From assembly GCF_900177765.1 (NCBI RefSeq), contig NZ_FXWI01000002.1, forward strand, positions 310,001 to 374,000: a DNA stretch of 64,000 nucleotides, given 5' to 3'. The stretch comes from Agreia sp. VKM Ac-1783 (lineage in GTDB: Bacteria; Actinomycetota; Actinomycetes; Actinomycetales; Microbacteriaceae). This document shows, piece by piece, positions 1 through 64,000 of the stretch (the stretch's first letter is position 1; each line of letters starts with the position of its first letter). Under the pieces are notes generated by a model. The model had not been told where the DNA came from and did not search any database. It saw only the letters and a program-made list of their open reading frames with translations. The translations under genes were made by a program, and so were the position numbers.

Positions 1-2222
1 TAGTCCTTGCGGTCGACACCGTGCTCGTCGAGGTAGCGGCCGGCCGGGCTGTCGCCCTTGATGGAACCGGCAGGGCTGATGTGGTCGGTCGTGACGGAGT
101 CGCCGAGTTTGGCGAGCACACGAGCGTTGACGATGTCGGTGACGGGAGTCGTCTCCATGGTCATGCCGTCGAAGTACGGGGGCTTCCGCACATAGGTCGA
201 CTCGGAATCCCACTCGAAGGTCGCGCCCTCGGGGGTGGGAAGCGAACGCCACCGTTCGTCTCCGTCGAAGACGCCCGCGTACTCGTGCTGGAACATGTCC
301 GTGTCGATGGACGAGTCGATGGTCGACTGCACCTCTGCGGCGTCGGGCCAGATGTCTTTCAGGAAGACGTCGTTTCCCTCGGTGTCGGTACCCAGGGCAT
401 CCGTCTCGAAATCGAAGTTCATCGAGCCCGCGAGGGCGTATGCGATGACCAGCGGCGGCGACGCGAGGTAGTTCATCTTGACGTCGGGGTTGATGCGGCC
501 CTCGAAGTTGCGGTTTCCCGAGAGGACCGCGGTGACGGCGAGGTCGTTGTCCTGAACCGCCGACGAGATCTCATCGAGGAGCGGGCCGGAGTTTCCGATG
601 CAGGTGGTGCAGCCGTATCCGACCGTGTAGAAGCCGAGATCTTCGAGGTAGGAGGTGAGACCGGCCTTCTCGTAGTAGTCCGTGACGACCTTCGATCCGG
701 GCGCCAGCGTGGTCTTGACCCACGGCTTCGCCTTGAGGCCCTTCTGGCTCGCGTTGCGGGCCAGAAGCCCGGCCGCGAGCATGACCGACGGGTTGGACGT
801 GTTCGTGCACGAGGTGATCGCCGCGATGGCGACGGCACCGTGATCGAGCGTGAAGTTCGTGCCGTCGTCGAGCGAGACGACCGTGGGCTTGGATGCCGTC
901 TTGGGCGCGTGGCTGGCGTGCGAGTGGCTGTGGCTGTGTGACGGATCGGCATCTTCCGGCGACAGTTCGCCGGGATCGGAGGCCGGGAACGATCCGGTGC
1001 CGACGAGGTCGACGATGTCGTGCTCGACACGGGCGTAGTCGTTCAGGTCGTGCTCGAACTGATTCTTCGAGTCGCTGAGTTCGATGCGGTCCTGGGGGCG
1101 CTTCGGGCCGGCGATCGAGGGCACGACGGTGGCGAGGTCGAGTTCGAGGTACTCGCTGAAGACGGGCTCGACGCTCGGGTCGTGCCAGAGGGTCTGCAGT
1201 TTGGAATACGCTTCGACGAGCTTGACCTGCTCTTCGCTGCGGCCCGTGAGCCGGAGGTAGTCGAGGGTGACGTCGTCGATCGGGAACATCGCAGCGGTCG
1301 AACCGAACTCGGGGCTCATGTTTCCGATGGTGGCCCTGTTGGCGAGAGGAACCTCGGCGACACCCGCGCCGTAGAACTCCACGAACTTTCCGACCACACC
1401 GTGCTTGCGCAGCATCTGCGTGATGGTGAGCACGACGTCGGTCGCGGTGACGCCGGTGGGGATCGCGCCGGAGAGCTTGAAGCCGACGACCTTCGGAATG
1501 AGCATCGAGACGGGCTGGCCGAGCATGGCCGCCTCTGCCTCGATGCCGCCGACGCCCCAGCCGAGCACACCGAGGCCGTTGACCATGGTGGTGTGGGAGT
1601 CGGTGCCGACGCAGGTGTCGGGGTAGGCGCGAAGAACGCCGTCGACCTCGCGGGTCATCGTGACACGCGCCAGGTATTCGATGTTGACCTGGTGCACGAT
1701 GCCCGTTCCCGGCGGCACGACCTTGAAGTCGTCGAAGGCCGTCTGTCCCCAGCGAAGGAACTGGTACCGCTCGCCGTTGCGCTCGTACTCGAGCTCGACA
1801 TTGCGCTCGAGAGCATCGTCGGAACCGAAGAGGTCGGCGATGACGGAGTGGTCGATGACCATCTCTGCGGGCGCCAGCGGGTTGATTTTCGTCGGGTCGC
1901 CGCCCAGGCTGCCGACGGCTTCGCGCATGGTGGCGAGGTCGACGATGCAGGGAACGCCCGTGAAGTCCTGCATGACGACGCGAGCCGGCGTGAACTGGAT
2001 CTCGGTATCGGGCTCCGACGTCGGAACCCAGTTGCCCAGAGCCTCGATGTGCTCGGATGTGATGTTGCCGCCATCTTCGGTGCGCAGCAGGTTCTCGAGC
2101 AGCACCTTCAAGCTGAAGGGAAGCTTCTCGTACCCGGGGACCTTATCGATGCGATAAACCTCGTATGAATCGTTCCCGACCTTCAGCTGATCTTTCGATC
2201 CAAAGCTGTTGACTTTCGACAT
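1..2222 (-). CDS. acnA: Aconitate hydratase AcnA (3' end cut by window)
   Basis: Cytoplasmic [4Fe-4S] enzyme of the TCA cycle that isomerises citrate to isocitrate. The gene enters from the left edge, so only the first 740 codons are present and the last part of the C-terminal swivel domain (family length about 900-940) is missing. The three cluster cysteines are visible: C472 in [10 protein letters not shown], and C538 and C541 in [12 protein letters not shown]. The motif [19 protein letters not shown] near the cut end is typical of the AcnA/IRP type rather than AcnB. The ATG at 2222 follows a GAAGGAGAAGG ribosome site. The 165-bp upstream spacer carries a perfect palindrome and a DtxR-like element, both listed separately, so control by redox or iron state is plausible. 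Confidence 0.97.
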
Positions 2223-2279
2223 CGTCGCCTTCTCCTTCGAGCTCCTGAAGTCAATCTTTGTCCCGGGGAACGCTCGAGG

Positions 2280-2298
2280 GCTAGCAAGGCTAACCTAA
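2280..2298 (-). promoter_or_regulatory. DtxR/IdeR-like iron box, left half intact
   Basis: On the minus strand the 19-mer is TTAGGTTAGCCTTGCTAGC. Its first 12 bases agree with the DtxR/IdeR consensus TTAGGTTAGCCTAACCTAA and the second half is degenerate. It lies 58 bp upstream of the acnA start. Iron-dependent control of aconitase is known in other actinobacteria (through RipA under DtxR in Corynebacterium); direct DtxR binding here is inference. Confidence 0.45.
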
Positions 2299-2338
2299 CC
2301 GCAATGCCGGGCGGGGCCTCCGAGCGAGCGCCCCGATG

Positions 2339-2356
2339 TATCTTGACGTCAAGATA
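2339..2356. promoter_or_regulatory. Perfect 18-bp palindrome upstream of acnA
   Basis: TATCTTGACGTCAAGATA is its own reverse complement and lies about 117 bp upstream of the acnA start, just after a TACGAT hexamer on the minus strand. Size, symmetry and A/T-rich ends resemble operators of MarR-family dimers. In Streptomyces the MarR-family regulator TamR controls aconitase, so a TamR-like regulator is one candidate; I cannot confirm the motif match. Confidence 0.5.
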
Positions 2357-2387
2357 AATCGTAGCACTCGCTCCGGCGCGGCGACAC

Positions 2388-3113
2388 TCAGGGGCGGGCG
2401 TCGGCCTCGCTCTTGCCGTGACCGAATGCGGTGCGCACCAGAAGCCACGTGACCCACAACATGGCCGCGTACAGGGGCACTCCGAGGATCAACTTGACGG
2501 AGCCCAGGGCGGCGGCCTGGCCCGCGAGGTAGAGAGGGCCCTCCACGCCGAGTCGCAGCGCGAAGAGGCCGACCCAGCACCAGGTCGCGACGAGCACGAC
2601 CCGGAACTTCGCCCGATCGGCACGCCATCCCTTCGAATCCCCGGTGAGCAGTCCGACGATGATTCCGATGAGTGGCCAGCGCACGATGATCGAGACCACC
2701 AGCACGACGATGCTGACCGCGTTGATGATGAGTCCGGGAAGGAAGTTGTCTTCTGCGCGTCCCGTAAAGAGCGCGAGAGCCGCTGAGATCGCAACACCGA
2801 GCAGGCCGGTGACGGCCGGCATGACGGGGCTTCGTGTGACCGCCCTGACGACAATGAAGCCGACCGCAACGATCACGGGTGCGAGGACGCTCGGTGTGAG
2901 ATCGCTGGTGATCGTATAGATCACGAGGAATGCGAGCCCGGGAAGAAGCGACTCGATGAGCCCGCGCACTCCCCCGATCGCGCGGATGAGCGAAGCGGCC
3001 GTGGGAGTCTCGCCCGGAGTCACCTGACCGATGCCCGCCCGCCGTGCCGCATCCGCGAATGTCTGCGACAGGCTGGGGGCGGGCTCGCGGTCGTCGGACT
3101 GCGGCGCCGACAT
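2388..3113 (-). CDS. DUF3159 family membrane protein
   Basis: A 241-residue integral membrane protein of the actinobacterial DUF3159 family; function unknown. After a hydrophilic head with SQTFADAARRAGIGQVTPGE it has about five to six hydrophobic segments (for example LLPGLAFLVIYTI, VLAPVIVAVGFIVV and NAVSIVVLVVSIIVRW) and ends in a short charged tail. The start ATG at 3113 overlaps the DUF3710 stop by one base (TGATG), so the two are translationally coupled. A longer frame extends upstream inside the DUF3710 gene but has no family similarity. Order dut-DUF3710-DUF3159 is a recurrent actinobacterial arrangement. Confidence 0.9.
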   Translation of the reverse strand: MSAPQSDDREPAPSLSQTFADAARRAGIGQVTPGETPTAASLIRAIGGVRGLIESLLPGLAFLVIYTITSDLTPSVLAPVIVAVGFIVVRAVTRSPVMPAVTGLLGVAISAALALFTGRAEDNFLPGLIINAVSIVVLVVSIIVRWPLIGIIVGLLTGDSKGWRADRAKFRVVLVATWCWVGLFALRLGVEGPLYLAGQAAALGSVKLILGVPLYAAMLWVTWLLVRTAFGHGKSEADARP

Positions 3114-3784
3114 CAGGCGCTCGTCGGAGGTGTGGCCGTCGCGGCGGTTTTCGGCATGTTGAGGGGAATGAGATCGCGCGGCGGCATGGGCTGCGTTCCT
3201 CGCACCACGACGACACTTCTGAAGAGCTCTTCGATCGCGAGTTCGGCGGCCGGGTTCGTGAGCGCCTCTCCCGCGATGACGCCGCGAAGGAACCACCGGG
3301 GTCCGTCGACGCCGACGAAGCGCGCGAGACGCGACGACGGCGAGGCGTCGGCCGACGTGCCCGCCGCGACGGGCACCTCTCCCACCAGCTCTGGACCGAA
3401 GGCGCCTTCGCGGGCCGTGCTCGTTCCGCCTTGCTTGATGATCTGATCTTCGATCTGGGCGCGGATCTCGTGCCAGAGCCCTGTGGACCGCGGAGCGGCG
3501 AACGCCTGCACCTGAAGAGTGGACCCTGCGTAGTCGAGACCGACGGCGACGACGCGGTTGGTTCCCTCTTCTACCTCGAGCCGAAGGTGGAGACCTTCGC
3601 GAGGGAGGATCTTGAGACCACCCAGATCGACGTACGGGCGAGCGGGATTGGCCTCATCCGCGTCGAAGGGCCCTTCCTCCGCGCGATTCGCCGGTGCCGA
3701 TTTCGTATCGAGCGGCTCCTGGTCTTCGAGGTCGTCGATCGACTCAACGCCTGCGTCGTCGTTCGGCTTCTGCAGATCGCTCAT
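3113..3784 (-). CDS. DUF3710 family protein
   Basis: A 223-residue soluble protein of the DUF3710 family; function unknown. It has an acidic, probably disordered head of about 45 residues, then the conserved core beginning ARPYVDLGGLKILPREGLHLRLE, with LQVQAFAAPRSTGLWHEIR and a later GPRWFLRGVIAGEA block. It overlaps the dut stop by four bases at its start and the DUF3159 start by one base at its end, so dut, DUF3710 and DUF3159 form one transcript. The link to dUTP metabolism is positional only. Confidence 0.92.
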   Translation of the reverse strand: MSDLQKPNDDAGVESIDDLEDQEPLDTKSAPANRAEEGPFDADEANPARPYVDLGGLKILPREGLHLRLEVEEGTNRVVAVGLDYAGSTLQVQAFAAPRSTGLWHEIRAQIEDQIIKQGGTSTAREGAFGPELVGEVPVAAGTSADASPSSRLARFVGVDGPRWFLRGVIAGEALTNPAAELAIEELFRSVVVVRGTQPMPPRDLIPLNMPKTAATATPPTSA

Positions 3785-4269
3785 GCGTTCTCTCCTTGTG
3801 ATTCGGATGCTGTGGGCCCGGTGATCGATGCAGAGGTGGAGTATCCGGTCGAACCGAATCCTCCTGCGCCCCTGCCGCTGCCGGGAAGAGTCTCGACGGG
3901 AATGAAGACGGCACGGGACACCGGCATGACGATGAGCTGGGCGATCCGATCCCCGACGCCGATATCGTACGGCACCGTGCTGTCTGTATTCAGGAGAGCC
4001 ACCTTGATCTCCCCCCGGTAACCCGCGTCGACCGTTCCCGGCGAGTTGACGATGGTGATGCCGTGCTTGGCGGCGAGCCCACTGCGGGGAACGACGAAGG
4101 CGGCGAAACCGTCGGGGAGGGCGATGCTCACGCCGGTGCCGACGAGTCGACGCTCGCCAGGCGCAAGCGTCAGGGCCTCCGTCGACGTGAGATCGGCTCC
4201 CGCGTCGCCAGGGTGAGAGTAGATGGGAATATCGGTGGCCTGAATGAGAACTTCGACTGACTGGGTCAC
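3781..4269 (-). CDS. dut: dUTP diphosphatase (dUTPase)
   Basis: Trimeric Mg-dependent enzyme that hydrolyses dUTP to dUMP and diphosphate, keeping uracil out of DNA and feeding dTMP synthesis. All five family motifs are present: PGDAGADLTS, VVPRSGLAAKHGITIVNSPG, VDAGYRGEIKVALLN, GDRIAQLIVMPV and the C-terminal GRGAGGFGSTG arm. I place the start at GTG 4269 (162 residues, VTQSVEVLIQ...), which agrees with family length and sits 6-7 bases after a TACCCT element. An ATG at 4311 would add 14 unrelated residues and overlap the start of the divergent gene. The last 20 or so residues after the arm are low complexity. Confidence 0.96.
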   Translation of the reverse strand: MTQSVEVLIQATDIPIYSHPGDAGADLTSTEALTLAPGERRLVGTGVSIALPDGFAAFVVPRSGLAAKHGITIVNSPGTVDAGYRGEIKVALLNTDSTVPYDIGVGDRIAQLIVMPVSRAVFIPVETLPGSGRGAGGFGSTGYSTSASITGPTASESQGENA

Positions 4270-4276
4270 GCAGTCG

Positions 4277-4282
4277 AGGGTA
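4277..4282 (-). promoter_or_regulatory. -10-like TACCCT, probable leaderless start of dut
   Basis: TACCCT lies seven bases before the GTG of dut. The same TAnnnT to start spacing of six or seven bases recurs at seven other genes of this window and suits leaderless transcripts. Confidence 0.5.
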
Positions 4283-4309
4283 GTGCAGTTTGTCTGATCG
4301 AATAGGTGC

Positions 4310-4741
4310 ATGTCTTCGTATCGTGAGCGGCTCTGGCCCTCAATCTGGATCTACCTCGCCACCGCACTCGTCATACCGGCGAGCAGCCTCGTGCTCGCGC
4401 CGGTGAACATCGTGGCCGGGGTCGTCGCGGCCGGCGTTCTCTTCGTGGGGCTGGCGGGGATCTTCATCGTTTTGGCCCCCGTCATCGAGGTGAAGGACGG
4501 CATGCTCATCGCGGGCAAGGCCCGGATCCCCGTCGAGCTGCTCGGCACGCCGTCGATCTTCAGAGGCGGCGCGGCGACTCTGCAGCGTGGCCAGCGTCTC
4601 GACGCGCGCGCCTGGCTATGCCTCCGGGGATGGGTGGATCCAGTCGTAAAAATACCCCTCGAGGATCCGGACGACCCGACGCCGTATTGGCTCGTGTCGT
4701 CCCGGAATCCTGAGGGGTTGACGGCTGCTCTGTCCGCCTGA
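4310..4741 (+). CDS. DUF3093 family membrane protein
   Basis: A 143-residue protein of the actinobacterial DUF3093 family; function unknown. The first half holds two hydrophobic segments (about residues 12-32 and 35-58, including AGVLFVGLAGIFIVLAPVIEV). The second half is a soluble domain with the conserved RGQRLDARAWLCLRGWVDPVVKIPLEDPDDPTPYWL region (quoted here only as a location, about residues 90-125) and ends NPEGLTAAL. It is divergent from dut, with the two starts only 40 bp apart, so their promoters overlap. Start ATG 4310 follows a short AGG element and a T-rich stretch. Confidence 0.88.
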   Translation: MSSYRERLWPSIWIYLATALVIPASSLVLAPVNIVAGVVAAGVLFVGLAGIFIVLAPVIEVKDGMLIAGKARIPVELLGTPSIFRGGAATLQRGQRLDARAWLCLRGWVDPVVKIPLEDPDDPTPYWLVSSRNPEGLTAALSA

Positions 4742-4771
4742 TCGGCGGTACCGTGCGCGGGGTGCTCTGCG

Positions 4772-5065
4772 TCAGGCAGCGCACTCCACGCAGATCGGGC
4801 CGAGCTTCTCTTCGTGATCGATCTGCGAACGGTGCTTCACGAGGAAGCAGTTGACGCAGGTGAACTCGTCGGCCTGCGGGGGCAGGACGACGACGTCGAG
4901 ATCGAGGTCGGAGAGATCGGCTCCCGGCAGTTCGAAGCCACCGGGGTTGTCAGCATCGTCAACATCTACGACACCAGACATCTTGTCTGGAACGCGCTCT
5001 TTGAGCGCTTCAATCGACTCCGAATCGTCGTCGTTCTTGCGCGGAGCGTCGTAATCAGTTGCCAT
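4772..5065 (-). CDS. DUF4193 zinc-ribbon-like protein
   Basis: A 97-residue acidic protein of the DUF4193 family, widespread in actinobacteria and of unknown function. It begins MATDYDAPRK, the family signature, continues through an Asp-rich segment (SDLDLDVVVLPPQ), and ends with two CxxC pairs (FTCVNCFLV and PICVECAA) that probably bind one zinc. The ATG at 5065 gives the family N-terminus; another ATG two codons upstream (5071) is possible. It is convergent with the DUF3093 gene and divergent from sepH. In many actinobacteria this gene lies near dut and sepH, as here. Confidence 0.93.
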   Translation of the reverse strand: MATDYDAPRKNDDDSESIEALKERVPDKMSGVVDVDDADNPGGFELPGADLSDLDLDVVVLPPQADEFTCVNCFLVKHRSQIDHEEKLGPICVECAA

Positions 5066-5264
5066 GCCCATCCACTTCTGAGGAGATTGATAAAACCAAA
5101 TCGGCGGCGTTAGTTTGCACGAAAGCCACCGGAATAGCAATTCGGATTCGAGTCCGCATCGCCCATCGACGCCATCAACTTGCGGCACGCCCATTACATT
5201 CCCGGAATTCAGCCGAGAACGTGGCATGGTCGTAGCAACAGTGACCGCTGGAGGCCTCTTCACC

Positions 5265-6404
5265 ATGCAGGAATTGACAGTAATCGGCGTCGAAGACGGC
5301 GCCCTCCTTGTTGCATCCGACGCCGGCGAGCGATACCGCATCGCCATCGACGACGTGCTTCAAAGCCGAATCAGGCAGACCCTGACGCCGTCGAACACGG
5401 GCAAGCGCGTCTCGCCCCGCGAGATCCAGGGCCATATCCGTTCGGGTCTGTCTGCCGAAGAGGTGAGTCGCCTCACGGGAGCTGATCTCGACTACGTCGA
5501 ACGGTTCGAGGGCCCTGTGCTCGCTGAGCGCGCATACGTGGTGAACTCGGCACTCAAGGTGGCGGTGCAGATCGACTCTGCTCTCGACCCGCTGGGCGAG
5601 GAGCCGACGACGACCTTCGGCGAAGCCATTCAGGAGCGGCTCGAAGGGCTCGGCGCTTCCGACGAGCGATGGGCGAGTTGGAAGGACGAAACCGGCTGGA
5701 TCGTCAAACTCTCCTTCACCGCGAACGAGATCGACCACGACGCGCGTTGGCAGTACGACCCGAAGCGGCACGCCCTCGCTCCTCTCAACACCGAGGCCGT
5801 CACCCTCTCGCAGAACGGTGAGATCACCGAAGGACTCATTCCGCGGCTCCGCGTCGTCTCACCGAGCGTCGAGGCCGAAGAGTCGGAGACCGCGCCCGCG
5901 GCAGTGCCGACCAGCACGAACGACACCGCGCCCAATCCCGAGGTCATTCCCTATGGTCGGAGCACGTCGTCGGCGGAGTCCTCGGCTGCAGCGACCTCTG
6001 CCGCCATCTCTCGTTCAGAGGAACGACCCGCAGAGAACCTGAACCAGACGGCAGACCTCCTCGAGGCGCTCCGCCGTCGTCGGGGCGAACGCGAGGCCGC
6101 CGTCTTCGTCGACGACTTCGACGACAGCGGATCCTCCTCCACCCCACCAGCCGCTGGAGGCGCTTCTCAGCGGGCTACCGACGCCCCGCGCGAGAAGCGC
6201 GACAGCGAGTCTCGGCCGACCCTCACCTCGTCGATCTGGGCCTCTGCTGCACGCACCGACACACTGGATGGCATCGACACGCCTGAGTCGGAGTCCCCGG
6301 CTCCCGCGACAACTCAGCCGAAGCCGCCGCGCCGCAGTCGCGCTGCGATGCCCAGCTGGGATGAGATCGTCTTCGGCGCTCGCACCGACGACGACCTTGC
6401 CTGA
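5265..6404 (+). CDS. sepH: Cell division protein SepH (DUF3071)
   Basis: SepH is an actinobacterial septum protein that binds FtsZ and promotes its assembly. The 379-residue product starts MQELTVIGVEDG, the expected N-terminus, at ATG 5265 after a GGAGG site 10 bases upstream; a longer frame from 5115 lacks family similarity. The conserved DUF3071 region with a helix-turn-helix (SPREIQGHIRSGLSAEEVSR) spans about residues 1-180. A long Ser/Ala/Pro/Glu-rich linker follows (about 190-355). The end carries the conserved PSWDEIVFG motif (residues 363-371). It sits alone, with an unrelated phosphodiesterase gene converging on it. Confidence 0.93.
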   Translation: MQELTVIGVEDGALLVASDAGERYRIAIDDVLQSRIRQTLTPSNTGKRVSPREIQGHIRSGLSAEEVSRLTGADLDYVERFEGPVLAERAYVVNSALKVAVQIDSALDPLGEEPTTTFGEAIQERLEGLGASDERWASWKDETGWIVKLSFTANEIDHDARWQYDPKRHALAPLNTEAVTLSQNGEITEGLIPRLRVVSPSVEAEESETAPAAVPTSTNDTAPNPEVIPYGRSTSSAESSAAATSAAISRSEERPAENLNQTADLLEALRRRRGEREAAVFVDDFDDSGSSSTPPAAGGASQRATDAPREKRDSESRPTLTSSIWASAARTDTLDGIDTPESESPAPATTQPKPPRRSRAAMPSWDEIVFGARTDDDLA

Positions 6405-6413
6405 CCGGCGCTC

Positions 6414-7574
6414 TCAGCGCTCGAATGCGCCGAATCTGAGCAGCGGGACCATCAACTCGTCGGTATTCCAGGATCCGTGTTGGCCGATCATTCGGCGTGA
6501 CGGGTCGTTCGGTTTGCGCGCATCGTAGTAGACGATGTTCTTCGCGGCGGCGACGATGATGTCGCCGATCCTCGGCGCGACGGCATCGTCGACCGCACCG
6601 AACCATCCGGCCTCGATCGCTTCGTCTCTGGTGAGCACCCACGCGCGTTCGCCTTCTGACTCGCGCCAGGCATCCAGAACCGACTGGCGTGCCTCTGCCG
6701 AGAGCTCGGGGTCGAGGTGCAGCTGCAGGCAGCGAGGATCTCCGGCGACGTGGACGACCCCCCTCATATGCTCGTCACCTCCGAAGAGCACGTGAGAGGT
6801 CTCGGGCACATCGATGACGCCGTGGTCTGCCGTGAGCAGTACTCCCTCATCTGCGCGAAGGGTGCGCACGAACACCTGCATGGCCGAGTCGAGTTCTTCG
6901 AGCAGATGCGTCCACCGGTCGGACTGCCACCCCTGGGCGTGGGCCGTCATATCGAGTTCGGGAACGTACACATAGGAGATCGACGGGGAATCGCGGTCGA
7001 GCACCGAGCGAGCCTCGTCGAATCTGTCCGAGATCGAATCGGCGGCCAGGTAGCGCGCCCCGCGCAGCACCGCATGGGTGAAGCCGGAGGACTCGTATCT
7101 TCTCGGTCCGATAGCCGTGGCATCGATTCCTGCCGCCGTGGCGTGCTCGAACACGGTGCTGCGCCTCTGCCAGACGGAGGGCTCCATGTCGGCAGCCCAA
7201 CCGGTCAGTTGATTGGCCACTCGCTGCGTCGCCGGGATCAGTGCCGAGTATCCGACGAGTCCGTGTTGCCCTGGTGCTGCTCCCGTGGTGAGCGAGGTGA
7301 GGGCGGCAGCTGTCGTGGTGGGGAAGCCGCTGACGAGTGTCGCCTTCTTGAAGAACCGCGACGTCAGAAAACGGGCGTGCCCTGCACGCTGGCGCAGAGC
7401 GGATGCGCCGAGCCCGTCGACGAGGACGACCACGGCTTTCGAGACGGCCGGGAGCCCGAGGCGATTGTCGTCGGATGTCACGGCCGCGAGGCAACTGGGC
7501 AACACGTCCGACAGACGAGGCTCGTCGGATCGGGTCGCCGGTAGCATAGGGGGCATCGGGGCCAAGTCTGGCAC
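6414..7574 (-). CDS. Alkaline phosphatase superfamily phosphodiesterase/nucleotide pyrophosphatase
   Basis: A soluble member of the type I phosphodiesterase/nucleotide pyrophosphatase family; the substrate cannot be read from the sequence. Metal and nucleophile residues are visible: D53 in VVVLVDGLGA, the threonines T86-T88 in GFPTTTAAALTSL, the ELDMTAHAQGW block with Asp and His, and the LLTADHGVIDV motif, followed later by a His in IGQHGSWN. There is no signal peptide. The start is uncertain: GTG 7574 is the longest option and ATG 7556 or 7547 (MLPATRSDEPR) fits the family beginning equally well. It is divergent from parC with a 96-bp spacer. Confidence 0.88.
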   Translation of the reverse strand: MPDLAPMPPMLPATRSDEPRLSDVLPSCLAAVTSDDNRLGLPAVSKAVVVLVDGLGASALRQRAGHARFLTSRFFKKATLVSGFPTTTAAALTSLTTGAAPGQHGLVGYSALIPATQRVANQLTGWAADMEPSVWQRRSTVFEHATAAGIDATAIGPRRYESSGFTHAVLRGARYLAADSISDRFDEARSVLDRDSPSISYVYVPELDMTAHAQGWQSDRWTHLLEELDSAMQVFVRTLRADEGVLLTADHGVIDVPETSHVLFGGDEHMRGVVHVAGDPRCLQLHLDPELSAEARQSVLDAWRESEGERAWVLTRDEAIEAGWFGAVDDAVAPRIGDIIVAAAKNIVYYDARKPNDPSRRMIGQHGSWNTDELMVPLLRFGAFER

Positions 7575-7670
7575 ACGTGACGGCAGAATCTCTCGTCCCG
7601 ATCACGAGCCGAGCGTCCACCGATCCCGCACCGGTGCGCCGCCTTTCTTCGAAGAAAGCCCCATTCAGGT

Positions 7671-10199
7671 ATGACACCGCAGACACCAGACGCCGCCCCT
7701 GAGACGCCCGAGAAGATTCTCGACGTCGACGTCTCGACCGAGATGCAGGACTCGTTCCTCGAGTACGCATACTCGGTTATCTATTCGCGCGCTCTGCCCG
7801 ACGCTCGCGATGGTCTCAAGCCGGTGCAGCGTCGCATCCTCTATCAGATGAGCGACATGGGGCTCCGCCCCGATCGGGGGCACGTCAAGAGCGCCCGCGT
7901 GGTCGGCGAGGTCATGGGCAAGCTGCACCCGCACGGCGACACGGCGATCTATGACGCGCTCGTACGCATGGCCCAGTCGTGGACCCTGCGTGTTCCTCTG
8001 ATCGACGGACACGGCAACTTCGGCTCTCCCGACGACGGACCCGCAGCTCCGAGATACACCGAGGCGCGCCTCGCAGCGGCTGCTCTCGCAATGACAGACG
8101 GACTCGACGAAGACGTCGTGGACTTCGTACCCAACTACGACAACCAGCTGACTCAGCCCGACGTCCTCCCCGCAGCGTTCCCCAACCTACTCGTCAACGG
8201 AGCGGCCGGGATCGCTGTGGGCATGGCCACCAACATGGCTCCCCACAACCTCGTCGAGGTCGTCGCCGGGGCGCGCTACCTGATCGACAATCCCGACGCG
8301 TCGATCGACGACCTGATGTCGTTCATTCCCGGCCCGGATCTGCCCGGTGGTGGAACGATCGTCGGACTGGCGGGCATCCGCGACGCGTACACGACCGGTC
8401 GGGGCAGCTTCAAGACGCGGGCTCGAGTGAGCATCGAGAACCTCACCGCCCGCAAGGTCGGTCTCGTCGTGACCGAGCTGCCCTATCTCGTGGGAACCGA
8501 GAAGGTGATCTCGAAGATCAAAGACGGCGTGACCAGCAAGAAGCTCGCCGGCATCTCCGACGTCACCGATCTCACCGACCGCACCCACGGTCTGCGTCTG
8601 GTCATCGGCATCAAGACAGGCTTCAGCCCGGATGCCGTTCTCGAGCAGCTCTATCGGTACACCCCGCTCGAAGAGTCGTTCAATATCAACAACGTCGCCC
8701 TCGTGAGGGGTGAGCCGCAGACGCTCGGCCTGCGTGATCTGCTGCAGGTGTACATCGATCACCGCATCGAGGTGATCACGCGGCGTACGCGTTTCCGGCT
8801 GGCTCGCCGAACCGAGAGATTGCACCTCGTCGAAGGTCTGCTCATCGCGATCCTCGACATCGACGAGGTCATCCAGGTGATCAGGGCGAGCGACGACACC
8901 GAGGCCGCTCGCGTGCGATTGATAGACGTGTTCGAGTTGAGCGTGCTCCAGGCGGACTACATCCTCGAACTGCGTCTACGACGGCTCACCAAGTTCTCCC
9001 GCATCGAACTCGAAGCAGAGCGAGACTCCCTGCGCAAGGAGATCGAGGAGCTCACCGCCCTCCTCGGCTCTCCCGCATTGATTCGCCGGGCCGTCTCCTC
9101 TGAGCTGGACGCCGTCGCCGAGAAGCTCGGCACCCCGCGCCGCACGCTGCTCACCGAGGCGAAGGCCGGCGCTGCGCCCTCGTCACGCAGGGCTCAACCC
9201 GTCGTGCTCGAACTCGCCGACACCGCCTGCGTGATCGTTCTGAGCACTACGGGTAGGGCCATCCGAATCGATTACCCCGAAGGCACGGATGCCGCGCCGC
9301 TTCCCGGGGCAGCGGCCCGCCGGGCGCGTCACGACGCCGTTCTCTCTCTCGTGAGCACCACGAGTCGCAGCGAGGTCGGTGCGGTCACCACCCTCGGCAG
9401 GCTCATTCGTATGCCGGTCCTCGATCTGCCCGTCGTTCCGATCAACTCGGTGCAGCTCGCCGCCGGCGTGCGCATCGCCGAGTACCTGGGGCTGGACACG
9501 AAGAAGGAGCGCGTTGTCGGCCTCGTCTCGCTCGACTCCCCTGTTCCGATCGCGCTCGGCACCATCAGCGGTGTGGTCAAGCGACTCATTCCCCAGGATT
9601 ACGCGAACAAGCCCGACTTCGAGATCATCGCGCTGAAGCAGGGCGACTACGTCGTCGGAGTGGCCCAGCCGAGTGAGGAGAGCGAGTTGATCTTCGCCGC
9701 CTCCGACGCCCAGCTGCTCCGGTTCTCCGTGAACTCGGTGCGCCCTCAGGGGCGCACGGCCGGAGGCATGGCCGGCATGAAGCTGTCGCCCGGCGCCCGG
9801 TGCATCTACTTCGGCGCGGTGGCGCCCGACGAGAGCGCTGTCGTCGCGACCGTGGCCGGCAGCACGTCGATGCTCCCCGGAACGGATGCGGGCAGTGCCA
9901 AGGTGTCTGACTTCTCGGAGTTCCCAGCCAAGGGTCGTGCGACGGGTGGAGTCCGCGCTCAGAGGTTCTTGAAGGGCGAAGACATCATGCTTCAGGCGTG
10001 GGTGGGTCCGCAGCCGGCACTCGCCGTCGGCACAGACGGTTCGATTCGCCAGCTGCCTGACGGCGGCTCTCGTCGCGATGCTTCGGGTACACCGCTCGAG
10101 GCGATCGTCGGTTCGATCGGTGCCACGATGGCTTCCCGGATGCCGACCGTTCCTGGCTCCGGCCCGGTCGGTGACGCCGACTCTGGCGAGACCGACTGA
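7671..10199 (+). CDS. parC: DNA topoisomerase IV subunit A (ParC)
   Basis: Breakage-reunion subunit of a type IIA topoisomerase, partner of ParE encoded just downstream. The 842-residue product has the winged-helix core (catalytic Y129 in [10 protein letters not shown]), the quinolone-determining stretch [15 protein letters not shown] with Thr91 and Asp95 in the usual sensitive-type positions, the tower and coiled-coil gate (about 345-500), and a beta-propeller C-terminal domain from about 525. I find no canonical QRRGGKG-type GyrA box, which argues for topoisomerase IV (decatenation) rather than gyrase. The start ATG 7671 has only a weak ribosome site. A 24-bp terminator hairpin follows the stop. 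Confidence 0.93.
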
Positions 10200-10205
10200 G
10201 TAAGC

Positions 10206-10255
10206 ACATACGAAGAGAGGCCGTTCCCCGTGGGGAACGGCCTCTCTTCGTATGT
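10206..10255. terminator. Bidirectional terminator between parC and the DUF7455 gene
   Basis: Perfect 24-bp inverted repeat (10206-10229 with 10232-10255) separated by two bases, between two convergent genes. The core AGAGGCCGTTCCCC and its complement are GC-rich. No long T-run follows on either side. Confidence 0.85.
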
Positions 10256-10273
10256 CAGACGTTACGTCGTGAC

Positions 10274-10501
10274 CTACTTCTCGAGGAGTCGCGCGGACTC
10301 GTCGAGCCAGCTCTTGGCGAGCGGCGAAAGCTTGTCGTGGAACTTCTTGCCGTGGTGCGAGCAGAAGAAGAGTTCGCTGCCGGACTCCATCTCCACTCGA
10401 ACGTACGCCTGCGCGCCGCAGCTGTCGCAGCGGTCTGCGCCGGTCAGCTGGTACGTGGTCTCTTCGGTGATGGTGCCGTTTTCCGTTGCTGTTGTGTGCA
10501 T
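10274..10501 (-). CDS. DUF7455 small zinc-ribbon protein
   Basis: A 75-residue protein with CDSCGAQAYVRVEM followed by ELFFCSHHGKKFHDKL, which gives a Cx2C plus C-x-H/H metal site. The family, now called DUF7455, is common in actinobacteria near sigma-A and topoisomerase genes; function unknown. It is antisense to and wedged between parC and parE, with its own upstream region shared with parE. The ATG at 10501 follows a GAGGAGC ribosome site on the minus strand. High charge and small size suggest a soluble nucleic-acid or protein-binding role, but this is not shown. Confidence 0.88.
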   Translation of the reverse strand: MHTTATENGTITEETTYQLTGADRCDSCGAQAYVRVEMESGSELFFCSHHGKKFHDKLSPLAKSWLDESARLLEK

Positions 10502-10709
10502 GTGATGCTCCTCACGCCTCGCTGCTCGACAACCGATCTAGTTATCAAATCACGGGTAGGTTTTGCCGGTGCCGCTTTCGCTCGTGTTTCGCTGTGCGCG
10601 TACGTCGAATCGGGTGTTTCGTGTCGGTGGACCGGCACGGCCCGGCGGGAAACTACAGTTGATCGCTGGGCCCCGATCCAATAGGCCCGACGCTTATTTG
10701 GGAGAACAC

Positions 10710-12794
10710 GTGGCATCGGCCGACTATTCCGCACGGCACCTGTCTGTACTCGAGGGTCTCGAGGCTGTGCGCAAGCGCCCGGGCATGTACATCGGGTCCA
10801 CGGATTCCCGCGGGCTCATGCACTGCGTCTGGGAGATCATCGACAACTCCGTCGACGAGGCCCTGGGCGGCCACGGTTCCGAGATCGAGATCCAGCTGCA
10901 CGCCGACTCGAGCGTCGAGGTTCGTGACCGTGCGCGAGGAATCCCCGTCGATATCGAGCCGAAAACCGGCCTGTCCGGGGTCGAGGTCGTCTTCACCAAG
11001 CTGCACGCCGGCGGAAAGTTCGGCTCTGGTTCGTATGCGGCATCCGGTGGTCTGCACGGCGTCGGCGCCTCGGTCGTCAACGCCCTCTCCGAGCGCCTCG
11101 ATGTCGAGGTCGACCGCGACGGCAAGACCTATGCCATGTCGTTCCACCGGGGAGAGCCGGGCGTCTTCGACGACGCCGGTTCGATTCCGACGCCGGATGC
11201 GCCGTTCACGCCGTTCGAGAACGGCAGCGAACTCCGCATCGTCGGCAAGGTCAAGCGCGGCGTCACGGGAACGCGCATCCGATACTGGGCCGACCGCCAG
11301 ATCTTCAGTTCGACGGCTCGCTTCCAGACTGAAGAGCTCTTCGATCGCGCCCGCCAGACCGCGTTCCTCGTGCCGGGCCTGTCGATCGGCATCACCGACG
11401 AGCGTGGCGAAGAGGTGCGCCGCGACGCGTTCCGCTTCGACGGGGGGATCGCGGAGTTCGTCGAACACCTCGCAACAGATTCGGGCGTCACCGAGACGTG
11501 GCGACTCCAGGGAAGCGGATCGTTCACCGAGACGGTTCCCGTGCTCTCGCCCCAGGGCGCCATGGTGCCGACGGAGCTCAGCCGGGAGTGCGACGTCGAT
11601 CTGGCCCTGCGTTGGGGAACAGGCTACGAGACGACATTCCGCAGTTTTGTGAACATCATCGCGACGCCCAAGGGCGGAACGCACCAGGCCGGTTTCGAGG
11701 CGGGTCTTCTGAAGTTCCTGCGCCAGACCGTCGAGGCGAACGCCCGTCGGCTCAAGGCGGGAACCGACAAGCTCGAGAAAGACGACGTGCTCGCCGGCCT
11801 GACCGCTGTTCTGACCGTTCGGCTGCCCGAGCCTCAGTTCGAAGGCCAGACGAAGGAGATCCTCGGAACCCCCGCGGTACGCAACATCGTGTCTCAGGTC
11901 GTCGCGAAGGGCCTGAAGGAGAGATTCGAGTCGACCAAGCGCGACGACAAGGCCCAGACCGCTCTGGTGCTCGACAAGGTCGTCGCCGAGATGAAGTCGC
12001 GTATCTCAGCCCGAGCGCACAAAGAGACCCAGCGTCGCAAGAACGCCCTCGAGTCGTCGTCGTTGCCGGCGAAGCTCGTGGACTGCCGTTCCAACGATGT
12101 CGCTCTGAGCGAATTGATGATCGTCGAGGGTGACTCGGCGCTGGGAACGGCGAAGCTCGCGCGCAACAGCGAGTTCCAGGCGCTTCTGCCCATTCGAGGC
12201 AAGATCCTCAACGTGCAGAAGGCCTCGGTCTCGGACATGCTGGGCAACACGGAGTGCGCCTCGATCATCCAGGTCATCGGCGCCGGCTCTGGGCGCTCGT
12301 TCGATCTGTCTACGGCCCGTTACGGCAAGATCATCCTGATGAGCGACGCCGACGTCGACGGAGCGCACATCAGAACGCTGCTGCTCACGCTGTTCTTCCG
12401 CTACATGAGGCCCCTGGTCGAAGACGGTCGCGTCTACGCGGCCGTCCCTCCCCTGCACCGCGTCGTCGTGATGAACCCCGGCACGAAGCCCAACGAGACG
12501 ATCTACACCTACTCAGAGGCGGAACTGCACACTCTGCTCACCCAGCTCGACAAGGCGAAGAAGCGCTACCAGGATCCGATCCAGCGCTACAAGGGCCTGG
12601 GCGAGATGGATGCCGATCAGCTCGCGACGACGACGATGGACAAGCGCCACCGCACCCTGCGCCGAGTCGGTGTCAGCGACGCCGAGCGTGCTGAGCGCAC
12701 GTTCGACCTGCTGATGGGCGACGACGTGGCCCCGCGTAAGGAGTTCATCATCGCGGGCTCCGAGGGTATGTCGCGAGAGCGCATCGACACCTGA
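10710..12794 (+). CDS. parE: DNA topoisomerase IV subunit B (ParE)
   Basis: ATPase subunit of topoisomerase IV, 694 residues. The GHKL ATPase domain shows NSVDEALGG, the adenine-binding Asp in VRDRARGIPVD and the lid SGGLHGVGASVVNALS. The Toprim domain shows IVEGDSALG and MSDADVDGAHI, which bind Mg. The tail motif QRYKGLGEMDADQL is intact. The start is the GTG at 10710, five bases after GGGAGAA; a longer frame from 10563 is unsupported. The ATPase motif reads DRARGIP where DNGRGIP is usual; the functional Asp is kept. The gene converges on the alr-like pair with a 30-bp gap. Confidence 0.95.
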   Translation: MASADYSARHLSVLEGLEAVRKRPGMYIGSTDSRGLMHCVWEIIDNSVDEALGGHGSEIEIQLHADSSVEVRDRARGIPVDIEPKTGLSGVEVVFTKLHAGGKFGSGSYAASGGLHGVGASVVNALSERLDVEVDRDGKTYAMSFHRGEPGVFDDAGSIPTPDAPFTPFENGSELRIVGKVKRGVTGTRIRYWADRQIFSSTARFQTEELFDRARQTAFLVPGLSIGITDERGEEVRRDAFRFDGGIAEFVEHLATDSGVTETWRLQGSGSFTETVPVLSPQGAMVPTELSRECDVDLALRWGTGYETTFRSFVNIIATPKGGTHQAGFEAGLLKFLRQTVEANARRLKAGTDKLEKDDVLAGLTAVLTVRLPEPQFEGQTKEILGTPAVRNIVSQVVAKGLKERFESTKRDDKAQTALVLDKVVAEMKSRISARAHKETQRRKNALESSSLPAKLVDCRSNDVALSELMIVEGDSALGTAKLARNSEFQALLPIRGKILNVQKASVSDMLGNTECASIIQVIGAGSGRSFDLSTARYGKIILMSDADVDGAHIRTLLLTLFFRYMRPLVEDGRVYAAVPPLHRVVVMNPGTKPNETIYTYSEAELHTLLTQLDKAKKRYQDPIQRYKGLGEMDADQLATTTMDKRHRTLRRVGVSDAERAERTFDLLMGDDVAPRKEFIIAGSEGMSRERIDT

Positions 12795-12824
12795 TCCGCG
12801 CCGCGCCGAGAATGTGCGCGCCTT

Positions 12825-13898
12825 TCAGACTAGGCGTCGAGGAATTCGCGGGCTCAGCCGTACGACCAGTTCCTCCGACATGGTGTCGGTGGCGTTGCCC
12901 CACTCCTGAAGCGTCTGCTCCCCCGCGCTGCCATCGCCCCACACGGTCACCGTATCGCCGACGGCGACATCGCTGTCGTCATCGAGGGCGATCCAGGCTC
13001 TGTCGACCTCGAGAGGGCCGACAAGCGGATGCCTCCGGCCGTCGATGGCCACGGCGATGCGCCCGGGCGCAGAGGTCGAGAGACCATCGGCGAAGCCGAG
13101 GTCGATGGATGCCCGGCGGCGGCCATCCGGAAGCGCCTCGATCAGCGAGATGGGCGCGCGCAGCGTCATCACCTGACGCAGACCCATGCTCTCGGCGCTC
13201 GGACCGTCGCCGGGCGGCAGCCCGTAGACGAAAGCGCCGAAGCGCACGAGGTCGAATCGCGCGTCTGATCTGGCGAAACCTGCAGCACTGGCTGCCAGGT
13301 GCCGCAGAGGCGCGCGCACGCCGAGGTCACGGGCGATAGCGACAGCATCTTCGAATCGGGCGATCGAGAGCGAATCCTCGTGGTCGTCTGCCTCGGCGAT
13401 GTGGGTCCAGACCGCCACGATCTCGACGACTCCCTGATCCTCCAGATCCCGAGCCCGTGCCACGAGCCCAGGCCAGTCCTCGGGCGTCGCGCCGTTGCGA
13501 TGGAGCCCTGTGTCGATCTTGAGGTGAACCCGAGCGGGGTTCGCGGCTTGCGATGCGGCGATGGTGTTCAGCTGCGCGACAGTCGAGATGCCGAGATCGA
13601 CCGAGGCGGCGATCGCGGGCGCGAGGTCTTCCTCGGGGTCGAGCAGCCAGGCGAAGATCCGGGTGGGCGACGAGACGCCGGCATCGCGCAGCGACAGCGC
13701 CGTGGGCAGATCGAGGGCGCCGATCCACGAGACGCCCGAGTCGACCGCAGCTCTCGTCACGTCGATCAGGCCATGCCCGTATGCGTCGTTCTTGACCACC
13801 ACCATCACCTGAGACGGCGCAACCTGCGCGGTCAGCACGTCGATATTGTGCCGAAGTGCCTCGAGATCGATGAGAATCTCGCCTGTCGGGATCGTCAT
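12825..13898 (-). CDS. Alanine racemase-like protein, long subunit (PLP lysine present, catalytic tyrosine loop deleted)
   Basis: Fold-type III PLP racemase homologue, 357 residues. The barrel is complete: PLP lysine K36 and Y40 in VVVKNDAYGHG, R134 in KIDTGLHRNG, H166 in VWTHIAEAD, S204 in HLAASAAGF and R219 in LVRFGAFVYG. In the C-terminal domain the loop that carries the second catalytic residue (family GVSYGxxY) is missing: PISLIEALPDG runs straight into RRRASIDLGFADG, about 15 residues short. The family M-D substrate motif reads GPLEVDR, and the phosphate-binding Tyr near the C-terminus is Glu. It overlaps the short alr-like gene by four bases (ATGA). As a homodimer it should lack the Tyr base; it may pair with the short protein (see findings). 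Confidence 0.88.
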   Translation of the reverse strand: MTIPTGEILIDLEALRHNIDVLTAQVAPSQVMVVVKNDAYGHGLIDVTRAAVDSGVSWIGALDLPTALSLRDAGVSSPTRIFAWLLDPEEDLAPAIAASVDLGISTVAQLNTIAASQAANPARVHLKIDTGLHRNGATPEDWPGLVARARDLEDQGVVEIVAVWTHIAEADDHEDSLSIARFEDAVAIARDLGVRAPLRHLAASAAGFARSDARFDLVRFGAFVYGLPPGDGPSAESMGLRQVMTLRAPISLIEALPDGRRRASIDLGFADGLSTSAPGRIAVAIDGRRHPLVGPLEVDRAWIALDDDSDVAVGDTVTVWGDGSAGEQTLQEWGNATDTMSEELVVRLSPRIPRRLV

Positions 13899-14647
13899 AC
13901 GTAACTCCGAACGATTCTGTCGCCCAGCGATGCCGTGACCTCCGCCGCGGTCTTTCCCAGGCTCGTGGCCCAGGCCACAGGAGAGGGGTAGCCCTGCGCT
14001 TCGTCTCCGAAGAGCACGACCTCGTCGCCCGGTGAGACCGGCTTGTCGCCGACGTCGAGCATGAAGACGTCCATGGCGACCCGCCCGGCGACCGGGTGGG
14101 TGGAGCCGGCGAACCAAGCCCTACCCCCATTGCACGCGTGTCTGTCGATGCCGTCGCTGTAGCCGAGGCACACCATGGCGAGGGTCGTCGGAGCCGTCGT
14201 GCGGTACACGTAGCCGTAGGAGACACCCTCGTCGGCGCCGACCTTCTTGGTAGACAGGACGCGTGCGGAGAGAGTCATGGCGGGCAGAAGACCGAGGGCT
14301 CGCGGATCGGGAACGGAGAGGGTGTCGAGCCCGAAGATCTCTGGCCCGATGAGACTCTCGGCGGCGGCGTCAGCCTGACGACGCTGGATGGCGGGGATCA
14401 AGACACCCGACGCGCGGATGGCGTGGGCGGCTTCGTCGTTCGACACGAGGAAGGCATCGATCGCCTCTGAGCTCATCGCGGCGGCGACCGCCGCCGCGCC
14501 ATGGCCATAAGCATCGCCACGGAGATCGACGACGATTCTGCTCGGCGAGGCGTGAGCGATGAGGACACGGGAGTTGCCGCGGACGATCCCGAGATCGATC
14601 GTGGCGCGGCGCGGTGGCGTCGGATGGGTCGTGAGCGCTGACGACAT
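13895..14647 (-). CDS. Alanine racemase-like protein, short subunit (catalytic tyrosine present, PLP lysine replaced)
   Basis: A 250-residue alanine racemase homologue, against a usual 360-380. The N-terminal strand keeps the frame of the PLP motif but Arg replaces lysine: R43 in VVDLRGDAYGHG. Between about residues 75 and 115 most of the barrel is gone, including the positions of the family Arg136, His166, Ser204 and Arg219. The C-terminal domain is in contrast well kept: catalytic Y144 in DEGVSYGYVYR, CLGYSDGIDR, and M192-D193 in AGRVAMDVFMLDVG. ATG 14647 follows the gatD-like stop by two bases (TAGTGATG); GTG 14650 is an alternative. The frame is open throughout, so this is not a simple frameshifted pseudogene. 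Confidence 0.88.
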   Translation of the reverse strand: MSSALTTHPTPPRRATIDLGIVRGNSRVLIAHASPSRIVVDLRGDAYGHGAAAVAAAMSSEAIDAFLVSNDEAAHAIRASGVLIPAIQRRQADAAAESLIGPEIFGLDTLSVPDPRALGLLPAMTLSARVLSTKKVGADEGVSYGYVYRTTAPTTLAMVCLGYSDGIDRHACNGGRAWFAGSTHPVAGRVAMDVFMLDVGDKPVSPGDEVVLFGDEAQGYPSPVAWATSLGKTAAEVTASLGDRIVRSYV

Positions 14648-14649
14648 CA

Positions 14650-15399
14650 CTAGATGGTCGTGAAGACGCTCTTGACGTTCGCGACGATCACTTCTCGTGA
14701 CTTGGCGGCCAGACGATCGAGCTCGGCATGCGCTGCCGACGGCGCGTAGGCGACGTCACGGCGTTCCAAGGCGGCTCGGATGACGGCGTCGCTCAACGAG
14801 GGGTTCAACGGCAGAATCGGGCCCTTCGTCTGGGTCGCAATGGATGATCCGGCGATGACGCCCTCACGACCATTGCCGTTGCCGCCACCGGAGGTCACGA
14901 CGCCGAGAGGCACCGCGCCCGAATCGAGGTTCCACTCCGACGCGTTGTCTTCGAAGCCGACCACGGTTCCCTGCGCAGACTCCACGACGATGTATCCGAC
15001 CTGGCGCGGCACTCCGCGTCGAGCCGAGAAGGGAAAGATGCCGACCCCGGCGAGAACGGTGCCGTCGGCGAGTGTGATACCGCCTCCGAGGAGCTCGGCA
15101 CCCGCGCCGACCGCGAAGAAGGGAACTCCGTCGTCTGCCAGTGAGCGCAGAGCCTGCGCGTTCTCCATGAGATCTGCGTAGACGGCGCGAACGGCCGAGA
15201 CGGGGCCGTTTCCGATCACGACGATGTCGGGGTCTTTCGGAAGGCGCCGACCGATGGTGTGCTGCACGACGTCGACCTGGTGGCCCGCTCGCTCGAGACG
15301 TGCCCGCAGCGCCGTGACGTTGCCACGCTCGCCGCTCGACTCGAGGTGCTCGGGGTACAGCTCCAGAATCGATACCGAGTGTGCGGATGACGAACTCAA
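14650..15399 (-). CDS. GatD-like glutamine amidotransferase homologue lacking catalytic Cys and His
   Basis: A 249-residue homologue of GatD, the CobB/CobQ-type glutaminase that feeds ammonia to MurT for amidation of lipid II D-Glu. The scaffold matches: LELYPEHLESSGERGNVTAL at the start, GFEDNASEW, GGGNGNGREGV and KGPILPLNPSLSD. The nucleophile elbow reads FFAVGAGAELLG, so G98 stands where the Cys belongs, and TKGP puts K192 where the catalytic His of LHGP belongs. The early GGGxDxxQ motif is also lost (VIGNGPVSAV). The start is TTG 15399, seven bases after GGAGG and overlapping the murT-like stop (TTGA). It is therefore probably a structural subunit, not a glutaminase. Confidence 0.88.
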   Translation of the reverse strand: MSSSSAHSVSILELYPEHLESSGERGNVTALRARLERAGHQVDVVQHTIGRRLPKDPDIVVIGNGPVSAVRAVYADLMENAQALRSLADDGVPFFAVGAGAELLGGGITLADGTVLAGVGIFPFSARRGVPRQVGYIVVESAQGTVVGFEDNASEWNLDSGAVPLGVVTSGGGNGNGREGVIAGSSIATQTKGPILPLNPSLSDAVIRAALERRDVAYAPSAAHAELDRLAAKSREVIVANVKSVFTTI

Positions 15400-16676
15400 A
15401 ACGAGACCTCCATGTCGCCGTAGCCGATGATCTTTCTCGCGAGCATCATCTGCTCGTAGTTGACGACCCAGGTCTTGTGACCCGTCGTCGGTGCGGGAAG
15501 GGCGCGCATCAACTCGATGGCCTTCTTGAGGTCGGGTTCGATCGTTCCGACGGGAATTCCCTCGTGCTCTAGCCGCAGCGCGAACTGCCATGCCTTTGCG
15601 CCCGTGAGCACATCGACGTGGTCGAGCTGCGCGAAGTCGATGTCGTAGAGCCAGGAGACGTCGGGCGTGCCCTCGTCGATAGCGACCATGACCTGTTCGG
15701 GCGCTGCGGGGAGCGCATCGAGATTGAGTTGAAGGCTCGCGGCGTTCTTGAACATCACGAACTCCACCTTCTCGTTTCCGAAGTCGAGCAGCTCGCCTCG
15801 ACCGTACGCGGGTGTCATCGACGAGAACGCAGCCGACGCTTTCGCCAGGTCGAATTCGGTGCCGAGCACCTGAGCCGCCGTGGCGAGTGCCGCCGCTGCA
15901 TCGATTCCGTAGTGCAGTCCCTTGGCGGGAAGTACCACGTCGGCCAGTTCGCCCCCGACTCGGATGCGAGCTCCCGTGCTGTCCCAGGACTCGAGTTCGG
16001 CGAGTGCGTCGATCGGCGCGGTCGATGCCTCTTCGCGGTGATTGGCCGCATTGAACAGGCCGTGTGCGGAGTCGGCGACGAGCTTCGGCGCCGCCCCGAA
16101 GTAGGTGACATCGGGAACAACGGATCCCTTCTTCGACAGGATCTCGCCGATCTTCGACAGATACGCGTCGTCGCGATTACTGATGACGTGCTGTGTCGCG
16201 ACCGCAGCGGTGTCGAGCATCATGTCGGCGACGACCTCGGTCTCGAAGAACCGGTAGAGCTGGTCGACCTGCACGTTGAGCATGAGAATGGTCGACGGCA
16301 GCAGCGTCTTCGACAACTCGAGCGCGAATGCTTCGTCGACTTCGAGGATGCCGATGTCGGCTTTCAGCTTGCCGGTGACGCCGACCTCGGAAAGCAGAGC
16401 CGAGGAGATGCCCTGCGGCAGGTTCGCACCGGAGGGATTCGTGAACACCGTCAGTCCGTGCCCACGCAGAACCTCGGTGAGCATGTGGGTGGTCGTCGAC
16501 TTGCCATTGGATCCGAGAACGAAGACGATGCCGTACTCGAACTGGGCAACTACATTCTTGATGAAGCCGGGCGCCATCTTGTTGACGATGTAACCGGGCA
16601 GCGCCGATCCGCCGCCGCGGGCCCGGGTGACAGCCCGGACCGCGCGACCGACGAGAACGGGCGCGATATAACGCAT
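15396..16676 (-). CDS. MurT-like Mur ligase homologue without zinc-ribbon cysteines
   Basis: A 426-residue Mur-ligase-type ATP-dependent enzyme of the MurT family (lipid II isoglutaminyl synthase subunit in A-type walls). The P-loop is VLGSNGKSTTTHM (K59), followed by FTNPSGANLPQGI, DIGILEVDEAF and LNVQVDQLYRF, with the C-terminal DVSWLYDIDF block and YGIDAAAALATAAQ. MurT proteins usually carry a four-Cys zinc ribbon in the middle domain; this protein has no cysteine at all. The ATG at 16676 lies seven bases after the sigA stop, and the stop overlaps the gatD-like TTG, so sigA, murT-like and gatD-like genes are probably co-transcribed. Confidence 0.9.
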   Translation of the reverse strand: MRYIAPVLVGRAVRAVTRARGGGSALPGYIVNKMAPGFIKNVVAQFEYGIVFVLGSNGKSTTTHMLTEVLRGHGLTVFTNPSGANLPQGISSALLSEVGVTGKLKADIGILEVDEAFALELSKTLLPSTILMLNVQVDQLYRFFETEVVADMMLDTAAVATQHVISNRDDAYLSKIGEILSKKGSVVPDVTYFGAAPKLVADSAHGLFNAANHREEASTAPIDALAELESWDSTGARIRVGGELADVVLPAKGLHYGIDAAAALATAAQVLGTEFDLAKASAAFSSMTPAYGRGELLDFGNEKVEFVMFKNAASLQLNLDALPAAPEQVMVAIDEGTPDVSWLYDIDFAQLDHVDVLTGAKAWQFALRLEHEGIPVGTIEPDLKKAIELMRALPAPTTGHKTWVVNYEQMMLARKIIGYGDMEVSF

Positions 16677-16683
16677 CCGCGGC

Positions 16684-18024
16684 CTACTCGAGGTAGTCGC
16701 GCAGAGACTGCGAACGCGACGGGTGGCGCAGCTTCGCCATCGTCTTCGACTCGATCTGCCGGATGCGCTCACGGGTGACGCCGAAGGTGTCACCGATCTG
16801 GTCGAGCGTCTTCGGCATGCCGTCGCCGAGACCGAAGCGCATGCGGATGACGCCCGCCTCGCGCTCCGAGAGAGAGTCGAGCAGCGACTCGAGCTGCTTC
16901 TGCAGCATGGTGAAGCCCACGGCATCGGCCGGAACGACCGCCTCGGTGTCTTCGATCAGGTCGCCGAACTCGCTGTCGCCGTCTTCACCCAGAGGCGTGT
17001 GCAGCGAGATGGGCTCACGCCCGTACTTCTGCACCTCGACGACCTTCTCAGGGGTCATGTCGAGTTCACGCGACAGCTCTTCTGGCGTGGGCTCGCGTCC
17101 CAGGTCCTGGAGCATCTGGCGCTGCACGCGGGCGAGCTTGTTGATGACCTCGACCATGTGCACGGGGATGCGGATCGTGCGGGCCTGGTCAGCCATGGCT
17201 CGCGTGATCGCCTGTCGAATCCACCAGGTCGCGTAGGTGGAGAACTTGAAGCCCTTCGTGTAGTCGAACTTCTCGACAGCGCGGATGAGGCCCAGGTTTC
17301 CTTCCTGGATGAGGTCGAGGAACTGCATTCCACGACCGGTGTAGCGCTTTGCCAGGCTCACGACGAGACGCAGGTTGGCGCCGAGCAGGTGGCTCTTTGC
17401 GCGGGCGCCGTCGCGGGCGACCCACTGGAGCTCACGGCCATAGGCCGACTTCTTCTCGGCTTCGCTCATCGTCGACATGGTGTCTTCGGCGAAGAGTCCG
17501 GCTTCGATGCGCATGGCGAGTTCGACCTCTTCGGCCGCGTTCAGGAGCGCGACCTTACCGATCTGCTTCAGGTAGTCCTTGACCGGGTCGGCTGTTGCAC
17601 CGGTGATCGCGGTCGAGTAGACCGGAACGTCGCTGTCGTCGTCAGCATCGGAGATGACCAACGCTCCGGCAGGAAGAACGATCTCGGCTGCCGGCTTGGG
17701 CGATCCGTCGTCGGCTTCGTCGTCGGTCGTGGTCTCGTCTTCGTCGACGACGACCTCGACGACAGCGCCTGCTTCGGCATCGTCGTCGTCGGCGCCGGGA
17801 CCGTCGGCTTCTGCCGCGGCCTTGGCCTTCTTTGCGGCGGCAGCAGTCTTGGCTGCAGCAGCCTTCGTGGGAGCCTTCGCCGCTTTAGCTGCAGGAGCCT
17901 TCGTCGCGGTGGTCTTGGCGGCAGCGGCCTTTGCGGCTGCGGCCTTCGTCACCGGCTTTGCTGCTGCTGCAGCAGGCTCGTCGGCGACGGGTTCGAGTGT
18001 TGTGGTTGATTTGCGGGTGGCCAT
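16684..18024 (-). CDS. sigA: Principal RNA polymerase sigma factor SigA/RpoD
   Basis: Primary sigma factor, 446 residues. The N-terminal 110 residues are an Ala/Lys-rich repeat (blocks such as [11 protein letters not shown]) followed by an acidic stretch, as in other actinobacterial HrdB/SigA proteins. Region 1.2 is [16 protein letters not shown], region 2 contains [20 protein letters not shown] and [18 protein letters not shown], region 3 [17 protein letters not shown], and region 4 [22 protein letters not shown]. The start is ATG 18024 after GAAAGGTGATCGT; a longer frame lacks similarity. The 199-bp upstream region contains TTGACA (18123-18128, minus strand) but no good -10 at standard spacing. 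The murT-like gene follows after seven bases. Confidence 0.97.
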
Positions 18025-18223
18025 ACGATCACCTTTCACGCCGGTCTCACCGGGTGGATTCGACTCTCCCGAGCCGATGCCAATTGGAGGCTGGAGTTGT
18101 TTTCTGACATTACTAAGACCCATGTCAAGTGCTGGGTTTTTTGCGTCTGGATCACCAGACACCCTGCACAAGAACGGGTCTCGATTCTCAATTATTGCAC
18201 GGATTGCAGAGATGCCCCTCCGC

Positions 18224-19549
18224 CTACGGACGTCGGCGCTTCCACTTTCCTACAAGTGCAACCCAGAGAGGGGCGACAGATATTCCCTCGTCCTCCTGCA
18301 GCCGTCGTCGTGTGCGGCGGCGGGCGCGAAGCAGAAAGAGGACACCTGCGCCGACCACGACGTATTGGATCGAGAAGGCCAGTCTGAAGGCATCCATCGA
18401 GTAGAGGTCCGTGCTCAGGCCGGCGTCGTACTGAACGTCGAGGATGACCCCGATCAGAAAGAGCATGACGAAACTGGCCATGAATCCGCCCACGTTCACC
18501 ACACCGTTGGCCGAGCCCAGAGAACGGGCCGGGTTGAACGACCGGGCGAAGTCGAATCCGATCAGCGACCCGGGGCCGCCGATGCCGAGGGTCACGGTGA
18601 GGATCGCGATGAGCCAGATCGGAGGGATGCCCGGCCACAGGAGAACGGCGGCCCACACGAAACCCAGGGCCACGGTTATCCCCAGCACGAGATTCGACCG
18701 TCGAAGGGGAAACCGGGCACTCAGGATGCCCAGGATCGGTCCGGCGACCATTCCCGAGATGACGATGACGACAAGGAAGGCGGCCGCCGTGCCACGGTCG
18801 AGTCCCACGGCGGAGACCAGGAAGGGGAAGCCCCAGAAGATCGTGAAGACCGTTCCCGACGATTGGCTGACGAAATGCGACCAGAAGCCCAATTGGGTTC
18901 CCGGCCTGCGCAACGTGGGCCCCAACATCCGGATGGCCTCGCGCATGCTCGCGACCCTGCCGTCACCGGCAGCATCTGCGGGCCGATTAGTGAGAAAGAC
19001 GACCGAGAGAACGAGCGCGCTGAAGGACACGGCCGCGGCGACCGAGAATGCCGGCGACCAGCCGAACGTGTGCAGGACCCAGGCGAACGGCAGCGCCGAT
19101 AGCACCTGTCCGAGCTGCCCGATGTTGCCGACCCACTGGCTGAGCTGGGGCACGATCGGCCCGGAGAACCAGGAGTTGACGAGCCGGATGACCGAGATGA
19201 AGACGGCGGCGTCTCCCGCCCCGACGAACACACGACCGAGAACGGCCATCGGGATGTCCGGTGCGAACGACAGGACGAGCTGCCCGGCGACCATCAGCGT
19301 GCACCCGATCGAGATCAGCCATTTCGGCCCGACCCTGTCGATGAGTATGCCGACCGGGATCTGGAGCCCCGCGTAGACGATGAGTTGAACCACCGCGAGC
19401 GTCGAGAGGAGTGCAGCCGACGAGTCGAACCGTGCCGCAGCGTCGACTCCGGCGACACCGAGGGTGGTTCGTTGCATCACCGCCGTCATGTAGGCGAAGA
19501 CGCCGACTGCGAAGACAAGCCAGGCGCGTCGGGAATTCACGTACTTCAT
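18224..19549 (-). CDS. MFS transporter, 12 transmembrane segments
   Basis: Major facilitator superfamily carrier of 441 residues, substrate unknown. The first segment is [22 protein letters not shown] and the loop 2-3 signature is [11 protein letters not shown]. Twelve hydrophobic segments can be traced, with a central charged loop near residues 195-215, and a basic C-terminal tail ([11 protein letters not shown]). The sequence style resembles the nitrate/hexuronate-like or general drug-proton branches, but no specific residue fixes a substrate. It is transcribed in the same direction as the PAC2 gene 55 bp upstream, though that may be a separate unit. Confidence 0.88.
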
Positions 19550-19603
19550 GCTACGGCCCGTCCGAGCACGATGTCGTTCCCGGCGCGAGAGGCGCGGTGG
19601 AGA

Positions 19604-20539
19604 TCAGAGGCCGAGCGATGGCCCAGCGTCATCGTCGCCCGCACGACGGATGGCGAGGAACTTCTCGAGCTCCTCGGCGATCTCGTCAGCCGACGGCAGT
19701 TCGCCGTCTTCATCTGTGAGCGGCGACTTGAGAGGAGTGCCCTGCATGTAGGCGTCGTGACGCTCCTCGAGCGTTCCGACCAGCTTCTCGAGGTCGCCGT
19801 TGGTGCCGACCTGCTCGTCGATCTTCGAGAGGAAGACGCGCCCTTCTTCGCGGAGCTTGTCTGTGGGGAAGATCAGCCCGGTGGCGGCACTGATGCTCTC
19901 GAGGCCACCTAGGGCCGCGAGTGGGAACTCCGTGTCGGCGAGATAGTGCGGAATGAGGAGGGCGAAGCCCGCAACGGGGTGGGTCAACTCCTGAAGACGG
20001 AACTCCACCAGATGCATCGCGTTGGCCGGAACCTGGGTGTGCGGCTTCCATACGGAGAGAGCGTCGATGAGCTCGAGCCTGTTGCCGCTGACGGTCACCC
20101 TGATCGGCCGGGTGTGCGGAACGGGCATGGGGATCGCGTGAACCGATGTCGTGGTCTTGATCTTCAGCAGGCCGATGAGATCGATGACCGACTTCGTGAA
20201 CCCCTCCCAGCGGAAGTCCGGCTCGAATCCGTTGAGAAAGAGGAACGGCTGGTTCAGTTCGTCTTGCATCAGGTAGAGGCGCAGAACGGGGGGCTGGTAG
20301 TCGCTCAGGTGATCTTGATCGAAGTAGATCACGGGGCGCCGAGCGCGGTAGTCGAGGAGGGCATCGGTGTCGAACTCGGCGATGACGCGGTTGCTGAGGT
20401 TCTCGAGAATGTATTCGCCGATCTGAGCCACAGCGCCGCCCGCATCGGTGAATCCGGTGAGACCTACCACCAGGTCGAGGCCCTCGGGAATGTTGCCGAG
20501 CTCGCCGGTGATCTCGTACAGCTCGCTCGAATCCGTCAT
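19604..20539 (-). CDS. PAC2 family protein (proteasome assembly chaperone-like)
   Basis: A 311-residue soluble protein of the PAC2 family, widespread in actinobacteria; the name comes from a eukaryotic 20S assembly chaperone and the bacterial role is not settled. Typical blocks are LVVGLTGFTDAGGAV, DYRARRPVIYFDQDHL, FLFLNGFEPDFRWEGF and the central AIPMPVPHTRPIRVT. The C-terminal 60 residues are acidic and helical (DEIAEELEKFLAIRRAG). The ATG at 20539 is six bases after TAGAGT, suggesting a leaderless message; a longer frame from 20572 has no support. It is divergent from pepA, which has the same promoter geometry. Confidence 0.9.
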   Translation of the reverse strand: MTDSSELYEITGELGNIPEGLDLVVGLTGFTDAGGAVAQIGEYILENLSNRVIAEFDTDALLDYRARRPVIYFDQDHLSDYQPPVLRLYLMQDELNQPFLFLNGFEPDFRWEGFTKSVIDLIGLLKIKTTTSVHAIPMPVPHTRPIRVTVSGNRLELIDALSVWKPHTQVPANAMHLVEFRLQELTHPVAGFALLIPHYLADTEFPLAALGGLESISAATGLIFPTDKLREEGRVFLSKIDEQVGTNGDLEKLVGTLEERHDAYMQGTPLKSPLTDEDGELPSADEIAEELEKFLAIRRAGDDDAGPSLGL

Positions 20540-20545
20540 GGATTC

Positions 20546-20551
20546 AACTCT
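20546..20551 (-). promoter_or_regulatory. -10-like TAGAGT, probable leaderless start of the PAC2 gene
   Basis: TAGAGT followed by six bases and the ATG of the PAC2 gene; it mirrors the pepA element 60 bp away on the other strand. Confidence 0.5.
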
Positions 20552-20611
20552 AATCGCGGCGACTGGCGCCACCGGGCTGGCGCGGCATGCCGAGAGCGAA
20601 CATCCGCGCCA

Positions 20612-20617
20612 TAGGGT
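20612..20617 (+). promoter_or_regulatory. -10-like TAGGGT, probable leaderless start of pepA
   Basis: TAGGGT followed by TGAACC and the ATG of pepA; no ribosome site is present in between. Confidence 0.5.
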
Positions 20618-20623
20618 TGAACC

Positions 20624-22141
20624 ATGACTCTCGCCTCTCTTGCCCTCTCCTCATCCGACGCCGGCGATGTCGCGGCCGATGTACTCGTTCTGGGCGTGAC
20701 CCGCACCGACGACGGACCCGTTCTCGTCGGCTCCGCGGTTTCCCTGCTCGGTGCCGACCCGGCTTTCGCAGATCTCTCGGTGCTCGGCCTCACGGGCTCG
20801 AAGGACGACCTCGTTCGTGTGCCGGCCCCCGCTGGTATTGCTGCTCGATCGATAGCGCTCGTCGGCCTGGCGTCGGCCACGCCGAGCGCCGACGACCTCC
20901 GTTACGCCGCGGGCTCGGCCGCACGACGGATGCTGGGGGTCTCCTCGATCGCCCTGTCGCTGCCCGTCGACGACGAGTCTCAGGCGCGCGCCGTGCTCGA
21001 AGGCTGCCTGCTCGGCGCCTATGAGTACACCGAGTACCGCGCTGATGGCGGATCCGCGACGTCGCGGCCCGCCGCATCGTTCACCCTCGTCACCTCGCTG
21101 CAGGTGTCTGCCGAGACCGTCGCGTATGCGACAGAGGTGGGGCGCGCCATCCACCTCGTTCGCGACCTCGTGAACGAGTCGCCGCTCGATCTCTACCCGC
21201 AGACCTTCGCCGAGCGCGCCGCAGACTTGGGCAGCATTCCCGGTGTCGAGGTCACCATCTGGGATGAGACTCAGCTGGCCGACGAAGGATTCGGCGGCAT
21301 CCTGGGCGTCGGGCAGGGCTCGTCGCGGCCCCCGCGTCTGGTGAAGGTCAGCTACTCCCCCACGAACGCTGCCGAGGCGCGGCACATCGCCCTCGTCGGA
21401 AAGGGCATCACCTTCGATTCCGGCGGCCTCTCGTTGAAGCCCGCTGCCTCGATGATCGGCATGAAGTACGACATGGCCGGAGCCGCCACCGTGCTGTCCG
21501 TGGTTCTGGCCGCGGCCCGGCTCTCTCTGCCGACGCGGGTGACCGCCTGGCTCTGCCTTGCGGAGAACATGCCGTCGGCCACAGCGATCAGACCGGGCGA
21601 CGTGCTTCGGATCCGGGGCGGAAAGACTGTCGAGGTGCTGAACACCGATGCCGAAGGTCGACTCGTGCTCGCCGACGGTCTAGTGGCGGCGAGCGAGGAG
21701 TTCCCCGATGCGATCATCGATGTGGCGACGCTGACCGGCGCCGCGAGCGTCGCACTCGGCAACCGCTACGTGGGCACGCTCGGAAGCTCCCCGCTGGTCG
21801 GAGAGGTGCTCCGCACCGCCGAATCGGCGGGCGAGCTCCTGTGGCACATGCCCCTGGGCGAAGAATTCCGACCCATGCTGAACTCCGACATCGCAGACAT
21901 CGCCAACATCAAGCCCGGCAACACCGCGGGAGGCATGCTCATCGCGGCGGTGTTCCTGAGCGAGTTCATCGGCACGGCGGCTGACGGATCGGGGCGTGTT
22001 CCCTGGGTGCACCTCGACATCGCCGGTGCGGGCACGAACAAGGATGCGCTGTACGGCTACACGGGAAAAGGTCCGACGGGCGTCACAGTGCGCACACTGA
22101 TCGCCCTGGCAGCCTCGGCGACCCCCGCGCGGACCGAGTGA
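20624..22141 (+). CDS. pepA: Leucyl aminopeptidase (M17)
   Basis: Cytosolic hexameric dimetal aminopeptidase that removes N-terminal residues, of 505 residues. The C-terminal catalytic domain carries the metal and catalytic residues: K260 and D265 in GKGITFDSGG, K272, D283 in MKYDMAGAA, and D342, E344 and R346 in NTDAEGRL. The N-terminal macrodomain-like region (about 1-170) is divergent, as is usual in the family. The start ATG has no Shine-Dalgarno and lies six bases after TAGGGT. It is followed 108 bp later by lpdA in the same direction. Confidence 0.96.
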   Translation: MTLASLALSSSDAGDVAADVLVLGVTRTDDGPVLVGSAVSLLGADPAFADLSVLGLTGSKDDLVRVPAPAGIAARSIALVGLASATPSADDLRYAAGSAARRMLGVSSIALSLPVDDESQARAVLEGCLLGAYEYTEYRADGGSATSRPAASFTLVTSLQVSAETVAYATEVGRAIHLVRDLVNESPLDLYPQTFAERAADLGSIPGVEVTIWDETQLADEGFGGILGVGQGSSRPPRLVKVSYSPTNAAEARHIALVGKGITFDSGGLSLKPAASMIGMKYDMAGAATVLSVVLAAARLSLPTRVTAWLCLAENMPSATAIRPGDVLRIRGGKTVEVLNTDAEGRLVLADGLVAASEEFPDAIIDVATLTGAASVALGNRYVGTLGSSPLVGEVLRTAESAGELLWHMPLGEEFRPMLNSDIADIANIKPGNTAGGMLIAAVFLSEFIGTAADGSGRVPWVHLDIAGAGTNKDALYGYTGKGPTGVTVRTLIALAASATPARTE

Positions 22142-22249
22142 AGTCGGCCGTAGTAGGCTCGACAGGGCGCAAAAACACGCCAGCACAGCCCGTTCCACTC
22201 ATCCGTGGAGCGCGGGCAAGCACGAATTCTCACGAGGGAGTCACCGCGG

Positions 22250-23623
22250 GTGTCTGAACAGAACTTCGACCTGGTCGTTCTCGGCGGCGGAAGCGGTGGC
22301 TATGCGGCAGCGCTTCGAGCCAGCCTTCTCGGGCTGAGCGTGGCACTCGTCGAAAAAGACAAGCTCGGCGGCACCTGCCTTCACCGCGGCTGCATTCCCA
22401 CCAAGGCGCTCCTGCACTCTGCTGAAGTCGCCGACGCGGCGCGGGGCGCGTCGAAGTACGGCATCTCGACCACCTTCGATGGTGTCGATATGGCCGGCGT
22501 GACCGCCTACCGCGAGGGCATCGTCTCGAGCAAGTTCAAGGGCCTCGAGGGGCTCATCAAGGCGCGCAAGATCACCGTGATCCGCGGTGAGGGCCGTTTG
22601 GTCTCTCCCACGCGGGTTCAGGTCGGTGACGACGTCATCGAGGGCAAGAACGTCGTTCTCGCGACGGGGTCGTACGCTCGCTCGCTGCCTGGCCTCGAGA
22701 TCGGCGGCCGCGTGATCACGAGCGAGCAGGCCCTCGAGCTCGACTTCGTGCCCAAGAAGGTCGCCATCCTCGGTGGCGGAGTGATCGGCGTCGAGTTCGC
22801 CAGCGTGTGGAAGTCCTTCGGGTCCGATGTGACGATCATCGAGGCGCTCCCCCATCTCGTGCCCAACGAGGAGGAGTCGATCAGCAAGCAGTTCGAGCGC
22901 GCGTTCCGCAAGCGCGGCATCGAATTCTCGCTCGGTACGCGATTCCAGTCGGTCGAGCAGGATGACGACGGAGTCGTGGTCACGCTCGAAGACGGTCGGA
23001 AGATCGAGGCGGAACTCCTCCTGGTCGCCGTCGGACGTGGTCCGTCGACCCAGGGCTTGGGATTCGAAGAGGTCGGAGTGGAGATCGATCGCGGCTTCGT
23101 CATCACGAACGAGCGACTCGAGACCAACATCGCCGGTCTGTACGCGGTCGGCGACATCGTTCCAGGGCTCCAGCTCGCGCACCGCGGGTTCCAACACGGC
23201 ATCTTCGTCGCCGAGGAGATCGCGGGCCTGTCGCCGCAGATCGTCGACGACGTGAACATCCCCAAGGTGACCTACTCCGATCCTGAGGTCGCATCCGTCG
23301 GCCTGACCGAGGCTCGAGCAGTAGCCGAATACGGCCAGGATCGTGTGCAGTCGTATGACTACAGCCTCGGCGGCAACGGCAAGAGCCACATCATCGGCAC
23401 GACCGGCTCGGTCAAGGTCGTACGCGTCGCCGACGGTCCCGTCGTCGGCATCCACATGATCGGTGCTCGCGTCGGAGAACTCATCGGCGAGGCGCAACTC
23501 ATCGTGAATTGGGAGGCGTACCCCGAGGACGTCGCGCAGCTCGTGCACGCTCATCCCACTCAGAACGAAGCTCTGGGCGAGGCACACCTCGCTTTGGCAG
23601 GCAAGCCCCTGCACGCCCTCTAG
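22250..23623 (+). CDS. lpdA: Dihydrolipoyl dehydrogenase (E3)
   Basis: FAD flavoprotein that reoxidises the lipoyl groups of 2-oxo acid dehydrogenase complexes and passes electrons to NAD. The FAD motif is VVLGGGSGGYAAALRA, the redox pair C43/C48 sits in GGTCLHRGCIPTK, the NAD motif is VAILGGGVIGVEFASVW, and the catalytic His-Glu is in HAHPTQNEALGEA. The start is GTG 22250 with GAGGGAG nine bases upstream, giving 457 residues. sucB follows after 73 bp in the same direction, so E3 and E2 are paired; E1 (aceE) lies 22 kb away. Confidence 0.97.
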   Translation: MSEQNFDLVVLGGGSGGYAAALRASLLGLSVALVEKDKLGGTCLHRGCIPTKALLHSAEVADAARGASKYGISTTFDGVDMAGVTAYREGIVSSKFKGLEGLIKARKITVIRGEGRLVSPTRVQVGDDVIEGKNVVLATGSYARSLPGLEIGGRVITSEQALELDFVPKKVAILGGGVIGVEFASVWKSFGSDVTIIEALPHLVPNEEESISKQFERAFRKRGIEFSLGTRFQSVEQDDDGVVVTLEDGRKIEAELLLVAVGRGPSTQGLGFEEVGVEIDRGFVITNERLETNIAGLYAVGDIVPGLQLAHRGFQHGIFVAEEIAGLSPQIVDDVNIPKVTYSDPEVASVGLTEARAVAEYGQDRVQSYDYSLGGNGKSHIIGTTGSVKVVRVADGPVVGIHMIGARVGELIGEAQLIVNWEAYPEDVAQLVHAHPTQNEALGEAHLALAGKPLHAL

Positions 23624-23696
23624 CCATACCGCGTCACCCACATACCCAATACAAGTAAGCTAAAAACCACGATCGGTTTCTAAAGGAGACAAGCTA

Positions 23697-25172
23697 ATGA
23701 GCGAATCCGTCAACCTTCCAGCACTCGGTGAGAGTGTCACAGAGGGAACGGTAACCCGCTGGCTCAAGAGTGTGGGAGACCGCGTCGAGGTCGACGAACC
23801 CCTGCTCGAAGTGTCAACGGACAAGGTAGACACAGAGATCCCGTCACCCGTCGCCGGTGTGATCGAGGAGATTCTGGTCCAGGAGGACGAGACCGTCGAG
23901 GTCGGAACCGCGCTCGTGCGCATCGGAGACGGCAGTTCCGCTCCGGCTTCCGAGGCACCGGCAGAGCCCGCTGCGGCGGAAGAGATTCCCGCCGAGGAGC
24001 CGTCGGTCGAGGCCGAGACCGAAGCCGAAGCTCCTGCGCCCGCTCCTGCTCCGGAGGAAGCGCCTGCCGCACCGGCTCCCGCCGCAGAGCCCGCACCGGC
24101 CGCCACCCCCGCGCCCGCCACTCCAGCACCCGCCGCCTCGTCGGCGCCCGCACCCGCCCCGGCTGCCGCTCCTGCCCCGGCCGCGGCTCCCGCCCCTGCC
24201 GCAGCGGTGGCCCCCGCAGCCGCGCCCGCCTCGGACGACTCGTCCCGTGCGGCTAATGCCGGATACGTCACTCCCCTGGTTCGCAAGCTCGCGGGTGACA
24301 ATGGCATCGACCTCGCCACCCTCACGGGAAGCGGCGTCGGAGGACGCATCCGCAAGGAAGACGTCCTCGCTGCAGCAGAAGCCGCCAAGGCACCCGCCGC
24401 ACAGGCTTCCGCTGAAGCACCTGCAGCCGCCGTCGCCACGACGCTCCCTGTCTCCGACCTTCGTGGCACGACCCAGCCGATGTCGCGTCTGCGCAAGGTC
24501 GTCGCGCAGCGCGCGGTCGAGTCGATGCAGTCGACGGCTCAGCTGACCAGCGTTGTCGAGGTCGACGTGACCCGCGTCGCCGCTCTGCGCGACAAGGTGA
24601 AGGCGACGTTCCAGGAGAAGACCGGCAACAAGCTGAGCTTCCTCCCCTTCTTCGCTCTCGCTGCGACGGAGGCCCTCAAGGCGTACCCGATCATCAACGC
24701 CACGGTTGACGGTGACAGCATCGTCTACCCCGATCACGAGAACGTGAGCATCGCGGTCGACACCGAGCGCGGCTTGCTGACGCCCGTCGTCAAGAACGCC
24801 GGCGAACTCGATCTCGCCGGATTCGCTCGCGAGATCGCCGACCTGGCGACGCGCACGCGCGACAACAAGCTCAAGCCCGATGAGCTCGCGGGCGGCACGT
24901 TCACGCTGACGAACACGGGTTCGCGCGGCGCGCTCTTCGACACTCCTGTCGTCTTCCTCCCCCAGGTCGCGATCCTCGGCACCGGCATCGTGTCGCGTAA
25001 GCCTCTCGTGGTCAAGACGAGCGAGGGCGAAGCCATCGCCATCCGTTCGACCGTGTACCTGGCGCTGAGCTACGACCACCGCATCGTCGATGGCGCAGAT
25101 GCAGCCCGATTCCTCGTCGCCGTGAAGAACCGCCTCGAAGAGGGCGCGTTCGAGGGCAACCTGGGCTACTAG
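23697..25172 (+). CDS. sucB: 2-oxo acid dehydrogenase acyltransferase E2 (dihydrolipoamide succinyl/acetyltransferase)
   Basis: E2 core enzyme of 491 residues. A single lipoyl domain (1-80) has the lipoylated K43 in [13 protein letters not shown] long Ala/Pro/Glu linker (about 85-180) leads to the E3-binding domain ([20 protein letters not shown]). The catalytic domain holds H461 and D465 in [15 protein letters not shown]. Start ATG 23697 follows AAAGGAG. Whether it serves the pyruvate or the 2-oxoglutarate complex cannot be decided from sequence alone; in other actinobacteria one E2 is shared between AceE and OdhA/KGD, and the aceE here has no adjacent E2. Confidence 0.93.
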
Positions 25173-26755
25173 TCGCTCGTAAAGACATCGCGAATTCGCC
25201 AGCCGGCCTCGCCCTTCAGCAGAAGGAACGAGGCCGGTTGGCCGTTTAATCGGGCCGCGACGAGAGCGGACCCGCCCCACGAGCCGGTCAAGACGGCGTC
25301 ACCAGCCTCGATGAGGGCAAATGGCTCGTCGGTCGATCGCGAGTCCATGTAGTCCTTCTGAAACACCGTTGCGAGGCAGCCTTCCGGCTCTGCGGCAGCG
25401 GCACATCCCTCATTCATCCGTGCGAGGGTCTGAAGTGCTGAGACGGGATCGTCGTTTGTCGGAGCGGGCTCGGCCGGAGCCGGAGCAGGTGGGGCGGCTA
25501 CGTCAGATGAAGGCTCGGTCGTTGAATCACGCGTCGTCGAGGTGTTCTCTCCGCCGGCCCGAGCGCCGTCGGGCGGCGACGGAAGGGCGAGCAGGAGCGC
25601 GGTCGCAGCGAAGACCGCGCACGACGCGGCGACGAGCAACGGCTTACGTCGCGGTCGAATCCGGGTGCCGCCAGCGTCGAGCTGTTCCTCTGCCGAGGGC
25701 GTCGCGGCGGGTGATCGCTGCCGTTTCGAGAACCGATTCCTCAGCTCGATCACCGACGAGGCCAACTCGAGACCTGCCGACGAGACGCCGAGAACGCGTA
25801 GTGCCGCGACCAGACGGTTCTCGGTCTGCGCGGGCGCAGCCGCGGGCGTCGATGAAGACCAGTCGTATTCCGTTTTCGCTGCTCGATCCGCTGCGGCGAC
25901 GGGTACTGTCGGCGTCGGAGCGATGGACACGACCTCTGCCGGAGCGATCCCGAAGAGTGCTCTTTCGAGCTCCGGCAAGAACTCTCTCCTCGGTCCTTCG
26001 GTGATCGCCCGCCCTAGTCTCGCCAACGGAAAGCTCGTCGGCATCCGTTCAGCATCGATGCGGCTCAGCACCTCATCAACGACGTCGAGTAGACCGCGCT
26101 GGTCTGCGACGACGGCGTCTCGCCACGCCTCTTCCGTCGAATACGGGGAATCGGAGGTGGGCACGGGTGCACCGGGCCATGCCGCCGAGTGGAGCGCTGT
26201 CGGCGACTGACGAAGCATGCCGCGGCCGAAGCCGGTGAGAGTCGGGGATCCGCGATGGTCGAATACGATCCGACGCAGGTGGATCCCGCCGTGGGTGACG
26301 CCTGCACGGTGAAGAGCGTGAAGTGCTGAGCACAGAGGCGCGAGGATGGTGACTGCTTCGCCGGGGCTCAGCGAACTCGTCTGGCCCAGATAGGTGGAGA
26401 GGGACGGCCCGGGCAACCTCTCTAAGACGAAGCACGGGGCCGCGCCGTCGTCGATGCTGGCGACGTCGAGGAGGCGCACCACATGAGGTATCCCGACATC
26501 GCTCAGTGCCGCGAGCTCGACGTCGATAGACGCCGCTGATGTGCTGGCTCCGAAGATCTTCAAGACCCGAGGACTCGGGCCCTCGCCGTCTCCGCGGCCT
26601 GACGCGTGCGCGAGAAGGAGCGTCGCCCTGGTTCCCACCGCGAGGCGCCGCACGATCCTGTGGCCCGCGACATCACCGAGTCTCGACGCGTCGAGGTCGC
26701 GTCCTCCGGGTGCGGCCCGCGGCTCAGGCTGGATCGGCTGCTGGCGACGGGTCAT
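25169..26755 (-). CDS. Membrane-anchored protein kinase-like pseudokinase
   Basis: A 528-residue protein with a kinase-like fold followed by one membrane segment. The beta-3 lysine (K67 in RVLKIFG) and a possible helix-C Glu (E80) remain. The catalytic loop reads [13 protein letters not shown], so the HRD Asp is replaced (G157), and the DFG motif reads LTGFGRG (G175). No catalysis is expected. A Thr/Pro-rich linker leads to a transmembrane helix at about 372-391 ([19 protein letters not shown]), then a Pro-rich spacer and an extracellular domain with a Cys pair ([12 protein letters not shown]). ATG 26755 follows GAGGATCGGTGT; a longer frame would overlap the divergent DUF4191 gene. The stop overlaps the sucB stop region by four bases. 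Confidence 0.82.
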
Positions 26756-26892
26756 ACACCGATCCTCGGCCGACGAGCTGGGCGCGTGCGTGTGTTGCGC
26801 GCCATCTGTGCAGTCCCCGCCGCACGAGCCGTTGTGGAGGAGCGGTGAGACTGCCGTGAGCGAACTGGTCGGCATGAACGAATCCGACTCGG

Positions 26893-26898
26893 TATCCT
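26893..26898 (+). promoter_or_regulatory. -10-like TATCCT, probable leaderless start of the DUF4191 gene
   Basis: TATCCT, six bases, then ATG 26905; no ribosome site. Confidence 0.5.
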
Positions 26899-26904
26899 TG
26901 ACGC

Positions 26905-27624
26905 ATGGCACGCAAGTCTGAGCAATCCACCCCGAAGGCCCCCAAAGAACCGGGTCGCATCAAGCAGATGTGGCAGGTCTTCAACATGACCCGCCGCTAC
27001 GACAAGAACGTCGTATGGATCATGGCGCTCGGGTTCCTTCTTCCCGTCGCAGCAGGACTCATCGTCGCCCTCCTCCTGTCGAACGGTAACGGCTTCGCCA
27101 TGGCCATGTGGATCATCGCGGGGGTTCTCGCGGGCTTCCTGGTCGCGCTGATCATTCTCGGGCGCCGAGCGGAGCGCGCGGCCTATGGCCAGATCGCCGG
27201 CCAGCCTGGCGCCGTCGGCGCCGTCCTCCGGTCCAGCCTCAAGCGCAGCTGGCGCGGCAGCGAGATGCCCGTTGCGGTGAATGGAAAGACTCAGGACGCC
27301 GTATATCGTGCCGTCGGTCGCGGCGGCGTCGTTCTCATCAGCGAAGGATCGAAGACGCGCACGACCCGGATGCTCGAAGAAGAGCGTCGCAAGGTTCTTC
27401 GCGTCCTCCCCAACGTGCCGGTGACATTTCTGCACGTCGATTCGAACGACCCCGACGCGGTTCCGTTGCACAAGATCCCCAGCCGCATGGCGAAGGTGAA
27501 GCCTGCTCTCAACAAGGCCGAGGTCATGGCTGTCAGCAATAGGCTCACGTCGCTCGGCTCCACCGGAATGCCGATTCCGAAGGGTGTCGACCCCTTCAAG
27601 GTTCGACCCCAGCGCGGCCGCTGA
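26905..27624 (+). CDS. DUF4191 family membrane protein
   Basis: A 239-residue protein of the actinobacterial DUF4191 family; function unknown. A basic head (IKQMWQVFNMTRRYDKN) is followed by two membrane helices (about 36-58 and 65-88), then the conserved cytosolic region with GQPGAVGAVL, RSWRGSEMPVAVN, TQDAVYRAVGRGGVVLISEG and VPVTFLHVDSND. The gene lies between the pseudokinase and glnA, a position also common in other actinobacteria, where it neighbours lipoate synthesis genes; these are not seen here. It is convergent with the RDD gene with only six bases between the stops. Confidence 0.92.
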   Translation: MARKSEQSTPKAPKEPGRIKQMWQVFNMTRRYDKNVVWIMALGFLLPVAAGLIVALLLSNGNGFAMAMWIIAGVLAGFLVALIILGRRAERAAYGQIAGQPGAVGAVLRSSLKRSWRGSEMPVAVNGKTQDAVYRAVGRGGVVLISEGSKTRTTRMLEEERRKVLRVLPNVPVTFLHVDSNDPDAVPLHKIPSRMAKVKPALNKAEVMAVSNRLTSLGSTGMPIPKGVDPFKVRPQRGR

Positions 27625-27630
27625 TCCGCG

Positions 27631-28059
27631 TCAGCGGCGCATGACGAGCACCGTGCCGGCGAACACGTCGTGCAGGCCTCGCTGATCCGAGTCCCAGATC
27701 AACGCGGGGATGAGCAGCAGGAGCAGCCCGGTGCGAAGAACAGGACGCCAGACGCCCGCATAGCTTCCATCGACCTTCACGATGCGGATCCCGAGGATGA
27801 AGTGCCCGAGGCCGCTTCCGAGAGTCGATAGCAGAACGACCTGCTCGACGGCGAAGATGACCAGGCTGGCCCAATCGCTGCCGAAGAAGAACGCGAAATA
27901 GACGACGTAGCACGCGGCGAAGTCGATGAAAATCGCGGCGAGCCGACGGCCGCTGCGGGCGACAGAGCCGACACCCGCGCGAGGAAAGCCCATCCGCTCC
28001 CCCGGCCAGTTGCTGGGCGGAGCCCCTTGGGGCGACGAGGACACGGGCGAAGTGGGCAC
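27631..28059 (-). CDS. RDD family membrane protein
   Basis: A 142-residue RDD-domain protein. The domain starts at GRRLAAIFIDFAACYVVYF (first helix with the Arg/Asp signature), has two further hydrophobic segments, contains GHFILGIRIVKVDG and ends with DQRGLHDVFAGTVLV. RDD proteins may act as Na+/H+ antiporters in some bacteria, but the function here is unknown. The start is GTG 28059, six bases after TAAACT. It is divergent from glnA, and its promoter is close to the GlnR box, so shared nitrogen control is possible. Confidence 0.9.
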   Translation of the reverse strand: MPTSPVSSSPQGAPPSNWPGERMGFPRAGVGSVARSGRRLAAIFIDFAACYVVYFAFFFGSDWASLVIFAVEQVVLLSTLGSGLGHFILGIRIVKVDGSYAGVWRPVLRTGLLLLLIPALIWDSDQRGLHDVFAGTVLVMRR

Positions 28060-28065
28060 CAGACG

Positions 28066-28071
28066 AGTTTA
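28066..28071 (-). promoter_or_regulatory. -10-like TAAACT, probable leaderless start of the RDD gene
   Basis: TAAACT, then CGTCTG, then the GTG start of the RDD gene on the minus strand. Confidence 0.5.
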
Positions 28072-28104
28072 CGACCGCCGCGATGAGGGCATTACAGGCA
28101 AGCC

Positions 28105-28142
28105 GTAACATGCCTGAAACAAATGCGTCACTGCTGGGTAAC
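28105..28142 (+). promoter_or_regulatory. GlnR box upstream of glnA
   Basis: Four 5-mers at exact 11-bp spacing: GTAAC (28105), GAAAC (28116), GTCAC (28127) and GTAAC (28138), each separated by six bases. This matches the actinobacterial GlnR consensus GTnAC-n6-GAAAC-n6-GTnAC-n6-GAAAC except for two bases in the last unit. It ends 72 bp before the glnA start and is the expected place for nitrogen control of glnA. Confidence 0.8.
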
Positions 28143-28214
28143 CGCTTCCCCGTAGGCTCGTGACGGCTGCGTTCGCAGCTGTTCCTCTGTACCAAGCCAT
28201 TTGGAGTCTCTCAC

Positions 28215-29639
28215 ATGTTCAGTGATTCTTCCGAGGTGCTCAAGTTCATCAAGGACACGGACGTAAAGTTCCTTGATATTCGGTTCACCGATCTTCCCGG
28301 TGTCCAGCAGCACATCACCATCCCCGCATCCACGGTCGACGAGTCTTTCTTCACCGTCGGGCAGATGTTCGACGGTTCGTCGATTCGCGGTTTCGCGTCG
28401 ATCCACGAGTCGGACATGCAGATCATCCCTGACGTGTCGACGGCCTACATCGATCCGTTCCGCGTCAACCGCACGCTGATCATGATCTTCGACATCTACA
28501 ACCCGCGCAACGGCGAGATCTACCACCGTGACCCGCGCCAGGTGGCCAAGAAGGCCGAGAAGTACCTCGCCTCGACAGGTATCGCCGACACAGCGTTCTT
28601 CGCGCCCGAGGCCGAGTTCTACATCTTCGACGACGTGAAGTACGAAGTGAACCAGCACTCGAGCTCCTATTCCGTCGACTCCGACGAGGCAGCCTGGAAC
28701 TCGGGCCGCACCGAAGAAGGCGGAAACCTCGCCAACAAGACGCCCTACAAGGGTGGATACTTCCCCGTCAGCCCGGTCGACAAGCACGCAGACCTGCGTG
28801 ACGACATCGTGCTCGAACTGATGGCTGCCGGGCTCGAGGTCGAGCGTGGCCACCACGAGGTCGGTACCGCCGGCCAGGGTGAGATCAACTACAAGTTCGA
28901 CACGATGGTGCACGCGGCCGACGACATCCTGAAGTTCAAGTACATCGTCAAGAACGTCGCCGAGCGCTGGGGCAAGACGGCCACGTTCATGCCCAAGCCC
29001 CTCTTCGGAGACAACGGGTCGGGCATGCACACGCACCAGTCGCTGTGGAATGATGGCGCGCCCTTGTTCTACGACGAGGCCGGCTACGGCGGACTGAGCG
29101 ACATCGCGCGCTGGTACATCGGTGGAATCCTGGCTCACGCCCCCGCCGTCTACGCGTTCACGAACCCGTCTGTCAACAGCTACCACCGCCTGGTTCCCGG
29201 CTTCGAAGCCCCGGTCAACCTGGTCTACTCGGCCGGTAACCGCTCGGCGTCGATCCGCATCCCGATCACGGGTACGAACCCGAAGGCCAAGCGCATCGAG
29301 TTCCGCACGCCGGATGCCTCGGGCAACCCGTACCTGGCGTTCGCGGCTCAGCTCATGGCTGGCCTCGACGGAATCGTCAACCGCATCGAGCCGCACGAGC
29401 CGGTCGACAAGGACCTCTACGAGCTGCCGCCCGAAGAGGCGAAGCTCATCCCCCAGGGTCCGGCATCGCTCGGCGAGGCTCTCGACGCGCTCGAGGCCGA
29501 CCACGAGTTCCTTCTCCAGGGCAACGTGTTCACGATCGACCTGATCGAGAACTGGATCAGCTACAAGCGCGAGAACGAGATCAAGCCGCTCCAGCAGCGT
29601 CCGCACCCGTTCGAGTTCGAGCTGTACTACGGGGTCTAA
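28215..29639 (+). CDS. glnA: Glutamine synthetase type I (GlnA, adenylylated type)
   Basis: Dodecameric ATP-dependent ligase that makes glutamine from glutamate and ammonia. The 474-residue product has all family blocks: [81 protein letters not shown] and NRSASIRIP. The adenylylation Tyr is Y402 in [10 protein letters not shown], and the modifying enzyme GlnE is encoded 1.8 kb downstream. The ATG at 28215 follows a TTGGAGT ribosome site. A GlnR box sits upstream and a strong hairpin follows the stop. Confidence 0.97.
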
Positions 29640-29683
29640 CGAGAACATAAGGATCTGAGGGGGTTTACGCCTCATCGGTCCGC

Positions 29684-29751
29684 AACGAGTCCGCACGAGT
29701 GGCCCGGTCGTCCCAGACCGAGAAGTTCATTCCTGCGGACTCGTTTGTTTT
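29684..29751 (+). terminator. Terminator of glnA
   Basis: A perfect 12-bp inverted repeat (AACGAGTCCGCA at 29684-29695 with its complement at 29734-29745) encloses a 38-base loop that can itself form a small stem (CGGTC with GACCG). A T-rich tail (TGTTTTGT) follows. Confidence 0.75.
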
Positions 29752-29780
29752 GTCCGGCGACGTGACACATCGGATCCGGC

Positions 29781-29951
29781 TCAATCACCGCGAGCAAACC
29801 GGATACTCTCCTCGACGAAAGCGACCACGATGCCGACCTCCTCGATCCTCCGCGGCGCGTAGAGCAGGAACTCCGTTCCGAAGTCCTCGTATTGATGGGG
29901 CTCGGCCCAACCTAGCTCGGCGGTGACACCGCGCTGTGGCTTCGACGACAC
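29781..29951 (-). CDS. Possible 56-residue small protein or gene remnant
   Basis: An open frame from GTG 29951 encodes 56 residues, including AELGWAEPHQYEDFGTEFLL and APRRIEEVGIVVAFVEESI, with GC-rich third positions like neighbouring genes and ending just before the glnA terminator. No clear ribosome site is seen and I recognise no family. It lies in a 335-bp interval between glnA and the ThrE-like gene that otherwise holds only the glnA terminator. It may be a real small gene, the tail of a decayed gene, or chance. In frame, it could also be read through from sequence inside the ThrE-like gene, but that upstream part is a frame shadow. Confidence 0.3.
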   Translation of the reverse strand: MSSKPQRGVTAELGWAEPHQYEDFGTEFLLYAPRRIEEVGIVVAFVEESIRFARGD

Positions 29952-29974
29952 CGGGAAGGGATAAGACCTCTGCG

Positions 29975-31423
29975 CTAGCGCGGCGCCCGTGAGCGCTGGG
30001 TGGCCAGCCTGGCCTGTCGATCGAAGCCGAAGAGACGACGGGCGCCGAATCCGCCGATGGTCGTTCCCGCTGCGAGGCCGATTCCTGTGGCCAGGGCCAT
30101 CACCACCGGGGGCAGCGTGTCCGCGGCGGCGAACTCTGCATCCATGAATCCGTACAGCGCGCGGTAGACGGCGAGCCCCGGGATGAGGGAGATGATCCCC
30201 GCCATCGTCACGGCGCCTTCTGGAACCTTGACCCACCGGTAGGCGAGGTACCCGACGACCCCCGCCACCGTTCCCGCGATACCGGGAGCCAGCCCGGGCT
30301 GCGTGGCGAATGGAAGCACCGCCGAGTAGACGGCGAAGATACCCCCTGCGGCCACGGCCATCAGCAACACGAGCCGGAGGCGCACATACGAGGTGAGTGC
30401 GAAACCGACGCCGATGAGCATGGCACCTACAGTCCCGGAAACGAGGCCGATGCGGTCTCCCAGCGACGTGGAGATGGAGACAGGAATGCCGATTCGGAGC
30501 GCGAATCCGAGCACGAGCGAGATGCCGACGGCGAGGCCGAGCGTGAGCATCAGCACTTCCATGCCCCGCGCCGTCGCGGTCACGTAGTATCCGTCGATGG
30601 CGTCCCTGGCCGACGCTGTCAGCCCGACGCCGGAGAGAAGCGTGATGATCCCGGCGATGACGATCACCGTGGGGCTGTTCGAGCCAGGAAGCTCGATGCC
30701 GACCGAGCGCAACCAGAAGATGAACACGGCGATGGACGTGGTGGCGATGGCCGCTGCCATCTGGGCGAAGAACCCGGGCACCGACCATCTGCTGAGCTTG
30801 CGCACGATGAGATGGGATGTGGCGGCCGTGATCGCAGTGGCGAGGACGAGCACGATACTCACGTCGAACATCACGACGACACCGCTGGCCAAGACGGCCT
30901 GGCCCGCGGCCACGACCCAGTGCCGGTAAGGATGCGGACTCGCCAGAATGGCTGTCAGCCGATCCCGGGCCGTCTCGACGTCGAGGGGTTCCTGCTGGCC
31001 CGCGATCTCGTCGATGAGCAGGTAGACCGCCTGCAAGCGTGTGTAATCGGTGGTGCGCACCCTCACGATTCGCATAACCGAGAGCGGATCCTCGTTCATT
31101 CCCCGATGGATGGAGACCGTTATCGAGGTGAACGTGATGTCGACGTGCATCGCGCTTATTCCATAAGCGTCGCTGATTCTCAACACGGTCGCAACCACGT
31201 CCGACGCCGATGCGCCGGTGGCGAGCATCGCCTCGCCCGCCCGGAGACAGAGGTCGATGACCAGCCGGGCGTGACGTTGCGACAGTGCGTCGTCTCCCCC
31301 GACGACGGAGATGATCTGGGTGGGAGTGCCGGCCCCTCGGATGGCGCCACCCGCCAGCTCGATCAGGGACTGTCTCACCCGTCGTCGGTGCACGCTCTGC
31401 CGGTCGTTGATGCCATCACTCAC
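29975..31423 (-). CDS. Threonine/serine exporter family protein (ThrE-like)
   Basis: A 482-residue membrane protein with the two-part ThrE layout: a cytosolic DUF1212-type N-terminal part (about 1-150, with DLCLRAGEAMLATGASASDV and MRIVRVRTTDYTRL) and about ten transmembrane helices in two sets of five. ThrE of Corynebacterium exports threonine and serine; substrate here is inferred. Start GTG 31423 is six bases after TAGCCT, again a leaderless pattern. It lies between glnA and glnE on the minus strand; its stop is 30 bp downstream of a separate short frame. Confidence 0.88.
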   Translation of the reverse strand: MSDGINDRQSVHRRRVRQSLIELAGGAIRGAGTPTQIISVVGGDDALSQRHARLVIDLCLRAGEAMLATGASASDVVATVLRISDAYGISAMHVDITFTSITVSIHRGMNEDPLSVMRIVRVRTTDYTRLQAVYLLIDEIAGQQEPLDVETARDRLTAILASPHPYRHWVVAAGQAVLASGVVVMFDVSIVLVLATAITAATSHLIVRKLSRWSVPGFFAQMAAAIATTSIAVFIFWLRSVGIELPGSNSPTVIVIAGIITLLSGVGLTASARDAIDGYYVTATARGMEVLMLTLGLAVGISLVLGFALRIGIPVSISTSLGDRIGLVSGTVGAMLIGVGFALTSYVRLRLVLLMAVAAGGIFAVYSAVLPFATQPGLAPGIAGTVAGVVGYLAYRWVKVPEGAVTMAGIISLIPGLAVYRALYGFMDAEFAAADTLPPVVMALATGIGLAAGTTIGGFGARRLFGFDRQARLATQRSRAPR

Positions 31424-31429
31424 TGGTCA

Positions 31430-31435
31430 AGGCTA
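31430..31435 (-). promoter_or_regulatory. -10-like TAGCCT, probable leaderless start of the ThrE-like gene
   Basis: TAGCCT, then TGACCA, then the GTG start on the minus strand. Confidence 0.5.
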
Positions 31436-31485
31436 CGGGCAACCCGGTGCCGATCGTCCGCGCCGCGTGGCCGTGCGCAGAAAAT

Positions 31486-34473
31486 CTAGACGCCGTAGAA
31501 GAGCCGTTCGAAGACGGCCCTGGCCCTGCGGGTGACTCCGAGGTAGTCCTCCTCCAGCGTCGTGGCCGAACCCCGAGGGTATTCGAGCAGACGAGCGATG
31601 CCGTCGAGCGCTTTGCGATCACTCGGCAGTACATCCGAGTTCTTGTTGGCCCACAGCGTCACAGCGGAGCGAGCGCGCGACGCGAAGACCCAGGCGGCAC
31701 GAAGAACGGATGCGTCGGCCTCCGTGACGAGGTCGGCCGCGACAGCGGCATCCAGCGCTTCGAGCGTCGACGTGGTGCGCAGTGACGGGATGCGGCTGCC
31801 CCACTGCAGTTGAGTCAGCTGCACGAGCCACTCGACGTCGCTGAGACTGCCTCGGCCCAGCTTGAGGTGTCGAAGCGGGTCGGTGCCCTGCGGCAGGCGC
31901 TCGTTCTCGACCCGAGCCTTGATCCTCTTGACCTCGCGAACCTCTTTCTCGGCGATCTCAGCGGGAAAGCGAACGGTGTCGGCGAGCTGCTCGAAGTCAC
32001 TGATGAGCGATTCGTCGCCCACCAGGCCTCGAGCTCGGAGGAGCGCCTGCGCCTCCCAGGTCAGCGACCATCTCGCGTAGTACGCCCGATACGAATCGAG
32101 CGAGCGCACCACCGCGCCGTTCTTGCCCTCGGGTCGCAGATCGATGTCGATCTCGAGCGGAAGCCGATTGTCTTCGGTGAGGCGCTTGATCTCGGTGGCG
32201 ATGGCGAGAGCATCCGACGCGGCGGTCTGGTTGTCGGCCGAACGCGCCCGGTAGACGTACATCACGTCTGTGTCGGAGCCGAATCCGACCTCGCGCCCGC
32301 CGAGCCTGCCCATGCCGATGATCGCGAAGTCGATTCCGTCGGTGCCGCTCGGCATCGGCCGCCGCACGATATCGGTGATGCCCGTCAGCAGAACTGTCGT
32401 GACGTCGGTCAGACCGCGAGCGAGTTCGTCGACGGTGATGATGCCGAGGATCGACGAGATGGCGAGTCGCAGCACCTCTCGACGGCGTGCTGCGCGGAGG
32501 GCACTCGCCGCGGCATCCTTCGCATCGTGGCGCGCGATGATGGCGCGCATCTCCTCGTCGAGCACAGCGCGAGAGCGAGGACGCAACTCGTCTTCGGCCT
32601 CGAGCCACGCTGCGGCCTCGGGTATGTTCTGGAGCAGTTGCCCGACGTAGCGAGATGCCGACAGCACGTGCGTGAGTCTGGATGCGGCCCCCGACGAATC
32701 GCGCAGCATCCTCAAGAACCAGTAGGTGTCGCCGAGAGAGTCGCTGAGACGTCGGAAGGCGAGCAGACCGTAGTCGGGATCGGCGCCGTCGGCGAACCAC
32801 TGCAGCATCACCGGCAGGAGGTGCCTCTGGATGCTCGCCTTTCGAGAGACCCCCGAGGTCATGGCCTCGATGTGCTTCAGCGCTCCACGCGGGTCGATGA
32901 ATCCGATGGCGGCGAGCCGCGCCTCTGCCTGTTGGCTCGTGAGAGCCACCTCGTCTGCCGAGAGGCCGGCGACGGCCGCGAGCAGCGGGCGGTAGAAGAG
33001 TCTGACGTGAAGGGTGCGCACGCGATGCTTGATACCGTTCCACCGCTCGATGAGCTGCGCTGCAGACGGCTCGAGATCAGCGGCGCGCGCGAGTACCCGC
33101 TGACCGAGTTCGTCGCGGGGCATCAGATGGGTGCGTTTGAGAAAGCGCAGCTGCAGGCGGTGCTCGAGAAGCCGAAGGATGCGGTAATCCTCCGCGAACT
33201 CGATCTGCTCGGCCCGACCGATGTAGCCACGGTCGGCAAGGGCTGTCAACGCGGCGATGGTGCCGGCCTGGTGGATCTCGTCGTCTGTCTGCCCGTGGAC
33301 CAGCTGCAGAAGCTGAACCGTGAACTCGATGTCGCGCAGCCCGCCCGGGCCGAGCTTGATCTGATAGTGAACGTCGTCTGTGGGGATGTGCTGCGTGACC
33401 CGCTCGCGCATCTTCTGCGCCGACTCGACGAATCCCTCGCGGGAGGCGCTGGACCAGACTCGGGGAGCGGTTGCGGCGACGTACTCCAGGCCGAGCTCAG
33501 CGTCGCCGGCAAGCGGCCTGGCCTTGAGGAGCGCCTGGAACTCCCAGCTCTTTGCCCACCGGTCGTAGTAGGCGATGTGCGAGTCGAGGGAGCGCACGAG
33601 TGCGCCGTCCTTGCCCTCGGGCCGGAGGTTCGGGTCGACCTCCCACAGTCCCGGCTCGATCCCTGACTCGTTGATGCCACGCATCGTGAGCATGGCCAGT
33701 CTCGTCGCGATCTCGATCGCGCGCTCGGGCGTCAATTCGCTGTCGGGCTGCGCCTCTCCCACGAAGATCACGTCGACGTCGCTCACGTAGTTGAGCTCTC
33801 GCGCTCCGGCCTTGCCCATTCCGATGATCGCGAGTCGGGTCGCGGCGACGCTCTCGCGGTCGAAGAACCAGAGGCCGAGTCCCTTTGTCGAGAGCGTCGT
33901 GCGGGCGACGCTCAGCGACGCCTCGAGGGCGGCGGCAGCAAGGTCGGCGAGCACCGCGGCGATGCGGTCGAGCCCTGCGACGGGGTCGACCTGCTCGAGG
34001 TCGTACGCGGCGACTCGGGCCAGCAGAGCCCGGTACCGCACGCGGAGCGCTGTCCACGCGTCTTCTCCCGGTGCCGCAGCGAAGCCGCCCTCCGAGCCGA
34101 CAGAGTCGAGCAGGGCGGTACGAGCCTCGTCTGCGGTGGGGAGCACGAGTCGTGGATCCGCCAGGACGGCGAGTTCGGCCGGATGGCGGGAAAAGAAGTC
34201 GCCGAGGCCCTTGGATGCGCCGAGCACTCGGATGAGACGGACTCGGTAGCGCTCCTCGGCGAGAACCGCGGTGACCTCCTCCGGCGCCCTGCGCAGGAGA
34301 ATGGCGAGGAGCGAAAGAGCCTGATCGGGATCGGGAGCGGACGGGATCGCCGCGACCAGATCGTCGATGTCGAGGCTCGCCAGGGAGGCGACGACGCGGA
34401 GCTGTTCGTCTGCCCACTCAAGATCTGCGAAACCCAATCGGGCCAGATAGCTGAGTGATCTCGATTCGCGCAT
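31486..34473 (-). CDS. glnE: Bifunctional glutamine synthetase adenylyltransferase/deadenylase GlnE
   Basis: A 995-residue enzyme that adenylylates and deadenylylates the Tyr of GlnA in response to nitrogen state. Two nucleotidyltransferase halves are seen: the N-terminal one with GMGKAGARELNYVSDVDVIF and the C-terminal one with GMGRLGGREVGFGSDTDVMY, each with the G-G-x(n)-D-x-D pattern, and each followed by a PII-uridylyltransferase-like helical region (DIEFTVQLLQLVHGQ and DVEWLVQLTQLQWG). Length is normal. The order glnA2-glnE downstream of glnA matches other actinobacteria. GGAGG lies three bases before the ATG, and a 13-bp hairpin lies just upstream. Confidence 0.96.
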   Translation of the reverse strand: MRESRSLSYLARLGFADLEWADEQLRVVASLASLDIDDLVAAIPSAPDPDQALSLLAILLRRAPEEVTAVLAEERYRVRLIRVLGASKGLGDFFSRHPAELAVLADPRLVLPTADEARTALLDSVGSEGGFAAAPGEDAWTALRVRYRALLARVAAYDLEQVDPVAGLDRIAAVLADLAAAALEASLSVARTTLSTKGLGLWFFDRESVAATRLAIIGMGKAGARELNYVSDVDVIFVGEAQPDSELTPERAIEIATRLAMLTMRGINESGIEPGLWEVDPNLRPEGKDGALVRSLDSHIAYYDRWAKSWEFQALLKARPLAGDAELGLEYVAATAPRVWSSASREGFVESAQKMRERVTQHIPTDDVHYQIKLGPGGLRDIEFTVQLLQLVHGQTDDEIHQAGTIAALTALADRGYIGRAEQIEFAEDYRILRLLEHRLQLRFLKRTHLMPRDELGQRVLARAADLEPSAAQLIERWNGIKHRVRTLHVRLFYRPLLAAVAGLSADEVALTSQQAEARLAAIGFIDPRGALKHIEAMTSGVSRKASIQRHLLPVMLQWFADGADPDYGLLAFRRLSDSLGDTYWFLRMLRDSSGAASRLTHVLSASRYVGQLLQNIPEAAAWLEAEDELRPRSRAVLDEEMRAIIARHDAKDAAASALRAARRREVLRLAISSILGIITVDELARGLTDVTTVLLTGITDIVRRPMPSGTDGIDFAIIGMGRLGGREVGFGSDTDVMYVYRARSADNQTAASDALAIATEIKRLTEDNRLPLEIDIDLRPEGKNGAVVRSLDSYRAYYARWSLTWEAQALLRARGLVGDESLISDFEQLADTVRFPAEIAEKEVREVKRIKARVENERLPQGTDPLRHLKLGRGSLSDVEWLVQLTQLQWGSRIPSLRTTSTLEALDAAVAADLVTEADASVLRAAWVFASRARSAVTLWANKNSDVLPSDRKALDGIARLLEYPRGSATTLEEDYLGVTRRARAVFERLFYGV

Positions 34474-34485
34474 GGTCCTCCGGGG

Positions 34486-34515
34486 AAGGGATGCGACGAC
34501 CCCGTCGCATCCCTT
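34486..34515. terminator. 13-bp hairpin between glnA2 and glnE
   Basis: AAGGGATGCGACG (34486-34498) pairs with 34503-34515 around a four-base loop. The T-run (TTTT) is on the plus-strand side, away from the direction of glnA2 and glnE. On the minus strand it lies just before the glnE ribosome site, so it may be a glnA2 terminator or an intercistronic element. Confidence 0.55.
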
Positions 34516-34527
34516 TTCAGCCTGGTG

Positions 34528-35865
34528 TTAGAGCATCTCCAGATTGCTCTTGAGCTCGAACGGCGTGACCTGGGCCCGGTAGGCCTGCCACTCCTGGCGC
34601 TTGTTGCGCAGCACGTAGTCGAACACGTGCTCTCCGAGCGTCTCTGCGACCAGCTCTGATCCTTCCATCAACGTGATGGCGCGGTCGAGACTGGCGGGAA
34701 GGGGGTTGTAGCCCAGCGCGCGGCGTTCGGCCTCGCTCAGGCTCCACACGTTGTCTTCCGCCTCCGGCGGCAACTCATAGCCCTCTTCGATGCCCTTCAT
34801 GCCCGCAGCAAGAAGAAGCGAGTAGGCGAGATACGGGTTTGCGGCCGAGTCGATGGCGCGGTACTCGATGCGCGAGCTCTGGCCCTTGTTGGGCTTGTAG
34901 AGCGGCACGCGCACGAGCGCGGAGCGGTTGTTGTGGCCCCAGCACACGAAACTCGGTGCCTCGTCGCCGCCCCAGAGGCGCTTGTAGGAGTTGACGAACT
35001 GGTTGGTGACGGCGGTGATCTCCGGCGCGTGGTGCAGCAGGCCGGCGATGAACTGACGACCGATCTTCGAGAGCTGGTACTCGGCCCCGGCTTCGTAGAA
35101 GGCGTTGCCGTCACCCTCGAAGAGCGAGAGGTGAGTGTGCATTCCCGATCCGGGGTGCCCAGCGAGAGGCTTGGGCATGAATGTCGCATAGACGCCCTGC
35201 TCGATGGCGACCTCTTTGATCACGGTGCGGAACGTCATGATGTTGTCGGCCGTGGTCAGCGCGTCGGCATACCGCAGGTCGATCTCGTTCTGGCCGGGGC
35301 CAGCCTCGTGGTGGCTGAATTCGACCGAGATGCCGAGGTCTTCGAGCATGCGAACGGAACGGCGGCGGAAGTCGTGCGCGGTGCCTCCGGGCACGTTGTC
35401 GAAGTACCCGGCCGAGTCGACGGGCTCAGGACCGGCGGCGCCGTATTGCGACGACTTCAGCAGGTAGAACTCGATCTCGGGATGCGTGTAGAACGTGAAG
35501 CCGCGGTCGGCCGCTTTGGCCAGCGTGCGCTTCAAGACGTTGCGAGGATCGGCGACGGCCGGCAGGCCATCCGGTGTGGTGATGTCGCAGAACATGCGGG
35601 CGGTCGGGTCGATCTCGCCGCGCCACGGAAGGATCTGGAACGTCGTGGGATCGGGATGAGCCAGCACGTCCGCTTCATACGACCGAGTGAGGCCCTCGAT
35701 CGCGGAGCCGTCGAAGCCGAGACCCTCGGTGAACGCCCCTTCGACCTCGGCCGGAGCGATGGCTACTGACTTCAGGGTTCCGACCACGTCGGTGAACCAG
35801 AGCCGGATGAACTTGATGCCGCGTTCCTCAATGGTGCGAAGAACGAAGTCACGCTGCTTATCCAT
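34528..35865 (-). CDS. glnA2: Glutamine synthetase-like GlnA2 (type I-alpha)
   Basis: A 445-residue glutamine synthetase homologue beside glnE, as in Mycobacterium and Streptomyces. Active-site blocks are GFDGSAIEG, HPEIEFYLL, HHEAGPGQNEIDLRYADA, GHPGSGMHTHLSL, NSYKRLWGGDEAPSFV and NNRSALVRVP. It is shorter than GlnA and of the I-alpha type. A Tyr occurs in GYELPPEAEDN at the place of the GlnA adenylylation site, but whether it is modified is unknown. Some actinobacterial GlnA2 proteins are gamma-glutamylpolyamine synthetases, so ammonia may not be the real acceptor. No clear ribosome site precedes ATG 35865. Confidence 0.92.
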   Translation of the reverse strand: MDKQRDFVLRTIEERGIKFIRLWFTDVVGTLKSVAIAPAEVEGAFTEGLGFDGSAIEGLTRSYEADVLAHPDPTTFQILPWRGEIDPTARMFCDITTPDGLPAVADPRNVLKRTLAKAADRGFTFYTHPEIEFYLLKSSQYGAAGPEPVDSAGYFDNVPGGTAHDFRRRSVRMLEDLGISVEFSHHEAGPGQNEIDLRYADALTTADNIMTFRTVIKEVAIEQGVYATFMPKPLAGHPGSGMHTHLSLFEGDGNAFYEAGAEYQLSKIGRQFIAGLLHHAPEITAVTNQFVNSYKRLWGGDEAPSFVCWGHNNRSALVRVPLYKPNKGQSSRIEYRAIDSAANPYLAYSLLLAAGMKGIEEGYELPPEAEDNVWSLSEAERRALGYNPLPASLDRAITLMEGSELVAETLGEHVFDYVLRNKRQEWQAYRAQVTPFELKSNLEML

Positions 35866-35936
35866 CTATGGGGACTCTCTTTCGAACGGGGTCTTTCAAC
35901 CAGTTACAGGTTAGTGCACGCCCTCGATCTGACGGG

Positions 35937-37874
35937 TCAGCTCGGGACGAGCACGATCCACGCGAACCAGGCGAGCATGCCCAGCCAGACGATGACACCG
36001 GTCGATGCGAGAAGGGCTGCGCCTCTGCTGCCGAGCTTCCAGACCACGATCAGTGCGAAGAGACCGACGGCGAGGAGAATACCGAGATAGGGGAAGTACG
36101 AGGGAACTCCCACCAGGGCGAGCGCGGGTTGCGACGCCGTCGCCGAGCCCATGCCGAGAGCCAGAATGGCGCCGAACACCAAGCCGGATACGGGCGAGAT
36201 TCCCGACGCGATGAGCAGGCCGAGACGTTCACGCTGGATGCCACGCACGATCAGGGTGATGATCCAGCCGACGAACCAGAGGGCGCAGAAGCCGAAGAAG
36301 ATGATCGGGATCAGCAGCTCGAACCAGTTCACCTCGTCTACCGCGCGAACGACGGACGCGGCTCGAGACGTCTCGTGGACGGATGACGCGGTGACCAGAG
36401 GGGTCGTCGCGTCGTCGTGGTCGCAGACGGATGACACGTCGTCGCCTGGCTTGTCGAGCCAGGCGACCGCGGTCTTCGCCGCGCACGCACTCGTGCCGAG
36501 GACCTCATGGCCTGCGCCGGTGAACGTCACGAACTGACTTCCCGCTATCGAAGCCGCGGCGGCCTGTGCGGTCGCAGCCGGCGTGATCGGGTCGTTCGAT
36601 CCGGCGAGGATCAGCGTGGGCTGTGTGAACGTCGGAGCTACTCTCAGCTCGGCGCCGGCCGGGGCGATGCCGGACTGGGCGCAGACGGCGTCGGTGAGCG
36701 AGTACGTGACGAGCAGTGGCGGGTCGACGGGAACGACCGGTTCCTCGCCCTCGGCGGGCGCTGCCGACTCGGGCGCTACCGGATCGGCGGACCAGTTGGC
36801 CTTCTGGTCGAGGCAGGTCGAGACCAGATACTGACCCCAGTTCGTGGTGCCCACGGCATCGGAGCCGAGCACCACGAAGGGAGCCAAGGCGCCGGTGTCG
36901 CCCGCTTCGAGTCGATCGAACAGCAGCGGCAGCGTGCTGGTGACAGCGGGATCGGTCAGCAACTGCTGAACGAGGCTCACGAAGTCGTTGCCCTCGAGCT
37001 CGACGAAACGCTGCCTGTCGGTGAACGGGTTGTTGACCGGGCCCTTGAACGGATCGTCGTCGAAGTCGGATGCGAGTCGGGCGACCGTGGCGGCGTAGTC
37101 GGTTCCCTCGGCACCGGATCGAGCGGAGAGTTCGGCGAGCGACGTCGTGAGTCCGGCGTAGGCCTCGCCCTTGATGTCGGCGGCTGCCGGGCTGAACGAG
37201 TCGAGAAGGACGGCGTCGCTGCCTGCAGCGTCGAGTGCGGCCACAGCCGTCATCACCTTCGACGACCAGTCGGAGCCGAACAGGGTCCACGCCGGAATCT
37301 GAAGCTTGTTGCGCAGATCGACCACGTCAGCCGCGGTCTGGGCGATCGTGTAGCCGCTCGGGTCTCCCCCGGCTGCGCTGAAGTCGGCCAGACAGTCGGC
37401 GAGTTCGATTCCGACAGCGGTTCCCTCGGCTTCGACGGTGTCGTCGGTCGACGTGAACGAATCGATCCATGCGTTCGTGGCGCCGGGGCAGTCGAGGTTT
37501 GGAGTCGAGGCAGACCCGCCGCGCTGCTCGAGCACGACGACGTCTCTGTGCGTGCCGAATCCGAGGTCGCGAGACAGGTGCTGGCCGACTGCCGCGGCTG
37601 ACTGGCCGAGTCCGGGGGCCATGACGACCACGGGAGTGCCCGTCGCCGGCTGCACACGCGCCGGTATGACCGCGTAGGGGATGTCGATCGTTCGGCTGGC
37701 GGGGTTCAAGCGGTTCTCGGGAACCGTCAGCACGCCGCACGTAGCGTCACCGCTCGATGGTTTGGGGCATCCGTCGCTGCCGGCAGCAGCCGCTGCGCTG
37801 GGCACACTCAAGGCCAGCACTACGCCGGCCACAAGGGCGATGAACGGCATTCGCAGCCGACTTGTTCTTATCAC
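35937..37874 (-). CDS. Exported alpha/beta hydrolase-like protein with C-terminal membrane domain; nucleophile Ser replaced
   Basis: A 645-residue envelope protein. A signal peptide (about 1-30) precedes an alpha/beta hydrolase domain of the tripeptidyl-aminopeptidase/proline iminopeptidase type with VVVLEQRGGSAS and the C-terminal Asp (LILAGSNDPITP) and His (GAGHEVLG). The nucleophile elbow reads LFGSDWSSK where the family has GxSxG; D202 stands at the Ser position. After about residue 505 there are four transmembrane helices. The enzyme is therefore either inactive or uses an unusual nucleophile. Start GTG 37874 gives a basic n-region; ATG 37850 is an alternative. The gene is divergent from panB. 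Confidence 0.82.
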   Translation of the reverse strand: MIRTSRLRMPFIALVAGVVLALSVPSAAAAAGSDGCPKPSSGDATCGVLTVPENRLNPASRTIDIPYAVIPARVQPATGTPVVVMAPGLGQSAAAVGQHLSRDLGFGTHRDVVVLEQRGGSASTPNLDCPGATNAWIDSFTSTDDTVEAEGTAVGIELADCLADFSAAGGDPSGYTIAQTAADVVDLRNKLQIPAWTLFGSDWSSKVMTAVAALDAAGSDAVLLDSFSPAAADIKGEAYAGLTTSLAELSARSGAEGTDYAATVARLASDFDDDPFKGPVNNPFTDRQRFVELEGNDFVSLVQQLLTDPAVTSTLPLLFDRLEAGDTGALAPFVVLGSDAVGTTNWGQYLVSTCLDQKANWSADPVAPESAAPAEGEEPVVPVDPPLLVTYSLTDAVCAQSGIAPAGAELRVAPTFTQPTLILAGSNDPITPAATAQAAAASIAGSQFVTFTGAGHEVLGTSACAAKTAVAWLDKPGDDVSSVCDHDDATTPLVTASSVHETSRAASVVRAVDEVNWFELLIPIIFFGFCALWFVGWIITLIVRGIQRERLGLLIASGISPVSGLVFGAILALGMGSATASQPALALVGVPSYFPYLGILLAVGLFALIVVWKLGSRGAALLASTGVIVWLGMLAWFAWIVLVPS

Positions 37875-37967
37875 TACACATCACCGTCACTATCGAGTCA
37901 GCCACACGATACCGTGATCGATCGCTTCGCCAGGCTGCGCCCCGCAGGGTGTTTCTCTCTGCGTCGA

Positions 37968-37973
37968 TAGACT
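37968..37973 (+). promoter_or_regulatory. -10-like TAGACT, probable leaderless start of panB
   Basis: TAGACT, then GGCACG, then the ATG of panB. Confidence 0.5.
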
Positions 37974-37979
37974 GGCACG

Positions 37980-38813
37980 ATGTCAGAGACGCCGCCGTCA
38001 GTGCCCCCTTCTGCCCCGAAGCGCGTGCGCACACGCCATTTTCAGAACGCGAAGGCGACAGGAACCCCGATCACCGGGCTGACGAGCTACGACCAGCTGT
38101 CTGCTCGCATCTTCGACGAAGCCGGCATTGACTTTCTTCTCGTCGGAGACTCGGCGGGCAACACGGTCTTCGGCTACGACACGACGCTGCCTGTCACGGT
38201 CGACGAGTTGATTCCGCTGACGCGCGCCGTCGCCTTGGCCGTTCAGCGGGCCTTCGTGGTCGCGGACATGCCGTTCGGCTCCTACGAGAGCGGCCCACTC
38301 GAAGCTCTGCACACGGCGGTGCGCTTTATGAAAGAGACCCACGCTCACGCCGTCAAACTCGAGGGCGGAGTGCGCAGCGTCGAACAGATCCGTCGCATCG
38401 TCGGCGCCGGCATCCCGGTGATGGCGCACATCGGATTCACCCCGCAGAGCGAGCACGGACTCGGGGGTCACATCATCCAGGGACGAGGCGAAGGACTCGA
38501 ACAGCTGATGGCAGACGCGCTCGCTGTCGAGGAGGCCGGTGCCTTCGCCGTCGTTCTCGAGATGGTGCCGAGCGAGGCGGCACGACTCGTCACCGAGAAG
38601 CTGCGGATCCCCACTATCGGGGTCGGCGCGGGGCCGCACGTCGACGGTCAACTCCTCGTCTGGACCGACTTCGCGGGATTCTCGACGGGCCGCATTCCGA
38701 AGTTCGTGAAGCAGTACGCCGATCTTCGCGGTGTGCTGACGGATGCCGTGACCCGGTTCCGCTCAGACGTCGCGGACCACAGCTACCCGGGCCCCGAGAA
38801 CTCCTACGAGTGA
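37980..38813 (+). CDS. panB: 3-methyl-2-oxobutanoate hydroxymethyltransferase
   Basis: First committed enzyme of pantothenate synthesis: transfers a hydroxymethyl group from methylene-tetrahydrofolate to 2-oxoisovalerate to give ketopantoate. The 277-residue TIM barrel keeps the Mg and substrate residues: D57 and S58 (LLVGDSAGN), D96 (VVADMPFGSYE), K126 and E128 (AVKLEGG), the catalytic base E194 (VVLEMVPSE) and GVGAGPHVDGQ. The 20-30 extra N-terminal residues are Pro-rich, as in related actinobacteria. ATG 37980 is six bases after TAGACT with no ribosome site. No other pan gene is nearby. Confidence 0.96.
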   Translation: MSETPPSVPPSAPKRVRTRHFQNAKATGTPITGLTSYDQLSARIFDEAGIDFLLVGDSAGNTVFGYDTTLPVTVDELIPLTRAVALAVQRAFVVADMPFGSYESGPLEALHTAVRFMKETHAHAVKLEGGVRSVEQIRRIVGAGIPVMAHIGFTPQSEHGLGGHIIQGRGEGLEQLMADALAVEEAGAFAVVLEMVPSEAARLVTEKLRIPTIGVGAGPHVDGQLLVWTDFAGFSTGRIPKFVKQYADLRGVLTDAVTRFRSDVADHSYPGPENSYE

Positions 38814-38837
38814 CGAGGCTCTACGACGGGCGCTGAC

Positions 38838-39026
38838 TCAGCGCTGCTCCTCAGCCTCTTCTTCGGCCCACTTCGCGCTGTTGGCGCGGAGTTTCTCGAG
38901 AGCGTGAGACGCCTCGGCCTCGGTGGCGAACGGTCCCACTCGGTCGACGACAGAAGACTCGTAGCCGTGCTCGACCTTGCCTGTCTTCATGTTGTACCAG
39001 TACTGCTTCGAAGCGTCTTCCGACAT
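38838..39026 (-). CDS. Small SPOR-type protein (62 residues)
   Basis: A 62-residue protein, QYWYNMKTGKVEHG followed by VGPFATEAEASHALEKLRAN and an acidic tail. The pattern matches short SPOR-domain proteins annotated in Microbacteriaceae. In larger proteins SPOR domains bind denuded peptidoglycan glycans, but this one has no signal peptide or membrane segment, so a cytosolic role is more likely. ATG 39026 follows GGGAGTTGAC. It is convergent with panB and divergent from ppgK. Confidence 0.75.
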   Translation of the reverse strand: MSEDASKQYWYNMKTGKVEHGYESSVVDRVGPFATEAEASHALEKLRANSAKWAEEEAEEQR

Positions 39027-39193
39027 GTCAACTCCCGGGATCTCGCGCAGACCTCCGATGGTCCATGCTTCGGCTACGACAAATCCTAGGCCCAGTTTCG
39101 CGAACGCCGCAGGTGCTCGAACTGCCCTAGGCTCGATACGAAACGCACAGGCGCGCCCGACGCGTCGGCGGTGATAGTTCGAGGAGACCGACC

Positions 39194-40012
39194 ATGAGCA
39201 CCCCAACCGCATCCGACGTGGCCATCGGCATCGATATCGGTGGCACCGGCATCAAAGGGGCGATCGTCGATCTCGCCTCCGGCGAATTGTTGAGCGAGCG
39301 GGTCAAGCTCTCTACGCCCGAGGGCGGCAAGCCGAAAGACATCGTCGGCACGGTCACGAAGATCCTCGAGAAGCTGACGGATGCGCCCGAAGACGCGCCC
39401 ATCGGAATCTGCTTCCCCGCCGTCGTGCGGAACGGACGCACGATGTCGGCCGCCAATGTATCGAAGAAGTGGATCGGCCTCGAGGCCGAGAAGCTCTTCG
39501 AAGACGCCCTGGGTCGAGACATCTTCTTCGTCAACGACGCGGATGCCGCGGGCTACGCCGAGGTGCGATTCGGTGCGGCGCGCGACCGGTCGGGTCTGGT
39601 CATGATGACGACGCTCGGCACCGGAATCGGCACCGCGATCATCTACAACGGAGTTCTCGTGCCGAACGCCGAGCTCGGACACCTGCAGATCGATGGCGGC
39701 GACTACGAGCTGAAGGCGGCGTACTCCGCCAAGGAGCGCGAAGATCTGTCCTGGTCGAAGTGGACCGAACGCTTGCAGAAGTACTACTCCGAGCTCGAGA
39801 AGCTGCTCTCCCCCGACCTCTTCATCGTCGGCGGCGGTGTCTCGAAGAATTACCAGGAGTTCCTGCCCATGCTCAACCTGACGACCGAGATCGTGCCCGC
39901 CGTGTTGCGCAACAACGCTGGTATCCTCGGCGCGGCAGCCCTCGCGGCCCAGCCCCGCGTGGTCGCGGGCGCCGAGGAGTCGCCCCAGGAGCATCCGGCC
40001 GCAGCGCTCTAA
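39194..40012 (+). CDS. ppgK: Polyphosphate glucokinase
   Basis: ROK-family kinase that phosphorylates glucose with polyphosphate, and usually with ATP, in actinobacteria; 272 residues. Visible motifs: phosphate loop GIDIGGTGIKGAIVD, the catalytic Asp in FFVNDADAAGYAEV, TTLGTGIGTAII, and ELGHLQIDGGDYE, with GGGVSKNYQEFLP near the end. The ROK zinc motif of NagC-type proteins is absent, as expected for PpgK. The ATG at 39194 follows GAGGAGACC. It precedes rnpB on the opposite strand by 32 bp. Confidence 0.95.
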   Translation: MSTPTASDVAIGIDIGGTGIKGAIVDLASGELLSERVKLSTPEGGKPKDIVGTVTKILEKLTDAPEDAPIGICFPAVVRNGRTMSAANVSKKWIGLEAEKLFEDALGRDIFFVNDADAAGYAEVRFGAARDRSGLVMMTTLGTGIGTAIIYNGVLVPNAELGHLQIDGGDYELKAAYSAKEREDLSWSKWTERLQKYYSELEKLLSPDLFIVGGGVSKNYQEFLPMLNLTTEIVPAVLRNNAGILGAAALAAQPRVVAGAEESPQEHPAAAL

Positions 40013-40044
40013 CGCGACCCTCTGCGCCCGCCGGGCGGAGAGGT

Positions 40045-40430
40045 GAATGGGCCGGCCGTACGCCGGGTTCTGTCCGGATCCGCGTCGCCGCGGATCCGTG
40101 ACGGCCATCTATCTCGGGACTACGTTGCCGCAACCCTCTAGCGGTCTACCCGGGAACTCGACGAGCAGTCTCGATCGTTCCCTGTCTGACCTTGCTCCGG
40201 GCGAGGTTTACCAAGCAGACCAGGTCACCCTGGCCTCTGGTGGTCTCTTACACCACCGTTTCACCCTTACCGCAGGCGTGAGCCTGAGGCGGTCTACTTT
40301 CTGTGGCACTGTCTCGCGGGTTGCCCCGGGTGGGTGTTACCCACCGCCCTGCTCTGTGGAGCCCGGACGTTCCTCGGCAGCCGAGCATCCGAAGATGCGC
40401 GACTGACGCGACCGTCTCACCGACCCATTC
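40045..40430 (-). ncRNA. rnpB: RNase P RNA (class A)
   Basis: Catalytic RNA of RNase P, on the minus strand, about 386 nt. The 5' end GAATGGGTCGG pairs with the 3' end CCGGCCCATTC in a perfect 11-bp P1 helix (one G-U), which fixes the ends at 40430 and 40045. The conserved 5' core GAGGAACGTCCGGGCTCC and the 3' core AGTCCCGAGATAGATGGCC are both present, as is ACAGAACCCGGCGTACGGCC near the 3' end. It lies between ppgK and the coiled-coil gene, as commonly seen in Microbacteriaceae. Confidence 0.95.
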
Positions 40431-40463
40431 GTGTGGAAGTCTACGGCAGAACGCCGCAGCAGA

Positions 40464-41198
40464 TCACAGGCCGGACTCCTCCGTGCGCACGAGGATGCAG
40501 TTGCTGTCGGGGTCGAGAACCACGTCGTCTGGCGCAGCCGCTCGGATGATCGCGAGGTCGGACTCGTGCAGCTTGACGTGGCTTCCGCCAGACACGCCGC
40601 GGGTCAAGAGTGCCGCACCGATTCCGTAGCGCGAACGCTGCTTGTCGTACAGGGCGACGAGCTCGGCACTGATCGCAGAGGCGATGCGGGCTCGGCGTTC
40701 GGTCACCTGAGCGATCTCGGCATTGATCTGCTCGAGCTTGTCGTCGCGGTCGGCAGTCAGCTCCTTCTCGGTCACCAGGAGCTCGTCGAGGCGGGCGGAC
40801 GCAGCCTGAAAGCGAGCGTCGATCTCCTCCTGACGTTCCATGACCGTGAGTTCGATGTCTTCGAGGTCGGACTGGCGCTTCAGCAACGAGGCCAACTCGT
40901 GTTCGAGACCCTGGATGTCTTTGGGCGACGAGCTGATGGCCAGCCGCTCCCTGTCGCGGGCGATACGTGCCGCCACGACCTCGACGTCTGACTCGACGCG
41001 GCCGATCTCGACCTTGGTGTCTTCGAGCTCGCCGCGAATGGAAGCCGACAGCGCGCGTGAGCGCGCGACGTCTTTGGCGAGCTCTGCGAGTGCGAGCGAC
41101 TGCGGAAGCGTCTTGGCGGTGTGCGCGAGCTGATCGAGTCGCGTGTCTGCAGCCTGCAGGTCGAGAAGTGCTCTCTGCTCGGTGATCGGTGCCTTCAT
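40464..41198 (-). CDS. Coiled-coil protein of the C4 zinc-ribbon family, with zinc cysteines lost
   Basis: A 244-residue protein. Residues about 5-190 form a long antiparallel coiled coil (for example LEHELASLLKRQSDLEDIEL). The tail aligns with the C-terminal zinc ribbon of this family: GAALLTRGVSGGSHVKLHES and LAIIRAAAPDDVVLDPDSN, but where the family has two CxxC pairs this one has VSGG and DPDS, leaving a single Cys (SNCILV). So the ribbon fold may remain but cannot bind zinc in the usual way. Start ATG 41198 follows AAGGAAGG. It is 57 bp downstream of nif3 in the same direction, a conserved actinobacterial pairing with rnpB. Confidence 0.9.
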   Translation of the reverse strand: MKAPITEQRALLDLQAADTRLDQLAHTAKTLPQSLALAELAKDVARSRALSASIRGELEDTKVEIGRVESDVEVVAARIARDRERLAISSSPKDIQGLEHELASLLKRQSDLEDIELTVMERQEEIDARFQAASARLDELLVTEKELTADRDDKLEQINAEIAQVTERRARIASAISAELVALYDKQRSRYGIGAALLTRGVSGGSHVKLHESDLAIIRAAAPDDVVLDPDSNCILVRTEESGL

Positions 41199-41254
41199 GG
41201 GTGCCTTCCTTGGCTGAGCGTTGTGGATGCCGTGTGACGGCGAGGCGGACGAGA

Positions 41255-42073
41255 TTATTGGGTGACGACGAAGTCCCACGGGTCGGTTCGCAGCTCGCTC
41301 ACCGTGAACGTGGCGCCGGGCAACTCCACAGCGAGCGCTTCTGCTGCGGACTCGAGCCACATCCACTCGCTCGCCCAGTGCGAGACATCGATGAGAGCGG
41401 GACCGGTCGACAGCATCGACTGCTGTCTCGACTCCGACGCAGGATGGTGGCGGAGGTCGCTTGTGATGTAGACATCGGCCGACGTGACGGCACGATCGGC
41501 CAGCAGAGAGTCGCCGGCACCCGCGCAGAGGGCCACCCGAGAGATCTCCTGCTCGTAGGCGCCCGACACCCGGATGCCCGTGGCCGTCGCCGGGAGGATC
41601 TCGCCGAGGGCGAGTGCTAGCCGGCCGAGAGTCGTCGGCGCGGCGAGGTCTCCGACCCGGCCGAGCCCTGTTCCGGCACGCTCACCGGCCACGATGGGCT
41701 CGGACAGTTCGAGTCCGAGCCGCTTCGCGAGCACTGAGGAGGTGCCATCGTCGACGATGTCGGCGTTGGTGTGGGCGGCGACCAAGGCGCATCCCGAGCG
41801 GATGAGCCGGGTGAGGAGGGCGCCCTTGTAGCGGTCGGTGGCGACGGACGTGACTCCGCGAAGCAGAAGCGGGTGATGCACGAAGAGCACATCGGCGCCG
41901 AGCTCGATCGCCTCGTCGACGGTCTCTGCGACGGCATCGACGGCGAGGTGAACGCGCATGGCCGACTGCGTCGGGTCTCCTGTGCTGAGTCCCGGACGAT
42001 CCCAGTCTTCGGCGAACCGTGTCGGCCAGAGCCGTTCGACGGCGGCCTCGAAATCCTGGAGCGTGTGCATCAC
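41255..42073 (-). CDS. Nif3-like dinuclear metal center protein
   Basis: A 272-residue member of the NIF3/YbgI family, hexameric proteins with a dinuclear metal site; GTP cyclohydrolase activity is annotated for some but the cellular role is unsettled. Metal ligands are visible in DVLFVHHPLLLRG, in AAHTNADIVDDG and in the C-terminal DVSHWASEWMWLES. The family signature NWDNxG is DWDRPGLSTGD here. The start GTG 42073 lies six bases after TAGGCT; ATG 42070 is the next codon. It is followed by the coiled-coil protein gene, with which it forms a common pair. Confidence 0.93.
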   Translation of the reverse strand: MMHTLQDFEAAVERLWPTRFAEDWDRPGLSTGDPTQSAMRVHLAVDAVAETVDEAIELGADVLFVHHPLLLRGVTSVATDRYKGALLTRLIRSGCALVAAHTNADIVDDGTSSVLAKRLGLELSEPIVAGERAGTGLGRVGDLAAPTTLGRLALALGEILPATATGIRVSGAYEQEISRVALCAGAGDSLLADRAVTSADVYITSDLRHHPASESRQQSMLSTGPALIDVSHWASEWMWLESAAEALAVELPGATFTVSELRTDPWDFVVTQ

Positions 42074-42079
42074 CTGCCC

Positions 42080-42085
42080 AGCCTA
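42080..42085 (-). promoter_or_regulatory. -10-like TAGGCT, probable leaderless start of nif3
   Basis: TAGGCT, then GGGCAG, then the GTG of the Nif3 gene on the minus strand. Confidence 0.45.
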
Positions 42086-42200
42086 CCGGCGGGGTGCCTG
42101 TGTGACTCCGGCACCCGCACCTCGCAGAACCCGGGGCATCCGTCTTGCCGAAGTCGCATGCCGAGTTGCACTGCGAATGCGCTCGACCCATCGTTGTGTC

Positions 42201-42842
42201 ATGACCGATCACGAGCAGCAGTCGCCGGCGTCTTTCTGGGAGTCGCGCTACCGAGAGTCCGACAGGGCCTGGAGTGGGCGCGCCAATGCGGCGCTGGAGC
42301 GCGAAGCCGGCGGACTGACTCCAGGGAGAGCCCTCGACCTGGGCAGCGGCGAGGGCGGTGACGCGCTGTGGCTGGCGTACCACGGATGGAGCGTCACCGC
42401 TGTCGACATCTCGCCGACCGCGCTGGAGCGAGGCCGCCTCACTGCGGACTCTGCGGATCTCGGCGATCGGATCTCGTGGATCGAGGCGGATCTCGCGACG
42501 TGGATTCCCGACGGCGAGTTCGACCTCGTGTCCGCGCACTTCCTGCACTCCCCCGTCGAGCTTCCTCGAGAGGCGATTCTCCGGCGCGCCGCATCGGCCG
42601 TGGCTCCGTCTGGAGTACTGCTCATCGTCGGACACGGAGCCTTCCCACCGTGGTCGACGCACCGACACGACGGCCCTCCGTTGCCCGTGCCAGACGACGT
42701 GCTGGCGAGTCTCGGTCTATCGATGTCCGATTGGACCGTAGTGACGAGTGCCATGGTCGACCGCGACGCCGTCTCTCCGTCGGGCGAAACAGTGGTCATG
42801 ACCGACGCGGTCCTCGCGTTGAGACGCGCTGTCTCAGTGTGA
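42201..42842 (+). CDS. Class I SAM-dependent methyltransferase
   Basis: A 213-residue methyltransferase of the tellurite-resistance/thiopurine-like group. It has SFWESRYRESDRAWSG at the start, motif I ALDLGSGEGGDALWLA, the acidic motif II end VTAVDISPTALE, motif III (WIEADLATWIP) and SAHFLHSPVELPREAIL. Substrate unknown. Start ATG 42201 gives the family N-terminus; a longer upstream frame overlaps nif3 on the other strand and is not supported. It stands alone with unrelated neighbours on both sides. Confidence 0.88.
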   Translation: MTDHEQQSPASFWESRYRESDRAWSGRANAALEREAGGLTPGRALDLGSGEGGDALWLAYHGWSVTAVDISPTALERGRLTADSADLGDRISWIEADLATWIPDGEFDLVSAHFLHSPVELPREAILRRAASAVAPSGVLLIVGHGAFPPWSTHRHDGPPLPVPDDVLASLGLSMSDWTVVTSAMVDRDAVSPSGETVVMTDAVLALRRAVSV

Positions 42843-42916
42843 AGCGGTGTCGTGACGCCTGGCTGTCGGGGGCTCTCGCTATCGTCGATTAGTGGGGCGA
42901 ATAACGGGAGAACACC

Positions 42917-43447
42917 ATGATGAACGACGCGCAGGCTGCAGCCCAGTTGATGCGCTGGGCAGCCGAGAATGCGGCGCACCTTGCCTGGCAGAGGGTCGGC
43001 GAGCGATCGATCGAGTTCGACGTTGCGGCGCCGTACTCCGTTCGGCTCTCGGCCCTCTCAGGCACGTGGCAACTCGAGACGGTATCGGGCAGAGGCATCC
43101 GAACGTCGTCGCTCGGCGCAACCGACGCACCGTTCGGCGACGTGCTCGAATCGCTGCGTGAACGGCTCTACGGCACGGCCACAGACGAGTTCGACGACGC
43201 CGATCGATCAGGCGGTCAGGCGCTCGCGCAGGTGCTGCGCACCTCGTCAGACGAAGAGCGAGACGGCATCTGGTGCGCTCGGGCGGCGACGCTCCTCGCG
43301 GGGCACGCCATCAAAGACGGTTATGGACTGCAGGCGCGTCTGCGACTCGAAGAGGCAGCAGCACTCTACGCGGCTGCCGGCGACGTCGACTCCGAGAGCC
43401 GGATGCTGCAGACGCTGGCGTCGCTCCCGGAGCTGCTGCGGGCGTGA
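42917..43447 (+). CDS. Hypothetical protein, 176 residues
   Basis: I do not recognise this family. The protein is soluble, with a beta-rich first half (SIEFDVAAPYSVRLSALSG and TWQLETVSGRGIRTSS) and a helical second half that reads like a short TPR-type array (LRLEEAAALYAAAGD and ESRMLQTLASLPELLRA). ATG 42917 follows GGGAGAACACC, a good ribosome site, and an ATG codon follows directly. The stop is 8 bp before the GNAT start, so the two are probably one transcript. Confidence 0.75.
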   Translation: MMNDAQAAAQLMRWAAENAAHLAWQRVGERSIEFDVAAPYSVRLSALSGTWQLETVSGRGIRTSSLGATDAPFGDVLESLRERLYGTATDEFDDADRSGGQALAQVLRTSSDEERDGIWCARAATLLAGHAIKDGYGLQARLRLEEAAALYAAAGDVDSESRMLQTLASLPELLRA

Positions 43448-43454
43448 TGAACGT

Positions 43455-44054
43455 ATGAACGCCGTGCCCTTGCATCTCCCCACGCTGTTTGGAGAGCACG
43501 TACGCCTTCGAGAGTGGCGGCAGTCCGATACTGCGATCGTGCGCGATGCATCCCATGATCCGCTGATCCCGCTTTTGACGACCGTGCCCGACACGGCGGG
43601 CGAGCCTGAGGCGTTGGCGTTCATCGAGCGCCAGAACCAGCGGGTCGAATCAGGCGCAGGCTACGTCTTTGCGATCGCAAACGAAGACGATCGAGCCGTC
43701 GGCCATATCGGCCTTTTCTTCACGAACGGCGCGGGCGCGCGCGCCAGTATCGGGTACTGGGTCGGTCCTTCTGAGCGCAGACGCGGATACGCTGCGGACG
43801 CGCTCGCCACGCTGACGTCCTGGTCGCTGAGACTTCACGATCTTGATCGGCTCGAGTTGTATGTGGAGCCGTGGAACGTCGGCTCGTGGAGAGCGGCGGA
43901 GAAAGCCGGTTACGAGCGTGAGGGCCTGTTGCGTGCGTGGGAACGAATCGACGGTCGCCCCCGGGACATGTACATGTACGCTCGGATCACCGATCGCGCG
44001 CGCACAGAACAGACAGAGCAACAGGGGTGGGCCCTACCGGGCTCGAACCGATGA
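43455..44054 (+). CDS. GNAT family N-acetyltransferase (RimJ/RimL-like)
   Basis: A 199-residue acetyltransferase with the RimJ-type layout: HVRLREWRQSDTAIVRDA, FAIANEDDRAVGHIGLF, the acetyl-CoA loop GPSERRRGYAADALATLTSW and WNVGSWRAAEKAGYEREGLL. It may act on ribosomal proteins or small amines, but the substrate is unknown. The last nine or so codons run into the 3' part of the oppositely oriented tRNA-Val gene (27 bp overlap), so the tail after GRPRDMYMYARI is not conserved-looking. Confidence 0.88.
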   Translation: MNAVPLHLPTLFGEHVRLREWRQSDTAIVRDASHDPLIPLLTTVPDTAGEPEALAFIERQNQRVESGAGYVFAIANEDDRAVGHIGLFFTNGAGARASIGYWVGPSERRRGYAADALATLTSWSLRLHDLDRLELYVEPWNVGSWRAAEKAGYEREGLLRAWERIDGRPRDMYMYARITDRARTEQTEQQGWALPGSNR

Positions 44055-44100
44055 CATCCACGGTGTAAACGTGGCGCTCTACCAACTGAGCTAAAGGCCC
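44028..44100 (-). tRNA. tRNA-Val (anticodon UAC)
   Basis: A 73-nt cloverleaf on the minus strand: acceptor GGGCCTT with AGGGCCC, D-arm GCTCAGTTGGTAGAGC, anticodon stem CCACG with CGTGG around loop TTTACAC (anticodon TAC), and T-arm GGTTCGAGCCC. Discriminator A. CCA is not encoded (CCC follows). Confidence 0.95.
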
Positions 44101-44174
44101 CTGCATCACGAGAAAACTCATCTTCGTGCGGTGAACAGATTACACGCTCGCGGCGCAAAGCCGGAATCCGGCGG

Positions 44175-45428
44175 TCAGTCCGCCAGGGCGTATCCGTGGG
44201 CGGGCACCCTGTTTCCGCGAAGCGTGACCTCGTCGTCCGTCAGATTGATCGCCAGCGTCGCGCTGCCCTCACCTGAGCGTGCCGTTGCCTCGAGCAGAAG
44301 CGTCTCGTTCGCCAGTTCGACCACCTCAATGCGCGCGTCGTGCAGCCACGCGTGCTGGCGACGGAAGGCGATCAACCGCTGGTGCAGCTCGAAGACCTCG
44401 TTGCGCTGCCATTCCGACGCACCTCGGTCGGCCTCCGGCCTCACTGCGTCGTCTCCCCCGGCCCTGTCTTCCTTCACGCCGGTCAGGCCGCGCTCGTCGC
44501 CGTAGTACACGCTCGGAACGCCGGGCAGGAAGAACAGGAGAGCGTGCGCGAGCTGTGCATGTCGGCTGTCGGAGATGAGCGACGCGATGCGGGTGACGTC
44601 GTGGTTTCCCACGAAAGTGAGCGGCGCGAAACGCTCCACGAACTCCTGGTGCCGCTCCAGCGACCACGCCAGTTCGAAGAAGTTCTTCTCGTTCAGCGAG
44701 TTCCAGATCGCCTTCCACAGCTCGTACTGGGTCACGGAATCCATGCCGGACTTGTCGACGATGGCGGCGTAGTCGCCGTGGATGACCTCTCCCACGATCC
44801 ACACGTCGGGATGCGTCGAGCGGACCGCGTCGAGGATCGGCCGCCAGGCATCCGGTGCCACGGCGTACGCCGCGTCGAGCCGCCAGCCGTCAGCACCGCG
44901 GTCGAGCCAGTGCCGCATAACGCGCGTCACATAATCGGCAGCGGGCGGATGCGCGAGGTCGAGTTCGACGAGATGGCCGTGGCCCTCGAAGACGGCCGGC
45001 TTCAGCTCGGCGTCGGGCGCCTGATCTGCGTCGAGACGGAACCATGCCGCCTCGGCCGAACCCGGGCCGGCCGCGACCGCGGCCTGCCAGAGGGGGTTGC
45101 TGCGGGCGACATGATTGAAGACGCCGTCGAGGAGCAGGCGGATGCCGCGTTCGCGGCACGCCGCCACGAGCGCATCGAAGTCGCCGTCATCACCCAGTCT
45201 CGGATCGATCGAAAGGTGATCGATCGTGTCGTAACCGTGGGTCTCGGAGTCGAAGATCGGCCCGAGAGCGAGGCCGTTCGCGCCGAGATCGACGACGTCA
45301 CCGAGCCACGGCACGATCTCGCCGAGTCGATGCTCGACGGGCACGTGCGTATTCGACGTGGTGTCAGCTCCGACGAAGCCCAATGGGTAGATGTGCCACC
45401 AGATGACGTGCTCTGTCCATGCGGGCAT
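44175..45428 (-). CDS. GH13 alpha-amylase-like glycosidase, cytoplasmic
   Basis: A 417-residue alpha-amylase family enzyme with all four GH13 motifs: DGVFNHV (101-107), GWRLDAAYAV with nucleophile D185, GEVIHG with acid/base E214, and FVGNHDVTR with H276-D277. No signal peptide, so it acts on internal alpha-glucans or maltooligosaccharides. The N-terminal WWHIYPLGFVGAD and the short length suggest a neopullulanase- or amylosucrase-like branch. It stops eight bases after the AhpE gene start side; ATG 45428 lies about 10 bp downstream of the AhpE stop in the same direction, so they may be co-transcribed. Confidence 0.9.
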   Translation of the reverse strand: MPAWTEHVIWWHIYPLGFVGADTTSNTHVPVEHRLGEIVPWLGDVVDLGANGLALGPIFDSETHGYDTIDHLSIDPRLGDDGDFDALVAACRERGIRLLLDGVFNHVARSNPLWQAAVAAGPGSAEAAWFRLDADQAPDAELKPAVFEGHGHLVELDLAHPPAADYVTRVMRHWLDRGADGWRLDAAYAVAPDAWRPILDAVRSTHPDVWIVGEVIHGDYAAIVDKSGMDSVTQYELWKAIWNSLNEKNFFELAWSLERHQEFVERFAPLTFVGNHDVTRIASLISDSRHAQLAHALLFFLPGVPSVYYGDERGLTGVKEDRAGGDDAVRPEADRGASEWQRNEVFELHQRLIAFRRQHAWLHDARIEVVELANETLLLEATARSGEGSATLAINLTDDEVTLRGNRVPAHGYALAD

Positions 45429-45436
45429 GCGTCGAC

Positions 45437-45910
45437 TCAGGCCGCGACTGACCGCATCTCGTCGAGAGCTGCCCTGTAGGCCTCGATCGAACGAGCCTCT
45501 CCGGGGGCGGTGATGAAGCTCTCTCGGATGATGCCGTCGATGTCGATGAGGAAGGTCGCACGGTTCGCGAAGCCCTTGCCGTCGAGGAAGACGCCGTACT
45601 CCTTGGCGACGGCACCGTGCGGCCAGAAGTCAGCCAGCAGCGTGAAGTCATAGCCCTGCACCTCGGCCCACGAACGCAATGCGGACTTGGAGTCGACCGA
45701 GATGCCGAGAAGCTCGACGTCGTTGTCCTTGAAGAGGTTGAGGTTCTCTTCGAGTGCGCAGAGTTCGCTCGTGCAGGTTCCGGAGAATGCGAGAGGGAAG
45801 AAGACGAGAGCCACGGCCTTCTTGCCGCGGAACTGGCTCAACCGGATTCGCTCGCCGAACTGGTTGGCGAGGTCGAAATCGGGAGCGCGGGTGTCGTTCT
45901 CCAAAGCCAT
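45437..45910 (-). CDS. Peroxiredoxin, AhpE type
   Basis: A 157-residue peroxiredoxin of the one-cysteine AhpE group. The peroxidatic Cys is C46 in FFPLAFSGTCTSEL; a further Cys is C51. The usual Prx order is present: APDFDLANQFGERIRLSQF, then LGISVDSKSALRSWAEVQG and RATFLIDIDGIIRES. It reduces hydrogen peroxide or peroxynitrite using a thiol donor that is not known. ATG 45910 follows AAAGGAAT; longer frames are without similarity. The alpha-amylase gene follows on the same strand. Confidence 0.93.
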   Translation of the reverse strand: MALENDTRAPDFDLANQFGERIRLSQFRGKKAVALVFFPLAFSGTCTSELCALEENLNLFKDNDVELLGISVDSKSALRSWAEVQGYDFTLLADFWPHGAVAKEYGVFLDGKGFANRATFLIDIDGIIRESFITAPGEARSIEAYRAALDEMRSVAA

Positions 45911-46151
45911 GATCGTTCTGATTCCTTTCGCGAGCGGGGATGGACGCCTTGTGGGCCCCGACCTGGGTGCCCGTTCGCTGAACGTCGCCGATCCTACGCC
46001 TGATCCCAGGGAGTACCAACCGGAACGCGGCCAGAGTGCCGTCAACATTCACTAGGCTGGAGGATGGCGCGCATCCCGACGCCCGGACACGAATCCGGGC
46101 ACGGCTCGCACCAGCACTAGAAAATCTGTCACCCACAGAAAGAGGTCGACG

Positions 46152-48878
46152 TTGACTGTCAACGACCAGGACCCGTACTCGGTTAGCTCGACCGATTCCG
46201 ATCCCGAAGAAACCGCGGAGTGGAACGAGTCACTCGACCAGCTGGTTGCGGCTCACGGCCACGGGCGTGCGCGCGAGATCATGCTGAGCCTGCTGAAGCG
46301 AAGCAAAGAGCTGCACCTCGGTGTGCCGATGGTTCCCACCACCGACTACATCAACACCATTGCCTCCGAAAACGAGCCCGAGTTCCCGGGCAATGAAGAG
46401 ATCGAGCGCCGTTACCGCGCATGGATCCGCTGGAACGCCGCCGTGCTCGTGCACCGCGCCCAGCGACCCGGCATCGCCGTCGGCGGCCACATCTCGACCT
46501 ACGCGTCGAGCGCCGCCCTCTACGAGGTCGGATTCAACCACTTCTTCCGTGGTCAAGACCACGCATCCGGCGGAGACCAGATCTTCGTCCAGGGCCACGC
46601 GTCCCCCGGAACCTACGCTCGAGCGTTCCTCGAGGGCCGCCTGGGCGAGAACCAGCTCGACGGCTTCCGCCAGGAGAAGTCGCACGTGGGCGGCGGACTC
46701 TCGTCGTACCCCCACCCGCGCCTGATGCCCGAATTCTGGCAGTTCCCGACTGTGTCGATGGGCCTCGGCCCCATCAACGCGATCTACCAGGCACAGCTGG
46801 CCAAGTACGTCACCAACCGCGGCATCAAGGATGCGTCCGATCAGCAGGTCTGGGCATTCCTCGGCGACGGCGAGATGGACGAGGTCGAGAGCCGCGGACA
46901 GCTGCAGGTCGCGGCGAACGAGGGCCTCGACAACCTCAACTTCGTCATCAACTGCAACCTGCAGCGCCTCGACGGCCCTGTACGCGGAAACGGCAAGATC
47001 ATCCAGGAGCTCGAGAGCTTCTTCCGTGGTGCCGGATGGAACGTCATCAAGGTCATCTGGGGCCGCGAGTGGGACTCGCTGCTCGCCAACGACACCGATG
47101 GCGCGCTGCTCAACCTCATGAACACGACTCCGGATGGCGACTTCCAGACGTACAAGACTGAAGACGGCGCGTACGTGCGCGAGAACTTCTTCGGTCGCGA
47201 CCCCCGCGCTCTCAAGCTCGTCGAGAACTACACCGACGACGACGTGTGGAACCTCAAGCGCGGTGGACACGATTACCGCAAGGTCTACGCGGCGTTCAAG
47301 GCTGCGGCCGAGCACAAGGGCCAGCCCACCGTCATCCTCGCCCACACCATCAAGGGCTACGGCCTGGGCAAGAGCTTCGAGGGCCGCAATGCGACCCACC
47401 AGATGAAGAAGATGACGCTCGACAACCTCAAGTCGTTCCGCGACGAGCTTCGCATTCCCATCACCGACGCCCAGCTCGAGGAGAACCCCTACCTGCCGCC
47501 GTATTACAAGCCGGCAGAGGGCGACGAGGCCATCGAGTACCTGCACGAGCGTCGACGCGAACTCGGCGGTTACCTGCCCGAGCGTCGCTCGAAGTACGAG
47601 CAGTTCGATCTGCCTGACGACTCCGCCTACCAGACCCTCAAGAAGGGTTCGGGAACTCAGGAGATCGCCACGACCATGGCCTTCGTGCGTCTCCTCAAAG
47701 ATCTGACGCGCTCCAAGGGTTTCGGTCACCGCATCGTGCCGATCATCCCCGATGAGGCCCGCACCTTCGGTCTCGACGCGTTCTTCCCGACGTCGAAGAT
47801 CTACAACCCGAACGGCCAGAACTACACCTCGGTCGACCGCGACCTGCTGCTCGCCTACAAGGAGAGCCCTCAGGGAACGATCATCCACGTGGGCATCAAC
47901 GAGGCCGGCGCGCTGGCCGCGTTCACGGCGGTGGGCACCTCGTATTCGACACACGGCGAGCCGCTCATTCCGGTCTACGTGTTCTACTCGATGTTCGGTT
48001 TCCAGCGCACGGGTGACGCCCTGTGGGCCGCCGGAGACCAGATGGCTCGCGGATTCGTGATCGGTGCCACCGCCGGCCGCACGACCCTGACCGGTGAGGG
48101 CCTGCAGCACGCCGACGGACACTCTCTGCTGCTCGCCTCCACGAACCCGGCCGTCGTCTCGTACGACGCCGCCTACGGTTACGAGATCAACCACATCGTT
48201 CGCGACGGTCTCGAGCGCATGTACGGCGGATCGCACAGCGACCCCAACGTCATGTACTACCTGACGGTCTACAACGAGCCGCACGTGCAGCCGGCCGAGC
48301 CCGAGGGCCTCGACGTCGACGGCGTGCTCCGCGGCATCTACAAGCTGAAGAACGGCACCGTCGAGGGTCCGAAGGCGAACATCCTCGCCTCCGGCGTCGC
48401 GGTCCCCTGGGCTCTCGAGGCGCAGCAGCTTCTGGCCGACGACTGGGGCGTCTCCGCCGACGTGTGGAGCGTGACATCGTGGACCGAGCTCCGTCGCGAC
48501 GGGCTGAAGGCCGAGGAGCACAACTTCCTCAACCCGAACGCCCCCAAGCAGACGGCGTACGTCACGACGAAGCTAGCCGACGCTGCCGGACCGTTCGTGG
48601 CGGTGACCGACTACATGCACGCGGTGCCCGATCAGATCAGGCAGTTCGTTCCCGGTGACTACGCCACGCTCGGCGCCGACGACTTCGGCTTCTCGGACAC
48701 CCGACCCGCGGCTCGTCGCTTCTTCAAGATCGACGGTCCGTCGGTTGTGGTGCGCACCCTCGAGCAGCTCGCTGCCAAGGGCGAGGTCGACGCCTCGGCA
48801 CCGGCCTGGGCCATCGAGAAGTACCGTCTGTACGACGTGACGGCCGGAACGTCGGGTTCCGCAGGCGGAGAGAGCTGA
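46152..48878 (+). CDS. aceE: Pyruvate dehydrogenase E1 component, homodimeric (AceE)
   Basis: Thiamine diphosphate-dependent E1, 908 residues, the homodimeric type used in actinobacteria and proteobacteria. It decarboxylates pyruvate and acetylates the lipoyl group of E2. The ThDP motif is seen as [12 protein letters not shown] plus the Asn region [19 protein letters not shown]; other blocks are [26 protein letters not shown] and [14 protein letters not shown]. The start is TTG 46152, six bases after AAAGAGG. No E2 gene is adjacent; the E2/E3 pair sucB-lpdA at 22.2-25.2 kb probably serves it. The gene is divergent from ahpE and is followed by fasR. Confidence 0.96.
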
Positions 48879-48944
48879 CGAACGCGCCACGGCCGAAGCG
48901 TTCGATGAACAGATCTAGCGCGCCGATCGACGAGACGACCGAGC

Positions 48945-50174
48945 ATGGCCAAGAGTAAAGCGGAGACACTCGCGTGGCTCCGCACCATCTCGGGTGAGCT
49001 CGCGACCGCGACGATCAAGCGCCTCGACGCGACGCTGCCCTGGTACGGCGACATGCCACCAGGGCGGCGGAGCGCCGTCGGTCTCGTCGCGCAGGCAGGT
49101 ATCAAGTCGTTCATCCAGTGGTACGAGGATCCCTCCACCACCACGTGGATCGCGTCCGACGTCTTCGGATCCGCGCCGCGCGAGCTCCTGCGCTCGGTGA
49201 CGCTGCAGCAGACGCTTCAGCTGATCCGCGTGGTCGTCGAGGTCGTCGAAGACCGGGTCAAGGGCGCGGATGCCTCGCTGCGCGAGGCCATCCTGCTGTA
49301 TTCGCGCGAGATCGCGTTCGCATCCGCCGATGTCTATGCTCGCGCCGCCGAGGCCCGTGGTCTCTGGGACGCGCGCCTCGAGGCCCTCGTCGTCGATTCG
49401 ATCCTCAGTGGCGAATACGATGACGAACTGCCCTCCCGCATCGCGGCGTTGGGCTGGCACGGTCACGGTGAGGTGAGCGTCCTCGTCGGAACGACCCCGC
49501 GAGTCCTCGATGTAGACCAGCTGCGCCGCACGGCCAGGCACCTTCAGGCAGACGTTCTGATCGGCGTTCAGGGCAACCGCCTCGTCCTCGTCATCGGTCG
49601 ATCGATTCCCGCGCCCGGCAGCGCGACTCCGGCGAGCGAAGCGGCGTCGGCCGCGGAGACCGACGAGACGAACGCCGAGCCGACCCTGAGCTTCATGGAC
49701 ATCGCTCGTGCGCTCGAGCCGGGATTCGGCCCCGGCCATCTCGTTCTCGGGCACGAGGTGCCGAGCCTGGTCGACGCATCCAGAAGTGCCAAAGCAGCGC
49801 TGGCCGGTTTCGCCGTGGCTCGCGCATGGCGCAACGCCCCGCGGCCCACCCTCGCCGACGACCTGCTGCCCGAGCGTGCGCTCGCCGGAGACCCGTTGGC
49901 GCGCTCGACGCTCGTCAACCGCGTATACCGCCCGCTGCAAGACCAGTCGCCGGAGTTGATGGCGACGCTCTGGTGCTACCTCGACAACGGCCGCTCGCTC
50001 GAGGCGACAGCTCGAGAGCTCTACGTTCACCCCAATACGGTGCGCTACCGCCTCAAGCGCGTGTCCCAGGTCATCGGATGGGACGCGACGGGAGCGCGCG
50101 AGGCGCTGATCCTGCAATCGGCGCTCATCCTCGGAACGATGCACGACCATGAGGGTGGCGGCGCACGACGGTGA
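48945..50174 (+). CDS. fasR: FasR-like transcriptional regulator of fatty-acid synthesis (PucR C-terminal HTH)
   Basis: A 409-residue regulator of the Streptomyces FasR type, an activator of the fabD-fabH-acpP-fabF operon. The N-terminal and central regions hold a sensory domain (about 1-250), with an Ala/Glu-rich loop near 225-245. The C-terminal PucR-type helix-turn-helix is GRSLEATARELYVHPNTVRYRLKR (about residues 346-369, quoted as location) followed by VSQVIGWDATGAREALILQS. The position directly upstream of fabD supports the call. ATG 48945 has only a weak ribosome site. It is 66 bp after aceE in the same direction, so supply of acetyl-CoA and fatty-acid synthesis may be coordinated. Confidence 0.9.
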   Translation: MAKSKAETLAWLRTISGELATATIKRLDATLPWYGDMPPGRRSAVGLVAQAGIKSFIQWYEDPSTTTWIASDVFGSAPRELLRSVTLQQTLQLIRVVVEVVEDRVKGADASLREAILLYSREIAFASADVYARAAEARGLWDARLEALVVDSILSGEYDDELPSRIAALGWHGHGEVSVLVGTTPRVLDVDQLRRTARHLQADVLIGVQGNRLVLVIGRSIPAPGSATPASEAASAAETDETNAEPTLSFMDIARALEPGFGPGHLVLGHEVPSLVDASRSAKAALAGFAVARAWRNAPRPTLADDLLPERALAGDPLARSTLVNRVYRPLQDQSPELMATLWCYLDNGRSLEATARELYVHPNTVRYRLKRVSQVIGWDATGAREALILQSALILGTMHDHEGGGARR

Positions 50175-50264
50175 CGCGGCCCTGTACCCTTTCGACAGCA
50201 GTTCTCGCCATTGTTGGTGGGAATTGCACACACCTTTGATCTCAACTCTTGGGAGGATGATCTA

Positions 50265-51185
50265 GTGATCGTCATCGTCTGCCCCGGCCAGGGTTCTCAA
50301 ACCCCCGGCTTCCTCTCTCCTTGGCTCGATGTATCGGGTTATCGCGAACACCTCGACGAGTTGGGAGCCGCTGCCGGCCTCGATCTCGTGGCTCATGGCA
50401 CGACGAGCGATGCCGACACGATTCGTGACACCGCCGTCGCCCAGCCGCTGATCGTCGCTGCCGGCATCCTGACCCTTCGCGCACTGCTGGCCGACGGTCG
50501 CGTCGAGCGCATCGGCGGCATCGCGGGCCACTCTGTCGGCGAGATCACGGCGGCAGCAGGCGCCGGCGTATTGACCGAGACGGATGCGATGGCTTTCGTT
50601 CGTCAGCGCGGGCTCGCGATGGCCGCGGCCGCCGCAGAGACGTCGACCGGCATGAGCGCGGTCGTGGGTGCCGACGAGCAGGAGCTCCTCGCCCGACTCG
50701 ATTCGCTCGGACTGCAGCCCGCCAACTTTAATGGCGGTGGCCAGATCGTGGTGGCCGGTGCGCCGGACGCCCTCGCTGCCCTCGCCGCAGAACCCCCGGT
50801 GAAGGCCCGGGTCATTCCCCTGCAGGTAGCCGGCGCGTTCCACACGCGCTACATGACGCCCGCCGTGGCGACACTCACCGAGGTAGCCTCGCGACTCGAC
50901 GCGCACGACCCCACGACCACTCTCTGGACGAACAAAGACGGCAGCGTCGTGACGAGCGGTCGCGAGTTCGTCGATCTGCTCGTCGGCCAGGTCTCGTCAC
51001 CCGTTCGATGGGATCTCGACATGGAGGCCTTCGCGAACGCCGGGGTCACCGGAATCATCGAGGTCGCGCCCGCCGGCGCCTTGACCGGCCTCGCAAAGCG
51101 TGGCCTTCGCGGCGTGCCCGCCGTCGCAGTCAAAACCCCTGACGACCTCGAGGCGGCGTTCGCACTGCTCGACGGCGACGCGTGA
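50265..51185 (+). CDS. fabD: Malonyl-CoA:ACP transacylase
   Basis: Loads malonyl groups onto ACP for type II fatty-acid synthesis; 306 residues. The nucleophile is S90 in GIAGHSVGEIT, the catalytic His H193 in AGAFHTRYMTPA, and the N-terminal strand IVIVCPGQGSQTPGF has the Gln of the oxyanion hole. The start is GTG 50265, eight bases after GGGAGGA. The stop TGA at 51183 overlaps a possible GTG for fabH. First gene of the fabD-fabH-acpP-fabF cluster. Confidence 0.96.
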   Translation: MIVIVCPGQGSQTPGFLSPWLDVSGYREHLDELGAAAGLDLVAHGTTSDADTIRDTAVAQPLIVAAGILTLRALLADGRVERIGGIAGHSVGEITAAAGAGVLTETDAMAFVRQRGLAMAAAAAETSTGMSAVVGADEQELLARLDSLGLQPANFNGGGQIVVAGAPDALAALAAEPPVKARVIPLQVAGAFHTRYMTPAVATLTEVASRLDAHDPTTTLWTNKDGSVVTSGREFVDLLVGQVSSPVRWDLDMEAFANAGVTGIIEVAPAGALTGLAKRGLRGVPAVAVKTPDDLEAAFALLDGDA

Positions 51186-51220
51186 ACCCGACACCCGATT
51201 CGATCCACCCGGAGACTCTT

Positions 51221-52228
51221 ATGAAGCATGCCCCGCTCAAGCAGAATCGCGGAAGCGAGTTCACTCGCATCCACAGTGTCGGCGCCGCGCGCGGCGAGAA
51301 CGTCGTTCCGAACGACGATCTCATCGGCCCGATCGACTCCTCCGACGAGTGGATCAGGCAGCGTACGGGCATCATCGAGCGTCGACGTGCCGGCAAGGAC
51401 GTGCTCGCAGTCGACCTCGCGACGACGGCCTCCCTCGAGGCCATCGAGCGGGCCGGCATCGATCCGCAGCAGATCGGCGCAGTGATCGTCGCGACCATCA
51501 GCAACCCCGTCGTCACGCCCTCGATCTCGTCGCTGCTGGCAGAGCGCGTCGGAGCGAACCCCGCCGCCGCGTACGACATCGAGGCCGCGTGCGCCGGGTA
51601 CACCTATGGCATCGCCCAGGCCGACTCGCTGATCCGTTCCGGGCTCGCCGAGTACGTGCTCGTCGTCGGCGCTGAGAAGCTCTCCGAGTTCATCGACCCG
51701 GCCGACCGCTCGATCTCGTTCCTTCTCGGCGACGGTGCGGGTGCTGCCATCGTGGGTCCCAGTGATTACGCGGGCATCTCCCCCAGCATCTGGGGTTCCG
51801 ACGGGTCGAAGTGGGACACGATCTACATGACCGGAACGCACGCGCAGTTCCGCGACGGCGAGATTGACGTGTGGCCGACCATGCGCCAGGAGGGCGCCAC
51901 GGTCTTCCGCTGGGCGGTCTGGGAGATGGCGAAGGTCGCCCAGCGCGCTCTGGACGCGGCGGGCATCACCAGTGCCGATCTCGCGGCCTTCATTCCCCAT
52001 CAGGCGAACATGCGCATCGTCGACGAGTTCGCCAAGCAGCTGAAGCTTCCCGAATCCGTCGCCATCGCGCGTGACATCGCCACGACCGGAAACACCTCGG
52101 CCGCGTCCATCCCTCTCGCGACCCATCGCCTCCTGGAGGAGAACCCGGAGCTCTCCGGCGGCCTTGCCCTGCAGATCGGTTTCGGAGCCGGTCTGGTATT
52201 CGGCGCGCAAGTCGTCGTGCTGCCTTAG
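51221..52228 (+). CDS. fabH: 3-oxoacyl-ACP synthase III (FabH)
   Basis: Condenses acyl-CoA with malonyl-ACP to start fatty-acid chains; the starter choice fixes branched or straight chains. The 335-residue product (from ATG 51221) has the triad C124 (EAACAGYTYG), H260 (PHQANMRI) and N291 (TTGNTSAAS). SSDEWIRQRTGII and GFGAGLVFGAQVV are also typical. The ATG has CCGGAGA seven bases before it; GTG 51182, which overlaps the fabD stop as GTGA, is the alternative and would add 13 residues. Confidence 0.95.
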   Translation: MKHAPLKQNRGSEFTRIHSVGAARGENVVPNDDLIGPIDSSDEWIRQRTGIIERRRAGKDVLAVDLATTASLEAIERAGIDPQQIGAVIVATISNPVVTPSISSLLAERVGANPAAAYDIEAACAGYTYGIAQADSLIRSGLAEYVLVVGAEKLSEFIDPADRSISFLLGDGAGAAIVGPSDYAGISPSIWGSDGSKWDTIYMTGTHAQFRDGEIDVWPTMRQEGATVFRWAVWEMAKVAQRALDAAGITSADLAAFIPHQANMRIVDEFAKQLKLPESVAIARDIATTGNTSAASIPLATHRLLEENPELSGGLALQIGFGAGLVFGAQVVVLP

Positions 52229-52293
52229 CCATCAACTCGTATCGCCTGACCTAAACTAAGTGACGGTCAATTCAACCCTCAAGGAGAAACACA

Positions 52294-52542
52294 ATGGCAT
52301 TGTCCACCGAAGAAGTGCTGGCCGGCCTGGCCGAACTCATCAACGACGAGACCGGTATCGCCACCGACACGGTCGAGATGGACAAGTCGTTCACCGACGA
52401 CCTGGACATCGATTCGATCTCCATGATGACGATCGTCGTCAACGCTGAAGAGAAGTTCGACGTGAAGATCCCCGACGAAGAGGTCAAGAACCTCAAGACC
52501 GTCGGAGATGCCGTCACGTTCATCGTCGCGGCACAGGACTAA
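52294..52542 (+). CDS. acpP: Acyl carrier protein
   Basis: Small acidic carrier of 82 residues for type II fatty-acid synthesis. The phosphopantetheine site is S41 in DDLDIDSISMMTIV (the family has DSLxxVE; here the Ser is followed by Ile). Helical predicted ends FDVKIPDEEVKNLKTVGDAV are typical. The ATG follows AAGGAGAAACACA. Between acpP and fabF lies a GC-rich hairpin, listed separately. Confidence 0.96.
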   Translation: MALSTEEVLAGLAELINDETGIATDTVEMDKSFTDDLDIDSISMMTIVVNAEEKFDVKIPDEEVKNLKTVGDAVTFIVAAQD

Positions 52543-52561
52543 CACTCCCCGCTGCAGCGCA

Positions 52562-52598
52562 GACGACAGGCCCGGGCATCACGCCCGGGCCCGTCGTC
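52562..52598 (+). terminator. GC-rich hairpin between acpP and fabF
   Basis: GGCCCGGGC pairs with GCCCGGGCC across ATCAC, extended by GACGAC with GTCGTC after one mismatch. There is no T-run after it. It could be an attenuating or RNA-stabilising intercistronic element rather than a full stop. Confidence 0.5.
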
Positions 52599-52647
52599 CA
52601 CGCACCGAATACTGCCCACGATTGACCACGTGCTAGAGAGTTTTTCC

Positions 52648-53886
52648 ATGAGTTCCAAACGAATCGTCGTCACCGGAATCGGTGCGACCTCCCCCCTCGG
52701 CGGCAACGCCCGCGACACGTGGGCAGCGCTGCTCTCGGGTGCGTCCGGTGCCACCACCCTCGAGCAGGAGTGGGTCGCCAAGTGGGAGATCCCCATCACC
52801 TTCGCCGCACAGGCGAAGGTGCCCTCGAGCGAGGTCCTCGAGCGTATCGAGACCAAGAGACTCGACCCCTCGAGCCAGTTCGCGCTTACCGCGGCACGGG
52901 AAGCCTGGGCCGACGCCGGCTCGCCCGAGGTCGTTCCCGAGCGTTTCGGCGTGGACTGGGCGACGGGAATCGGCGGCGTCTGGACGCTGCTCGACGCCTG
53001 GGACACTCTGCGCGAGCGGGGCCCTCGCAGGGTCCTGCCCATGACCGTTCCCATGCTGATGCCGAACGGTCCCGCCGCGGCCATCGAGATGAGCCTGGGC
53101 GCACGTGCCGGTGCTCGCACGGTCGTCTCGGCCTGCGCATCCAGCACCGAGTCGATCGCGAACGCCTACGACCACCTGCAGGCCGGTTATGCCGACATCA
53201 TCATCGCGGGCGGCTCGGAGGCGGCGATCCACCCGCTTCCCATCGCGTCGTTCGCAGCCATGCAGGCCCTCTCCAAGCGCAACGACGACCCGGCCACGGC
53301 CTCGCGCCCCTACGACGTCACGCGAGACGGTTTCGTGCTCGGTGAAGGCGGAGCGGCCATCGTTCTCGAGACCGAGGAGCACGCTCTGGCCCGCGGCGCA
53401 CGCATCTACGCCGAGGTCATCGGCGGAGCCGTCACGAGCGACGCTTACCACATCACGGCGCCCGATCCCGAGGGATCGGCGGCGGCTCGAGCGATGATCG
53501 CTGCGGTCGAGGGTTTCGGGTACTCGCTGTCCGACGTCGCACACATCAACGCCCACGCGACCTCGACCCCGGTCGGCGACATCGCCGAGTACAAGGCTCT
53601 TCGTCACGTGTTCGGCGACTCGCTTGCGGGCATCCCCGTCTCCGCGACCAAGGCATCCACCGGTCACCTTCTCGGTGGCGCCGGCGGAATCGAGGCGATC
53701 TTCACGATCCTGGCGCTGCACGAGCGCACGGCGCCACCCACGATCAACCTCACCGAGCAAGACCCTGAGATCGACATGGACGTGGTTACCGCGCCGCGCA
53801 CTCTGCCCGATGGCGATCTCGTTGCGATCAGCAACTCGTTCGGCTTCGGTGGTCACAACGCGGTCGTGGCCTTCAAGACCGCCTGA
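52648..53886 (+). CDS. fabF: 3-oxoacyl-ACP synthase II (FabF)
   Basis: Elongating condensing enzyme of 412 residues. The triad is C163 in VVSACASSTESI, H303 in NAHATSTPVGD and H340 in STGHLLGGAGG. SSKRIVVTGIGATSPLGG is the typical N-terminus, from ATG 52648; GTG 52630 is an alternative that would add six residues. Last gene of the fab cluster; an 18-bp terminator hairpin begins 17 bp after the stop. Confidence 0.96.
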   Translation: MSSKRIVVTGIGATSPLGGNARDTWAALLSGASGATTLEQEWVAKWEIPITFAAQAKVPSSEVLERIETKRLDPSSQFALTAAREAWADAGSPEVVPERFGVDWATGIGGVWTLLDAWDTLRERGPRRVLPMTVPMLMPNGPAAAIEMSLGARAGARTVVSACASSTESIANAYDHLQAGYADIIIAGGSEAAIHPLPIASFAAMQALSKRNDDPATASRPYDVTRDGFVLGEGGAAIVLETEEHALARGARIYAEVIGGAVTSDAYHITAPDPEGSAAARAMIAAVEGFGYSLSDVAHINAHATSTPVGDIAEYKALRHVFGDSLAGIPVSATKASTGHLLGGAGGIEAIFTILALHERTAPPTINLTEQDPEIDMDVVTAPRTLPDGDLVAISNSFGFGGHNAVVAFKTA

Positions 53887-53902
53887 CGCGCGAGCGGTTG
53901 TC

Positions 53903-53955
53903 GTTCGGTCCCCTCGCTTCACCCGACTGTGTCGGTGGAAGCGAGGGGACCGAAC
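53903..53955. terminator. Bidirectional terminator between fabF and the DUF3145 gene
   Basis: A perfect 18-bp inverted repeat (53903-53920 with 53938-53955) that continues inward with CACC-CGAC and GTCGGTG after a bulge, giving about 25 paired bases. It lies between convergent genes. Confidence 0.85.
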
Positions 53956-53958
53956 TGG

Positions 53959-54462
53959 TTAACCGACGGAGTGGAGCCACACCACGGGAGAGAAATCGCT
54001 CTCGTGGCGGAAGGGCTCCAGCTCGTCGTCCCATGCCTGTCCTAAGGCCAGGCGGAGTTCGCGGTGCAGTTCGAGCGCATCGGTGCCGGCATTCTCCATT
54101 GCCGCGCGAATGCGGTCTTCCGGTATGACGGTGTTGCCGGCGCTGTCGGTCTGCGCATAGAAGATGCCGAGGTCGGGCGTGTGCACCCAGCGACCGCCGT
54201 CAGAGCCGGCGGCGGGATCCTCGGTCACCTCGAAACGGAGGTGCTCCCAGCCTCGAAGTGCGGAAGCGATGGCTGCACCCGTTCCTGCTGGGCCTTCCCA
54301 GTAGAACTCCGTGCGCTGCGAGCCGCGCAACACGGGCTGCTCGCGCCAGGTGAAGTTGACGGCACGACCAATAGCGCGACCTGCGGCCCACTCGACGTGG
54401 GGGCAGAGCGCGCGAGGGGCGGAATGAACAAAGATCATTCCGTGTGCGACGGGTGCCACCAT
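53959..54462 (-). CDS. DUF3145 family protein
   Basis: A 167-residue soluble protein of the actinobacterial DUF3145 family; function unknown. The family start GMIFVHSAPRALCPHVEWAAG is present, then FTWREQPVLRGSQRTEFYWEG, SALRGWEHLRFEVTEDP, FYAQTDSAGNTVIPEDRI and the closing RHESDFSPVVWLHSVG. ATG 54462 follows GGAGAAAACA; an upstream ATG at 54474 has no ribosome site. Its position next to the fab cluster is shared with other actinobacteria, which suggests but does not prove a lipid-linked role. Confidence 0.92.
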   Translation of the reverse strand: MVAPVAHGMIFVHSAPRALCPHVEWAAGRAIGRAVNFTWREQPVLRGSQRTEFYWEGPAGTGAAIASALRGWEHLRFEVTEDPAAGSDGGRWVHTPDLGIFYAQTDSAGNTVIPEDRIRAAMENAGTDALELHRELRLALGQAWDDELEPFRHESDFSPVVWLHSVG

Positions 54463-54669
54463 TGTTTTCTCCATTTCGTGAGGTACGTCTTCCCCAACGA
54501 CCTGTGAAATGGAACTGCGGCGGCACTGTTATGAAGTTGTTCTTTGCATTATGCACGACCCCGCTGCGTAGTACCAGATGAATTGCCGCACGAGTGCTCG
54601 GCGAGCCGACTCTCGATGGCTCCGCGTCTCCGACATACTGAGTAGACAATTACTGCGTTGGAGTGGATT

Positions 54670-55221
54670 ATGTCGGTGAGGTCGGGAATCCTCGCGGTGT
54701 TGAGCCTTGGTCCGGCCTACGGTTCTCAGGTGCACGGCGAGGTGGAGACGCGCATGCATCGGGTCGGTTCCATCAACGTCGGGCAGATCTACTCGACTCT
54801 CGACAGACTCCAGGCCCAAGGCTCCGTGGTCAACGACGGTATGACCGGTGACGGATTGCCCCTCTACACGCTCACTCCACGGGGACGCGCCGAAGTCGCC
54901 AACTGGCTGGTCGAGCCGGACGCCCGCGCCGGGTGGACCGATTTCGTGGGCCATGTGCTTCTGGTCGCCTCTCTCCCCGACGCACCGGTGGGCGCTCTCA
55001 TCGACGCGTACCGACGAGTTCACGCGACCCCTACTCCTGCTCCCGACAGCCTGGACGGGCCTCTCGACGAGCTCGGCCTCAGGAGCGGCGAGATTCTGTC
55101 GAGTGCCGCCATGGCCTGGCTCGACGAGGTGCAGGATGTGCTGGCGCGGGTCGACTGCGCACGTCCGCTGGGCAGCTTTCGTCCTCGACGAGGCCGTCGT
55201 CCGCGACGAGAAGACGTCTAA
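54670..55221 (+). CDS. PadR family transcriptional regulator
   Basis: A 183-residue PadR-type winged-helix regulator: RSGILAVLSLGPAYGSQVHGE, then GSINVGQIYSTLDRLQAQGSV and YTLTPRGRAEVANWL, followed by a helical C-terminal dimer region with a basic tail. Ligand and target unknown. ATG 54670 follows GGAGTGGATT. The stop overlaps the convergent transglutaminase stop by four bases. The 207-bp divergent spacer towards the DUF3145 gene probably contains its operator. Confidence 0.88.
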   Translation: MSVRSGILAVLSLGPAYGSQVHGEVETRMHRVGSINVGQIYSTLDRLQAQGSVVNDGMTGDGLPLYTLTPRGRAEVANWLVEPDARAGWTDFVGHVLLVASLPDAPVGALIDAYRRVHATPTPAPDSLDGPLDELGLRSGEILSSAAMAWLDEVQDVLARVDCARPLGSFRPRRGRRPRREDV

Positions 55222-57506
55222 GAGACTCGATCCGAGCGCACGAAGAGTGAGGCGGGCAACAGTCTCGCTCGCCGTCGAACGGACTGGTCCGCCTCGTCGC
55301 GGATGGCCTTCTCGATGGCGATCAGTGCGGACTTGATCTCGGCCCGCTCCAGTCCCCCTACCGGTGCCCCGCGGCGGTCGGCATACTGCTCGCGTTCGAC
55401 CGAGCGGCGCAGCAGGTCGACCTCTGCGTGCGGTATTCGCCGCAGCGACAGCAACCGGGCGGCGAAGACGGCCGGAGTGTCTCCGCGTGACACCTCGATG
55501 CCGAAATCACGGGCGAAGTCGTGGAGTTCCCACCATGCCCGAGTTGCCGGAGTCGCCGATCGGTCGATCGATGTCAAAAAGCGCCGCCGTCGCCAGACTC
55601 TGAGGGAAGCGGGAAGCAGGCCTGCGAGGCACACTCCCGCCACGATGGCCAAGAAGGTCAACCATCCCCGTACCTGAGCGAGAGAACGGGCCTCCCCCGC
55701 GGACGACTGAGCGGCCGGGTCTGCTTTGTCTCTCGGTGCCGTCGTCGGGGCGGCTTCCGATGTCTGCGGTGTGGGCGCTGCGGTTTCGGCAGACTTCTCG
55801 GCGAAGGTCGGCAGTGAGTAGGCCGGAACGGAGATGCCCAGGCCCGGCGTCGGCTCGAACGGCAGCCAGCCGATTCCGTCGAAGTACAGCTCCGGCCACG
55901 AGTGCAGCTGGTCGGTCAGTACCTCGTACTGCGGTTCGCCGTCGACGTAGCTCGACGCGGCCGAGCTCGGAAAGTATCCGATCGCGATGCGCGACGGAAT
56001 TCCGAGAACGCGCGCCATGGTGGCCATCGATGCGGCGAAGTGCACGCAGTAACCGCTCTTCACCTCGAGGAAGGCCGCCAGTGCTTCGGCGTTGCTGCCG
56101 TCGAACGACTCCGTCACGGGCGTATCGACCGAGTAGGTGAACTGACCCGACGTGAAGTAGGACTGCAGAGCCACAGCGCGGTCATAGTTCGTCGTGGCGC
56201 CGGACGCGACCTGGTTGGCAACGTTGGACACGATCGCCGGCAGATCCGGAGGGAGCTGCAGAAGGGGACTCATGTCAGGCGGCACTGTCGTTCCCGCCGA
56301 TGCCAGCTGTTCCGCCGAAGGGGTGAGTGCGAGACTGTCGACCGTGTAATCGTCGCCCCTGCTGTCGTTGCGTGCCTCGGGAAGCGTGACGACGCCCGTG
56401 TCCGGATCCGCCGTCCAGCCCTGACCGGCGTTGCTGAGCCTCGTCGCCGGGGGCGGCATGGGCAACCATTCGCTTCTCAGCCCCTCGATCGACACGTCGG
56501 TGGTCGCCGTCGAGCGCTTCACATCCTCGGCCAGGCCGTTCGGACCGGGCAACTGCTCGACCAACCCGTCGGAGCTCTCACTCGGCTGCCACGCTCCGGT
56601 CGAGAAGTCGGTGAGATCGACCATCTTGAGATAGAGCGGCTTGTCGGCCGTCGTCGAGTAGCGGAGCGACACGATCGGCGTTGTCCGTCGGAGATCTCGT
56701 CCGAGCTGGATCACCGGGTCGATGCCCGCACCGTAGACAGACGGCAGGCGACCGGCATTCCTCGAATCGGCGAAGGCCTGAGCGGTCAGACCGGGGGTCG
56801 CAGACGGAATGATGAGTGCGCACACGACGGCCGCCGCACCCAGAGCCAACGCTGTTGCGGGGGAACGTCCGGCGCGGCTGACCGCGCGGTTCTTCGACCT
56901 CGTCCTTCCATCGACCCTTGCGGCAATCCACAACAGTAAGAGAAACGAGGCCGTCGTCGCGACGAATCGAACGACGTCGACATCACGGGCCTGAACCGCT
57001 GAGGGCATCGCGAAGAGGGCCAGCGCCAGGAGACCGACGAAGGCGGGAAAGCGCGCGACGATAGCCGCGTCCGCGACGACGGCCAACAGTGCGCACGCCA
57101 TGCAGATCAGTTGCATGAGTGATGCGACGGGGTCCGCGGGGATCGTCTGTACTTGAATCTGGGCGCCGGCGTCGACGAAGCCGGCGACGAGCGCCTCGAT
57201 GGTTGCCGGTGTGGGAATGATGCCGGCGATGGCCGTACCGGGCGCGAAGATCCACTGGCTGGCGAGAACCCAGACGACGAACGACGCGAGGACCCCGAAG
57301 GCTGGTCGGACGCCCGAGGCTCGAACCGCCCAGGATGCGACGACGCACACCCCGGACATGGCCATGGCCGCGAACCACCAGTCGGAACCCTGGATGATCG
57401 GGGCCAAGCCTGCGAGGGGTATGCCGATCGTCAGAAGGACCGTCAGAGAAACCAGCCAGGAGCCCCGCTGCCGCTGACGCCGATCGAGCCTTGTGCGCGC
57501 GGTCAT
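55218..57506 (-). CDS. Transglutaminase-like membrane protein (DUF3488/TgpA type)
   Basis: A 762-residue membrane protein. Several N-terminal helices (about 18-230) make the DUF3488-type membrane domain. The extracellular transglutaminase-like domain follows, with C487 in SGYCVHFAASMATMA and H535 in DQLHSWPELYFDG, and GWLPFEPTPG near the third catalytic position. A Pro/Ala-rich linker leads to a last membrane helix and a cytosolic C-terminal part. ATG 57506 overlaps the DUF58 stop (ATGA). MoxR-DUF58-transglutaminase operons are widespread; this protein could cross-link or hydrolyse envelope peptides, but the target is unknown. Confidence 0.9.
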   Translation of the reverse strand: MTARTRLDRRQRQRGSWLVSLTVLLTIGIPLAGLAPIIQGSDWWFAAMAMSGVCVVASWAVRASGVRPAFGVLASFVVWVLASQWIFAPGTAIAGIIPTPATIEALVAGFVDAGAQIQVQTIPADPVASLMQLICMACALLAVVADAAIVARFPAFVGLLALALFAMPSAVQARDVDVVRFVATTASFLLLLWIAARVDGRTRSKNRAVSRAGRSPATALALGAAAVVCALIIPSATPGLTAQAFADSRNAGRLPSVYGAGIDPVIQLGRDLRRTTPIVSLRYSTTADKPLYLKMVDLTDFSTGAWQPSESSDGLVEQLPGPNGLAEDVKRSTATTDVSIEGLRSEWLPMPPPATRLSNAGQGWTADPDTGVVTLPEARNDSRGDDYTVDSLALTPSAEQLASAGTTVPPDMSPLLQLPPDLPAIVSNVANQVASGATTNYDRAVALQSYFTSGQFTYSVDTPVTESFDGSNAEALAAFLEVKSGYCVHFAASMATMARVLGIPSRIAIGYFPSSAASSYVDGEPQYEVLTDQLHSWPELYFDGIGWLPFEPTPGLGISVPAYSLPTFAEKSAETAAPTPQTSEAAPTTAPRDKADPAAQSSAGEARSLAQVRGWLTFLAIVAGVCLAGLLPASLRVWRRRRFLTSIDRSATPATRAWWELHDFARDFGIEVSRGDTPAVFAARLLSLRRIPHAEVDLLRRSVEREQYADRRGAPVGGLERAEIKSALIAIEKAIRDEADQSVRRRARLLPASLFVRSDRVS

Positions 57507-58831
57507 CGGGCGATCCTCGCGGTGTCTGATTCCCACACCGACGACGGCGTGTCGACGGGCGTCACGAGCCGAGCCGCCCATCCGGCCTGGGCGAGGCGGT
57601 CGCATAGCTGCCGGGCCCACTCGGGTGCAGGTTCTTCAGACGCAGGCTGCACATCGTGCACGACGAACGCCAGAGCTGACGAACTCGCCGTCGCCGCGCG
57701 TGACAGGGCGTCGAGTGACTGAGGATCTATATCTCCGAGCACCGCGAAAAGGGGCGGCAGCTCCCCTGACACCCGTCCGGCATCCGCGACGATGTCTCGA
57801 ACGGCAAGAGGCGGATGCTCGGAGCCGAGTCGCGCGTATGCGCCCCGGAGAAGCAACTCATCAGGGCCGTCGGCCGCACGTTCACCGGAGTGCGCTGCTC
57901 GCGGATCGTGTGATTCGACGAACACGGTCCGATACCCCTCATGAAGCAGATGCAGTCCGATCGAGACCGCCATCGACACGGCCCACTCGAACGCGTCTGA
58001 CTGCGCTTCGTCGGCTCGTCCGGGCCGGGCGTGCACGAAACTGTCGAGACGGTTGTCCAAGACGACGACCGCTTCGTGGTCTGTGTGCTGATCGTCCTGC
58101 CTGACCATGAGCTCCGAGTGCCGAGCTGTCGCTGGCCAGTGCGCTCGTCGAATACTGTCGCCGGTTTGATATTTGCGCGCGATCACGTCTTGTTCGCCAC
58201 TCGCGGAGGGGCGTCGAGATTGCATGGCTTGTCCGTCGCCGCTCGGGAGCCGGAACGAACCACGAGAGAGAGTCTCGACCTCGGGGGTGACGGTGACGCT
58301 GTCGGTGCCGCCCACTGAGAATCGACGCGTGGCGAGACCGAAAGGGTCGCCGAATCTGACCCAGAGCGGACCCACCGAGTGCACGCCCCGCCGTGGGGTA
58401 TCGATCAGGTAGCGCAGGGTCGTCACTCGTGGTCTGTCTGTCTCGAGCGAGCGGAACGAGGGCAGCGCGGGGAGGGTGGCGACGGAACTGCGATGCAAGG
58501 GCGCGACCGCGTCGTCGTACCAGAGGGCCGCAGGAGTCGGTGCGATTCCCCAGTTCTGCACCGAGAGGATCACCTCGCAGTCAGTTCCCGCACTCGCCGT
58601 CTCGGGCGAGAATCGCCGCACGACGGTGAGCTTCGGTCGACGCGCTGCGACGAGCACGAGAGACAGCAGGGGAAGCATCAACGAGGCGGACGCAGCGAAC
58701 GCGATCTCTCGTTGACCGAGCATCGGCGCGAGAACGAAGAGAACCACGGACACGGCCAGGAATCCCCAGCCGCGCAGGGTGAGGGTGGGCAATCGCGTGC
58801 CTCGTCGAGAAAGCCGAGTACGAGCGGCCAT
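57503..58831 (-). CDS. DUF58 domain membrane protein
   Basis: A 442-residue protein with two N-terminal membrane helices (about 22-40 and 45-63) and a DUF58 core with GEQDVIARKYQTGDSIRRA and IRRAHWPATARHSELMVRQ, the family signature, then a vWA-like region VVVLDNRL. It is the usual partner of MoxR and transglutaminase genes. It starts four bases after the moxR stop and overlaps the transglutaminase start by four. Function as an envelope-assembly factor is inferred from the operon. Confidence 0.92.
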   Translation of the reverse strand: MAARTRLSRRGTRLPTLTLRGWGFLAVSVVLFVLAPMLGQREIAFAASASLMLPLLSLVLVAARRPKLTVVRRFSPETASAGTDCEVILSVQNWGIAPTPAALWYDDAVAPLHRSSVATLPALPSFRSLETDRPRVTTLRYLIDTPRRGVHSVGPLWVRFGDPFGLATRRFSVGGTDSVTVTPEVETLSRGSFRLPSGDGQAMQSRRPSASGEQDVIARKYQTGDSIRRAHWPATARHSELMVRQDDQHTDHEAVVVLDNRLDSFVHARPGRADEAQSDAFEWAVSMAVSIGLHLLHEGYRTVFVESHDPRAAHSGERAADGPDELLLRGAYARLGSEHPPLAVRDIVADAGRVSGELPPLFAVLGDIDPQSLDALSRAATASSSALAFVVHDVQPASEEPAPEWARQLCDRLAQAGWAARLVTPVDTPSSVWESDTARIAR

Positions 58832-58834
58832 TGA

Positions 58835-59854
58835 TCAGAGAGACCGAGCCGCGACGAGCGGCACCGGCGTCGCCTGCACGATCCTCGTGAGGATCTCTTC
58901 GATCGCGTCGACGCCGCTGCGATGGTCGCTGACGGACTTGCGGGTGGGAACGATGCGGTGTCCCAGCACAGGGATCACCAGTGCGTCGATATCGTCGGGC
59001 AGAACGAAGTCGCGGCCTTCGAGGGCGGCGGCGACCTTCGCGGCGCGAACGAGGTGCAGCGTCGCCCGAGGACTGACGCCCAAGCGAACCTCTGGATCAC
59101 GCCGGGTCGCCTGCGCCATGTTCACGACGTACTGCTCGACGGCCCGTGAGACGAACACCTCTCGGGCGCACCTCGTCATCGCCTGCAGCTCCTCGCGGTC
59201 GACGACGGCTTGGATGTCGTCGAGCGGACTCTGCAGTTCACGGTTGTGCAGCATGGCGAGTTCCGCCTCGGCATCGGGGTAGCCCATCGAGATTCGAGCC
59301 ATGAAACGGTCACGCTGAGCCTCGGGCAGAGCGAAGGTCCCCTCCATCTCGATGGGGTTCTGCGTCGCGACGACGCTGAAGGGCGTCTCGAGAAGATGCG
59401 TCACACCGTCGACCGAAACCTGTCGTTCCTCCATGCATTCGAGGAGCGCCGACTGCGTCTTCGGCGAGGCCCGATTGATCTCGTCGGCGATCACGATATT
59501 GGCGAACACCGCTCCCGGCTTGAACTCGAAGCGGTTGGCCTGCTGGTTGAAGATCGAGACGCCGGTCACATCCGACGGCAGCAGATCGGGCGTGAACTGG
59601 ATGCGACTGACCGAGGCGCTCACCGAACGAGCCAGGGCTTTCGCCAGGGTGGTCTTGCCGACGCCGGGCACATCTTCGACGAGCAGGTGCCCTTCAGCGA
59701 GAAGAACGATCAGTGACAGCGTGGCGACGTCGGTCTTCCCGTTGATGACCGCTTCGAGATTGGCCATGATCGCACCAGAAAGCCGAGCGAACTCGTCGAG
59801 GTCGATGTCGGGTGCGCCGGCACGTGCGCTTGACTGGATGATCGAATCGGGCAA
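58835..59854 (-). CDS. MoxR-type AAA+ ATPase
   Basis: A 339-residue chaperone-like ATPase of the MoxR group, which helps assemble metal or multi-subunit complexes. Walker A is EDVPGVGKTTLAKA (K67), Walker B VIADEINRASPK, sensor VVATQNPIEMEGTF and the arginine-finger region LPEAQRDRFMARI. The start is TTG 59854, eight bases after GAGGGAG; ATG codons further in would delete the conserved N-terminal helices. First gene of the operon moxR-DUF58-transglutaminase. Confidence 0.93.
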   Translation of the reverse strand: MPDSIIQSSARAGAPDIDLDEFARLSGAIMANLEAVINGKTDVATLSLIVLLAEGHLLVEDVPGVGKTTLAKALARSVSASVSRIQFTPDLLPSDVTGVSIFNQQANRFEFKPGAVFANIVIADEINRASPKTQSALLECMEERQVSVDGVTHLLETPFSVVATQNPIEMEGTFALPEAQRDRFMARISMGYPDAEAELAMLHNRELQSPLDDIQAVVDREELQAMTRCAREVFVSRAVEQYVVNMAQATRRDPEVRLGVSPRATLHLVRAAKVAAALEGRDFVLPDDIDALVIPVLGHRIVPTRKSVSDHRSGVDAIEEILTRIVQATPVPLVAARSL

Positions 59855-59933
59855 CAGGAAACTCCCTCGTTTCGCTCGATTCTAACCGCGAAAAATGAGT
59901 GATTCCCCCGTTCCTCGCGAAACGGCGCTCGTG

Positions 59934-60458
59934 TTATGAGCGGTGAGCCGGATGCCCGGTCGTCAGATATTTGGCGCCTTCGTCGGGGTCTGTGAGCCAC
60001 TCGGTGAAGAGCATCACCATGTCGTCTCGGATCTGCACTTCGCCGAGGTCGGGGTGGTCGATCAGCGCCGTCGTCACCAACCCCTCTTCAACCGGGAGAT
60101 AACTCGACGCACCTCGCCTATACGCGGCTTGGGCAGCCTGAAGATGCACCGCGAACGAGGGGCCGTAGTCTTCTCCGTCTCGGAAGACGCCCTGCGCCCA
60201 CGCCACGAGATCGAAGTCCGTCTTGGCATCCCACGGGCAATTGCGGAGCGTCTTGTCGCTGTCAGAGAAGTAGCGATACTTCAGCTCTCCGTCGATGACC
60301 CAGTAGTTCGCGTTGGCGATGCCGATGCCGATCGTGAGACTCGGCGTCTCGGGATCGAGCAGCCTGTACGTGCTGATGTACGTGACGGATGCCGGCATCG
60401 GCGACTGCAGGGCCCGGGGAATGGGCGCGGGGATGCGGATCTCGAACGAACTGAACAC
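59934..60458 (-). CDS. Hypothetical protein, 174 residues
   Basis: I do not recognise this family. It starts at GTG 60458, five bases after GGGGAGGAG, and reads FSSFEIRIPAPIPRALQSP, then LTIGIGIANANYWVIDGELK, RYFSDSDKTLRNCPWDAKTD and DYGPSFAVHLQAAQAAY. It is soluble and without a signal. It is on the minus strand, 80 bp before moxR, and divergent from the flotillin gene across a 254-bp spacer in which I see only a small hairpin (CCTGCC with GGCAGG at 60622-60639). Confidence 0.72.
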   Translation of the reverse strand: MFSSFEIRIPAPIPRALQSPMPASVTYISTYRLLDPETPSLTIGIGIANANYWVIDGELKYRYFSDSDKTLRNCPWDAKTDFDLVAWAQGVFRDGEDYGPSFAVHLQAAQAAYRRGASSYLPVEEGLVTTALIDHPDLGEVQIRDDMVMLFTEWLTDPDEGAKYLTTGHPAHRS

Positions 60459-60712
60459 GAGGCTCCTCCCCGGCGCATAGTGAATCGACTCTAACGCCTG
60501 CACTGCACCCAATGAAACATGAGCGGCGCGCCGTGCATGCCCCGATCACCCGATTCGAGAGCCCGTTCCGAAACCGACCACGTGGCCGCCATCTCGACTG
60601 CGCGGTGTCTTCGACACGCCATCCTGCCTTTTCTGGCAGGGTGGAGCCTGAATGACTGCGCGTCCGCTGCGGCATCCGAGACCGTCCCTGTCAGGGATCC
60701 AGAGAGGTACTT

Positions 60713-62269
60713 ATGGACAACGCCGAAATCGCCGGGATCCTCGTCATCGTCGGGATAGCACTCGTCGTCGCTGTCGTCGTGGTTCTTGTCCTGTTGCTGT
60801 TCGCACGCAGCTGGATCAAAGTGGCTCGGGCCGATGAGGCCCTTGTCATCTCGGGCCGCAAGCAGAAGGTCCAGCTCGCCGTGCTCAGCGCCGATGGTTC
60901 GAGCCGCGACGAGATGTCGGAGTCGCCGGTCACCGTCATCGTCAACGGCAAATCGCTCGTCAACCCGATCACACAGCGCCACGAGATCATCTCGCTTCGC
61001 TCTCGTCAGGTCTCCTTGAATGCCGAGGCCCAATCGCTCGACAGTGTGACGCTGAACGTCGACGGCGTGGCCATCGTGAAGATCGGATCCGATCCCCTCC
61101 TGGTGCGGCGCGCTGCCGAGCGTTTCGCCTCGCAGGACACGGCGATCGAGCAGTTCACCACCGAGCAGCTCGAAGGCGCGCTCCGTGGAATCGTGGCGAC
61201 TCTGTCGGTTGTCGAACTCATGCGAGAGCGCAAGAAGTTCTCGGATCAGATCGCCGCCGATGTGTCTCAGGAACTCGCCGAGCAGGGACTGATCCTGGAC
61301 TCGTTCCAGATCAAGGGCATCACCGACAAGGTCGGCTACATCCAGTCGCTCGGCGCTCCGGAGATCCAGGCGAAGCGCCAGGCCGCAGAGATCTCGCAGA
61401 CCAACGCCGACCGCGCCATCAATCAGAAGAACATCGCCAACAAGGAAGCCAACCTCGTCGAGCAGACCGGCCTCGACACCAACACGGCCAACTCGAACGC
61501 TGGTATCGGCCGCGCGCGGGCCGAGGCGGAACAGGCCGAGAACCTCGCACGCGAGCAGGCCCAGCAGGCCGTTCTCCAGCAGCAGGCCGAGAACCGCCAA
61601 GCCCAGCTGGATGCCGACGTCAAGCGTGTCGCCGACGCTCAGCGCTACGAGGCGGAGACCCGCGCACAGGCGGAGCTCTACACCCGCGAACGCGCAGCAG
61701 AGGCCGCGGCCATCGAGCAGGTCAAGCAGGCTGAGGCGCGTACCCGCATTGCCGAGCAGCAGGCGCAGGCCGACAAGGCTCGTGCAGACGGTGAGGCAGC
61801 GGCTGCGGTCGCCAAGGCGACCGGTGAAGCGAGCGCCCTTCGAGCGCAGGCTGAGGCGGAGTCGGAGGCGCGGCGTATGCGCGCCAATGCCGAGGCTGAC
61901 GCCATCCGCGCTGAGGGTGACGCCCGCGCGGCCGCGCTTGAAGCGGAAGCCAAGGCCATCGCCTCGAACCAGGAGGCCTTCCTCTCACAGCGCGTTCTCG
62001 ACGTGCTGCCGTCGGTCATGGCCGAGTTCGCGAAGGGATACTCCGCGATCGGAAGCGTGTCGATCGTCGGCGGATCAAGCGACGACGGTGCCTCGAATCT
62101 CGTCGGTGCAGACAGCGCGAAAGCACTGAAGTCGGTCTTCGACACCGTCAGCTCGGCCACAGGTCTCGACCTCGCCTCGATCATTCAGGGACAGGCCGTC
62201 GGGCGAGGTATCGGCGAGGGCATGGCTGCGGCCGCTTCCCCGCCTGCCACGGCTCCCAGCGCCGAGTGA
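60713..62269 (+). CDS. Flotillin/SPFH domain protein
   Basis: A 518-residue membrane-scaffold protein. One N-terminal membrane helix (7-31, VIVGIALVVAVVVVLVLLL) is followed by an SPFH domain (about 32-215: VARADEALVISGRKQK and LSVVELMRERKKFS) and a long Ala/Glu/Gln-rich coiled coil (about 220-440, repeated EAEA/RAEA units), then a Gly/Ser tail ending in AAAASPPATAPSAE. It resembles bacterial YqiK/flotillin proteins of membrane microdomains. The ATG follows AGAGAGGTACTT. A hairpin terminator begins at its stop. Confidence 0.93.
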   Translation: MDNAEIAGILVIVGIALVVAVVVVLVLLLFARSWIKVARADEALVISGRKQKVQLAVLSADGSSRDEMSESPVTVIVNGKSLVNPITQRHEIISLRSRQVSLNAEAQSLDSVTLNVDGVAIVKIGSDPLLVRRAAERFASQDTAIEQFTTEQLEGALRGIVATLSVVELMRERKKFSDQIAADVSQELAEQGLILDSFQIKGITDKVGYIQSLGAPEIQAKRQAAEISQTNADRAINQKNIANKEANLVEQTGLDTNTANSNAGIGRARAEAEQAENLAREQAQQAVLQQQAENRQAQLDADVKRVADAQRYEAETRAQAELYTRERAAEAAAIEQVKQAEARTRIAEQQAQADKARADGEAAAAVAKATGEASALRAQAEAESEARRMRANAEADAIRAEGDARAAALEAEAKAIASNQEAFLSQRVLDVLPSVMAEFAKGYSAIGSVSIVGGSSDDGASNLVGADSAKALKSVFDTVSSATGLDLASIIQGQAVGRGIGEGMAAAASPPATAPSAE

Positions 62270-62309
62270 CACTGAGGGCCGCCCCGCGTTCGCGAGGCGG
62301 CCCTCAGTG
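62270..62309 (+). terminator. Terminator of the flotillin gene
   Basis: Perfect 14-bp stem (CACTGAGGGCCGCC with its complement) around a 12-base loop; the stem begins at the stop codon and a short T-rich stretch follows. Confidence 0.8.
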
Positions 62310-62325
62310 CATACATCTTTCTCGG

Positions 62326-62399
62326 TAGGGCGTGTGGGACTTGAACCCACGACCGACGGATTATGAGTCCGCTGCTCTAACCGGCTGAGCTAACGCCCC
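62326..62399 (-). tRNA. tRNA with CAU anticodon (elongator Met, or Ile2 with lysidine)
   Basis: A 74-nt cloverleaf on the minus strand. Anticodon loop CTCATAA between GCGGA and TCCGT gives CAU. Acceptor GGGGCGT with ACGCCCT ends in a G1-U72 wobble and discriminator A; T-arm GTGGGTTCAAGTCCCAC. CCA is not encoded. The sequence cannot by itself separate elongator Met from lysidine-modified Ile2; it is not an initiator (no G-C triplet anticodon stem). Confidence 0.88.
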
Positions 62400-62454
62400 C
62401 TGCAGAATCCGACACTCTCACGAGCGGCCCGGATGCCGAGTCACCACATTACCG

Positions 62455-63714
62455 CTATTCGTGCGAGGCGCTCGGCGAGACGATCAGGGGGTCTGTGACG
62501 ACCTCGCCACGGTACAGCTTCTCGAACGTCGTGAGGGTGCGCTGGATGTCGTGGGCCGCGATGAGACGCAGCGACGCGTTCTTGAGGCGGTCGAGCTCGT
62601 CTTGCGGGAGCGTGAGGATGTCGGCGAGACGATCCGCCATCTGCTGGGCGTCTCCGGGAGCGAACAGGTGCCCGTTCTCGCCGTCGTGCACGAGATGGGG
62701 AAGGGCCATCGCGTCGGCCGCTACGACGGGCAGCCCCGACGCCATCGCTTCCATCGTCGCGATGCTCTGCAGCTCGGCTATCGAGGGCATGGCGAACACG
62801 GTGGCGCGAGTGTAGGCGTCGCGCAACTCCTGTTCGGTGACGTAGCCCGTGAAGGTGACCCTGTCGGCGATGCCCAGCGTGACAGCCATCGCCTCGAGGC
62901 TCTTCTTGAGGTCGCCTCCACCCACGATCTCGAGCTGTGCGTCGAGGTCACCGGGCAGAAGCGTCATGGCTTTGAGGAGCACGTCGATCTGCTTTTCACC
63001 CGTGACGCGTCCGACGAACAGAATGCGGTTCTTTGGACGAACGGTGAAGTCGGGCGTGTAGTTCTCGGCGTTGATTCCGCAGGAGATCGCATAGACGTTG
63101 CTGAGTCCGGTCGATTTCTCGAGGAACTCCGCGGCTCGTCTGGTGGGCGTCGTGATCGCGCTGGCTCGGCCGAAGGTACGCTTTGCCGCCTTCCACGCGA
63201 GTCCTACGGCCCAGTCCTGCCACGACTTCGGTAGCAGTGTGAACTCGAGAAGGTTCTCGGGCATGAAGTGGTTGGTGCCCACGATTCGGATGTTGCGCTT
63301 CTCGGCTTCGACAGACAGGCCGCGACCGACGACGATGTGCGACTGGAAGTGGACGACGTCGGGCTTGACGGCATCGAGGATCTTGGCGCTGTTCTGATTG
63401 ATGACCCAGGGAAGGGCGAATCGCAGCCAATCGTGCGGGTACCAGCGCCAGCTGCGCAGACGGTGAACCGTGATGTCGTGACCGTCGTAGGTCTCGGTCC
63501 AGGTGCCGTGCTTCTTCGAGGCTGCCGGAGCGACGACGTGCACATCGTGTCCCCGCGAAGACATACCCGATGCGAGACGCTCTGAGAAACGAGCTGAGCC
63601 GTTGACGTCGGGAGAGAAGGTGTCGGCGCCGATCACGATGCGCAGGGGCCGTTCGGAGGAAGCCGTCGACGGCACCTCCGCCGAGGCGGGACGTGGGTCG
63701 GAGGAATCTGACAC
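62455..63714 (-). CDS. Glycosyltransferase family 4
   Basis: A 419-residue GT-B enzyme. The N-terminal domain has the acceptor side RIVIGADTFSPDVNGSA and VHFQSHIVVGRGL; the C-terminal domain has ILFVGRVTGEKQIDVLLKA, FTGYVTEQELRDAY and the donor motif PSIAELQSIATMEAMASGLPV, where the usual E-x7-E is present (SIAELQSIATMEAM). It may transfer mannose or glucose to a lipid or cell-wall precursor. The start is GTG 63714 after AAGGCTCACTCC. No other glycan genes are near; the gene may pair with the upstream EamA gene in the same direction. Confidence 0.9.
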   Translation of the reverse strand: MSDSSDPRPASAEVPSTASSERPLRIVIGADTFSPDVNGSARFSERLASGMSSRGHDVHVVAPAASKKHGTWTETYDGHDITVHRLRSWRWYPHDWLRFALPWVINQNSAKILDAVKPDVVHFQSHIVVGRGLSVEAEKRNIRIVGTNHFMPENLLEFTLLPKSWQDWAVGLAWKAAKRTFGRASAITTPTRRAAEFLEKSTGLSNVYAISCGINAENYTPDFTVRPKNRILFVGRVTGEKQIDVLLKAMTLLPGDLDAQLEIVGGGDLKKSLEAMAVTLGIADRVTFTGYVTEQELRDAYTRATVFAMPSIAELQSIATMEAMASGLPVVAADAMALPHLVHDGENGHLFAPGDAQQMADRLADILTLPQDELDRLKNASLRLIAAHDIQRTLTTFEKLYRGEVVTDPLIVSPSASHE

Positions 63715-63787
63715 GGAGTGAGCCTTCTGTTGGGGATAAGGGGGAAAGAGCGGGAGCACCCGAAAGGGGCTAAGGGGACAAACTACC

Positions 63788-64000
63788 CTAGCGTTCGATC
63801 TGCGGGTGGTATCGGGCGAGTCCGAAGACCCCGACGATGGCGATGAGGCCGGTGATGACGTAGCCGATCATCGCCCACCACGGTGCCTGCGCAGCCTCGC
63901 CCAAGACGATGATGCCGATGCCGACAGCGATGAGAGGGTCGACGACGGTGAGACCTGCGACCACCAGGTCGGGCGGACCCGACGAATAGGCGGTCTGCAC
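63788..64000 (-). CDS. DMT/EamA family transporter, C-terminal part (cut by window)
   Basis: The last 70 residues of an EamA-type drug/metabolite transporter run off the right edge. The last three helices are visible (LVVAGLTVVDPLIAVGIGIIV, WWAMIGYVITGLIAIVGVF) with a proline-rich turn and the end RYHPQIER. The 5' part is outside the window, so start and full length cannot be given. Substrate unknown. The GT4 gene follows 73 bp downstream in the same direction. Confidence 0.85.
   Translation of the reverse strand: MQTAYSSGPPDLVVAGLTVVDPLIAVGIGIIVLGEAAQAPWWAMIGYVITGLIAIVGVFGLARYHPQIER

Follow-up and report, generated by a model that had tools for sequence, protein, structure and literature searches.

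A split pair of alanine-racemase-like genes in Agreia and other Microbacteriaceae, probably encoding an obligate heterodimer

Related enzymes and the Agreia gene pair

Cell-wall synthesis depends on alanine racemase, which is essential, serves as a drug target and is the textbook case of a homodimer with its active site between identical subunits. Among PLP enzymes, serine palmitoyltransferase joins two paralogous subunits (SPTLC1/SPTLC2), one of which has lost the PLP lysine, in a heterodimer; it is eukaryotic and belongs to PLP fold type I, unlike the proteins described here, and we know of no reciprocal loss of the second base in it. In alanine racemase, the partner subunit contributes Tyr268', Met316' and Asp317' (T. 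tengcongensis numbering), and a complete pocket needs dimer formation (PMC4517790, PMC3245724). Tyr354 and Tyr265' form a 2.7-Å gate that sets alanine specificity; the Tyr354 position is occupied by Thr in lysine racemase and by Ala in a broad-specificity enzyme (PMC3485190). A live enzyme that requires a dead paralogue is known from T. brucei AdoMetDC and its prozyme, which reportedly relieves autoinhibition and lends no catalytic residues (PMC5201418). A literature search, with subscription journals largely outside its scope, found no split or heterodimeric alanine racemase.

The window analysed here, 64,000 nucleotides of contig C6 of the Agreia sp. VKM Ac-1783 genome, carries two adjacent genes resembling alanine racemase (fold type III; TIGR00492, PF01168+PF00842; 1vfh, 1xfc) in fold and, taken over the pair, in catalytic residues. 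Alanine racemase, however, is encoded by a single gene and forms a symmetric homodimer that has two sites, whereas here there are two genes and one predicted site, and Tyr354 of the former is Glu in the window pair. On the minus strand the order is MurT-like, GatD-like, short, long (Table 1).

Table 1 Features of the window and of the second Agreia pair (window positions unless a locus is given; codons counted from the start codon)
Feature	Position	Strand	Length	Remarks
Long subunit gene	12825..13898	-	357 aa	
Long subunit, parts				Complete barrel (Lys36, Arg134, His166, Ser204, Arg219); C-domain without catalytic-Tyr loop; Val298-Asp299; Glu342 at Tyr354 position
Short subunit gene	13895..14647	-	250 aa	ATG at 14647
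Short subunit, parts				Barrel remnant (Arg43 for lysine); complete C-domain with Tyr144 (GVSYG), Arg189, Met192-Asp193
Stop/start overlap	13895..13898	-	4 nt	ATGA; ATG of long over TGA of short
Lys36 codon	13791..13793	-		PLP lysine of long
Tyr144 codon	14216..14218	-		Catalytic tyrosine of short
GatD-like glutamine amidotransferase frame	14650..15591	-		Directly upstream of short gene; real start likely downstream of 15591
MurT-like ligase frame	15396..16925	-		Upstream of gatD
ParE-like gene	10563-12794			Next gene beyond long; named by reading of the translation
Primary sigma factor gene	16684-18171			On MurT/GatD side; named by reading of the translation
Second-pair long (contig C3)	L012:5972-7084		370 aa	Lysine and Tyr354 kept, Tyr loop absent
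Second-pair short (contig C3)	L012:7081-7857		258 aa	Thr for lysine; GVSYG and AMD kept

Both proteins scored above the Pfam cut-offs. The long protein matched Ala_racemase_N completely (1-220 of 220) and Ala_racemase_C from position 32, and the short protein matched all of Ala_racemase_C and only 1-87 of 220 of Ala_racemase_N; against TIGR00492 (cut-off 168) the long protein reached 201 bits and the short one 114, below the cut-off. Residues were mapped by aligning both proteins, with HMMER, to actinobacterial alanine racemases of known structure. The long protein keeps Lys36, Arg134, His166, Ser204 and Arg219, has a 14-residue gap where GVSYG.. would be and has V298-D299 for M-D. The short protein has Arg43 for the lysine and lacks the Arg136/His166/Ser204/Arg219 region, while Tyr144 in GVSYG, Arg189 and M192-D193 are present. 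The residue details that a first-pass annotation had drawn up from the sequence alone are confirmed, including Glu (Glu342 here) in the long and Ala in the short protein at the Tyr354 position. The window pair lacks the gate tyrosine, which is kept in the second Agreia pair, and its long protein has Glu in place of the Thr or Ala of lysine racemase and the broad-specificity enzyme. The PLP lysine and the second-base tyrosine occur together in neither polypeptide; only the pair jointly has both. The pair is part of the alanine-racemase superfamily, and neither protein alone has the defining features of the enzyme.

A single-chain AlphaFold model of the long protein, built from an alignment of six sequences including five Agreia relatives, was of moderate quality (pLDDT 65.3, pTM 0.61), and the 50 Foldseek matches listed for it were alanine racemases or near relatives of these, with TM scores of 0.65-0.75 normalised by query length and an rmsd of about 6. 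The short protein did not fold from its six-sequence alignment (mean pLDDT 40.4), and that model was unusable.

Conservation, coupling and fusion of the two halves

PF00842 was searched in eight genomes of the genus, including this one, and in 249 genomes of the family (246 with a match), with every row tabulated for 42 + 46 genomes (88 in all). From these, 80 stretches were taken, and their proteins were classed with a column table that was built on a profile combining four ordinary alanine racemases. The split takes three forms: type A (the window type), type B (the Agreia alr locus) and fused. The first-pass annotation had singled out the joint conservation of both genes across Microbacteriaceae as informative, and type A was indeed kept, with 49 shorts (48 genomes, 29 genera) and 48 longs (47 genomes, 28 genera); the difference arises from one long cut by a contig end (G019). 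Type A longs have Lys39, Arg136, His166, Ser204 and Arg219 in 48/48 and neither Tyr265 (0/48) nor Met312 (0/48); position 354 is Asp in 25, Glu in 21 and unaligned in 2. The shorts have Tyr265 and Met312 in 49/49, Arg309 in 46/49 and Lys39 in 0/49, with another residue in 38 and no aligned one in 11, six of which show the motif minus its lysine and five no barrel motif at all. Type B has the complementary pattern on both sides in 7/7, with Tyr354 kept in the long. Complementary loss was thus without exception in type A (48 longs, 49 shorts), type B (7 + 7) and fused halves (12 + 12), and since it is present in every intact pair classified, it is not a matter of chance.

The loss of one gene beside a partner with a normal site had been named beforehand as evidence against pairing. 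No orphan long-type or short-type half was seen in the tables of the 88 fully tabulated genomes, a scan made by reading these tables, in which full-size second copies (including one in G021) were only partly classified. Outside the family, a split pair was found in 0/74 genomes of the order as judged by match ranges, three of these having no match and one (G323) two pieces in one frame.

Fusion of exactly two such halves is a classical sign of joint function. A single open frame, 629-796 codons from stop to stop, carries both a long and a short in 12 genomes of three genera: g21 (G027, G106, G166, G215), g74 (G080, G142, G193, G238) and g50 (G056, G125, G179, G227). Eight of these fusions were read fully (L109, L112, L114, L124, L126, L127, L128, L129) and the rest by profile. 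All 12 have Lys and Tyr354 in the long half and Tyr265 and Met312 in the short half, and a donor barrel motif was seen in none of the four g50 fusions. The fusion is the sole PF00842 gene in nine genomes (G027, G106, G166, G215, G142, G056, G125, G179, G227). The fusions give indirect support to the prediction that the subunits bind each other and are inactive alone. One genome (G238) also holds a type A fusion in short-long order (L111), and in L129 a TsaE-like domain, identified by reading, follows the fusion.

In the separate genes, the downstream start lies on the upstream stop with a 4-nt overlap in 40 of the 50 pairs compared (nearest in-frame start used, L007-L011 excluded). The remaining spacings were -1 (n = 4), -8 (n = 2), +2 (n = 1) and +49 (n = 1, G022), and two rows were script artefacts (the L103 cross pair and the L149 order). 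Across ten comparisons among five Agreia sequences per gene, dN/dS was low in both, ranging over 0.14-0.20 in the long (L009 excluded) and 0.16-0.26 in the short (L008 excluded), the two exclusions being for unequal length; dS in these comparisons was high and in places reached about 1.4. Within the short, the C-half (0.08-0.13) was more constrained than the barrel remnant (0.26-0.47; five Agreia sequences), so that the expected residue donor is its most constrained part.

The Agreia genome (7 contigs, 100% complete) has four PF00842 matches, which are the halves of two split pairs, and the profile search found no other PF00842 protein there. PF01168 matches at C6:103643 and C6:523653 give no PF00842 match. 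Six further genomes of the genus have four matches each and G007 has two; the second, diverged pair has the identical split design in 7/7 genomes. In Agreia it takes the genomic place of ordinary alr (glmS, alr, tsaB, tsaD), lying after glmS and before tsaB/tsaD-like genes, all named by reading. These data also bear on whether the two genes could be decaying duplicates on their way to pseudogenes in an organism relying on another racemase. The large deletions in both genes relative to the family would suit such decay, but the absence of any further PF00842 protein, dN/dS values far below 1 and a split shared by 48 genomes of 29 genera already contradict it, and we regard it as extremely improbable.

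D-Ala-D-Ala ligase was above cut-off in 17/17 genomes tested, and a D-amino-acid transaminase in 0/20, with weaker aminotransferase matches in 19. With the ligase present, no transaminase above cut-off and split pairs alone for the racemase, the D-Ala of Agreia should come from a split pair, barring another enzyme type or uptake. The pair at the alr locus, whose long keeps Tyr354, is presumably the Agreia alanine racemase. Annotation of alr in Microbacteriaceae would change accordingly, as neither half is a complete enzyme.

The proposed composite site

The window proteins divide along the partner-donation line of the alanine racemase site. Each gene keeps half of the active site and therefore very probably must pair with the other to work. 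We accordingly consider it highly probable, on sequence and comparative grounds, that the pair encodes a PLP racemase of alanine-racemase fold that is an obligate heterodimer and has a single composite site, in which PLP is held by the long and the tyrosine provided by the short. Lys36 of the long subunit would hold PLP in a Schiff base, and the same subunit would supply the barrel ligands. The short subunit would be the donor, its C-domain lending two residues to the site of the long, Tyr144 (the second base of catalysis) and Met192, in a manner that mirrors the mutual lending between subunits of the ordinary homodimer. Because the short is without lysine and barrel and the long without the Tyr loop, the reciprocal site would be impossible, which leaves one working site per dimer. 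Physical pairing, activity and the single site per dimer are predictions. The obligate heterodimer had been the central proposal of the first-pass annotation, and it is favoured by the residue complementarity, the lack of orphan halves in the tables of the 88 genomes, the fusions and the lack of an ordinary enzyme in the same genome.

Alternatively, the long might be active alone, as a homodimer or monomer using one-base or other chemistry, with the short as a regulatory pseudoenzyme of the prozyme type. The long does keep a complete PLP site, and regulation of a live partner by a dead paralogue has the precedent of T. brucei AdoMetDC (PMC5201418). The short, however, conserves exactly the donor residues (Tyr and Met in 49/49), its C-half is the most constrained part, the fusions retain both donor residues in 12/12, even those in which the short has no visible barrel remnant, and a second base would be superfluous for a mere regulator. 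We therefore judge an independently active long to be quite unlikely.

A heterodimer could also form and the type A reaction be something other than racemisation, for example decarboxylation or PLP handling. The acidic residue at the specificity-controlling position 354 in 46/48 type A longs (two unaligned) is what speaks for a different reaction. Against it, both racemisation bases are kept across the pair, and full-length tandem relatives with Asp/Glu354 have all other tabulated catalytic residues; on balance a non-racemase seems improbable, and the heterodimeric racemase is the reading followed below.

Origin and possible substrate of the split pairs

A wider account is possible, though we hold it tentatively, at somewhat less than even confidence. 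Obligate heterodimers, and single-chain fusions with a bare C-domain donor, would have taken over from the homodimer on at least two occasions and probably on more. They would be the sole alanine racemase in Agreia and in the fusion-only genomes, and type A would make another D-amino acid, perhaps the D-diamino acid that belongs to the B-type wall. A clade in which intact tandem copies occur alongside split pairs, fused pairs and donors lacking a barrel would offer a natural experiment in the passage from homodimer to obligate heterodimer. A published model of neutral drift finds that, once a gene is duplicated, homomers tend to give way to heteromers (PMC11066126).

Two complete tandem genes occur in 12 genomes of 10 genera, always with Tyr354 in the upstream copy and Asp or Glu in the downstream one; one of these genomes, G007, belongs to the genus of the window by the taxonomy of the tool. 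The type A pair is absent from all 12, as would fit if type A and the downstream copy had a second function in common. In a tree of the barrel domain, type A longs group with downstream copies and type B longs with upstream copies, that of G007 included. AU tests on this domain (115 sequences, 218 columns, fast-search trees) rejected a single origin of all longs (p-AU 2e-5), A and B longs together (9e-6) and type A longs as a clade excluding tandem copies (0.001). Rejection of B and fused longs together was marginal (0.036; SH 0.148), and A longs with downstream copies were not rejected (0.108). Gene conversion could be another source of this nesting. For the C-domain of the shorts, tested with the edge-cut genes L062, L068, L073, L074 and L076 excluded, neither one origin (0.32) nor A and B shorts together (0.077) was rejected, so that separate origins of the shorts are neither supported nor rejected; an apparent rejection of common origin disappeared without these five rows. 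Type B shorts group with downstream copies (SH-like 0.91), with alternatives not rejected. Judged by the long barrels, duplicated racemase genes thus appear to have decayed complementarily at least twice independently; the rejections above bear on the separate origins, and the mode of decay is our interpretation.

Alanine as substrate suits the second Agreia pair with its Tyr354 and is less certain for the window pair, given Asp/Glu in 46/48 type A longs (two unaligned). Because Glu replaces the gate tyrosine, the substrate of the window pair may differ from alanine. More generally, Asp or Glu at 354 suggests another substrate for type A, and a cationic side chain would fit; it also removes the phosphate contact, which may mean a different substrate or a different reaction. 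The lysine and broad-specificity racemases (Lyr/Bar) are alike in that the gate tyrosine is replaced and the pocket opened to bulkier substrates, and differ from type A, with its Asp/Glu, in having Thr or Ala at 354 and in being single-gene enzymes (PMC3485190).

A MurT- or GatD-like frame was found in 33/48 type A stretches (weakly in L100), and among the 15 loci without such a match the ParE-like start was recognisable in nine (first 60 residues per frame). MurT and GatD act on the peptidoglycan stem, and the peptidoglycan of Microbacteriaceae is of the B type and often contains D-ornithine or D-diaminobutyrate. The diaminobutyrate aminotransferase profile TIGR00709, above cut-off in 13/77 genomes, showed no association with a second racemase: it was above cut-off in 6/38 genomes with a type A pair or tandem Asp/Glu354, in 4/36 with a single PF00842 match and in 3/3 with a fusion only, and Agreia itself had none above cut-off. 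After this null result, what speaks for the diamino-acid idea is the acidic residue at 354, together with the MurT/GatD neighbourhood and the general wall chemistry of the family. These weakly suggest that type A racemises a diamino acid, and the window pair would then act on a second cell-wall amino acid, perhaps such a diamino acid. Type A may still serve alanine, since G022 (927,303 bases in one contig, 98% complete) has a type A pair with Asp at 354 as its only pair and has a D-Ala-D-Ala ligase. In G064, a diaminobutyrate aminotransferase gene adjoins the pair, the sole positive hint in the marker test.

Type-A pairs and their neighbours

One type-A pair (a long racemase-like protein with the PLP lysine and barrel and with Asp/Glu at position 354, and a short putative donor of the catalytic Tyr and Met) makes up the sole racemase genes of this kind in the reduced genome G022. 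A ParE-like neighbour, as in the window, was also found at 9 of the 15 type-A loci tabulated as having no MurT/GatD match. In G064, a diaminobutyrate-aminotransferase-type gene directly adjoins the pair. The shorts of L091, L092, L094, L095 and L121 have lost the barrel motif and retain the C-domain and little else.

Coordinates of pairs and neighbouring genes
Feature	Location	Remarks
Type-A pair	L133:3726-5646	G022, reduced genome, 927,303 bases
Second long and short pair, diverged	L012:5972-7857 = G000:C3:713971-715856	Ordinary alr locus of own genome (G000)
Diaminobutyrate-aminotransferase-type gene	L089:905-2182 (G064)	TIGR00709 above cut-off
Sigma factor, murT, gatD, short, long, parE block	Window 10563-18171	

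Other racemase arrangements

The alr-locus pair of the window's own genome has the long gene first, the reverse of the window pair, and retains Tyr354. Complete racemase genes stand in tandem in 12 genomes (L134-L145), none with a type-A pair; in all 12 the upstream copy carries Tyr354 and the downstream copy Asp/Glu354.

Fusions

G056, G125, G179 and G227 (L129-L132) each have a single PF00842 gene, in which the long is fused to a donor C-domain that shows no barrel motif. L129, the only one of the four whose whole sequence was inspected, continues into a TsaE-like ATPase domain.
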